Source: Nitrososphaerota archaeon
Lineage (GTDB): Archaea; Thermoproteota; Nitrososphaeria; Nitrososphaerales; Nitrosopumilaceae
Length of the DNA stretch: 33,811 nucleotides
Reading direction: 5' to 3'
NCBI GenBank assembly: GCA_028866895.1
Contig: JAGWHF010000016.1
Span: forward strand, 1 to 33,811
Shown here: positions 1 through 33,811 of the stretch, in pieces
Layout of the letters: each line of letters starts with the position of its first letter
How positions within the stretch are numbered: position 1 is the stretch's first letter
Position numbers and translations under genes: made by a program
Notes under the pieces: model-generated
Seen by the model: only the letters and a program-made list of their open reading frames with translations
Told to the model about the DNA's origin: nothing
Database searches by the model: none

Positions 1-109
1 AAGTATGAGGCAAGACGCTCACAAAACTTGAAGTTTTTCAAGATAAAATTAAAAGTACAGTCAAATCAAAAAACAAACCCAAATAATATTAGATGAAAGT
101 TATTGATTG

Positions 110-331
110 ATGAATTATAGGACCTGAAAAACTAAGGAAAGAAATTTCGTAGCTATTCCAATTATATTATTACCTATTTGTGTCACAGTTTTCTCTGACA
201 AAACGTCGAATCCAAATCCTCTGGGGCACAAGAAACCCCTCGGTCCACCTCTACACAATCCCTGGGACTCCCATTCCAACCCTGGCCGCAGTGATTTTCG
301 TAGGTCGCGGCCTATCCACCATGCTTGTTAA
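110..331 (+). pseudogene. Possible broken small secreted peptide (in-frame TGA)
   Basis: An ATG at 110 opens a frame that meets TGA at 125-127 and then stays open for 67 codons to TAA at 329-331. The open part reads as a short charged stretch, a hydrophobic core resembling a signal peptide (about codons 13-25 of the whole frame), and a Pro/Asn/His-rich tail. A TATA-like GAATTATAGG overlaps the ATG region, so it gives no clean leaderless start. No ATG, GTG or TTG follows the TGA before the hydrophobic core. It could be a nonsense-mutated secreted peptide or a chance open frame across a GC-rich patch. I do not recognise a family. Confidence 0.18.
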
Positions 332-485
332 AAAATAAGAAAGTGGCAAAGTCAAATTGATTCGGACTTGTTAGTACCAGTCCTTACAGGATCTGCCAAA
401 AATACGAAGTGAAGACGGTTTAATACAAAAGTCAAAAATCAACCGAATTCAATATGCTTAATAGCGATAGAATATTCCATAAGCG

Positions 486-545
486 ATGGCAAAAGCCAAA
501 GCAAAATCAAAAACAAAGACCAAGTCTAAAAAATCTAAAAAATAA
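486..545 (+). CDS. Tiny lysine-rich basic peptide (19 aa)
   Basis: ATG at 486 and TAA at 543-545 encode 19 residues, of which 10 are Lys. The rest are Ala, Ser and Thr in a KxK pattern resembling a detached histone or nucleoid-protein tail. A TATA-like CTTAATAG lies at 457-464, about 26 nt before the ATG. This is the spacing seen for leaderless genes throughout the window and is the main reason to take the frame seriously. A nucleic-acid-binding role is inferred from charge alone. A chance frame in A-rich DNA is a real alternative, because AAA codons are favoured there. Confidence 0.35.
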   Translation: MAKAKAKSKTKTKSKKSKK

Positions 546-757
546 ACACTGTGACCTGAAAAACGGTCTGCTTATATTTTTAATACAGTTTTTGTCTTAG
601 AGAAATCTGTTTGTATTCAGATGAGTTGGGATACGGACACGTGATGGTCCGGATGTGCATTATTTTGCGTGTTCAAGGACCCTGACAGGCAGCGGGCCGA
701 ATTTGCCTCCGCAAGATTAACAGATATAATAAAAAACTAGTTTAAGCGTGTTTCAGC

Positions 758-913
758 TTAAAGTCTTCTTTCTCCACGATGTTTTGGCAAACAGTCGCGA
801 CAATACACTGGCCTTCCTTCCTTTGGTTGGAAAGGCACCTGCGTCTCTTTTTTACAATCTGCACAGGTAGCAGGATACATTTGTCTGTCTGATGACATGT
901 TTCTTGATAACAT
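758..913 (-). CDS. Small CxxC-x17-CxxC zinc-binding protein
   Basis: A 51-residue protein with two CxxC pairs separated by exactly 17 residues (CADC, then CRDC). Between them is the VPF-x-P-x(3)-RPVYC signature of the small CxxC-x17-CxxC zinc family found in archaea and some bacteria. The four Cys should bind one zinc. The exact function is unknown, but members are thought to be nucleic-acid-associated. The ATG at 913 is chosen because a TATA element (TTTTTATAC on the minus strand, about 938-946) lies 29 nt upstream. An in-frame ATG at 898 is the alternative. It sits upstream of a TRAM-domain gene on the same strand but has its own promoter. Confidence 0.78.
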   Translation of the reverse strand: MLSRNMSSDRQMYPATCADCKKETQVPFQPKEGRPVYCRDCLPKHRGERRL

Positions 914-1074
914 TCTTGTCCAATAAGAACGTTGATTGTATAAAAATTGACGTTCTACATAACATTACATCATTTCCAGATATCATCAGGTCGCCGTACT
1001 CAAGAGCAATTTGCCTGATATATAAAAATAGATTGGAAAAAATTGGTGTGAAACGTGTTCTTGAATAAGCGCAC

Positions 1075-1368
1075 TTATTCAGATGGAGTGGGTGAAGAGC
1101 CTTCTACTATCTCAGCAGACGCAAATCTCTGACCAACTTGTGTGATCCTTACTCTTGCGTTCTGACCCGCCTTTCCGTTCTGTACAAATATAACAAAACC
1201 TTCTATTCTTGCTATACCGTCTCCTTTTCTGCTAATCTCCGTTATGGAAACATCGTATTCCTTTCCCGTTTCGACCGGTTTTGGCGTGTTGTCAAATTCG
1301 CGTCTTCCAAAACCCCTGTCTCTACCGTATCCCCGGTTAGATCTTCCATAACCACCGCTATAACTCAT
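1075..1368 (-). CDS. TRAM-domain RNA-binding protein
   Basis: A 97-residue protein. Its N-terminal third is rich in Gly, Arg and Tyr (RGG-like). The C-terminal two thirds is a TRAM domain, with the typical GKEYDVSITEISRKGDGIAR start followed by GFVIFV, GQNARVRIT and ASAEIV. Single-domain TRAM proteins in archaea bind RNA and have been described as cold-shock-like RNA chaperones; RNA binding here is inferred from that family. The ATG at 1368 is preceded by a strong Shine-Dalgarno motif (AGGAGGTG), which is rare in this window. An in-frame ATG at 1401 would add 11 residues but would place that motif inside the gene. Confidence 0.88.
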   Translation of the reverse strand: MSYSGGYGRSNRGYGRDRGFGRREFDNTPKPVETGKEYDVSITEISRKGDGIARIEGFVIFVQNGKAGQNARVRITQVGQRFASAEIVEGSSPTPSE

Positions 1369-1522
1369 TACTGCACCTCCTTTCTGATAATCATTAGCCA
1401 TACTTCAATAAGAATGGTCTGATTGTTTGATACTACAACCTGCAAAAATACGGCCATCCTCACTGCATGGGAACAACCCGGGTTGTTTTAACCGGCATAT
1501 CGGCCATCAGGCCCCGTCTCTG

Positions 1523-2164
1523 CTAGGAATGCTTTTCATGGTTTGATATAGTCTCAAGAGCGGCTCTTTTTGCGGCAAGATCAGCGGTCTTTCTGTCCCC
1601 GGCGCTTGCTATTATGACCACATCCCCATTTTCGGGCCGCAGTTTTTCCGATATCAGGCCAACCAGTTTTTGATCCTTGATTGGACGGTCGTTGCTCCTG
1701 TCTGATGTAAACAGGCTGTTCTCCCTGAACACAAGCGTGGTTGCGCCAAGCGCGCCTATTTTTATTGCGGCATCCCTCTGTTCAATCCCGCTTCCCACCT
1801 CCCCTGCCAGGCCCTTGACAAGTATGGCATGATTGAACCTGCTTAGTGTTATCGAACACTCTTCGATCTCCGTCTCGGAAGGCGTGGCATCGCTAATCTT
1901 TGAGAACAGGGCCTTGCCCTTGTTTGTCAGCCTCATGCCTGCCTTTGATGTCTCTATGAGATAGTTCATCTTCATGTGTTTTACCAGCGTCTTTATGGAA
2001 CCTTCCCCAAGCCCCAGCTCTCCAATCAGCGTGGCCCTGCTTGCCTTGGAGTTGCTGTCTATTACCTGGAGTACCTTGAAAATATGCGCAGGTTCAAACG
2101 TCAACATCCTGCTCGGATAGTATCTTTGAGAAACCTTGTCAAGCAGTTTGACGACGTTATGCAT
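1523..2164 (-). CDS. DUF4443-type winged-helix protein
   Basis: A 213-residue protein. Residues about 20-90 look like a winged helix-turn-helix (HIFKVLQVI, then SRATLIGELGLGEGSIKTLV, then a wing ending in MRLTNKGKALF), as in DtxR/MarR-like regulators. Residues about 100-205 form an alpha/beta domain that matches my memory of the archaeal DUF4443 family. This suggests a transcription regulator with a ligand- or metal-responsive domain. It lies just downstream of the nickel permease on the same strand, but a TATA box 27 nt before its ATG implies its own leaderless transcript. A role in nickel homeostasis is suggested only by position. Confidence 0.75.
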   Translation of the reverse strand: MHNVVKLLDKVSQRYYPSRMLTFEPAHIFKVLQVIDSNSKASRATLIGELGLGEGSIKTLVKHMKMNYLIETSKAGMRLTNKGKALFSKISDATPSETEIEECSITLSRFNHAILVKGLAGEVGSGIEQRDAAIKIGALGATTLVFRENSLFTSDRSNDRPIKDQKLVGLISEKLRPENGDVVIIASAGDRKTADLAAKRAALETISNHEKHS

Positions 2165-2185
2165 CTATTATCCACATGCCCGCTG

Positions 2186-2196
2186 CTTTTATTTAA
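2186..2196 (-). promoter_or_regulatory. TATA box of the DUF4443 gene, overlapping the nickel permease stop codon
   Basis: On the minus strand this reads TTAAATAAAAG, centred 27 nt before the ATG at 2164. The TAA stop of the nickel permease (2193-2195) is part of the element. Confidence 0.6.
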
Positions 2197-2999
2197 TGTT
2201 CATGCGGGGGCGGGGCAAATTCTGGCTGCTTGTTTCCTCTCAGACGAGCATATGCAAATGTGCACACAAGCACAGTAACTGCAACAACCGGCCCTGTCCA
2301 TTCCGGAATTACGGTGATTTTGTAGACGCTGTCTAATGTTGAAGCCGTGGCAATCATTACTGCCACCGAGCTTAACGCATAAGACAGGTACCTAAAGCCG
2401 CCAGTGCCCAAGGTTTTGATGAATGCCGCCCTGAATAATACGCTGTCCAGCGTGTCCATTGCCACCATGCCGATTCCAAACACAGCTATCATCTCTAGCG
2501 CGGTTGTTATTCCTCCAACAACTGTGGCTGCTGCCGAGACTGCAATGGCTGCCAGCTGCGTTGCGGTATCAAACCCGAGGCCGAAAACCAGTCCTACGAC
2601 AAAAGCCGAACCCATCGTGCCCATATGCTTGGTCCTCGGCATTATCCTGCCTACAAGTATGGTTGCAGATGTCTTGCCGTATTTTTTCATGGCGTAAAAG
2701 TTCACAATACCGATAAACCCCAGTGCCGCGGCTCCCATCAGCCCGGTTGACAGCGAGAACACCCCTCCTTGGTTTATCACGCTTGCAGCCACGTATACCA
2801 TGGCAATCATTTCCGCAAGTACCGACAGCATGTGCCCCGAGCTAAAGCCTGCGCCAACCCATCTTGCCCTCTTTGAGGCGTTGTTGAATCGTATGAGGTT
2901 GTCTATTGCAGTAATATGATCCACATCAAGTGCATGGCGCAATCCCATCGCAACGAGTGTAAATCCCCCCACCCACCAGGCCCAGTCGTACAATGTCAT
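2193..2999 (-). CDS. NiCoT-family nickel/cobalt permease
   Basis: A 268-residue polytopic membrane protein with about seven to eight hydrophobic segments. Residues 21-34 carry the NiCoT signature HX4DH (H22, D27, H28, within RHALDVDHITAIDN). The GFSSGH and GLGFDTATQ motifs follow, as in high-affinity nickel permeases. It should import Ni2+, which AOA need for urease and other nickel enzymes. The ATG at 2999 is chosen because GGTGA lies 10 nt upstream. A TTG at 3056 would add 19 non-hydrophobic residues. A TATA-like TTTAAATAATA at 3069-3079 would give a leader of about 50 nt. It ends inside the promoter of the DUF4443 gene. Confidence 0.9.
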   Translation of the reverse strand: MTLYDWAWWVGGFTLVAMGLRHALDVDHITAIDNLIRFNNASKRARWVGAGFSSGHMLSVLAEMIAMVYVAASVINQGGVFSLSTGLMGAAALGFIGIVNFYAMKKYGKTSATILVGRIMPRTKHMGTMGSAFVVGLVFGLGFDTATQLAAIAVSAAATVVGGITTALEMIAVFGIGMVAMDTLDSVLFRAAFIKTLGTGGFRYLSYALSSVAVMIATASTLDSVYKITVIPEWTGPVVAVTVLVCTFAYARLRGNKQPEFAPPPHEH

Positions 3000-3117
3000 C
3001 TTTTGTTTTTCACCCTCAGGTAGCGCACTGCGTGGGCGGCAAAATTCACGAATCAAGTACCAGCAGATTATTATTTAAATTGTTGGATAGTTTATCCAAC
3101 CTTTCTGCCGGCGCGTT

Positions 3118-3825
3118 TTACGGAGGACCAGTGTTTCGGGCAACAAGCGAAACTCTCCGTCCATCCCTGTAATCCTCAATATCCTCCCAATTTGTAATCC
3201 CGGCATTTGCCCAGTCATAGTATTTGAAATTATACCCAATGTCGACAAGCATAAGTTCCAGTGCCTTTCTGCTTGGCCACCCCACAAGTGCCCTGTTCGA
3301 CGTGTTTGCCTTGATGGCAGCTGCAGGATCCCGAATATTTTCCAATCTCAGTTCTATGACTGGGTCATCTGAGGCCGAGACGGCCGAATCCAGGAGGAGG
3401 TAACGTGGAGAAATCTGCTTTATTGACGACAGCAGGAGCATGTGATTCATCACATGATAAAATATTCCAAAACAGAGCACGACGTCAATCTTCTCACGCA
3501 CCTTCCCGATTTCCTCAAACAAATCCCCCACGATAAACGAGTATCTTGCGGCAGAAATCCCGTATTTTTTCATCGTATCCTCCCCATTTTTAGCCAGGTC
3601 CCGCCTCCCCTCAATCCCGATGACCCTGGATGCGCCATTCATCAGGCACGCAAAAGACCACCTGCCGTCATGGCTTGCCAGATCCAGAACCGTGGAATTT
3701 TTGATAATATCGACATTATTTGCAATTAACGCACGGTACCGGTTTTTCAGCCTGTTGGGCGCGATACCGACCGAACTTGTCTCGAAAAAATCCTGGTATG
3801 AATCAAAAAAGTCATTCCCGGCCAC
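3118..3825 (-). CDS. Class I SAM-dependent methyltransferase
   Basis: A 235-residue Rossmann-fold methyltransferase. Motif I is VLDLASHDGRWSF at residues 46-58. Motif II is VIGIEGRRDL, ending in the acidic residue expected to hold the SAM ribose. Then come VGDLFEEIG and the motif IV strand DVVLCFGIFYHV. The FYHV segment resembles CmoB/DUF1698-like and Methyltransf_23 enzymes. The substrate is unknown. The start is GTG at 3825, supported by a TATA element (TTTATTTC on the minus strand, about 3849-3856) 27 nt upstream. It appears to be a single-gene unit. Confidence 0.85.
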   Translation of the reverse strand: MAGNDFFDSYQDFFETSSVGIAPNRLKNRYRALIANNVDIIKNSTVLDLASHDGRWSFACLMNGASRVIGIEGRRDLAKNGEDTMKKYGISAARYSFIVGDLFEEIGKVREKIDVVLCFGIFYHVMNHMLLLSSIKQISPRYLLLDSAVSASDDPVIELRLENIRDPAAAIKANTSNRALVGWPSRKALELMLVDIGYNFKYYDWANAGITNWEDIEDYRDGRRVSLVARNTGPP

Positions 3826-4063
3826 TCTGAAGTCTTATTACCTGCAGAAATAAAGACCATTCTTTTTCTCACCCGAATCACAGATTGGGCCTTCCGGGTG
3901 CAAAAATTCCAGCGTGCCAAACTGCAGACTATTTTCCAAGCTTTTCCGGAACCGCCGGCACACCTGATATCTGCGGTTTGAAATGGCCTGCCCACTTTTT
4001 GGTTTTTACCACCTTTGATAATTGTAAAGGCAGTTAAATCCAAACAATTGGTAGCTTGCTCAA

Positions 4064-4294
4064 ATGGACGATGAACGTCATGGTCCACCGCAGGGACGGA
4101 AGAGAACAGATGAGCAGGAACCCTCCGTAGAAGAAATGTGGGAGGCAATCGAGGGTTTTGGAATTGACCGGAAGTTGTTTGAAAGGAGCAATCCAACCCT
4201 GTCCGAGTTGAGGAATTTGTATTTTTTGATTAAAGATAGGAGATCATGGAATGAGCGGCCACCAGAAGGCCCGGACGGCCACGCCTGCAAGTAA
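4064..4294 (+). CDS. Small hypothetical protein
   Basis: A 76-residue, highly charged, soluble protein. The centre (EMWEAIEGFGIDRKLF, then LSELRNLYFLIKDRRSW) looks like two or three amphipathic helices. The ends are hydrophilic and disordered-looking. No family is recognised. A TATA-like TTAAAT at 4034-4039 lies 28 nt before the ATG, which fits a leaderless gene. An opposite-strand frame over the same DNA (4078-4335) has no matching promoter and is less protein-like. It is divergent from the methyltransferase. Confidence 0.55.
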   Translation: MDDERHGPPQGRKRTDEQEPSVEEMWEAIEGFGIDRKLFERSNPTLSELRNLYFLIKDRRSWNERPPEGPDGHACK

Positions 4295-4392
4295 GCCCCG
4301 ACAGCTTGCGAACATACCTTCACTGCTAATTTCATCAGCCCGGCTTCCGAGGCGATTCCACTCCTCCCCGCCTTTCGGCTAAAGTCACTTTC

Positions 4393-5502
4393 CTACTGTA
4401 CGAGTATCTTGCCGTACATTCCGTCCTGGGCGTGTCCCGGATACGTGCAGACGTACCAGTATGTGCCTGGCTGGGAGAGCGTGACCTGGTAGGTAAATTC
4501 GTATGCATATCCTGCATGGGCATTGTCGTTTGGAAGCACCGGCATTGTTGCTACCACCCCGCCATACATCATGCTCTGCATTGCCATGTAGGGATACGGA
4601 GGCCCGCCTGTCATGATTGCAAAGTTGTGCGACATGTCGTCATCCAAGTTAATCGATGTCACGTTCAGCGTGGTTCCTGCCTTCAAAACCAGCGTTGGGT
4701 CTATCATGTTGCCAACCACAAATACGTCGTCCTTTGCATACGGCGGTGGCGACGCACCCGTAAAGTTCTTGGCATCATCCCCCATGAAGGAGAGCGCTAC
4801 AAGATCCACGGTCTGGGATGCATATGTTATAGTATTGTTCTGTTTTGACGCCTGGGCGTAGCCTGGCAGCGCGGACGCAGCCTCTGCATCAGGAATTGAA
4901 ATCGTTCTGATACCCTGTCCATATCCAGTACCGGGCCCGTATCCGCCATTCATCATGCCCTGCCCGTATCCATACCCGCCATACCTCATGACCGGTCCTG
5001 AAGGGTAACCCGGCCGTACTGCTGATTGCGGGGTCGTCGTACCATTAAACTGGCCTTGAGATTGCCTGCCAGACTGCCCACCTGGTGTTGCAGGTCCTGC
5101 CCACTGCCTTTCAAACTGCGGGTTCTGCATCATCCACGGGCCCATGTACTGGTTTTGGAAATACGGGCTGCCCATCATGCCGTACATGAAGGTCCTGTTC
5201 TGCAACATACTGTCATACATCTGCTGCCGAAGCTGGGGATTTTGGATCATGTACCCCGTCCACTGTCCTGCATATTGCGGATTCTGTGAAAAGTACTGGT
5301 TCATGAGCCCGGGCCTCTGCATAAGGTATCCCATGTACTGTCCCGCAAACTGCGGGTTCCTTTGCATTGCCTGGTTAAAAAACTGGGGCTGTCCCATCAT
5401 CACGTACGGGCTGTAAGTGTTAACGAAGATGGCATATCCTATACCTATTCCTGCAACAAAGACTGCAGCTGAAATCCCTATCCACGCGTACCTGCTTGCC
5501 AT
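4393..5502 (-). CDS. Membrane-anchored cupredoxin with Met/Gln-rich repeats
   Basis: A 369-residue protein. Residues 6-27 form an N-terminal hydrophobic anchor. Residues 35-135 are built from repeats rich in Asn-Pro-Gln, Met, Tyr and Gln (NPQFAGQYMGYLMQRP and relatives). A Gly/Tyr/Met-rich linker covers 165-200. Residues 225-369 form a cupredoxin domain with the full type 1 copper set: H292 (SHNF), C352, H357 (CTYPGH) and M362. It should be an extracytoplasmic blue copper protein, perhaps an electron carrier in the copper-based respiration of AOA. The Met-rich repeats may bind Cu(I). The start is at 5502 because of a TATA box 28 nt upstream; in-frame ATGs further out precede that TATA box. 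Confidence 0.88.
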   Translation of the reverse strand: MASRYAWIGISAAVFVAGIGIGYAIFVNTYSPYVMMGQPQFFNQAMQRNPQFAGQYMGYLMQRPGLMNQYFSQNPQYAGQWTGYMIQNPQLRQQMYDSMLQNRTFMYGMMGSPYFQNQYMGPWMMQNPQFERQWAGPATPGGQSGRQSQGQFNGTTTPQSAVRPGYPSGPVMRYGGYGYGQGMMNGGYGPGTGYGQGIRTISIPDAEAASALPGYAQASKQNNTITYASQTVDLVALSFMGDDAKNFTGASPPPYAKDDVFVVGNMIDPTLVLKAGTTLNVTSINLDDDMSHNFAIMTGGPPYPYMAMQSMMYGGVVATMPVLPNDNAHAGYAYEFTYQVTLSQPGTYWYVCTYPGHAQDGMYGKILVQ

Positions 5503-5526
5503 CTGGGTGGTGTTTCCCTTTACACA

Positions 5527-5535
5527 CTTTAAATC
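5527..5535 (-). promoter_or_regulatory. TATA box of the cupredoxin gene
   Basis: The minus strand reads GATTTAAAG, about 28 nt before the ATG at 5502. It lies inside the longer open frame, which argues against the upstream start codons. Confidence 0.6.
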
Positions 5536-5682
5536 TCGTGCAAGAATACCATTCATGATAACAAGTCCCTTTGTCCAGGGATGATTCGGTGCATGGTCCG
5601 GTCGCATTCCCGCCGCATGCCTGCAAAACAGGTCCTGCAAAAATCAAAACCTTTAACCTCCATAAAGGAAGATACGGAACCT

Positions 5683-5802
5683 GTGACCAATTACTACTAC
5701 TGCCTTGGTTGCAAGAAGATCATCGTGAGCATCAACCGCGACTATGGGCCTCGATGTCCCAAGTGCAAGGAAAAGAGGAAGGCCCGAGAGCAAGGACACT
5801 GA
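5683..5802 (+). CDS. Very small single zinc-ribbon protein
   Basis: A 39-residue protein from a GTG at 5683, with two CxxC knuckles (CLGC and CPKC) and a basic tail (KEKRKAREQGH). It is a rubredoxin/zinc-ribbon-like metal site and little else. CTTTAACC at 5651-5658 lies about 28 nt before the GTG and could be its TATA box. The frame is open upstream to about 5581, so a longer form starting at an upstream ATG cannot be excluded. The family is not recognised beyond the zinc knuckles; DNA, RNA or protein binding is a guess. It is first in a run of three small zinc-ribbon genes. Confidence 0.6.
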   Translation: MTNYYYCLGCKKIIVSINRDYGPRCPKCKEKRKAREQGH

Positions 5803-5855
5803 CATCGGGCCCGACGTGCACCAAAGAACAATATACAGCCGCCACGGCTACCCCA

Positions 5856-6224
5856 ATGATGAAAATTTTCAACGGAAAGACGGCAGCCGAGGATTACATG
5901 TCAAACCATACCCTGACATTCTCGACTCCGGAGCTTACCCTGATGAGATTTGCATTCTGGCTTGGCGACATGGTTCCAGATCCAAAGAATCCCGGCCAGC
6001 AGATGCCCAGGATCATGGCTTTTGTAGAGGAGAAGGATTTTGCTCCCGTAGACATTGTTGACGATGACACGTTTGTTCCGACCGGCGCCGTCAAGTCAAT
6101 CAGCAGCCTCTATGGCAACATCAGTACGGAGACTGGCCCGGGCTCCAAGTTCTGTTCCGAGTGCGGTGCCAAGCTGTCGGCTGGCGCCAAGTTCTGTACG
6201 GAATGCGGCGCCGACCAATCCTAG
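5856..6224 (+). CDS. Zinc-ribbon protein with conserved thaumarchaeal-type N-terminal domain
   Basis: A 122-residue protein. Residues 1-95 form a small alpha/beta domain (TFSTPELTLMRFAFWLGDMV, VPDPKNPGQQMPRIMAFVEE). The C-terminus is a zinc ribbon with two CxxCG knuckles (FCSECGAKL and FCTECGADQ), nine residues apart from the last Cys of one to the first Cys of the other. Start: ATG at 5856, immediately followed by a second ATG, with TATA-like AATATA at 5830-5835 upstream. Function unknown; the ribbon suggests binding to nucleic acid or protein. Its TAG overlaps the stop codon of the convergent zinc-ribbon gene by 4 bp. Confidence 0.75.
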   Translation: MMKIFNGKTAAEDYMSNHTLTFSTPELTLMRFAFWLGDMVPDPKNPGQQMPRIMAFVEEKDFAPVDIVDDDTFVPTGAVKSISSLYGNISTETGPGSKFCSECGAKLSAGAKFCTECGADQS

Positions 6225-6739
6225 ATCTTTGCACCACACTTGGTGCAAAACTTGGAATTTTGCCTGACAGGCGAGCCGCATGACTGGCATGTCGGACCCG
6301 ACTGCTGTGGCTGCTTTGGCAGAAGCGACGGATCGGGTGTTGGAAGTACGCCGGGTGTTGAAAATGCCGATGCCGCAGAGATTATCGAGGGAGGCCTGCC
6401 CGGGCCTGGAAGTGTAGCTGCCGTGACATGAGATGCCTGCGGCCCTCCAAAGCCCATCGAGCCCGGCATCGTTCCTCCAGCTGCCGCACCCTCCCTGCCT
6501 GCAGACTTGTCAAGTGCCTTTTTGAGCTCAAAGATGACCTTTACTGCCAGAAACTCGAGCGCCGAGTATGCAACCACATAGTCTCCAAGTTTCTCAAAAA
6601 ATTCCTTGTCTGTTAGCTTTCCCTGCTTGTACATCCCGTTTGCGTCAAGGAAGGATTCGTAGAACCCCTGGGTGTCGTTGAGCAGGTTCTGTAGCTTGTC
6701 AAACAAGAGTGTAAGCGTATCTACCTCGCCAAATGACAT
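6221..6739 (-). CDS. Helical protein with C-terminal zinc ribbon
   Basis: A 172-residue protein. Residues 1-80 are helical (VDTLTLLFDKLQNLLNDTQ, LTDKEFFEKLGDYVVAYSAL). A Gly/Pro/Ser-rich flexible linker covers about 82-145. The C-terminus is a zinc ribbon with CxxCG knuckles (CQSCGSPV and CTKCGAKI). There is no signal peptide, so it is presumably cytoplasmic. Function is not recognised. A TATA element (AAATAAATAG on the minus strand, 6760-6769) lies about 26 nt before the ATG. It is convergent with the previous gene, sharing the CTAG at 6221-6224 as stop-codon overlap. Confidence 0.78.
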   Translation of the reverse strand: MSFGEVDTLTLLFDKLQNLLNDTQGFYESFLDANGMYKQGKLTDKEFFEKLGDYVVAYSALEFLAVKVIFELKKALDKSAGREGAAAGGTMPGSMGFGGPQASHVTAATLPGPGRPPSIISAASAFSTPGVLPTPDPSLLPKQPQQSGPTCQSCGSPVRQNSKFCTKCGAKI

Positions 6740-6893
6740 GCAGGATGTTCGCTCCGCCCGCTATTTATTTCAGATCCAAGAATTGCCCGCACGTACATTT
6801 CCGCATGTATGCACTTGCGACTAGATCATCTGCACGGAGCCGACCCCTCCAAGAACAAGAGGTGGTATGCTCAAAAAATGAGGAAGTTGGTTC

Positions 6894-7226
6894 TTACGCC
6901 TTCTCAAGGGCCCTGTCTATCATCGTCTTGTAGGAGGCCTTTGATGCCGCCCCAACCTGCTGCGCGACTATCTGCCCCTTGTTGAAAACCGCAAGCGTTG
7001 GAATGCTGAACACGTTATACTTTGATGCAAGCTCGTTGTTCTCGTCAACGTTTACCTTGACAAAGTTCACCTTGCCTGCATACTCGCCTGCAAGCTCCTC
7101 AACCACCGGGCCGACCATCCTGCACGGACCGCACCACTCTGCCCAAAAGTCCACGAAGACGGGCAGCTGGGAATTTATCACTTCCCGGTCCCAGTCCTGC
7201 TGGTTAACGGGTTTTGCCTTTTCCAT
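6894..7226 (-). CDS. trxA: Thioredoxin
   Basis: A 110-residue single-domain thioredoxin with the canonical WCGPC active site (C32, C35), the VDFWAEWCGPC strand-helix, the buried Asp in VDFWA, and the cis-Pro in FSIPT. It reduces disulfides in the cytoplasm, taking electrons from a thioredoxin reductase that is not in this window. The start is ATG at 7226, with a TATA box 27 nt upstream; a TTG nine bases earlier is in frame but less likely. Possible clients here include the Cys-dependent arsenate reductase at 28038-28451 (inference). The gene is monocistronic. Confidence 0.95.
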   Translation of the reverse strand: MEKAKPVNQQDWDREVINSQLPVFVDFWAEWCGPCRMVGPVVEELAGEYAGKVNFVKVNVDENNELASKYNVFSIPTLAVFNKGQIVAQQVGAASKASYKTMIDRALEKA

Positions 7227-7248
7227 GTTTTCCAAAGGGTGGCAACCC

Positions 7249-7258
7249 TAAATATATT
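7249..7258 (-). promoter_or_regulatory. TATA box of the thioredoxin gene
   Basis: The minus strand reads AATATATTTA, centred 27 nt before the ATG at 7226. It is one of the clearest archaeal TATA boxes in the window. Confidence 0.65.
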
Positions 7259-7437
7259 GAGCGCTTGTCACCGCCCCAATCAAGCATGACATGCCCAATC
7301 CGAATCCTGCCTCCCCGGGACCGACGGATGGCCGGTTCCGGATGCAGGTGTGAAACTTGTTCTCAGGGCCGAAAATCTGACCCTGTAACCAAGAAAAGCA
7401 ATTACCGTGTAAAATCACAAGTGATGTAAAACGTCCT

Positions 7438-8721
7438 TTACCAGCGACTTCTGAGGCCGTAATAGTTTCTGCCACCGTCTCCGCCGGACCTACGCCTGCT
7501 GTCATGCCTCCTATCATCCCTTCTCCTTCCCCAGCTCTGCGGCCTTCCGTACCCGCGCCTCTGCGGAACCTCCCTCTTGAGCGGATCCGGTATCTTGACC
7601 TCGATTCCGAGCTCCTTGTTGAGATCCCGCATGGGAACCTTTGTCTGGCTTGAGATTGCCTTAAAGTCACCTATCGAAGAGTATGAAACAAGAGTGATGG
7701 CCCTTCCCTTTGCACCAGCCCTTGCCGTCCTTCCTATCCTGTGGAAGTATACCATGTCGTGGCTTGGCACGTCATAGTTGACTACCAGCGCAACCTCCGG
7801 CACGTCTATTCCCCTTGCCGCTACATCGGTCGCCACAAGTATGTCTGCCTTGCCTTTGCGGAACATGTACATCGCCTTGTCCCGCCTGAACTGGGACATG
7901 TCACCCTGTATGGATACGACGGTGAGCCTGCTTGCCTTCTCAAGATCGTGTGCAACCCTTCTTGTCCTCTCCTTCGTAGAGCAGAAGACTATGGCCTGTC
8001 CGGCCTTGTTCTCCTTGATAAATTTCAGCAAAAAGTCCATCTTCTCCCTGTCCCGTATTACAAGGAATGCCTGCTCGATGCCCTCCCCGCTCAGGTCGTC
8101 TGCGTCAATGAAAATTCTCTGCGGGTTCTTCATGTACTTTTCCGCAAGCATGAGAATCTCGGGAGGCATGGTGGCAGAAAAGAGCGCCGTAACGTGCTCC
8201 TTTGGCACAAGATCCAAGATGAACCTGATGTCGTCAATGAATCCCATGTCGAGCATTGTGTCGGCCTCGTCGAGAACGACGTACTTGACGTGGTTGAGCT
8301 TGACAGAGCCACGCTTTATGTGGTCTATGAACCTTCCCGGAGTTGCAACAACAATCTCCACTCCCCTCTGCAACTCGTCAAACTGCACATTGATGCTCTG
8401 ACCGCCATATATCGTGACGTACCTTATTCCGGAATGCCTCGAGAACCTCTGGATCTCGCCCGTTATCTGGACGGCAAGCTCCCTTGTTGGAGCAAGTATC
8501 ACCGCCTGGATGCCTCCCTTGGGAACTATGGTCTGGATTATAGGCAGCGAGAATGCAGCAGTCTTTCCCGTTCCGGTATGGGCCTGCCCTATGACGTCCT
8601 GGCCTGAGAGAAGGACCGGTATCGATGCCGCCTGGATTGGAAACGGCTCGTCAAAATGTATCTCACGCAACGCTGTGAGTATCGGATTCTTTATCCCTAA
8701 TTCTTCAAAGCTTGTCAACAT
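7438..8721 (-). CDS. DEAD-box ATP-dependent RNA helicase
   Basis: A 427-residue helicase with all main motifs: Q motif (FPIQ, about 27-30), motif I AHTGTGKT (47-54), Ia PTRELA (78-83), GG and TPGR (128-131), motif II DEAD (151-154), motif III SAT (182-184), then ARGIDVP and HRIGRTARAG. A basic Arg/Gly-rich tail follows from about 385, as in DeaD/CsdA-like and eIF4A-type enzymes that unwind RNA and remodel RNP. Long AT-rich DNA at 8780-8794 (TTAATTAA) may be its promoter, giving a leader of about 40 nt. That is unusual here and would suit cold- or growth-dependent regulation (inference). Confidence 0.95.
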   Translation of the reverse strand: MLTSFEELGIKNPILTALREIHFDEPFPIQAASIPVLLSGQDVIGQAHTGTGKTAAFSLPIIQTIVPKGGIQAVILAPTRELAVQITGEIQRFSRHSGIRYVTIYGGQSINVQFDELQRGVEIVVATPGRFIDHIKRGSVKLNHVKYVVLDEADTMLDMGFIDDIRFILDLVPKEHVTALFSATMPPEILMLAEKYMKNPQRIFIDADDLSGEGIEQAFLVIRDREKMDFLLKFIKENKAGQAIVFCSTKERTRRVAHDLEKASRLTVVSIQGDMSQFRRDKAMYMFRKGKADILVATDVAARGIDVPEVALVVNYDVPSHDMVYFHRIGRTARAGAKGRAITLVSYSSIGDFKAISSQTKVPMRDLNKELGIEVKIPDPLKREVPQRRGYGRPQSWGRRRDDRRHDSRRRSGGDGGRNYYGLRSRW

Positions 8722-9101
8722 TAATCATCTTTTTTTCGAAAATGACAGATAAGTTCTGGTGGTAAATGTCCGTCATTATTTTTTAATTAAGTTACCTCTT
8801 TCGTCCTAATAACTCTTTGGTTCCTTTGTGCAGCTGGTCCCACCCACCGCTCCTTGCGAATGGGCAGGCCATGTATGCCCGCACTGTCCGTGCCAAAAGC
8901 CGGCCCGTATGAAGATTGCAGCTACCTGCAACTCAGGAAGGCCGCCGCTTTGCCAATCGCTTACCGCCGTCGGCCGCCATCACACCCACTTCAAGGCGCG
9001 CAGGACTTGTGATTTCAGCCTGCCAGATTGATCAGGCCAAGTCATGCCAACATTGGACCGCGCAAGATCCTCCAGACCGCGGAATGTCTGTGATGCAGGC
9101 C

Positions 9102-9149
9102 CCTGCCCTTCAGTTCCTCACGTCAGAAAGCGTGAGGACTGCAGGCAGG
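9102..9149. other. Extended inverted repeat / RNA hairpin
   Basis: The inner arms CAGTTCCTCACG (9111-9122) and CGTGAGGACTG (9131-9141) pair over 11 bp with one bulged T and an 8-nt loop. Outer arms CCTGCC (9102-9107) and GGCAGG (9144-9149) extend it. It ends 12 bases before the TATA box of the next gene. It could be the 3' end of an RNA from 8830-9150, or an operator. Confidence 0.45.
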
Positions 9150-9160
9150 TTAACAGTTAG

Positions 9161-9170
9161 ATACTTAAAC
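9161..9170 (+). promoter_or_regulatory. TATA box of the zinc-ribbon/PRC-barrel gene
   Basis: ATACTTAAAC, centred 27 nt before the ATG at 9193. It supports that start over the in-frame ATG at 9244. Confidence 0.6.
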
Positions 9171-9192
9171 AAGCTTTTGATAGACTAGGACC

Positions 9193-9912
9193 ATGAGCGG
9201 CGAATTTCGTTTGAAAAAACTCAGGGGGTCCGGCGGATATGTCATGGCAAACGTCACCGACGACCAGCAGAGGAAGGGCAACCTTGGAGGGCCAGATCTC
9301 TTCCTTGCCCCCATAGGCAGACTGGACCCAGAGAAGATTACAAAATATTATTGCAATACTTGCGAGAAGGAGTATGAAGGTAGTCCGAAGGTAGAGTTTG
9401 AATCACCAAACGAGGTGGTCGCAGAAAACCTTGTCCTCCTTGAGAAGGGCCAGTACATCTGCACCACATGCGGCTCGGTGCTTGCCGAGTACAGGAACTT
9501 TAGCAAGCCGGACGAAAAGTTAGATGTAGGCCAGGCAAGACAGGAATCCGCCCCGCAGGTACAGCAGCATGCGCAGCCTGCCCCCGCGGCGCCAGAGCCA
9601 GTGACGCAGGAAGGCACCCCAGGCATCAAGACGTTCAGCTCCGTAACGGGCCTTCTCGTGTACGATTCTGAGGCAAGGAGGGTCGGCGTGGTAAAGGAGA
9701 TAGGAATACAGCCTGGGCAGTCCGGGATCGTGCTTGTCGTTGGAAAGACGGACGGCACCACCGCGACCATAAAGTGGGAGGAGATAAGGAAGATAGGAGA
9801 GATAGTGCTTCTCGGCGGCCAAGCAAGCAGCGAACTCAAGTGTCCAAAGTGCGGAACAGTCAACGCGCCCTCGTCCAAATTCTGCGAGTCCTGCGGCTAC
9901 AAGCTAAAGTAA
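9193..9912 (+). CDS. Protein with two zinc ribbons flanking a PRC-barrel-like domain
   Basis: A 239-residue protein. Residues about 50-100 carry a four-Cys ribbon (YYCNTC, then a 38-residue insert, then YICTTCG). A Gln/Pro/Ala-rich linker follows (about 115-145). Residues about 148-210 resemble a PRC barrel (VTGLLVYDSEARRVGVVKEI). The C-terminus is a second ribbon (KCPKCG, FCESCG). It is cytoplasmic, with no signal peptide. PRC barrels usually mediate RNA or protein contacts; the exact role is unknown. The start is fixed by a TATA box 27 nt upstream. The signal peptidase gene follows at 52 nt on the same strand. Confidence 0.8.
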   Translation: MSGEFRLKKLRGSGGYVMANVTDDQQRKGNLGGPDLFLAPIGRLDPEKITKYYCNTCEKEYEGSPKVEFESPNEVVAENLVLLEKGQYICTTCGSVLAEYRNFSKPDEKLDVGQARQESAPQVQQHAQPAPAAPEPVTQEGTPGIKTFSSVTGLLVYDSEARRVGVVKEIGIQPGQSGIVLVVGKTDGTTATIKWEEIRKIGEIVLLGGQASSELKCPKCGTVNAPSSKFCESCGYKLK

Positions 9913-9964
9913 GTAAACATTGTGAAGGAAGATTTATCTTACGAGATTAGAGGAAAAATCATAA

Positions 9965-10621
9965 TTGAAAAATCGTGCCGCTTCAGGCTTTGTAAAAGAC
10001 ATCATAATAGTAGTCATCGGAATTGCAATCATATGGATAGGCCTCCGCATCGCATTTGGGACAGAGAACCCCTTCTACGTTGTCTCAAGCGGAAGCATGG
10101 TGCCCACCCTCAACGTCTTTGACGTCATAGTGGTCAACGGGAACATCCCGTTTGACAAGATACACCTGGGCGACATCATAGTATTCCATGCGTACGCCGA
10201 GGACAAGGTCATAGTGCACAGGGTCGCCCAAGTACTAAGCCAGAACCCCGAGATAATCAGGACAAAGGGAGATGCAAATCCAGGCTCCATTCCTGGAATC
10301 GACTACCCGATAGCACAGCAGAACTACATAGGCAAGGTGGTGTACGTGATACCGCAGATAGGGTACGTAACGAGGGTGCTCACGCCTCCAATCAACTACA
10401 TCATAATAGCAGTCATCGTCGGCATCATGATAGTGAAGCAGTTTGGCAACAAGCCAGGCGCGGAGACTGCGGCCGCTGGGCCAAAGGGGCCAGAAGAAAA
10501 GCCCGGCAGTGAAGGCGGACAAGGTGCTGCTGATACCGGGCATGAAGACGCCGTCAAGGACCAGGACATGGGATTTGGCGGGGAAACAAAGTACGACGGC
10601 AGTACAGAAAAGAAGGACTAA
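9965..10621 (+). CDS. Signal peptidase I, archaeal/ER type (S26B)
   Basis: A 218-residue membrane serine protease that removes signal peptides outside the membrane. Residues 11-30 are the N-terminal anchor. Catalytic Ser44 lies in SSGSMVPTL, His85 in VHR takes the place of the bacterial Lys, and Asp103 lies in KGDAN. A second hydrophobic segment is at 143-158, followed by a Gly/Glu/Lys-rich cytoplasmic-looking tail. The start is TTG at 9965, directly after an in-frame TAA. A TATA-like GATTTATC at 9931-9938 lies about 30 nt upstream, and no ATG is available before the catalytic Ser. Its TAA overlaps the stop of the convergent dehydratase gene by 4 bp. Confidence 0.92.
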   Translation: MKNRAASGFVKDIIIVVIGIAIIWIGLRIAFGTENPFYVVSSGSMVPTLNVFDVIVVNGNIPFDKIHLGDIIVFHAYAEDKVIVHRVAQVLSQNPEIIRTKGDANPGSIPGIDYPIAQQNYIGKVVYVIPQIGYVTRVLTPPINYIIIAVIVGIMIVKQFGNKPGAETAAAGPKGPEEKPGSEGGQGAADTGHEDAVKDQDMGFGGETKYDGSTEKKD

Positions 10622-12126
10622 CCCTTCCGGCTTATCTTAAAGACCCTCTGGAAATAATCCGACTGCTCCGGTGATGAGGGAGTGTCGTCCTTTACGTTTG
10701 CAAGGTTCTTTGCAAGCTGCTTCTTGTACTCTAGCTGCATCTGCCTTGCAATCTGGATCCTCTGCGCCTGGGGCGAGCCTGCCCCGTGCATCGACTCTGT
10801 AAGGTAGCCCACCGCATTCCTTCCAAGCGTCATGTTCTCAATAAGCCTCAATATCCTCATCCTGTCCTCCACGTCCACTCCCTTGCGCCCCCTCAGGTAC
10901 TTCCTCAGTATGGGGCCAGTCTCCGGGCTCCTGAGGTCCTTCTCCGACGGGAGTGTCACCACAAGCCCGCCTGCCACATCCTGCGCCAGCCTCCCTATCT
11001 CGTATGGAAACCTTGTGACATTGTGCTTGCAGACGTTTGCCAGCATGTCGTCGTTTAGGAAGTTGCCCGACTTGGTCTTTTGAGCCTGATACGAGGAGGC
11101 CACGCCCGCCGCATATATTGTCTCGTTGAGGTGCGTCATTTCCACCAGCTTGTCCCGTATGTGCGAGACGTTTGGGACCCCGTTGTAGTCTGATATCGCC
11201 GCTGCAGCCCCAATGAGCACGTCGCCCAGTCCCGTCTTGCAGACATAGGACCTCCGGTGGTAGCACGTAAACCTCTCAACAAGCATTGATGCAAACTCGT
11301 ACTCTCCGTTCATGAAGACGCGCTCCCACGGGACAAAGACATTATCAAAGATTATCAGGGCCTCCTGGCCGGCAAACTTGGAGTTGCCAGCATCAATATC
11401 ACCCTCCTCCATGCTCCGGGTGTCACAGGACTGCCTCCCGTAAATGTACGTGATTCCCGGTGCGTCGGCAGGTACGGCCCCCACCACAGCATAGTCGACG
11501 TCATTCTCCTGGAGCCGCATGGTGGGCATGAAGATAATCCAGTGGGAGTTGATGCATCCTGTCTGGTGCGCCTTTGCGCCCCTGACCACGATTCCCTTGT
11601 CGTTCTTCTCAACAATACGCAAAAAGACGTCCGGGTCCTCCTGCTCATGCGGTGCCTTGCTCCTGTCCCCCTTTGGATCCGTCATTGCGCCGCCGATAAC
11701 AAGGTTCTCCTCCTGGATCATCCTGATAAAATCTACTAGCCTCTTGTGGTAGTTTGTCTTGTGCTTCTCATCTATCTCGTATGTAACCGAATAAAGCGAG
11801 TTGAGCGCGTCCATTCCAACGCACCTCTGAAAACACGTGCCTGTCAGCTGGCCAAGCTTCCTCTGCATCTTGTTCTGGTTCACAAGGTCTTCGGCGCTCT
11901 CTGCTATGTGGAGGAACCTGTTTACCTGAAGACCGCTAATCGACGACTTGGCACTTGCAAGCTCCGCCTCACTTACTGCAAGATCGTACGTCTCGGCCAC
12001 CGCATTTATCGAGGGGCGAATCATCGGGTGGTCCACCGGCTCCTTCACAAGTTCGCCGAAAAGGTAGACCTTCATATTCCTGCCACGGAGGCTTTGGACG
12101 TACTCGGCACCCGTCTTTATAGGCAT
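10618..12126 (-). CDS. 4-hydroxybutyryl-CoA dehydratase
   Basis: A 502-residue flavoprotein of the HpaB-like family that converts 4-hydroxybutyryl-CoA to crotonyl-CoA, a hallmark step of the 3-hydroxypropionate/4-hydroxybutyrate cycle in AOA. Visible candidates for the [4Fe-4S] ligands are C98 and C102 (CFQRC) and H290 and C296 (YHRRSYVCK). The Clostridium enzyme uses C99, C103, H292 and C299. The MTDPKGDRS and HQTGCINSHWIIFMPT stretches fit the FAD/substrate region of the family. The start is ATG at 12126, with TATA 26 nt upstream. Its neighbour upstream is the matching CoA ligase, so the two serve consecutive steps. Confidence 0.95.
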   Translation of the reverse strand: MPIKTGAEYVQSLRGRNMKVYLFGELVKEPVDHPMIRPSINAVAETYDLAVSEAELASAKSSISGLQVNRFLHIAESAEDLVNQNKMQRKLGQLTGTCFQRCVGMDALNSLYSVTYEIDEKHKTNYHKRLVDFIRMIQEENLVIGGAMTDPKGDRSKAPHEQEDPDVFLRIVEKNDKGIVVRGAKAHQTGCINSHWIIFMPTMRLQENDVDYAVVGAVPADAPGITYIYGRQSCDTRSMEEGDIDAGNSKFAGQEALIIFDNVFVPWERVFMNGEYEFASMLVERFTCYHRRSYVCKTGLGDVLIGAAAAISDYNGVPNVSHIRDKLVEMTHLNETIYAAGVASSYQAQKTKSGNFLNDDMLANVCKHNVTRFPYEIGRLAQDVAGGLVVTLPSEKDLRSPETGPILRKYLRGRKGVDVEDRMRILRLIENMTLGRNAVGYLTESMHGAGSPQAQRIQIARQMQLEYKKQLAKNLANVKDDTPSSPEQSDYFQRVFKISRKG

Positions 12127-12147
12127 ACGAGCTATTCCCTAGCAAAG

Positions 12148-12156
12148 TAATATAAA
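12148..12156 (-). promoter_or_regulatory. TATA box of the 4-hydroxybutyryl-CoA dehydratase gene
   Basis: The minus strand reads TTTATATTA, 26 nt before the ATG at 12126. The dehydratase therefore has its own promoter and need not be co-transcribed with the ligase about 200 bases upstream. Confidence 0.65.
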
Positions 12157-12322
12157 CATTATAAGAAAATTTTTGCCAGCGCGTCCCAATCCCTTTGGCA
12201 TGATAAATTCTACTAGAAAAAATTCTGCCAAGGAAGAAAAAGAACCTGCGGCTTCAAACCGTTCAAGAATCCCTCAGATGCTGGCTTGCAATTGATTGCA
12301 CCGGGTCATGCCGTGGAAGCCC

Positions 12323-14428
12323 TTACTCAAGCCCTATCCTTACGTCCACTACCTTGCAGCCCCTGCCCTTCTCAAAGACAAGTACTGGATTTAGGTCAAG
12401 CTCCTTAATCTCCCCAAAGTCGGTCACAAGTTGCGAGATCTTCTGAATTGTCTCCGAAAGCTTTTGCACGTCGGACGGCCTCTCGCCCCTCACGCCCTGA
12501 AGAAGCTTGTTTGTCTTGATTGAGGACACCATATCTCCCGCCTCCGTGTCCGTGACTGGCGCGATCCTGAATGTCACGTCCTTGAGGACCTCGACGTAGA
12601 TTCCCCCCATTCCGAACATGATGACAGGACCAAAGCCCGGCTCCTGCTTTGACCCGATTATCGTCTCCTTGCCGCCCTTTACCATCTCTTGCACAAGCAC
12701 CCCCTTGATGACTGCCTTCCTGTCGTACTTTCTTGCGTTCCTGATTATCTCCTTGAAGGCCCTCCTGACCTCCTGCGGTGTCTTGAGGCCCACCTTCACT
12801 CCCCCCGCATCCGACTTGTGGATTATCTGCGGAGATGCTATCTTCATCACTACCGGATACCCAATCTTCTTTGCGGCGGCCGCAGCCTGCGTCTCCTTTG
12901 CGGCAAGGATGCTCCTTGGAAGCGGTATGCCGTAGGCCTTGAGGACCTCCTGGCCCTCCTCCTCAAGCAGGTTCTTCCTGCCTTCCGACCTCACACTCGC
13001 AAAGATCTTTTCGACCTTCTTCTTGTTTGCCTTGAACTCTGAAATCTTCCCCTCGGGCGACCCTGACCATTGCGCAAACCTCACCATCGCCTTGAGCGCC
13101 CTTATCGCGCCCTCCGCATAATCGTAATGGGGCACTCCCCCCTCTGCAAGTATCTCCCTGTTCTTTATTCCCTCGTCAAGCCCCATAAGGCTTGCAAGCA
13201 TGGTCTTGCCGTACTTTTTTGAGGCGCTCACTATGACCTCCGCAAGTTTGTTGTAGTCAAGAGTGGCTGACGGTGTGCACATTGCAATCACGGAACCCAC
13301 GTTCCTGTGTGCAAGGACGAGGTTGAGTACGTGGTCAAACCTGTTATAGTCCGCGTCTCCCACAATGTCGACCGGGTTCCGGGAGGTCCCCCAGGGCGGG
13401 ATTACAGCGTTAATCTGCGGCCTGATGTCCTCTATGTTTGCCATCCTCAGTCCTAGCTTTGAGCATGCATCAGTCGAGATTATCGCAGGCCCGCCTGCGT
13501 TTGACACTATGACAAGCTCGCCGCCTGTCGGGAGCGGCTGCTTTGAGAACGCGGTGGCATAATCGAAAAGCTCCTCCATGGAGTCAACCCTTATGGCGCC
13601 GGACTGGGCAAGCAGCGCGTCGTAGATCTCGTCGGAACCCATGAGTGCGCCCGTGTGTGACATGGCAGCCTTTGCGCCCTCGGGACTCCTTCCTGATTTG
13701 AGCACAAGCACCGGCTTTTTTACCTGTGCAAGCCTCGTTATCTGCTTGCAGACCCTGAGGAACTCCCTGCCGTTTGTCATGTCCTCAAGGTACATTACTA
13801 TCACCTTGGTCTGGTCATGCTCTGCCAGCATCTTCAGCATGTCGACCTCGTTGAGGTCCACCTTGTTGCCCATGCTGATGACTGCTGAAAATCCTATGCC
13901 CTGGGCGCTTGCGTCCTCGACCAGCGCGGCGCATATGGCCCCGCTCTGGGAGACAAGCGCAATGCCGCCTGACTTGGGCGTGACCTTGAGGAAGGTCGAG
14001 TTCATCATGGTTTGCGGCGCAAGGTTCATCACCCCTAGGCAGTTGGGCCCGATAATCCTCATGTTGTACTGTTTTGATATCTCGGCAAGCCTCCGCTCAA
14101 GCTTGGCCCCCTCCTCGTCGACCTCCTTAAAGCCAGCAGTTATCACGACTGCGCCCTTTATCCCCTTCCTGCCGCACTCCTCAAGGACGGACGGCACGAT
14201 TTCGTTCTTTGTGACTATCACGGCAAGATCTATGGGCTCCGGGACCTCAAGCACCGTCTTGAATGCCTTTTTGTCAAAGACCATGTCACGCGTTGGCGTT
14301 ATGGGAAATACCTTTCCGGTGTACCCCTTGAGGATGTTGGATGTGATTGCGCGGCCGACGCTGCCCTCCTTGTCGGACGCGCCGATAATGGCTATCGATT
14401 TTGGTGAAAGAAAGAGAGAATCTGTCAT
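12323..14428 (-). CDS. ADP-forming acyl-CoA ligase, probably 4-hydroxybutyrate-CoA ligase
   Basis: A 701-residue fused alpha-beta acyl-CoA synthetase (ADP-forming). Order: CoA-binding Rossmann domain (SIAIIGASDKEGSVGRAI, 11-28), succinyl-CoA-ligase-like domains (QSGAICAALVEDA; SHTGALMGSDEIYDALL with the likely phospho-His), and a C-terminal ATP-grasp domain (about 480-695, with YPVVMKIASPQIIHKSDAGG and MVKGGKETIIG). In Nitrosopumilus maritimus the ligase beside the dehydratase gene was shown to activate 4-hydroxybutyrate using ATP to ADP, an energy-saving version of the cycle. Position and length match that enzyme, but the 3-hydroxypropionate ligase is a close homologue. TATA lies 27 nt before the ATG. 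Confidence 0.9.
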   Translation of the reverse strand: MTDSLFLSPKSIAIIGASDKEGSVGRAITSNILKGYTGKVFPITPTRDMVFDKKAFKTVLEVPEPIDLAVIVTKNEIVPSVLEECGRKGIKGAVVITAGFKEVDEEGAKLERRLAEISKQYNMRIIGPNCLGVMNLAPQTMMNSTFLKVTPKSGGIALVSQSGAICAALVEDASAQGIGFSAVISMGNKVDLNEVDMLKMLAEHDQTKVIVMYLEDMTNGREFLRVCKQITRLAQVKKPVLVLKSGRSPEGAKAAMSHTGALMGSDEIYDALLAQSGAIRVDSMEELFDYATAFSKQPLPTGGELVIVSNAGGPAIISTDACSKLGLRMANIEDIRPQINAVIPPWGTSRNPVDIVGDADYNRFDHVLNLVLAHRNVGSVIAMCTPSATLDYNKLAEVIVSASKKYGKTMLASLMGLDEGIKNREILAEGGVPHYDYAEGAIRALKAMVRFAQWSGSPEGKISEFKANKKKVEKIFASVRSEGRKNLLEEEGQEVLKAYGIPLPRSILAAKETQAAAAAKKIGYPVVMKIASPQIIHKSDAGGVKVGLKTPQEVRRAFKEIIRNARKYDRKAVIKGVLVQEMVKGGKETIIGSKQEPGFGPVIMFGMGGIYVEVLKDVTFRIAPVTDTEAGDMVSSIKTNKLLQGVRGERPSDVQKLSETIQKISQLVTDFGEIKELDLNPVLVFEKGRGCKVVDVRIGLE

Positions 14429-14449
14429 CTGAACGAGATCGTTTCAAAG

Positions 14450-14461
14450 TTTTATGTATAA
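14450..14461 (-). promoter_or_regulatory. TATA box of the acyl-CoA ligase gene
   Basis: The minus strand reads TTATACATAAAA, centred about 27 nt before the ATG at 14428. This is consistent with a leaderless transcript. Confidence 0.6.
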
Positions 14462-14544
14462 TAAGTTATTGGACTTTTTCCGCAACTCCCGCAAACGCCC
14501 GGAAGTTGATCGCCCGGGCAGGCCAGTCAGCAGGGGCCTGCCCG

Positions 14545-14901
14545 TCAGCTGCCAAGCATCTTTCCTGCAAGGTTTTCCTTCCGCGGCACCCACCTTATCC
14601 CAAGTCCCTTGTATCTGCCTGCAAGCGCCCACGCCTTCATTGCAAGCTCCCTCAGCTGCGGATTGTTGATTGCAAACTCGTGGTTCAGCTGCGAGACGGT
14701 GTTCTTGGAGTCGCTATAGATTACGACCTCGTCGCCCGTCCCGAGGAATTTCTCGAGTGCTGCGATTATTGCCTTGTACTCCGCCTGATTGTTCGTAATT
14801 CCCGCCTCCTTCCTGTAGAGCGATTCCCCGGTCTCCTTTACGAAAAAGCCAAATCCGGAATCCGGCCCGCCCGAGCCGTCTACGAAGATGCTAAGCTTCA
14901 T
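14545..14901 (-). CDS. RNase HI-like protein lacking the last catalytic Asp
   Basis: A 118-residue protein with the RNase H fold: D8 (VDGSGG), E41 (NNQAEYKAI) and D64 (YSDSK) are the first three metal ligands. It would cut RNA in RNA-DNA hybrids. The C-terminal motif, usually xxNxxAD, reads RKENLAGKML, so Gly113 stands where the fourth Asp normally is. The protein ends five residues later, so the C-terminal helix is short. Activity may be altered. The ATG at 14901 overlaps the end of the upstream membrane-protein gene by 11 bp, suggesting translational coupling in a two-gene operon. Confidence 0.85.
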   Translation of the reverse strand: MKLSIFVDGSGGPDSGFGFFVKETGESLYRKEAGITNNQAEYKAIIAALEKFLGTGDEVVIYSDSKNTVSQLNHEFAINNPQLRELAMKAWALAGRYKGLGIRWVPRKENLAGKMLGS

Positions 14902-15343
14902 CCTTGTACAGCCTCATTACCTTCACGCTAAGGTTTACGGTCGCCATATAGATGCATGTCGATGCTGACTGGGCCAGTATGGAGGACAGGTATGCAGGAT
15001 ATGAGTTTGAGAGCAGGTAGTACTGGAACGACCACCTCGAGATTGTATACACGACCTCGCCTATCCCAAGGGAGGAGATTACCTTCAGAAGGTCCCTCTT
15101 GAGAGATGAGCGGTCAAGCTCGCCTGACTCGAGGACGTACTTTTTCCTGTTGTCAAGATAGAACAGGGTGCCAAATGTGGAAAAATAAACCACATAGTCC
15201 ACTACCAGCGTTAGCGAGGCATTGACATAGTCCTTCTGCCCGGAGAGAAGCTGTGACGCGATGGCTGATATCACAATCGATGCGCAAAAACCCAGAAGGA
15301 TGTTCTTGTTGAGCTTCAGGTATTCCTTGTATTGCTGCTTCAC
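14891..15343 (-). CDS. Small polytopic membrane protein
   Basis: A 150-residue protein with about four hydrophobic segments (ILLGFCASIVISAIASQLL; LTLVVDYVVYFSTFGTLFYL; GIGEVVYTISRWSFQYYLL; YLSSILAQSASTCIYMATV) and a charged loop in the middle. No transport or enzyme motif is seen; I regard it as a conserved thaumarchaeal hypothetical. The start is GTG at 15343 because TTTATTATTTGG (minus strand, 15361-15372) lies about 25 nt upstream. An ATG at 15379 is in frame but sits before that TATA. The end overlaps the RNase HI-like gene, so they form an operon. Confidence 0.72.
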   Translation of the reverse strand: MKQQYKEYLKLNKNILLGFCASIVISAIASQLLSGQKDYVNASLTLVVDYVVYFSTFGTLFYLDNRKKYVLESGELDRSSLKRDLLKVISSLGIGEVVYTISRWSFQYYLLSNSYPAYLSSILAQSASTCIYMATVNLSVKVMRLYKDEA

Positions 15344-15465
15344 ATGCTTGTTATGCCAAACCAAATAATAAATCAACATCTCGGGAACGGAAGGGACGTG
15401 ATTTCAGGAAAGCATGTGGGCCGTGCCGGCAAAACGATAAATTGGATAAACCCCAAGAAAATTCC

Positions 15466-16344
15466 GTGCTGGATTACGATTACCCGCTTTACAGGCCGCC
15501 GTCGGAGGCAGGCTCTCTCATCTTCCAGGTTACCCTCGGATGCTCCTTTAACAAGTGCTCCTACTGTGACATGTATAGGACAAAGGAGTACCGGGAGAGG
15601 CCCTGGGATGAAATCAGGATGGAGATAGACATGGCATCACGGCACATGCCCGATGCCCGGAGGATATTTCTTGCCGACGGGGATGCGCTCAACCTGTCAA
15701 CCGAGAGGCTGGTTCAGATACTGGACCACATCCGGGACAGGTTCCACAATATCGAGAGGATCTCTTGTTACGCTATGCCAAAAAACATACTTGAAAAGTC
15801 GCCTGAGGATCTCGCAAGGCTGCGCGATGCAGGCCTTGGCATGTTCTACATCGGGATAGAAACCGGATCCGACATCATACTCAAGAAAATAACAAAGGGT
15901 GCGACAAGCCAGACGATAATCAAGGCCTGCCAGAAGGCCAAGGATGCCAGATATACAATATCATGCATGGTAATCCTGGGCCTTGGAGGAAAGACGTACT
16001 CGAGTCAGCACATAGAGGAGACTGCAAAGATCCTCAGCACCACAGCGCCGCACTATGTCGGTGCTCTGACACTGCACCTTGACGGAAGCATACGCGAGGA
16101 GTTTCTCACAAAGTTCAGGGAGCCGTTTGTGCAGATAGATGACGCGGACGCGCTCAACGAGCTTGAGCTTCTCGTCAGCAGGATGCAGCCTGCCACACCG
16201 GTAGTCTTCAGGGCAAACCATGGATCAAATGCATACCCCATAGGAGGCACCTTCCCCCAAGAGAAGGATGCAATGCTTCAAAAGATCTCGTATCTCAGGG
16301 AGCATCCGGAGATGTGCAGGCCTTCCGGCTTTAGGGGTTTTTGA
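15466..16344 (+). CDS. Radical SAM protein with CX4CX2C cluster motif
   Basis: A 292-residue radical SAM protein. The VTLGCSFNKCSYCDMYRTK motif has the spacing CX4CX2C instead of the classical CX3CX2C. This belongs to a widespread uncharacterised group with the GCxxNxCxFCxMY signature. IFLADGDALNL and GLGMFYIGIETGSD follow the Elp3/HemN-like TIM-barrel pattern, and the SAM-binding Gly-rich strand is MVILGLGGK. Chemistry and substrate are unknown. The start is taken as GTG at 15466, 26 nt after GATAAATT (15436-15443). A TTG at 15442 would add eight residues. It is divergent from the membrane-protein gene. Confidence 0.88.
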   Translation: MLDYDYPLYRPPSEAGSLIFQVTLGCSFNKCSYCDMYRTKEYRERPWDEIRMEIDMASRHMPDARRIFLADGDALNLSTERLVQILDHIRDRFHNIERISCYAMPKNILEKSPEDLARLRDAGLGMFYIGIETGSDIILKKITKGATSQTIIKACQKAKDARYTISCMVILGLGGKTYSSQHIEETAKILSTTAPHYVGALTLHLDGSIREEFLTKFREPFVQIDDADALNELELLVSRMQPATPVVFRANHGSNAYPIGGTFPQEKDAMLQKISYLREHPEMCRPSGFRGF

Positions 16345-16459
16345 GGCCTAACAGCCGGCGCAACTGTTGATGCAAAAGGCATGAAATCCGAGTACGATGG
16401 CATCCATGGGGGATTGGACAGCCTTCCAGATACAGAAAAGCCGTCATAATTTTCACGTC

Positions 16460-17074
16460 CTATCCCGCCACGGAAAAATGCCTGACGACGACGTGCCCCC
16501 ACTGGTCGTCTCCCACCACCGTATAGATTCCCGGACCGAGGGGTACGAACCTCTGGCCCTCATAATACCCGTTGAATGCCACATGGTATTTCATCGTGGC
16601 CTGGCGTGTCGAGTTGTGGGTCTCGATAATCCCAGTCGAGCTTGAGGGGTCAAAGACGAATCCGGAGATCCCTACGGGCTTGCACAGGTACACCCCCCTT
16701 GGATAAAGCGTGAGGCGCTGGCCGTCTGTCATGTTGTTTGCTCCATAGTTTCCCTTCATTAGCGCCATCCCAAACGGCAGGTGGAAGAGGCACGGCCCCA
16801 TGCTCCATTTCCGGAGGGGCCAGTTGTGGTCCGGGTCAAGGACCAGGGTCTTTGGGGATGTATTGGTAAGCGAGATATCCATCCCCATCTCCTGCCCAGG
16901 CCTGATATCCGTAGAGTTGAGCGAGAGATCAAGAACTAGCGCTGACTCGCTCTCATCCTCAGTGGAGGATTCCTGTTCAGTCTGTAACGAATGACCAGCA
17001 AGGAACACCAGGCCTCCTGCCGCCGCGGCTGCCACTGCGGCCCCTATGATTATAGAGAGGTGAAGAGTCTTCAT
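16460..17074 (-). CDS. Membrane-anchored extracellular beta-rich protein
   Basis: A 204-residue protein. Residues 8-28 are a hydrophobic signal/anchor, followed by a Glu/Ser-rich spacer (31-45) and a beta-rich domain (about 46-204). That domain has DLSLNSTDIRPGQEMGMDIS and GIYTVVGDDQWGHVVVRHF, an arrangement like Ig/BsuPI-type extracellular folds. Two Cys (WSMGPCLFHL and GVYLCKPVG) may form a disulfide. No enzyme motif is visible. Its ATG overlaps the TGA of the upstream PEF-CTERM gene (ATGA at 17071-17074), so it is the third gene of a translationally coupled envelope operon. Confidence 0.72.
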   Translation of the reverse strand: MKTLHLSIIIGAAVAAAAAGGLVFLAGHSLQTEQESSTEDESESALVLDLSLNSTDIRPGQEMGMDISLTNTSPKTLVLDPDHNWPLRKWSMGPCLFHLPFGMALMKGNYGANNMTDGQRLTLYPRGVYLCKPVGISGFVFDPSSSTGIIETHNSTRQATMKYHVAFNGYYEGQRFVPLGPGIYTVVGDDQWGHVVVRHFSVAG

Positions 17075-17589
17075 TCCTTCTGCCTTCCCCGCAGCATCCC
17101 TGACCTGCCACCAAGGCTACGGTACATGGCGACAATCACGGAGATTCCTGCCACAAGCACGAGGGCAGATGACGGAAACTCTGGTACCGCGGTCACCCCG
17201 GTACTTTGCGTCACCACATATCCGCTTATTCTTGCGCTTGCCGTAATTCCGATGCTGCCTGAGGGGGCAGTCGGTGGCATCTTAAATGACAACATAAAGC
17301 GACCATTCTGGTCTGCCTGCACGGTCCTAATCAAGATTAGGCTTCCCTTCGAGTCCTTGATCTGGATTGCCACAAGCTGCCCCGGCTGACCGCCGATCAC
17401 CGTACCATAGATGTTTACCTCCTCCCCGGGCGCGTAGGATCTTTTGGACGTGTTCAAGGTTATGGACTGGTCAGCCTGTGCAAGCGAGCTTGGAATGCTG
17501 CAGAGGAGCACCAAGCCAGCAAGCAGCGCCGCAAGCGCCACCGCAGGCATCCTGCCCCTAAGAGAGCCCGACAAAATACGAGAGCTCAT
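17071..17589 (-). CDS. Secreted MG2-like-domain protein with PEF-CTERM-like sorting tail
   Basis: A 172-residue protein. The signal peptide (1-39) ends at SSLAQA. One macroglobulin-like beta domain (42-125) carries SYAPGEEVNIYGTV and DQNGRFMLSFKMP. The tail reads VPEFP (135-139), then a hydrophobic stretch, then an Arg-rich end, the tripartite form of PEF-CTERM signals recognised by archaeosortases. It is probably cut and attached to the cell surface. Its beta domain resembles one in the upstream 960-residue protein. The ATG at 17589 has GGAGG 14 nt upstream and overlaps the upstream gene by 32 bp. An ATG at 17550 would lose the Arg residues of the signal peptide. Confidence 0.8.
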   Translation of the reverse strand: MSSRILSGSLRGRMPAVALAALLAGLVLLCSIPSSLAQADQSITLNTSKRSYAPGEEVNIYGTVIGGQPGQLVAIQIKDSKGSLILIRTVQADQNGRFMLSFKMPPTAPSGSIGITASARISGYVVTQSTGVTAVPEFPSSALVLVAGISVIVAMYRSLGGRSGMLRGRQKE

Positions 17590-20440
17590 GTGATTGTGAT
17601 GTTCCTCCCTTGTTTGGCCAGTCAGTTAGAATATCAGAGTAAATGCTTGCAAGGCCCGGCGTGGCCTGCTGCGGCACGTAATATGGAAGTACCACCTCCG
17701 AGTCGCCCGGGCTTAACGTATACTTGGCAGAGGACGTTCCCAAGGTATCGAGGTTGGAATCAAACAGGTTTACGGTAACAAGCGTGGGCACCTGATAGCT
17801 GGAATGGAGTGTCACGCGTACAAACCCACCCTGTCCGCGGGTGAAGAGCGATACGGGGTTGCCGTTCTGATCGGTGGGCTGGACTGACACTATGCTTATC
17901 CCGCTCGAGTTTGTGGAGTTGTTCTCAAGGTTTGCAATGCACGGGTTTGTACCGTTGACCATGGTAAGGTCACCGTTGGCGTCGAAGCATGACTGGACGT
18001 TGCTGTCGGCAAGTCCGTACTGGACATTGAGGTCCTGGTTTATCTGGACTATCTGCGCATGGTTTACCGCGGCATAGCTGTCAAAGGTCTGAACTGCCTG
18101 ATCCAGGCTTCCGCCGCTTTGAAGCACGTTCTGCATGGCGGCATTTGCTGCCTGTACCCTCTGCTGCATGAAGTTGAACTCCCCTTGGAAGACTGCCTGT
18201 GTGCGGTTGTCAGGTACGGATGAAAGAAATGACGAGAAGGCTGCCGAAGGCGTGGTGGCAAGGTTCGTCTGGGCAAGGGCCGTCAGGTCCTGCTTGAGCT
18301 GGCTTGCGGCTGCCACTCTCTGCTTCTGTATGAGCTCGTCGTTAACCTTTGCGGCAGTCTCGTTTCCGATGATATTAGCCACCCTCTGTTTTGATACCTG
18401 TATCTCTTGCATTATCTTCTGCGCCATCGGGTCGTTTTGTAGTGCGGGACCAAGCAGCGTGGTAAAGTTGGTAATGGCTGCCTGGCTGGTATTGTTTGCC
18501 TGTATGGTGGAGTTGAGCGCATTGAGGTTAAGTGATACGAGGTCTATCGATTTGTCGCCCGCATTTGGCGCTGTACCGTTCTTGTATGCGAGGGCAAGGA
18601 GCCTTGCCTGCGTGGGATCCATGAAGGTCATGCTGTCGTTTTGTACAGCCACGCCAAGCACTGCGGTCGCCTGATTGTTTGTCATGGGCGACTGGGTTCC
18701 AACCAGCGTGGTCCCGTTGAGGTTTTGCGGCCGCTGGTCGGTGCAGCTTTTTGGGGCCGAGGGCTGGTATGAGACAGGCAGTGCGGCAGGGTTCTCAAGG
18801 CTTGCGGAAAGGCAGGACTCGGTAGTAAGCGGTGTTCCCCCGGTTGCAGGCCAGTCCGAGAAGGCGTCCGTGAAAATATCAGACCTTCCCACCTGGGCAG
18901 CCGGAGGTATGAAGAAGGAGAGTGTCATCTGCGTGTCTCCTGGCTTGACTGTGGACTTGATTGAGGCTGTGCCGATGCTGCTCTGGTTGGCGTCAAAGAG
19001 GTTGACAGTGAAGAGCACCGGCATGGTTTCTCCAGAAGAGACAGAGACCTGGACGAAGTTGTTCTGGCCCTGCTTTATCATGGAGGACGGGTTTCCCTGC
19101 TGGTCTACAAGCTGGACAGAGTCTATAGAGATACCGTGTGTCTTGATGACGTTGAACTCGGTAGAGTTGGTGTAATTCTTTCCGTCTACCAGCGCGGTCG
19201 CAATGTCCTGGTACACTCCGGTCTCAAAATTGGACGGGATCTTGAACTGGAGTTCGGCAGAACCGTTGGAATCGGTCGTCACGGTCCTTGAGACAATGTC
19301 GTTGCCTGTAGGGTCTGCTACTACGAACGCGACGTTTTGTAGGCTCATTCCAGGAAGCGCCGCCTTCAATGTGACAACGTCGCCGTAGGCGTAGTACTGC
19401 TGGTCATTTGTAAGGAATAATCTGGAAGGAAGTATCGTGCCTTGGGAGTAGGTCGTTGTGGAGGAGTTGGTAGTCATCACGGGTCCGTTGACTCCCGAGA
19501 TTACGATGCTTGGTGAGACCGCCGACTGGTTGCTCTGAGAGGTCTCGCTCGAGGTGGTGCTCTCTGAGGTGACAATGGGCGAGCTTATGCCGGATCCCCC
19601 TGATGACTCGCCCTCTGATGTGGGCTGGCTCTCGCTCGTGCTTGATGACTCGGATTGGCCGGAGGACTGGTCCTCAGAGGTTGAGTTGGTGGTGGAGATT
19701 GATGAGGAGGTAGAGTTTGCCTGGTTTGAGTTTGATGTCGAGGAGGTGCCAGACCCTGCGGAGGTGCTGTTGGTCGTCCCGGATGTCCCGCTCTTAGTCG
19801 AGTTCGAGGTTGAGGCACCGGTGGTGCCTGCCATGTTGGAGGTCGAGTTTGTCCCGGATGTCGAGGTCTTGTTGGACCCTGTTGATGAGTTCAAACTTGA
19901 GCTCGTGGAGTTTGCGCCACTGTAGGAGGTAGAGTTTGATTGGGTAGTGGTTGTAGAGTTGGTGACCTTGCCTGACGTGCCAGACGATGTGGTTGTAGAG
20001 TTGGTGACCGTATTGCTTGATGTGCCAGACGATGTGGTTGTAGAGTTGGTGACCTTGCCTGACGTGCCAGACGATGTGGTTGTAGAGTTGGTGACCGTAT
20101 TGCTTGATGTGCCAGACGAGGAGCCCGTGCCTCCTTGGGCAGTGGTGTTGGTGGTCTGGCTTGAAGATCCGCCCGAGCTGGCACTGCCACCAGCCTGGGT
20201 AGAAGTCCCGTTCGAATATCCTGTAAATGTAAGCTCGGAATAGGCATGCTGCGGCACCATCAGGGCAGAGCAGACAGATACAGCCACGACAATTGCAAGC
20301 AGGATATCACGTCGCACCCTTGCGCCATTCCTGCCTGCACGTCTGTCACCCCCAATACGGCGGGCGTCTTGCTTAACCAATCTCATGCCCCCGAACTTTG
20401 CAAGGGACCCCCAGGCCCAAGACCACGCTGCCGTTTGCAT
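17558..20440 (-). CDS. Large Ser/Thr/Asn-rich surface protein with duplicated C-terminal module
   Basis: A 960-residue envelope protein. A long Arg-rich n-region and hydrophobic core (45-68) form the signal peptide. Residues 75-330 are Ser/Thr/Asn/Gly-rich with at least a dozen N-x-S/T sites, likely a glycosylated stalk. Residues 338-432 form a macroglobulin-like domain. A module of about 115 residues occurs twice (436-550 and 847-960: GISI.SVQ..DQ.GNP, VNLFD.N, FTDAFSDWP / YSDILTDWP). A helical Gln/Ala-rich region lies between them (about 610-820). There is no enzyme motif; adhesion or cell-surface structure is likely. TATA at 20461-20473 fixes the ATG at 20440. First gene of the operon. Confidence 0.82.
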   Translation of the reverse strand: MQTAAWSWAWGSLAKFGGMRLVKQDARRIGGDRRAGRNGARVRRDILLAIVVAVSVCSALMVPQHAYSELTFTGYSNGTSTQAGGSASSGGSSSQTTNTTAQGGTGSSSGTSSNTVTNSTTTSSGTSGKVTNSTTTSSGTSSNTVTNSTTTSSGTSGKVTNSTTTTQSNSTSYSGANSTSSSLNSSTGSNKTSTSGTNSTSNMAGTTGASTSNSTKSGTSGTTNSTSAGSGTSSTSNSNQANSTSSSISTTNSTSEDQSSGQSESSSTSESQPTSEGESSGGSGISSPIVTSESTTSSETSQSNQSAVSPSIVISGVNGPVMTTNSSTTTYSQGTILPSRLFLTNDQQYYAYGDVVTLKAALPGMSLQNVAFVVADPTGNDIVSRTVTTDSNGSAELQFKIPSNFETGVYQDIATALVDGKNYTNSTEFNVIKTHGISIDSVQLVDQQGNPSSMIKQGQNNFVQVSVSSGETMPVLFTVNLFDANQSSIGTASIKSTVKPGDTQMTLSFFIPPAAQVGRSDIFTDAFSDWPATGGTPLTTESCLSASLENPAALPVSYQPSAPKSCTDQRPQNLNGTTLVGTQSPMTNNQATAVLGVAVQNDSMTFMDPTQARLLALAYKNGTAPNAGDKSIDLVSLNLNALNSTIQANNTSQAAITNFTTLLGPALQNDPMAQKIMQEIQVSKQRVANIIGNETAAKVNDELIQKQRVAAASQLKQDLTALAQTNLATTPSAAFSSFLSSVPDNRTQAVFQGEFNFMQQRVQAANAAMQNVLQSGGSLDQAVQTFDSYAAVNHAQIVQINQDLNVQYGLADSNVQSCFDANGDLTMVNGTNPCIANLENNSTNSSGISIVSVQPTDQNGNPVSLFTRGQGGFVRVTLHSSYQVPTLVTVNLFDSNLDTLGTSSAKYTLSPGDSEVVLPYYVPQQATPGLASIYSDILTDWPNKGGTSQSHELSYFVGLS
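19947..20120 (-). repeat. Two copies of an 87-bp tandem repeat inside the surface-protein gene
   Basis: Alternating 42-bp and 45-bp units (19947-19988, 19989-20033, 20034-20075, 20076-20120). All begin GTGGTTGTAGAG on the plus strand. They encode VTNSTTTSSGTS followed by GK or SNT. The 87-bp pairs are almost identical (one visible base difference at the end), pointing to recent duplication or slippage. Confidence 0.9.
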
Positions 20441-20460
20441 GGTCTCTGATCAGGTGGAAA

Positions 20461-20473
20461 TTTATAATAAATT
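20461..20473 (-). promoter_or_regulatory. TATA box of the envelope operon
   Basis: The minus strand reads AATTTATTATAAA, centred 27 nt before the ATG at 20440. It supports the longer N-terminus of the 960-residue protein. Confidence 0.6.
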
Positions 20474-20572
20474 GTGACACCTTGTTAACGAACAAAGTTA
20501 GTGATTTTATAAGTATTATACCGGGTCCCACTGCTGAGAATCGGTTCATGTGCAGCCTCCCTATGGTTGTCC

Positions 20573-22156
20573 TCAGCCAGCCTTCAATGCGTTATAGAGT
20601 TTTTGGCCGTCCGCCCTTCCCAGCCCCGAGCAGGCATCCCAGCCAGATCCAGCCTTGTAGGCACCGTTGTTTCCCGTCGTAATATCCACAAATACGGAGT
20701 TTGGAACCTTTGTGTAAAGGATTGGGTTGAGATACCCTACAGGCTTTCCTATTCCCTGGTTCAAGAGTGCGACAAGGCCAGCATAAAGCGGAGCGACCGC
20801 GCTTGTACCCCCTATGACCGTGCTCGTTCCGTCTACAAGAACGTCGTATCCCGTCACGGGATCGGCATCCCCCGATACATCCGGAAGTCCCCTTCCTACC
20901 CTGCCTCCAGGGTTTGCCGACGGCGGCACCTTTGCTCCCTTTTGCCACGGAGGTAGATCGAATGCGTCGCTAATGCCTCCCCCAGTAGCTCCCATGAACG
21001 GCAGCTCGTTCCAGACCACCTCGCCTGTGACCTTGCCGTCATCAGAGTTTATGCGGGTGCCGCCGCATGCCAGGACATAGGGGCTTGATGCCGGAAAGTC
21101 TACATGGGCAAGCCCGTCACTTACGCCGTCGGAGGATCCGTCATCACCTGCGGCTACAGATACTGTTACTCCAAGCGCCGAGGCATTCTTGAACGCTTGG
21201 TTGAATGCGTCAAGTGACTGTGATGTCCAGTTGGACTCGGTCCCTCCCCAGCTTATCGAGATTACTGACGGCTTGTTCTTGGCGTCGTGTACTGCGGCGT
21301 CTATCGCGTCAAGAAACCCAATGTCCGTATTGGGCCCAAAGTATACCATGATTTTGGACTTGGGCGCTATTGCACCTGCGACCTCGATGTCAAGCATCAC
21401 CTCGCCGTCCGGGCCGTTTGCACTTCCGGTCGGGCTGTTTGTCGCCCCGTCCACGGAGACTGCCTCCACGTCGGGCATCGCCAGCCCGAGCTTTGAAAAG
21501 TATGCCTGAAGGTCCGACATCTTGAATCCGCCCCCGAGCTCTATAATCCCTATCGTTTGTCCGGTTCCGTCAAGCCCCTTTGGATAATCATACATGCTGG
21601 CAAGGCTTGTGGGCAGGTATGTTGCCTGCGGGCTGGCTGCCTTTTTGTTCTTCTCAAAAATCCTAAAGTGCGGCTTGGCTTGGGGGCGGTTGTCTAGCCC
21701 GAACACCCCCCTGACTATCTGCGAGATTTCATCCGGTACGTGGATCCTCCCCGTCCTTCCCCGGTAGGTCCCGGCCGGATGCTTGTACAATGCAAGCTTT
21801 ACGTCAAACGCCCTTGAAAAATCGGCGACAGTTCCGGAGAGGACCACCTTGCACTGGGTCCTGTCCACCCTTGCCACGTCAAGGTTGTTGGACGTGGCAA
21901 ACGATTCTATCCTTTTGATGTCTTCCTCTGAGGCGGCAAACCTCTTTTGGAACTCTTCACGCGTCATATGCTGGCGATCCTTTGGCAGGGCTGCAAGGTT
22001 CTGCTCAACCCTCCTGCCTACCTCGTCCGCGTTCGGGCGCCTTATCAGGACGGTCACCTGGATTTTCTCCCTTGGATCGGGCGATCCGGTAGGGGTGGAG
22101 CCTCCAAGCAGCGATCTGTCGCTTCCTGTTACTGGAATCTTTCTTGATTGTGCCAT
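20573..22156 (-). CDS. Sedolisin (S53) serine-carboxyl protease, kumamolisin-like
   Basis: A 527-residue protease precursor. Residues about 30-165 are the pro-kumamolisin prodomain (VTVLIRRP, SGTVADFSRAFDV). The mature part starts near 175 (AASPQATYLPTSLASMYDYP). Catalytic residues E252, D256, D338 and S452 (GGTSAVAP) are spaced exactly as E78, D82, D164 and S278 of kumamolisin. A Ca2+ site is expected at the C-terminus (FVDITTGNNG, GWDACSGLG). There is no classical signal peptide, which is also true of kumamolisin. These enzymes usually work in acid; the physiological role in an AOA is unclear. A TATA-like CTTAAATCC lies at about 22187-22195. Confidence 0.95.
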   Translation of the reverse strand: MAQSRKIPVTGSDRSLLGGSTPTGSPDPREKIQVTVLIRRPNADEVGRRVEQNLAALPKDRQHMTREEFQKRFAASEEDIKRIESFATSNNLDVARVDRTQCKVVLSGTVADFSRAFDVKLALYKHPAGTYRGRTGRIHVPDEISQIVRGVFGLDNRPQAKPHFRIFEKNKKAASPQATYLPTSLASMYDYPKGLDGTGQTIGIIELGGGFKMSDLQAYFSKLGLAMPDVEAVSVDGATNSPTGSANGPDGEVMLDIEVAGAIAPKSKIMVYFGPNTDIGFLDAIDAAVHDAKNKPSVISISWGGTESNWTSQSLDAFNQAFKNASALGVTVSVAAGDDGSSDGVSDGLAHVDFPASSPYVLACGGTRINSDDGKVTGEVVWNELPFMGATGGGISDAFDLPPWQKGAKVPPSANPGGRVGRGLPDVSGDADPVTGYDVLVDGTSTVIGGTSAVAPLYAGLVALLNQGIGKPVGYLNPILYTKVPNSVFVDITTGNNGAYKAGSGWDACSGLGRADGQKLYNALKAG

Positions 22157-22589
22157 CTTGATTTCGGATATTGTACGGTACTATGGGATTTAAGAATTGT
22201 TGATGATAGCAACGATACATTTTTACAGAAAAATGTCCCCACCCTTCCCGGCACCCTCCCTTCGGATGCCGATTTTGCCCCTTTGCGCCTTCAATTGGGC
22301 GTCTAAACCCTTGACTGACCATTGTCTGAAACTCGTCTGGCCCGCATACAAAAAGCGGTTGAACACATTGTTGACTAGGTTCCCGCTATGTGTTCAACCA
22401 GTACAGGAACAACAGTATTTGTACACCATTTCATAAAAAGTTAAAGGAACCTTGTGAAGCTAGGTGTTCTTGGCAGAGTGGGAAACAATCTTTGAGTTGG
22501 ATACTGGGGGTTTCGAGAATCCTTCCCTCGACTGGCCCTTCGCAGTCCCTTTAGCTTACAGGGCGCTGTTCTTGCCGGTTATCCGGTAC
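22157..22589. other. Intergenic region with perfect 12-bp inverted repeat
   Basis: No supported gene in 433 bases. A short frame beginning GTG at 22455 reads VKLGVLGRVGNN and stops at once, without any promoter match. The notable element is the inverted repeat at 22357-22399 (separate entry). An AT-rich ATAAAAAGTTAAAGG stretch at about 22433-22447 could be a plus-strand promoter for an untranslated RNA. Confidence 0.3.
22357..22399. repeat. Perfect 12-bp inverted repeat with 19-nt spacer
   Basis: GGTTGAACACAT (22357-22368) and ATGTGTTCAACC (22388-22399) are exact reverse complements. Inside, AGCGG (22354-22358) and CCGCT (22383-22387) are also complementary, so two mutually exclusive stems are possible. 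It could be a dyad operator, a switchable RNA hairpin or a transcription end signal. Confidence 0.5.
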
Positions 22590-23867
22590 CTACGCGGGGC
22601 GCGGTGCTCCGCAATGGGAACACGTGTTCTGCGAGTTTAGCGTGTAGTAGCCGCACTTGAAGCACAGCCAGTCTTGCTGCTGTTCCTCCTCCTGTTTTGG
22701 AGGTGCGGATGCTGAAGTTGCTGTATCAATCTTGTCTGCCCAGTGCTGCCTGGTCTCGTATACCACCGGGCCTGTATCGATGTTTGTTACCACCTGCTTC
22801 ATCTTTTTGTTGCTCCACATGAATACTATAACCGCTATGACTGCCGCGCCCCCTGCCAGTCCGTATAAGGTCATGTTCGAGATTCCGCCTGCGGTGGTGG
22901 TCGATACCGTACCTGAAACGACCAAGGTTGTTGTAAACGCGGGGGCACCCTTGACGTTGTATGCCTGTGCCGTACCCTCAACATTGTAGGTCCCCGACGC
23001 CGCCTGGTCTATGACTGTCATTTTGTACGGCTGGTCGGCAGTAAAGTCGATATTCTGGGTACTGCCTGCCATAGTTCCCGACTGGAGGTTGCTCACGCCG
23101 GTGGAGAAGGTCGTAACTGCCACTTTCGTACCCTTGTAATGCAAGACGTCGGAATCACTTACCACGTAGGATGGATCAAAGAGGTGATCCCAGTTTGCCA
23201 GGGCCTGCTGGGTGTACAACACGCTTGCATCCATCAGTGGTGCCTGCAAGGCATTCTCGGCAGGGGTGCCCTTGATCATGCTGTATACGTTTGGAAGATC
23301 CTTCTGGATGAGATTGATGGGGAAGTTTATCTCCAAGTTCCCATTCTGGGGCGTAGAGATCGTCTCGGCCTGGTTCAGATTGAATCCTGCCCAGGCGGCA
23401 TCCATGATAAACGGCGTGCCTCCTCCCATGACACCTGAAACTGTGGTAACCGTGCCCTTGTAGATCACATAGTTCTCTATTGTTGGTATTACTTGGATGA
23501 GGTATGTGATGGATGCCTCCGTTGAATGGCCGTTAATCTGGGCAACATAGTTTAGCTTAAGGCCGGTAATCTTTGCCGTGCTTCCCGTGGCAGTCATGGC
23601 ACTCTGCATATCCTGCATGAGCTTCTGGACGCTTGGATTGCTGTTGTCAAGCGTGAACGAGATGGTCTGGTTCTGGCCGTCAAGGGCATCCTTCAGCTTG
23701 CCGCCGTTTGGGTATGAGATATTCACGACCCTGGTAAACTTGAAGTTGGGTGTGATCGGCTGCCCGTCTATAGGAATGTATCCGGTAAAGTCTACAGTCG
23801 CAAAGACCGGTGACAAGGTGCCTACAAGAAGCATAATTAACACTGGGAGGATGTATAGTGCCCTCAT
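22590..23867 (-). CDS. Type I membrane protein with extracellular domain and cytoplasmic zinc ribbon
   Basis: A 425-residue protein. The signal peptide is about 1-24 (ending SPVFA). An extracellular beta-rich domain covers about 25-340, with no recognised family. One transmembrane helix lies near 345-362 (LYGLAGGAAVIAVIVFMW), followed by KKMKQ, a Gln/Glu-rich spacer, and a C-terminal zinc ribbon (CFKCGYYTLNSQNTCSHCG). Topology by the positive-inside rule puts the ribbon in the cytoplasm, so the protein could pass an outside signal to an inside partner (inference). The ATG at 23867 is fixed by a TATA box 29 nt upstream; a TTG two codons earlier is also in frame. Confidence 0.78.
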   Translation of the reverse strand: MRALYILPVLIMLLVGTLSPVFATVDFTGYIPIDGQPITPNFKFTRVVNISYPNGGKLKDALDGQNQTISFTLDNSNPSVQKLMQDMQSAMTATGSTAKITGLKLNYVAQINGHSTEASITYLIQVIPTIENYVIYKGTVTTVSGVMGGGTPFIMDAAWAGFNLNQAETISTPQNGNLEINFPINLIQKDLPNVYSMIKGTPAENALQAPLMDASVLYTQQALANWDHLFDPSYVVSDSDVLHYKGTKVAVTTFSTGVSNLQSGTMAGSTQNIDFTADQPYKMTVIDQAASGTYNVEGTAQAYNVKGAPAFTTTLVVSGTVSTTTAGGISNMTLYGLAGGAAVIAVIVFMWSNKKMKQVVTNIDTGPVVYETRQHWADKIDTATSASAPPKQEEEQQQDWLCFKCGYYTLNSQNTCSHCGAPRPA

Positions 23868-23889
23868 GATCAAACAAATGGTCGAGGAT

Positions 23890-23900
23890 GGTATTATATC
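23890..23900 (-). promoter_or_regulatory. TATA box (GATATAATACC) of the zinc-ribbon membrane protein gene
   Basis: This lies about 29 nt before the ATG at 23867. The same 11 bases occur at the same distance before the archaellin start at 33736. Confidence 0.65.
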
Positions 23901-24168
23901 ATTGCAACTTTCTAACCCCCCTCCTGCGATCGGGCCGGTTGGCAGGCAGAAAGTCTGCGATGGCGGCTGGATCTGGCTTTGGCAGTCCCGGCGCCCAGAT
24001 CGGGCGGGTTTCAGCAGGCGGTAAACTTCCCAGAACCCGACATCTTAAAGCCGGATGCCCGGACATTTACTTGTTGTCAAGGCCGCAGGCTCCCAGGTTC
24101 AACCTCTCCAATACCACCGTACCCGGCAAGGTCTGCACCGCCTCTTCATTCCAGGTGGTCCTTGAGAC

Positions 24169-25179
24169 TTGAGCTCGATAAACAAGATCAAGTCAGCCGT
24201 AGGCCGCAACATAATACGTGTCACAATAACGCTGGTGCTTGTCATCCTGTATGGGACGATCTCGGAATATTATCTGGAGCGCGGGGCCCCCGGAACCGGA
24301 GTGAGGACCCTCTTTGACAGCCTGTGGTTTGTAGTGCAGACGATAACGACGGTGGGTTACGGAGATACCCACATTGCCACATTTGCAGGCAGGGTCAACG
24401 CCATAGCCTTCATGCTGGTAGGCATCGGCATACTTGGCTTCTTTACCGCAAGCTGGGCCTCTAGTTTTATACAGTACTCCATAGGAAAGAGGGCAGGCGA
24501 ACTTTTGTTGAAGTCAAGGGGTCACATAGTGCTCTGCAACTGGAACTCGCTTACCGCAGAGATCGCGCAGGCCCTCCTGAAGGAGAAGACCGACCTTTTC
24601 GTTCTTGCCCCGCTTGAGAAGAAGCCGATGGACGGGCTGGAGTTCTTCAACGGCACGTGCCTACACCTGGGCGACCTTGAGGGCGTCAGTGCAAAGACTG
24701 CCCAGTCTGTAATAATCATGGCGGAAAAGCTGTGGGACAAGGAGCTGGCAAGTGCGATTGATGCCAAGACGATACTTGGAATAATGAACGTCAGGAAGAT
24801 AAACCCGGAGGCCCACATTGTGGCGGAGCTCCTCAAGTCCGACAGCGTGGACAACGCAAGGCTTGCGGGGGCAAATGAGGTCGTCGTCCACGGCGAGATG
24901 TCGGCAAGGCTGATTGCGCGGGCGGCGCTCTATCCTAGCACCATAGACATGATGAAGACAATCCTCTCATCGTCCTCAGAACAGCAGATCTTCTCTGACC
25001 GGGTTCCCGCCTCCATGAAGGGCAGGAAGTACGGCGACCTGCTAAGGTACGTGCTGGAGAAGGACTGCGTGGCAATTGCGCTAGAGCGCGCAGGTGCAGT
25101 CCTCGTGAACCCGCAAAAGGACATGGTACTTGGGGACGACTCCATAGTCTACATTGGCAGGTCGAGGATAACATTCTAG
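24169..25179 (+). CDS. MthK-like potassium channel with RCK domain
   Basis: A 336-residue channel subunit. Transmembrane helix 1 is at about 14-32, followed by a pore helix (SLWFVVQTIT), the K+ selectivity filter TVGYGD (61-66), and an inner helix (about 76-100) with the glycine hinge GIGILG. The cytoplasmic part has an RCK/TrkA-N Rossmann domain beginning GHIVLCNWN (118-126), which lacks the NAD GxGxxG as in MthK, and a TrkA-C-like domain after about 255. It should be a ligand-gated (Ca2+ or nucleotide) K+ channel. The start is TTG at 24169, with AGGTGG 11 nt upstream and no good TATA nearby. Confidence 0.92.
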   Translation: MSSINKIKSAVGRNIIRVTITLVLVILYGTISEYYLERGAPGTGVRTLFDSLWFVVQTITTVGYGDTHIATFAGRVNAIAFMLVGIGILGFFTASWASSFIQYSIGKRAGELLLKSRGHIVLCNWNSLTAEIAQALLKEKTDLFVLAPLEKKPMDGLEFFNGTCLHLGDLEGVSAKTAQSVIIMAEKLWDKELASAIDAKTILGIMNVRKINPEAHIVAELLKSDSVDNARLAGANEVVVHGEMSARLIARAALYPSTIDMMKTILSSSSEQQIFSDRVPASMKGRKYGDLLRYVLEKDCVAIALERAGAVLVNPQKDMVLGDDSIVYIGRSRITF

Positions 25180-25379
25180 GCCGTGCTGGCCTGCAGTCCG
25201 GGGCTGGGCGAGTACGGGACAGGTAAGTGCTGGACGGCAACTCGCTGGGCCTGGCCCGTGCTCAGATGTGGAATCCCCGGTCAGCATGATCACACAGCGG
25301 ATTGTGTTGTCTGGAGTCCCATTCCATAGTGGTACATGCAATATTGAAGGGCACAAAAATAAGGGAGGGAAAGTTGTCC

Positions 25380-26909
25380 TTACTGCGGTTCTCCGGTGCT
25401 GGGGTTCAGGAATAGCTTGCCTGCATTTCCATCCTTGAAGTCGAACATGTTGTCAAGCGAGTTGGCCTGGACGTCAAATGACTGGTTGCCTATACTTCCA
25501 AGCCCCCAGTTGTCCTCTATGAACTTGAGAATCGAGGTCTGGTCAGTCATTGTATGGTCGACAAAGTTTGTCCTTGCGTATGGGGATATCACAAGCAGCG
25601 GCTGGCGCGGCCCGTGGCCGCATCTGCTCTGAATCGCGCCCGCCTTTGCAGTACCGCATCCATGGTCCTCCGGACCGTTTGCCTGGTTTACTATGGGTGG
25701 CATCACGTGGTCGTACCATCCGCCCGAGTCATCATAGGAAATGATCACGGCTGTATCCTTCCACTGGGGCGTCTTCTCGAGATGGTTTATCGTGGATACG
25801 ATGAACTTCTGCTCATCAAGGGGGCTTGAGATGCCCGCATGCCCGTTCTGTGACTCGATCGGCTTGAGGAAGCTTACGGCCGGCATGTTTCCGTGGTCAA
25901 CTGCAGCCCAAAAGTCGGAGAGGTCATACAGGTGGTTTGCCTGGTCCTGCCTGCCTATCATTGCCACCGATGTCGGTGGAAGGTGGTGGGGATTCGAGGT
26001 TGCCGCATAATACTGGAACGGGTTGTGCGACTGGTCGTAGTCATGCACCTCCTCGCCTGCAACGTTCGTGTGCGATGAGCTGCATGTCACGGGGTGGGTT
26101 CCATCCCATGGAGTGTCCGGCTTGAATCCGCCCTGGAACCATCCCCATGTCACGCCCTTTGCGTCAAGAAGCAGCCCTACATTGTTGCTGCCGTTGACAA
26201 AGCTGAAGACGTTTCCGGGGGTATGGTCCGAGCAGTCGTCATAGGTTGGATCCACGCCGTCAACTGCGGTGCCTGCAATGGCGACAGTCGGTATGTCTGC
26301 AGGCGTCACCTGGTACGTATTGCCGGAAACCAGGTTGAATTCACCCGGTTCAGACGCCCCAAACGTGGTGCTGAAGGAGTTGTCGCTCATGGCAAAATGC
26401 TGGGCATAATTCCACAGCCCGGTCACGGTGTTTCCGTCAAAGTATCCCATCGTAGTTGAATTGTCCGGCTTGCAGAATGCAAGCGGGTCATGTCCAGTCT
26501 TGCCCACGCTCTGTACGAACCGGTCAAGAAGGCCTCCGTCGTATGCAAGCTGCTCCTGCTGGTAGTCATTGCTGCTTGGGCACGTGAATGCCTGGGATCT
26601 GTCAAGGCGGAAGGGATTGACAAGGTTGGGGTTGAAGGCCAGCAGGTCGCCTGTCAGGCCGTTCACGGTAGGCGTGTCAGCAGATGCCTCGAATCTCGGC
26701 TCTCCCGCGGGGTTTGCCGCATAGGGATAAGTGCCAAAGTAGTGGTCAAACGATATGTTCTCGTCAAAGATTACCACCAGGTGCTTGATTGGAGTCGTGG
26801 TGGGGATCTGTTTTGCGCCGTAGCTGTCTGCCAGTGCCCATCCCGTGCTGCTCAGGAAAAGCGATGTCATAACAAGTCCGATGATTGTCGATGTCAGGAT
26901 TTTAGTCAT
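25380..26909 (-). CDS. Secreted phosphoesterase (phospholipase C / acid phosphatase AcpA family)
   Basis: A 509-residue exported enzyme with a signal peptide at 1-28 (ending ALADS). The family motif lies at 41-62 (IKHLVVIFDENISFDHYFGT), where E50 and N51 match the active-site ENxSFDHYFG of PF04185 enzymes. Further motifs are FGASEPGEFNLVSG, ISYDDSGGWYDHVMPP (metal-binding Asp/His) and the LLVISPYAR stretch. It would hydrolyse phosphodiesters or phosphomonoesters outside the cell, perhaps to obtain phosphate. The start is at 26909 because a TATA-like AAATATCC (minus strand, 26933-26940) lies 28 nt upstream. The frame is open a further 58 codons without reason to use them. Confidence 0.92.
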   Translation of the reverse strand: MTKILTSTIIGLVMTSLFLSSTGWALADSYGAKQIPTTTPIKHLVVIFDENISFDHYFGTYPYAANPAGEPRFEASADTPTVNGLTGDLLAFNPNLVNPFRLDRSQAFTCPSSNDYQQEQLAYDGGLLDRFVQSVGKTGHDPLAFCKPDNSTTMGYFDGNTVTGLWNYAQHFAMSDNSFSTTFGASEPGEFNLVSGNTYQVTPADIPTVAIAGTAVDGVDPTYDDCSDHTPGNVFSFVNGSNNVGLLLDAKGVTWGWFQGGFKPDTPWDGTHPVTCSSSHTNVAGEEVHDYDQSHNPFQYYAATSNPHHLPPTSVAMIGRQDQANHLYDLSDFWAAVDHGNMPAVSFLKPIESQNGHAGISSPLDEQKFIVSTINHLEKTPQWKDTAVIISYDDSGGWYDHVMPPIVNQANGPEDHGCGTAKAGAIQSRCGHGPRQPLLVISPYARTNFVDHTMTDQTSILKFIEDNWGLGSIGNQSFDVQANSLDNMFDFKDGNAGKLFLNPSTGEPQ

Positions 26910-26932
26910 TGAACAAAACAATTCCGTCCTTG

Positions 26933-26940
26933 GGATATTT
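26933..26940 (-). promoter_or_regulatory. TATA box of the phosphoesterase gene
   Basis: The minus strand reads AAATATCC, about 28 nt before the ATG at 26909. It is weaker than the others but at the expected distance. Confidence 0.45.
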
Positions 26941-27163
26941 CCGTGACGCAAATAGATTGCATAGGATCTGAAATTGCGGCGGGCCATACTGTTTCTACGG
27001 AAGATACCATATGCTACAGGGCGGGACAGGCTTTTATTTATGCGGGGGTTGGCTCGCAGGTCGGTCTCATATGCCACCTGCAAACCGGGCCGGTTTCCGT
27101 GCTAGTCCGCCATTTTGAAAACTGTTGGAAGCCTGATGCAGTAATCTACGGTTGTGGGATTGA

Positions 27164-27520
27164 TCACCTGGCTAGCGCATCACGGATTGTCCTTGCTGCG
27201 TCATCCTTGTCCTTTGCCTCGAAGATTATCTTTTTGAACCTTTCATGGTCCAAAGATACGGTGATGCACCTCTCAGGATCATGCATCTCAAAGAACAACA
27301 GGCCGTCGTTTGAGAGGTAGAGCCCGTCCTTGATTACGCCAGGTAGGGAGGCACCTGCAACCTTTAGCTGCTCGAAGGGCTGCCATGGGACCTTTTCGGT
27401 GGAGACTGATACCACGTGCTCAAGCGGCACACGGATCGTCCTCCGTATGCTCAGTATTGTATCTATGCCGTGGATCTCAAAGACCAGGCTGTTTCCGTCT
27501 ATTTTCACGGTTCCTGACAT
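27164..27520 (-). CDS. Small PH-domain-like protein
   Basis: A 118-residue soluble protein with alternating beta strands (TVKIDGNSLVFEIHG, RTIRVPLEHVVSVSTE, GLYLSNDGLLFFEMHD, CITVSLDHERFKKIIFE) and a single C-terminal helix (KDDAARTIRDALAR). This is the layout of bacterial-type PH domains. It is cytoplasmic; partner unknown. The start is ATG at 27520 because GTTAAATTTC (minus strand, 27541-27550) lies 26 nt upstream. An ATG at 27565 is in frame but precedes the TATA. It ends 254 bases from the phosphoesterase start and has its own promoter. Confidence 0.72.
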   Translation of the reverse strand: MSGTVKIDGNSLVFEIHGIDTILSIRRTIRVPLEHVVSVSTEKVPWQPFEQLKVAGASLPGVIKDGLYLSNDGLLFFEMHDPERCITVSLDHERFKKIIFEAKDKDDAARTIRDALAR

Positions 27521-27540
27521 TGCCGTCTTCCCGGGGTGCG

Positions 27541-27550
27541 GAAATTTAAC
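27541..27550 (-). promoter_or_regulatory. TATA box of the PH-like gene
   Basis: The minus strand reads GTTAAATTTC, centred 26 nt before the ATG at 27520. Confidence 0.5.
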
Positions 27551-27593
27551 CTGTGCTGATACCATGCAGGGGCCCGCCGGAGGTTTTATGGGA

Positions 27594-27974
27594 TCATTTT
27601 GTCTTGGACCACTTTCTCATCCATTGCAGCAGATCTATTATCGATGTGACTAGTTCCTGGCCCTTGCGGGTAAGCCTGTATTCCACCCGGGGGGGGATCT
27701 CGTTGTAGGAGAGCCGTTCGAGCACGCCGGTTTTTTCAAGCTCCTTTAGCCTGGTTGCCAGCGTCTTGCTGCTGATTCCCTTGAGGGACTCTTTGAACTG
27801 CTTGTGCCTGACAGGCGCAGTCGTGCAGCAGAGCGGGATGAGGATCTCAAGGGTGCCCCTCTTTGTGATTATCCTTCTAAGCCTTGAGGTTTCCGACATC
27901 AGCAGCGAGACGTCATACCCCTCAAAGGAGCACGAGTCTCCGATGATTGGGATTGGCTTCCTTTTAGTTTCCAC
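27594..27974 (-). CDS. HxlR-family winged-helix regulator
   Basis: A 126-residue regulator. The HxlR winged helix spans about 35-120: GTLEILIPLC, RHKQFKESLKGISSKTLATR (recognition helix), LKELEKTGVLERLSY, and the wing EIPPRVEYRLTRKGQEL. Two adjacent Cys (C49-C50) and C15 could sense thiol-reactive compounds such as arsenite (inference). It is divergent from the arsC-aquaporin operon and most likely its regulator; arsenic operons more often use ArsR. The start is GTG at 27974, about 38 nt from the shared TATA element. The frame runs far upstream, but that part is the reverse shadow of arsC and the aquaporin. Confidence 0.85.
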   Translation of the reverse strand: METKRKPIPIIGDSCSFEGYDVSLLMSETSRLRRIITKRGTLEILIPLCCTTAPVRHKQFKESLKGISSKTLATRLKELEKTGVLERLSYNEIPPRVEYRLTRKGQELVTSIIDLLQWMRKWSKTK

Positions 27975-27993
27975 GCTTACACCAACTGTATTT

Positions 27994-28032
27994 AGTTCCA
28001 CTTGAGAACTTAAATGGTTTACCAAGTGAACC
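27994..28032. promoter_or_regulatory. Shared divergent promoter and dyad operator of the arsenic-type module
   Basis: The near-palindromic ACTTAAATGG (28008-28017) sits 26 nt before the arsC ATG (28038) and can also be read as TATA on the minus strand towards the HxlR gene. It is flanked symmetrically by TTCCACTTG (27996-28004) and CAAGTGAA (28023-28030). A second inverted repeat, AGTTC...GAACT, occupies 27994-28010. A dimeric HxlR protein bound here would block or bend both promoters. Confidence 0.6.
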
Positions 28033-28037
28033 ATAGT

Positions 28038-28451
28038 ATGGGGGTTTGCGGGGAGAGGATTGTGCTGTTTGTATGCGTGGAAAATGCGGCAAGAAGCCAG
28101 ATGGCGGAGGGATTTTTTAGAAAATATGCCCCGAAGGAATGGCAGCCCATCAGTGCCGGGACGCGGCCAGGGATGTTGGACCAGAATGCGGTCCGGGCAA
28201 TGAATGAGGTCGGAGTGGACATTAGCGGGCAGAAGCCAAAGGAGCTGTCCGGGGAGATGATTCGGTCCTCGGCTCTCAGGGTGGGGATGGGGTGCATCGA
28301 AAGTGCGCAGTGTCCTGCCGTCTTCCTCGGTGATTTCCAGGACTGGGGGATCGAGGATCCAAAGGGCAAACCAATCGAGAAGGTGCGCGAGATCAGGGAC
28401 AAAATAGAGGAAAGGGTGAGGGAGCTTGTCAGAGGGCTTGAATCCCGGTAG
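28038..28451 (+). CDS. arsC: Arsenate reductase, thioredoxin-coupled LMW-phosphatase type
   Basis: A 137-residue protein of the low-molecular-weight tyrosine phosphatase fold. The P-loop VCVENAARS (C13, CX5R) should attack arsenate. C86 (MGC) and C92 (QCP) would complete the redox triad as in Bacillus subtilis ArsC (C10, C82, C89), so electrons would come from thioredoxin. The DWGIEDPKGKP stretch carries the family's general-acid Asp region, followed by a helical tail. The start is the ATG at 28038, 26 nt from the TATA; an upstream ATG at 28014 overlaps the TATA itself. The aquaporin gene overlaps its end by 26 bp. A phosphatase role is the alternative. Confidence 0.9.
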   Translation: MGVCGERIVLFVCVENAARSQMAEGFFRKYAPKEWQPISAGTRPGMLDQNAVRAMNEVGVDISGQKPKELSGEMIRSSALRVGMGCIESAQCPAVFLGDFQDWGIEDPKGKPIEKVREIRDKIEERVRELVRGLESR

Positions 28452-29109
28452 GCTGACCTGCAGCCAGAAAAAGTTCCTGGCAGAAATGGCTGGAACGTTT
28501 GTCGTCGTCGCCCTGGCCACGGGTTCTGTCGTAATTTCGGCAAGGTATGGCGGGGTGTTTGGCCCATGGTTTGTGGCGCTGGCCCCTGCAGCGGCAGTGG
28601 CCATGATGGTGTATTCGTTTGGAAGGGTGTCCATGGCCCACTTTAATCCGGCGGTATCGGTGGGATTCTTGATTACAAAACACCTGCCAAGGAACCTCTT
28701 GCCCGTATATCTCGGGGCGGAGATGACCGGCGCAATTCTTGCCAGTGTGTTTGTAAGATATGCCATAGGAACGCAGGCAGATCTTGGCGCAAATGCGCCG
28801 GACTATCACTACCCAATCTTGCTGATAATTGGGGTCGAGGTACTGGCTACCGGGTTGTTGATGGCAGTGATTCTGGCGGTAGTACATACTGGGGGGCTGA
28901 GGGGGTTGGGCGGGATTGCCATAGGGGGGATTGTCGGCCTTGACATATTCTTTCTTGGTGTTGTATCGGGCGCCTCCATGAATCCTGCGAGATCGCTTGC
29001 CCCGGCCCTGCTGTCTGACAGCCTGGGCAGCCTGTGGCTATACCTGACTGCGACATTCATAGGTTCAGGGATTGTTGCGGCAGCCTACAGCAAGTGCATT
29101 GGGAAATAG
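28426..29109 (+). CDS. Aquaglyceroporin-type channel (MIP family), AqpS-like
   Basis: A 227-residue MIP-family channel with six transmembrane segments and both half-helix motifs: NPA at 74-76 (HFNPAVSVG) and NPA at 186-188 (GASMNPARSLAPA, with the conserved Arg). Coupled to arsC it probably lets arsenite (as As(OH)3) flow out, as AqpS does in Sinorhizobium meliloti; alone it would be a water or glycerol channel. The start is TTG at 28426, with GGTGAGG 5 nt upstream inside arsC. TTG at 28438 and ATG at 28486 are alternatives, but the latter would cut into helix 1. Second gene of the operon. Confidence 0.9.
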   Translation: MSEGLNPGRLTCSQKKFLAEMAGTFVVVALATGSVVISARYGGVFGPWFVALAPAAAVAMMVYSFGRVSMAHFNPAVSVGFLITKHLPRNLLPVYLGAEMTGAILASVFVRYAIGTQADLGANAPDYHYPILLIIGVEVLATGLLMAVILAVVHTGGLRGLGGIAIGGIVGLDIFFLGVVSGASMNPARSLAPALLSDSLGSLWLYLTATFIGSGIVAAAYSKCIGK

Positions 29110-29331
29110 GGCAGGTGCGGGACTGCGTGTGGTTTTGCCACCGCGGCAGGGAAGCTGGCGACGTCCGGATTTTTATCTTGTCCGCGGTGGCCTGCCAGGC
29201 CCCCGCCCCCGTTGGTACGGCCTGCAAGACCAGCCACAGCCCGTCCAGCGCGGGGTGCTGTTTGAGGAACATGGTTCACTTACTTTGTTTAATAATTGTT
29301 TTATCCTGAAATTAGAGAGACAGATATTGGT

Positions 29332-29859
29332 GTGGAAGGACATGGTAAGGGGAATCCCAGCAGGGGTTTAGGCGACGGAAACTTGATTTCCGCCCCGCAT
29401 GGAGGCCCCTCTCACTTGGAGAGTCCTGCCGGGGCAATCTCTTATGTGATTAATCATGACGTCAAGCCGTCGGAGCTTGCATCCTTGTATGATAATTCAG
29501 GCCTTTTGCGCCCCAGGGATGCTGCCACCATAAGCAGGATGATTGACAATGCAAATTTGATAATTGCCGCGCGGGCCAACCGGAGGCTGATAGGAATCAT
29601 CCGGGCGTTTACCGATTTTAGTCATGCCTGCCACGTCTCGGACTTTGCAGTCGAGAGAAAATACCTCCGCATGGGAGTAGGAGAGAGGATGTTGCAGATT
29701 ATACGCGAGGCAGTAGGCGGCAAGGTCGTGATTTTTTTCATGTCGTCAAGTGAATTTGATTCCTTTCACTCCGGCATGGGCCTTCAGAAGGAAGAGCATG
29801 TCTGGTCCATACTGGGCAAAGACTGTTTTGTCTCCGCAAATGGCGCCAAGAAATCATGA
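29332..29859 (+). CDS. GNAT-family N-acetyltransferase
   Basis: The GNAT domain spans ISYVINHDVKPSELASLY to SILGKDCFVS. Motif A is HVSDFAVERKYLRMGVGERML, in which RMGVG stands for the acetyl-CoA pyrophosphate loop (Q/RxxGxG/A). The GIIRAFTDF strand precedes it. The substrate is unknown. About 40 residues before the domain look poorly structured, so the true start is uncertain: GTG at 29332 is given, TTG at 29296 is possible, and so is a TTG nearer the domain. A TATA-like GTTTAATAATTG is at 29287-29298. It follows the aquaporin at about 220 bases and is probably a separate unit. Confidence 0.75.
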   Translation: MEGHGKGNPSRGLGDGNLISAPHGGPSHLESPAGAISYVINHDVKPSELASLYDNSGLLRPRDAATISRMIDNANLIIAARANRRLIGIIRAFTDFSHACHVSDFAVERKYLRMGVGERMLQIIREAVGGKVVIFFMSSSEFDSFHSGMGLQKEEHVWSILGKDCFVSANGAKKS

Positions 29860-30021
29860 AAATGGAAACCGCGTGGGAAGGGCTCGGCAGAATCGGGTGA
29901 TGGGACGCGCATGCGGGCCATATGATAGGATCGTCGGTGCGGCAGAAAGTTCATCTAAATTATTTAACTAACGATTGTACATACATTCACATTTTATGAT
30001 TTTGGCCAAATCAGCCAAAAG

Positions 30022-31209
30022 ATGGCGGTCATGAGTGCGGTAGTGGAACTGGAGTCGATTGCAGGAAGGTATGCCTCGGAGGCAATCAGGCACGAGGAGG
30101 CAGGGGCAAGCGACAGGGCGGCTGCAAGTTATCAAAAGGCAGTGGATGCACTTGCCAAGTTGATCCAGCTCTTCCCTGAAAATCCCATAAATGCCATATA
30201 TAAGGAGCGTTGCGGCACGTACCGGTCCAAGATAAGCGCGCTGGCAGGAAACCAGGAGCATCCCGTCCCCGAGAGGGAGGGGCGTGAGGCGCAGCCCGGC
30301 CAGGCCACGAGGACTGCGACGTCGGGCGGCGAGTTTGACAAGATGATAATCAAGGAAAAGCCGGCTGTAAGGTGGGCCGAGGTGATCGGGCACGATGATG
30401 CCAAGAGGGCGTTGCGCGAGTCCATAGTATACCCGACCAGGAGGCCTGATCTGTTCACGCTGGGCTGGCCCAGGGGGATCCTGTTATACGGTCCGCCAGG
30501 GTGCGGCAAGACGCTGCTTGCTGCGGCTTCTGCAAGCGAGATCCAGGGGGATTTCATAAACGTGGACGCCGCATCGGTGATGAGCAGGTGGCTTGGGGAG
30601 GCCGAAAAGAACGTGTCCAAGATATTTGGCATGGCAAGGAGCGGGGCTGCAAACAACAATCCCGCAATACTCCTCATAGACGAGGTGGACTCGCTCCTTG
30701 GCGACGCGCAGAATGAAAACGGCGGGGAGGTCAGGGTAAAGAACCAGTTCCTGACCGAGATGGACGGCATAATCAGCAAGGGAAAGAACATCCAGCTGTA
30801 CGTGATGGCTGCCACGAACAAGCCGTGGAATCTGGACTGGCCTTTTCTTAGGAGGTTTACGAAGCGGATCTACATACCGCTTCCCTCCCTTGAGGCAAGA
30901 GAGAGCCTGTTCTCGCTCTATATCTCAAAGATAAGGAGCGACCACTCGATAAATCTGAAAAAGCTTGCAATGGCCACTGAGGGTTACAGTGCAAGCGACA
31001 TCAAGGACATATGCCAGGCGACGCAGCTGCAGATAATTGACGAGTTTTTTGAAAAGGCGGACCTGCAGAAAATGGGGCCGGGGGGCGGGCAGCCAAGGAA
31101 TATCACCGTGAGGGATTTCGAGGAGGTGATCGCAAGGCGCAAGCCAAGCGTCAATGGCGAGATGCTGGAAAGGTACGACAGGTGGACAAGGGAGTTTGGG
31201 GCCCTGTGA
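30022..31209 (+). CDS. cdvC: CdvC/Vps4-like AAA ATPase with MIT domain
   Basis: A 395-residue ATPase. An N-terminal MIT domain (about 8-75, three helices: VELESIAGRYASEAIRHEEA ... SYQKAVDALAKLIQLF) binds ESCRT-III/CdvB tails. A linker covers about 76-105. The AAA domain has Walker A GPPGCGKT (157-164), Walker B LLIDEVDS (217-224), sensor 1 AATNKPW, and Arg finger FLRRFTKR. It disassembles ESCRT-III-like polymers in thaumarchaeal cell division. It could be the main CdvC or a paralogue; no other cdv gene is in the window. The ATG at 30022 has TTTATGA 26 nt upstream, supporting a leaderless start. Confidence 0.9.
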   Translation: MAVMSAVVELESIAGRYASEAIRHEEAGASDRAAASYQKAVDALAKLIQLFPENPINAIYKERCGTYRSKISALAGNQEHPVPEREGREAQPGQATRTATSGGEFDKMIIKEKPAVRWAEVIGHDDAKRALRESIVYPTRRPDLFTLGWPRGILLYGPPGCGKTLLAAASASEIQGDFINVDAASVMSRWLGEAEKNVSKIFGMARSGAANNNPAILLIDEVDSLLGDAQNENGGEVRVKNQFLTEMDGIISKGKNIQLYVMAATNKPWNLDWPFLRRFTKRIYIPLPSLEARESLFSLYISKIRSDHSINLKKLAMATEGYSASDIKDICQATQLQIIDEFFEKADLQKMGPGGGQPRNITVRDFEEVIARRKPSVNGEMLERYDRWTREFGAL

Positions 31210-31240
31210 CAATGGCAGTCATGGGCTGAGGTTTTAATTC

Positions 31241-32614
31241 CTAGATTTTCTTGAATATGCTCTCTATCATGGAGAATATCTTGTCAAAGATTGATTCGGG
31301 TGCGGTTACCACCTGATGTACGGTTGCACTTGTGGAGGGCGCGGCCGTGGGTGCTGCATGGCTTTGGGCGGACGGCTGGGTGGCGGAGGGGGCGGGCGGC
31401 TGCTGGGATTGCTGGGTCGGGGTGCTTGGGGTGCCGGGAGTTGATTGGGGAGTTGTGGGCGGCTGCTGGGATTGCTGGGTCGGGGTGCTTGGGGATGCAG
31501 GGGGTGCGGTTGCAGGCAAGGACAGCAGGGCGGTGCCTGAGCTGCCCGAATGGCCCGGGCCCCCGGCATAGGTTGCGGTGATTGTAATCTTGCCTGCAGA
31601 CGGGGGCGAGGTATAGGTTATCGCGCAGTGGTTGCCTACAAGCAGGCAGAAGTTGGGGGTGAAGGTACCTCCCGCACCTCCGTCGCTCCATGATATCATG
31701 CCGTTGATGGAATTGGAGGGGTTTGTGGCGTCGGTGACTGAGGCCGTGACTGTGGCCTGGCTTCCGGAAGAGATTGCGGCCGGGTTTGCAGTAACTGAAG
31801 TTACGGTTGTGTCAGGGGTTCCGCTGGTGCTTGCCGTGCCGGTTCCGTTTGACATGCTTGTGGAGATGCTTGATAGCGCGTAGCTTGCAGAATGCGTGCT
31901 GTCGCCGGAATATGTGGCGTTAACTGTGATTACATTGAGCGGGTTTGCAGGCGAGGTATAGGTTGCCACGCACGGCTGCGTTGGCAGGGTGCAGGAGGCC
32001 GGGTTGAAGGTGCCGCCATTGTGGCCGTCGCTAAATGTGATGGTGCCGGAGGGTGCGGTAGGGGTGCTTGAGGTGTCGGCAACCTGTACTGAGAAGGTCA
32101 GGGTATCGTTGGAGGGAAGGGCGGCGGAGGACGGGCTGATTGTAGTGCTGGTCGGATCAAGCCGGTTTACTGTCAGGGTAGAGGTGCCCGCGCTGCTGCC
32201 ATGGGCAGGGTCGCCGCCATAGGTTGCGGTGATTATGACTGAGCTTGGAGGATTGGAGGATACCGCATATGATACGGCGCATGTGGCAGATGAGAGGCTG
32301 CAGGATGCTGGATTGAAGGTGCCGCCGGCGCCGCTATCGCTGAACTGTACGGTTCCGGTGGGGGTTGTGGGCGTGGCAGACGTGTCGGTGACCGTTATGG
32401 TAAGAGTGCCGGAGGCTCCCGGGTTTACGGTAAGGGAGTTTGGCGAGACTGCAAGCGATGTTGGGTCCTGCGTGCCTGATACCGACGTGCTGTTGCTGTC
32501 GGTGAATATCAGGCTGCCGTCGGCCGCTGCAGCGGGTGCGGCAAGAATGCCAAAAATAGGCAGCAGGACGAAGGCTCCCAGGATTATGAGTTTTGAGGGA
32601 AATAGCGATGTCAT
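31241..32614 (-). CDS. Secreted protein with three Ig-like domains, Pro/Gln linker and amphipathic tail
   Basis: A 457-residue protein. The signal peptide (1-31) ends at APAAAA. Three bacterial Ig-like domains of about 100 residues (51-150, 153-250, 268-367) follow, each ending in TATYGGD-, NATYSGD- or TATYAGG-like strands. Each has a CX6C pair (105/112, 208/215, 323/330). A Pro/Gln/Ser/Thr linker (370-430) contains a duplicated 21-residue unit. The last 17 residues (SIFDKIFSMIESIFKKI) form a strongly amphipathic helix. It is likely an envelope or adhesin-like protein. It begins six bases after the upstream WWSxG gene, without a Shine-Dalgarno motif, so they form an operon. Confidence 0.8.
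   Translation of the reverse strand: MTSLFPSKLIILGAFVLLPIFGILAAPAAAADGSLIFTDSNSTSVSGTQDPTSLAVSPNSLTVNPGASGTLTITVTDTSATPTTPTGTVQFSDSGAGGTFNPASCSLSSATCAVSYAVSSNPPSSVIITATYGGDPAHGSSAGTSTLTVNRLDPTSTTISPSSAALPSNDTLTFSVQVADTSSTPTAPSGTITFSDGHNGGTFNPASCTLPTQPCVATYTSPANPLNVITVNATYSGDSTHSASYALSSISTSMSNGTGTASTSGTPDTTVTSVTANPAAISSGSQATVTASVTDATNPSNSINGMISWSDGGAGGTFTPNFCLLVGNHCAITYTSPPSAGKITITATYAGGPGHSGSSGTALLSLPATAPPASPSTPTQQSQQPPTTPQSTPGTPSTPTQQSQQPPAPSATQPSAQSHAAPTAAPSTSATVHQVVTAPESIFDKIFSMIESIFKKI
31394..31494 (-). repeat. 38-bp direct repeat (31394-31431 and 31457-31494)
   Basis: Two identical 38-bp copies, 63 bp apart start to start (21 codons), beginning GGGCGGCTGCTGGGATTGCT on the plus strand. 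They encode the repeated PSTPTQQSQQPP unit of the Ig-domain protein's linker. Confidence 0.9.
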
Positions 32615-32620
32615 TGTTTA

Positions 32621-33301
32621 TCAGGCCTTGATTATGCCGGTTGATACGAGGTACTGGATGCCCTTTATGAAATCATCGTCCGAGATCTCGCCCTGGGACC
32701 ACCATTTGGCGCTGGTCTTTACCCATGCGGGAATGGGCTGCGGCTGGGCTGTCTGGATTGCTGCAGTTGGAGGTATCTTCATTATTCCCTGCTTGATGAG
32801 AAATTGCACGCCCTGGATAAAGTCAGAATCGCCCATCTGTCCTTGAGACCACCATTTGGCGTTATTGCGTACCCAACTTGGTATAGGGTTTGTCGTGGAA
32901 GAATTTTGAGCTGGTGATTGAGTTATAGTGGTAGAGTTTGCGTTGCCGGGATCTGCGGGTATGCTGGGGGGGCACGGCGGCATCATAAAGGCAGCATGGT
33001 TTCCGTTCTGCCAGTGGCGCGTCCAGTTTCCAGTCCAGGCGGCATGCGGGCGGGGGGGATGCGAGTGGAAGGCTGTCCTGTTTCCCGGCTGGCCCCGGTG
33101 CATCCCGTGTCCTTGGTACCCGTATGGAAGACACGGGTTGTGCAGGTAGGGACCGTTTGGGGCCTGCGTTTGAATCCCGGTTCCGGTTGCATTTTCCTGA
33201 GCCAGGGCTGGGATGGGAGCGTGGCCTGCAAGGGAGGCTGATGCAAGGGCCAGGGCAAGCGCGGCTGTAATGATTATCATTCTTGGGTTGCGATCTTGCA
33301 C
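32621..33301 (-). CDS. Secreted His-rich protein with two WWSxG repeat domains
   Basis: A 226-residue protein. The signal peptide (1-34) ends at PALAQ. A His/Pro/Asn-rich region (about 48-105) has many His (GHGMHRG, HSHPPRPH) and may bind metal. Two 37-residue repeats of the type IPxWVKxxAKWWSQGxISDxDFIxGIQYL (about 140-178 and 190-226) close the protein. This repeat is common on exported thaumarchaeal proteins; its binding partner is unknown. The start is GTG at 33301, because TATA-like CTAAAATAT (minus strand, about 33324-33332) lies 26 nt upstream. ATG at 33280 or 33325 are alternatives. Confidence 0.78.
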   Translation of the reverse strand: MQDRNPRMIIITAALALALASASLAGHAPIPALAQENATGTGIQTQAPNGPYLHNPCLPYGYQGHGMHRGQPGNRTAFHSHPPRPHAAWTGNWTRHWQNGNHAAFMMPPCPPSIPADPGNANSTTITQSPAQNSSTTNPIPSWVRNNAKWWSQGQMGDSDFIQGVQFLIKQGIMKIPPTAAIQTAQPQPIPAWVKTSAKWWSQGEISDDDFIKGIQYLVSTGIIKA

Positions 33302-33735
33302 AGAGAAAGCGTCGTCGTGTTGCATATTTTAGAATAGGGCAACAAAGTTCAGAAACAAGGTTCACCTACCCCCGGGCGGGACTTTTTTGCGATGTCCGCA
33401 GGACACGGGCGGATAAATTCAGGTTTGGAGGGGCAGAGCCCACAGACCAAACCGTGACAGTATAGAAACTGCAACTACCATATGTCACCATACTAGAAAA
33501 GACCATGCGTGTTTGTTATGAAAACAAGCTTGCGCGCCCGTTTGAATGCAGGATTGCGCGGCCGTGGTACTGCCGTCTAAATGTGAACTGGAAGCTGCGC
33601 TGATTTTGGAATCATTTAGTCAAGAGATCTGCAAATTGCAGGTGCCGCATGAAAAGTGCGGCATGCATAATTGTTATTGTTTGATCACATTTGTCAAACT
33701 CGGATATAATACCAGACTCGGTTTTACTGCAGGTA
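33302..33735. other. Intergenic region upstream of the archaellin gene
   Basis: No supported gene. Very short frames with ATG at 33505 (32 codons) and 33518 (20 codons) have weak or no promoter support. It holds the promoter of the WWSxG gene (about 33324-33332), a 7-bp hairpin TGCCGCA/TGCGGCA (33643-33649 and 33657-33663, 7-nt loop), and the archaellin TATA box. The hairpin lies 40 bases before that TATA and could be an operator for archaellum control. Confidence 0.4.
33703..33713 (+). promoter_or_regulatory. TATA box (GATATAATACC) of the archaellin gene
   Basis: Centred 29 nt before the ATG at 33736. Identical in sequence and distance to the TATA box at 23890-23900. Confidence 0.65.
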
Positions 33736-33811
33736 ATGAACTCTGTTTCAAGACGCAGAACTCGTCGTGGAGTCATGGGTATAGAAGCTGCAATTGTTAT
33801 GATTGCATTTG
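33736..33811 (+). CDS. Archaellin N-terminus (partial, runs off the window)
   Basis: 25 codons are visible. A short Arg-rich leader (RRRTRRG) is followed by VMGIEAAIVMIAF, the class III signal peptide of archaellins. The prepilin peptidase (FlaK/PibD) should cut after RRG, leaving the hydrophobic helix that packs the archaellum core. The MGIEAAI pattern fits archaellins better than type IV pilins, but a pilin cannot be fully excluded from 25 residues. TATA at 33703-33713 is 29 nt upstream, so it is leaderless and probably heads the archaellum operon beyond the window. Confidence 0.82.
   Translation, partial: MNSVSRRRTRRGVMGIEAAIVMIAF

Follow-up and report, generated by a model that had tools for sequence, protein, structure and literature searches.

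The window, i.e., the whole stretch of 33,811 nucleotides that was analysed, represents one contig from a genome of the Nitrosotalea clade; the module described below comes from acid-soil ammonia-oxidising archaea. Three ORFs lie on its minus strand, at 17558–20440, 17071–17589 and 16460–17074, and encode proteins of 960, 172 and 204 amino acids, called here LARGE, SMALL and the third protein. A hydropathy scan found an N-terminal hydrophobic segment in all three, and the ORF coordinates confirmed the overlaps of 32 bp and 4 bp described in the initial annotation. The first overlap (17558–17589, minus strand) places the start of SMALL at a conserved ATG within the end of LARGE, ..(H/N)E.SYFVG.., and its length depends on the start chosen, another in-frame ATG being present 13 codons downstream. 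Comparison of 28 such ends showed T as the third base of the final His/Asn codon of LARGE in 26 (AAT 15, CAT 11, CAC 2) and, in 22, a reading frame of 150 codons or more beginning at the upstream ATG; for these reasons the upstream ATG is considered retained. The chance of 10^-6.3 calculated for this wobble preference overstates the case, since it counts 22 related sequences as independent. G067, G154 and the second G085 copy have lost or altered this ATG or its frame, and thus the exact 32-bp overlap is not obligatory. Most paralogues present an ATGA-type overlap (−4) or a +1 spacing, the −32 geometry being that of the window type.

LARGE is predicted from its ORF, domain searches and hydropathy to be an exported surface protein without C-terminal anchor. 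A probable signal (hydrophobic segment of residues 45–63, 20252–20308, minus strand as for all features below) is followed, in this order, by a Ser/Thr/Asn-rich tract, an MG2 domain, a beta domain, a helical domain and a second copy of the beta domain. The tract was delimited by composition (about residues 69–330, 19451–20236); residues 75–330 present fractions of 0.34 for S, 0.24 for T and 0.09 for N, with 17 N-glycosylation sequons, and LARGE is probably sugar-coated. Two identical 87-bp tandem units lie within it (19947–20119). The MG2 domain (residues 338–432, 19145–19429), recognised by Pfam, a within-genome match and profile-profile comparison, forms with the first beta domain, bdA (about residues 433–548, 18797–19144; profile and model, with resemblance to Wzt_C), an MG2-beta unit common to the LARGE paralogues. 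The helical domain (about residues 650–830, 17951–18493; profile and low-confidence model) matched no Pfam family, and its relatives also exist as stand-alone exported proteins of about 228 amino acids. The second beta domain, bdB (residues 845–960, 17561–17908), is 46% identical to bdA, and the two are sisters in the tree (96/89). The predicted single-chain model of LARGE is of moderate confidence, about 70–90 in the MG2-bdA and bdB blocks and 63 overall. Its MG2-beta unit is similar to the MG2-MG3 region found in complement C3/C5 and in alpha-2-macroglobulin, the MG2 of the latter (2p9r) being matched with E=2.1e-4, and bdB resembles Wzt with a Z of about 11; the tandem matches have an rmsd of about 14–16 Å, and thus only single domains superpose. 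A sugar-binding role through the Wzt_C resemblance was set aside, Wzt_C being matched in just 2 of 18 members, and RbmA, the top Foldseek match of LARGE, was read as tandem beta sandwiches only.

SMALL is composed of a signal peptide, an MG2 domain (residues 40–128, 17206–17472; Pfam and profile-profile comparison) and a sorting-type tail (residues 135–172, 17074–17187; tail model, alignment and hydropathy) in which the C-terminal motif, a TM helix (residues 138–156) and a basic end are all present. VPEF is invariant in the 26 aligned orthologues of SMALL, and the initial statement that the VPEFP tail is exclusive to this protein was correct. Among the copies of the pair the membrane tail is mostly kept, either as the PEF type or as a CFI-box plus TM: the hydropathy scan found a hydrophobic segment beyond residue 50 in 24/26 SMALL rows, and none beyond residue 100 in 24/26 LARGE rows, two loci in this set being the same gene and two near-identical. 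The two SMALL rows in which the scan found the tail segment absent are L153 and L199.

The association of the two genes is conserved. We counted 59 distinct genes that have a stop codon and encode a full beta domain, in loci retrieved by profile searches and not drawn at random; 50 of them have a same-strand MG2 ORF within 150 nt downstream, and these 50 pairs span six genera and two families, the full pair being present in the second family in G205. In this count, unpaired genes required at least 250 nt of downstream sequence, genes truncated at the edge of a contig were excluded when their partner was unseen, which slightly favours pairs, and near-identical genes were merged only when their last 90 residues were the same. 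The partner is present for 46 of the 52 genes whose beta domain ends the protein, for 28/29 genes of the window type and for 22/30 of the other types. The nine without an MG2 ORF within 150 nt comprise three with a Big_3_5 cargo (G108, G138 and G091), those of G085, G142 and G116, two fragments with a broken frame and one further gene; a window-type LARGE was not found in three near-complete genomes of the genus (G044, G073 and G108). The distance matrices of LARGE and SMALL are correlated (r=0.79 for 26 pairs, and r=0.68 for the 14 Nitrosotalea pairs, with 0/5000 permutations as high in either case), an agreement which is explicable by co-inheritance alone. Pairing and hydropathy together thus bear out the view of a closely coupled surface pair, with one membrane-tailed member and one unanchored, Ser/Thr/Asn-rich member.

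The three-gene unit initially proposed was only partly upheld: the LARGE/SMALL pair is conserved, but the third gene adjoins it in just 11 of 37 genomes of the genus, which rules out a three-gene operon. By sequence, the unit is a two-gene module and the third gene is a lineage-specific extra. Its product carries, after the N-terminal hydrophobic segment, a domain ending in GD-x-WGH that also occurs in other exported Nitrosotalea proteins; the structure model (pLDDT 39.8) was unusable. On the other side, directly upstream of LARGE, lies a pro-kumamolisin gene (20573–22156). A close match to this kumamolisin-type protease stands beside the pair in 2 of 25 named loci (L124 and L125), with a weak match (28%) in L128, and its involvement is unsupported. 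The gene at 31241–32614 matched a region beside LARGE with the low-complexity filter off, which we attribute to composition rather than to common descent. These neighbours help in judging whether an adhesin-like LARGE and a small MG2 protein could be two independent surface proteins, expressed jointly without contact. The contact is indeed a deduction, and MG2 tandems occur in these genomes, such as the four consecutive MG2 ORFs at G000:C33 (L207); however, the pairing persists across changing cargo and anchor type, and neither the third gene nor the upstream protease stays paired, which makes independence quite improbable.

The MG2 domains of the two proteins are related. Pfam MG2 matched the two proteins under its curated cut-off (E=1.7e-5 and 1.1e-3) and, at E<=0.01, 18/18 LARGE-type and 26/26 SMALL-type aligned members. 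A search of the genome with SMALL retrieved the MG2 of LARGE (32% identity, E=1.3e-6), and hhalign of the two profiles gave 98%, E=1.6e-13 and 33% identity over 89 columns, so that the resemblance first noticed between the domains reflects homology. On the MG2 tree (99 columns, 80 rows), the SMALL MG2s cluster together, as do the LARGE MG2s, and the other MG2s of these genomes fall mostly outside both groups, 4 of the 21 hand-picked rows of this kind being inside or at the edge of them. This separation excludes recent copying between LARGE and SMALL. The idea of a locus built by domain copying therefore holds as an ancient event: the SMALL/LARGE split predates the multiplication of the pairs, which were copied as units, and the clear later copying is the duplication of the beta domain inside LARGE. 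Homology with macroglobulins and the pro-kumamolisin gene next door could evoke a protease-related defence or inhibitor unit akin to alpha-2-macroglobulin, which we hold to be extremely unlikely: the protease rarely adjoins the pair, and Pfam at E<=1 revealed neither a thioester domain nor another macroglobulin family in the three proteins. Unlike alpha-2-macroglobulin and C3–C5, which the MG2-beta unit resembles in its MG2-MG3 tandem, the MG2 domains here sit on two separate chains.

What accompanies the MG2-beta unit differs from one copy of the module to another. Of 20 paralogous LARGE proteins scanned (out of 30 other-type genes), 11 exceed the cut-off of the plastocyanin-type family PF00127, and the copper motif C-x2-H-x(2-4)-M is present in 14/25 LARGE-type proteins; a sister locus in the same genome encodes a LARGE with three plastocyanin-type domains. 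In the window LARGE, both the motif and the plastocyanin-type domain are absent. This variation of the cargo, often made of copper proteins, suggests a reusable surface display.

To our knowledge, the way proteins are retained outside the membrane in ammonia-oxidising archaea is poorly known. Our preferred reading, to which we give a probability of about 0.6, is that LARGE and SMALL represent one form of a surface-display module made of two genes. SMALL would be exported and retained in the membrane through its C-terminal tail, its single MG2 domain facing outward; LARGE would be exported as a soluble protein, and its MG2-beta unit would dock on SMALL via MG2/beta-sandwich contacts, a docking that we infer, together with its stoichiometry, from the genes. 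The remainder of LARGE would be the cargo, namely the glycan-rich tract and the helical domain in the window and the three plastocyanin-type domains at the sister locus. Anchor and cargo would be produced together through the overlapping or abutting genes, possibly by translational coupling. Such a conserved cargo-plus-anchor pair offers a testable rule for identifying the tethered surface proteins, their anchors and their neighbours.

The same layout could instead represent an accessory S-layer pair, with LARGE forming the lattice and SMALL serving as the membrane stalk, which we judge unlikely. In the Sulfolobales, slaA and slaB are described as bicistronic and encode a large soluble glycoprotein and a small beta-sandwich protein with a C-terminal membrane anchor (PMC5744192), and the pair likewise associates, in adjacent genes of a predicted operon, a large unanchored and a small membrane-tailed protein. 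The SlaB model NF040788 matched 13 of 26 SMALL orthologues at E<=0.1 (best 5.7e-10); in those examined individually, the match was confined to the signal peptide and the first of the beta domains. However, the orthologues scored singly reached 23–32 bits against a cut-off of 700, and the model gave no match to the window SMALL, a protein of 172 amino acids with a single MG2. LARGE sequences, often copper proteins, also diverge strongly between copies. The pair presumably lies away from NDEV_0159 and NDEV_0294, judging from gene numbering; these are the S-layer genes that one report names for N. devanaterra (PMC4836417), and another mentions that most Nitrososphaerota possess a distinct SlaB homologue (PMC11153153). 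On the N. devanaterra chromosome, the genes of the module are located near 1.091–1.095 Mb and 1.654–1.658 Mb.

For the display module, the nature of the anchor brings in the PEFG-CTERM/thaumarchaeosortase system. The initial annotation proposed a likely archaeosortase substrate, a view that calls for an archaeosortase in the genome. A protein of this family was found, with a TIGR04297 score of 470 bits (cut-off 250) in the genome and matches in 141/151 genomes of the family, including 96/96 of high quality. The substrate itself is less clear-cut: SMALL has the VPEF-TM-basic tail, but in the window this tail scores 13.1 bits with the PEFG-CTERM model TIGR04296, under the cut-off of 25. At E<=0.1 the model matched 13/26 SMALL orthologues, and the tail of a SMALL paralogue in the same genome exceeds the cut-off (29.2). 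Moreover, the only archaeosortase found in the window genome carries Ser where the catalytic Cys is usually placed. Aligning the sequence from the window genome with 30 loci taken from the 141 matching genomes, we found Ser, Arg and His in 31/31 and not Cys-Arg-His; among other sortases whose motif could be aligned, 21 of 22 have Cys, three further rows being misaligned or gapped. SMALL may be covalently sorted by this protein, and SMALL-type proteins are candidate substrates for a sortase family in which the usual catalytic cysteine is replaced.

The display module can be extended, tentatively and with less than even odds, to a modular docking system in which SMALL would be the MG2 receptor and the MG2-beta unit of LARGE a plug placed on interchangeable cargo, such as a triple plastocyanin, repeats of the adhesin type or a mucin-like tract, a macroglobulin-like array being distributed over two chains. 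In Nitrosotalea, the receptor would be fixed by an archaeosortase that relies on serine rather than on cysteine. Small copper proteins are thought to serve electron transfer in ammonia-oxidising archaea; compared with their plastocyanin-like blue-copper proteins, the domains found here are of the same type but fused to MG2-beta beside an anchor gene. If the extension is true, copper cargo would position carriers of electrons or copper on the outer face, close to ammonia oxidation. In G134 and G280 a cupredoxin is located after the beta domain, and thus the presumed docking unit does not end every LARGE protein.

The three reverse-strand genes at 17558-20440 (960 residues, exported, here called LARGE), 17071-17589 (172 residues, SMALL) and 16460-17074 (204 residues) have exactly the coordinates and the overlaps of 32 and 4 bp reported in the initial annotation. 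The coupled envelope operon built by domain copying that it described is a real phenomenon and its broad shape is right, but the locus is better described as a module of two genes, one for cargo and one for an anchor, of which the window carries a mucin-like and copper-free version; putative binding between LARGE and SMALL would stand at the centre of this explanation. The window is an entire contig (C7; 33,811 bp) of a 2.26-Mb genome, which we placed in the Nitrosotalea clade because the named relatives of LARGE belong to Nitrosotalea devanaterra (LN890280.1), N. bavarica and further Nitrosotalea or 'Thaumarchaeota' assemblies. The gene immediately upstream (20573-22156, same strand as LARGE) encodes a pro-kumamolisin/S8 protease; a close match to it adjoins the pair in loci L124 and L125 only.

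A LARGE of the window type, or its C-terminal end, adjoins SMALL in 27 of 37 genomes of the genus, a count read from search results and inspected loci that includes fragmentary LARGE ends in some assemblies. The pair region is cut by contig ends in three of the 37 (G142, G164, G165) and no window-type LARGE was found in seven (G044, G073, G108, G153, G157, G158, G161). The third gene adjoins the pair in 11/37 genomes, so the proposed operon of three genes gives way to the gene pair as the unit. The domain of the third protein ends in GD-x-WGH and occurs in many further exported Nitrosotalea proteins; the loci inspected (L262, L074, L082 (G008)) include two N. devanaterra frames of 219 residues, closely alike, in which it is the only domain, and elsewhere it lies inside open frames of 265-947 residues.

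The window's own genome encodes a paralogous pair at L147 (G000:C33:73500-79500), made of a 743-residue LARGE and a 150-residue SMALL with a VPEFG tail and a 4-bp ATGA overlap, and further paralogous pairs are present in other genomes; an MG2 open reading frame follows 50 of the 59 distinct genes judged. Pairs were observed in Nitrosotalea, in four more genera of the family (represented by G024; by G027; by G092, G134, G280, G296, G294, G398 and others; and by G102) and, outside this family, in a single genome (G205). The MG2-beta profile (A4) matches 32/151 family genomes, spread over 7 of the 22 genera, 54/400 class genomes, where the weaker matches are to MG2 alone, and 12/398 phylum genomes at E<=1e-20. 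A separate cluster of four consecutive MG2-type frames exists at L207 (G000:C33:130500-138500), with four PEFG-CTERM matches above the cut-off, and at L031 in G044.

LARGE starts with a hydrophobic segment (residues 45-63) and a Ser/Thr/Asn-rich tract ending near residue 330, which contains two identical 87-bp units; 17 of its 34 sequons fall in residues 75-330. MG2 (338-432) is followed by a beta domain (bdA, ~433-548), then by a stretch in which a helical domain lies (~650-830), and at the C-terminus by another beta domain (bdB, 845-960). The helical domain, in which no Pfam family was recognised, also has standalone relatives among small exported proteins, with up to several in a genome (L258, L259, L260, L261). 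The two beta domains share 46% identity over 106 residues and form sisters separate from those of other LARGE proteins (support 96/89); their duplication inside LARGE is the clear case of domain copying. In the AlphaFold2 model, confidence is ~70-90 in MG2, bdA and bdB and <50 over much of the middle. Structure comparison of this model matched MG2-bdA to complement C3/C5 and alpha-2-macroglobulins (Z ~11-13), over residues that we take to be MG2-MG3; the rmsd over the tandem is ~14-16 Å, and the likeness therefore counts domain by domain, with single domains superposing. The predicted bdB matched GH2 beta sandwiches over 98 residues at Z 12.7 and rmsd 1.6, and the C-terminal domains of Wzt at Z ~11 and rmsd 2.3-3.4.

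SMALL consists of a signal peptide, MG2 and a VPEF-transmembrane-basic tail, mostly VPEFG among genus relatives and VPEFP or VPEFT in the window's own subclade. Its MG2 aligns with that of LARGE at 98% probability in hhalign (E=1.6e-13), and the two domains can be firmly considered homologous from this profile comparison. On the MG2 tree, SMALL domains need 3 changes and LARGE domains 2, for shuffled means above 22, and other MG2 domains of the genomes fall mostly outside both groups; this separation indicates that the pair duplicated and spread as a unit. The partner distance matrices also agree (r=0.79, 26 pairs).

Among paralogues, the start of SMALL mostly lies at -4 or +1, counted from the LARGE stop; in the window type, its ATG sits inside a conserved LARGE end, ..(H/N)E.SYFVG... 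The T of this embedded ATG is kept in 26/28 sequences, despite the alternation of the residue between His and Asn and a usage of T-ending codons of 21-74% for these residues (22 genes tested), which supports selection on the SMALL start codon in the window type, although the relatedness of the sequences calls for caution.

Outside the PEF type, all three SMALL partners scanned scored above the cut-off for CFI-box-CTERM and present hydrophobic C-terminal segments in a hydropathy scan; the same scan found no C-terminal anchor in LARGE partners. A single thaumarchaeosortase (TIGR04297) is encoded in the window's genome (L001:1078-2052; G000:C22:132737-133711). Ser occupies the usual Cys position in 31/31 aligned members, with Arg and His kept; this alignment has no Cys column, and the protein of the window's genome contains no Cys at all. 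Elsewhere in the phylum, the motif could be aligned in 22 other archaeosortase-type proteins; 21 of these carry Cys and the exception (L278) carries Ser. Our literature search, whose reach did not extend to the 2012 paper on these families, did not return the term 'thaumarchaeosortase'. Nor was the LARGE/SMALL pair described in the accessible portions of work on PEFG-CTERM, archaeosortases, AOA S-layers/SlaB, archaeal MG2/macroglobulins or Nitrosotalea surface plastocyanins. An A2M-repeat protein is reported to be specific to a sponge symbiont (PMC6697440), large adhesion proteins are reported to be induced when AOA form biofilms (PMC12448741), and plastocyanin-like electron carriers are mentioned for AOA (PMC11561398).

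The cargo of LARGE is variable: plastocyanin-type domains scored above the cut-off in 11/20 LARGE proteins scanned, and others carry Big_3_5, HYR, TSP_3 or NosD repeats. In the LARGE of the sister pair on C33, a C-x2-H-x2-M motif is present in each of three copper domains; the window's LARGE has no such domain. Elsewhere in the window, a 415-residue protein (4393-5640) ends in a plastocyanin-type domain, and another (31241-32614) has three Ig-like domains of the Big_3_5 type, which unpaired LARGE paralogues also carry as cargo. The LARGE proteins of G134 and G280 (L206, L217) have thrombospondin type 3 repeats ahead of the MG2-beta unit and a cupredoxin domain after it.
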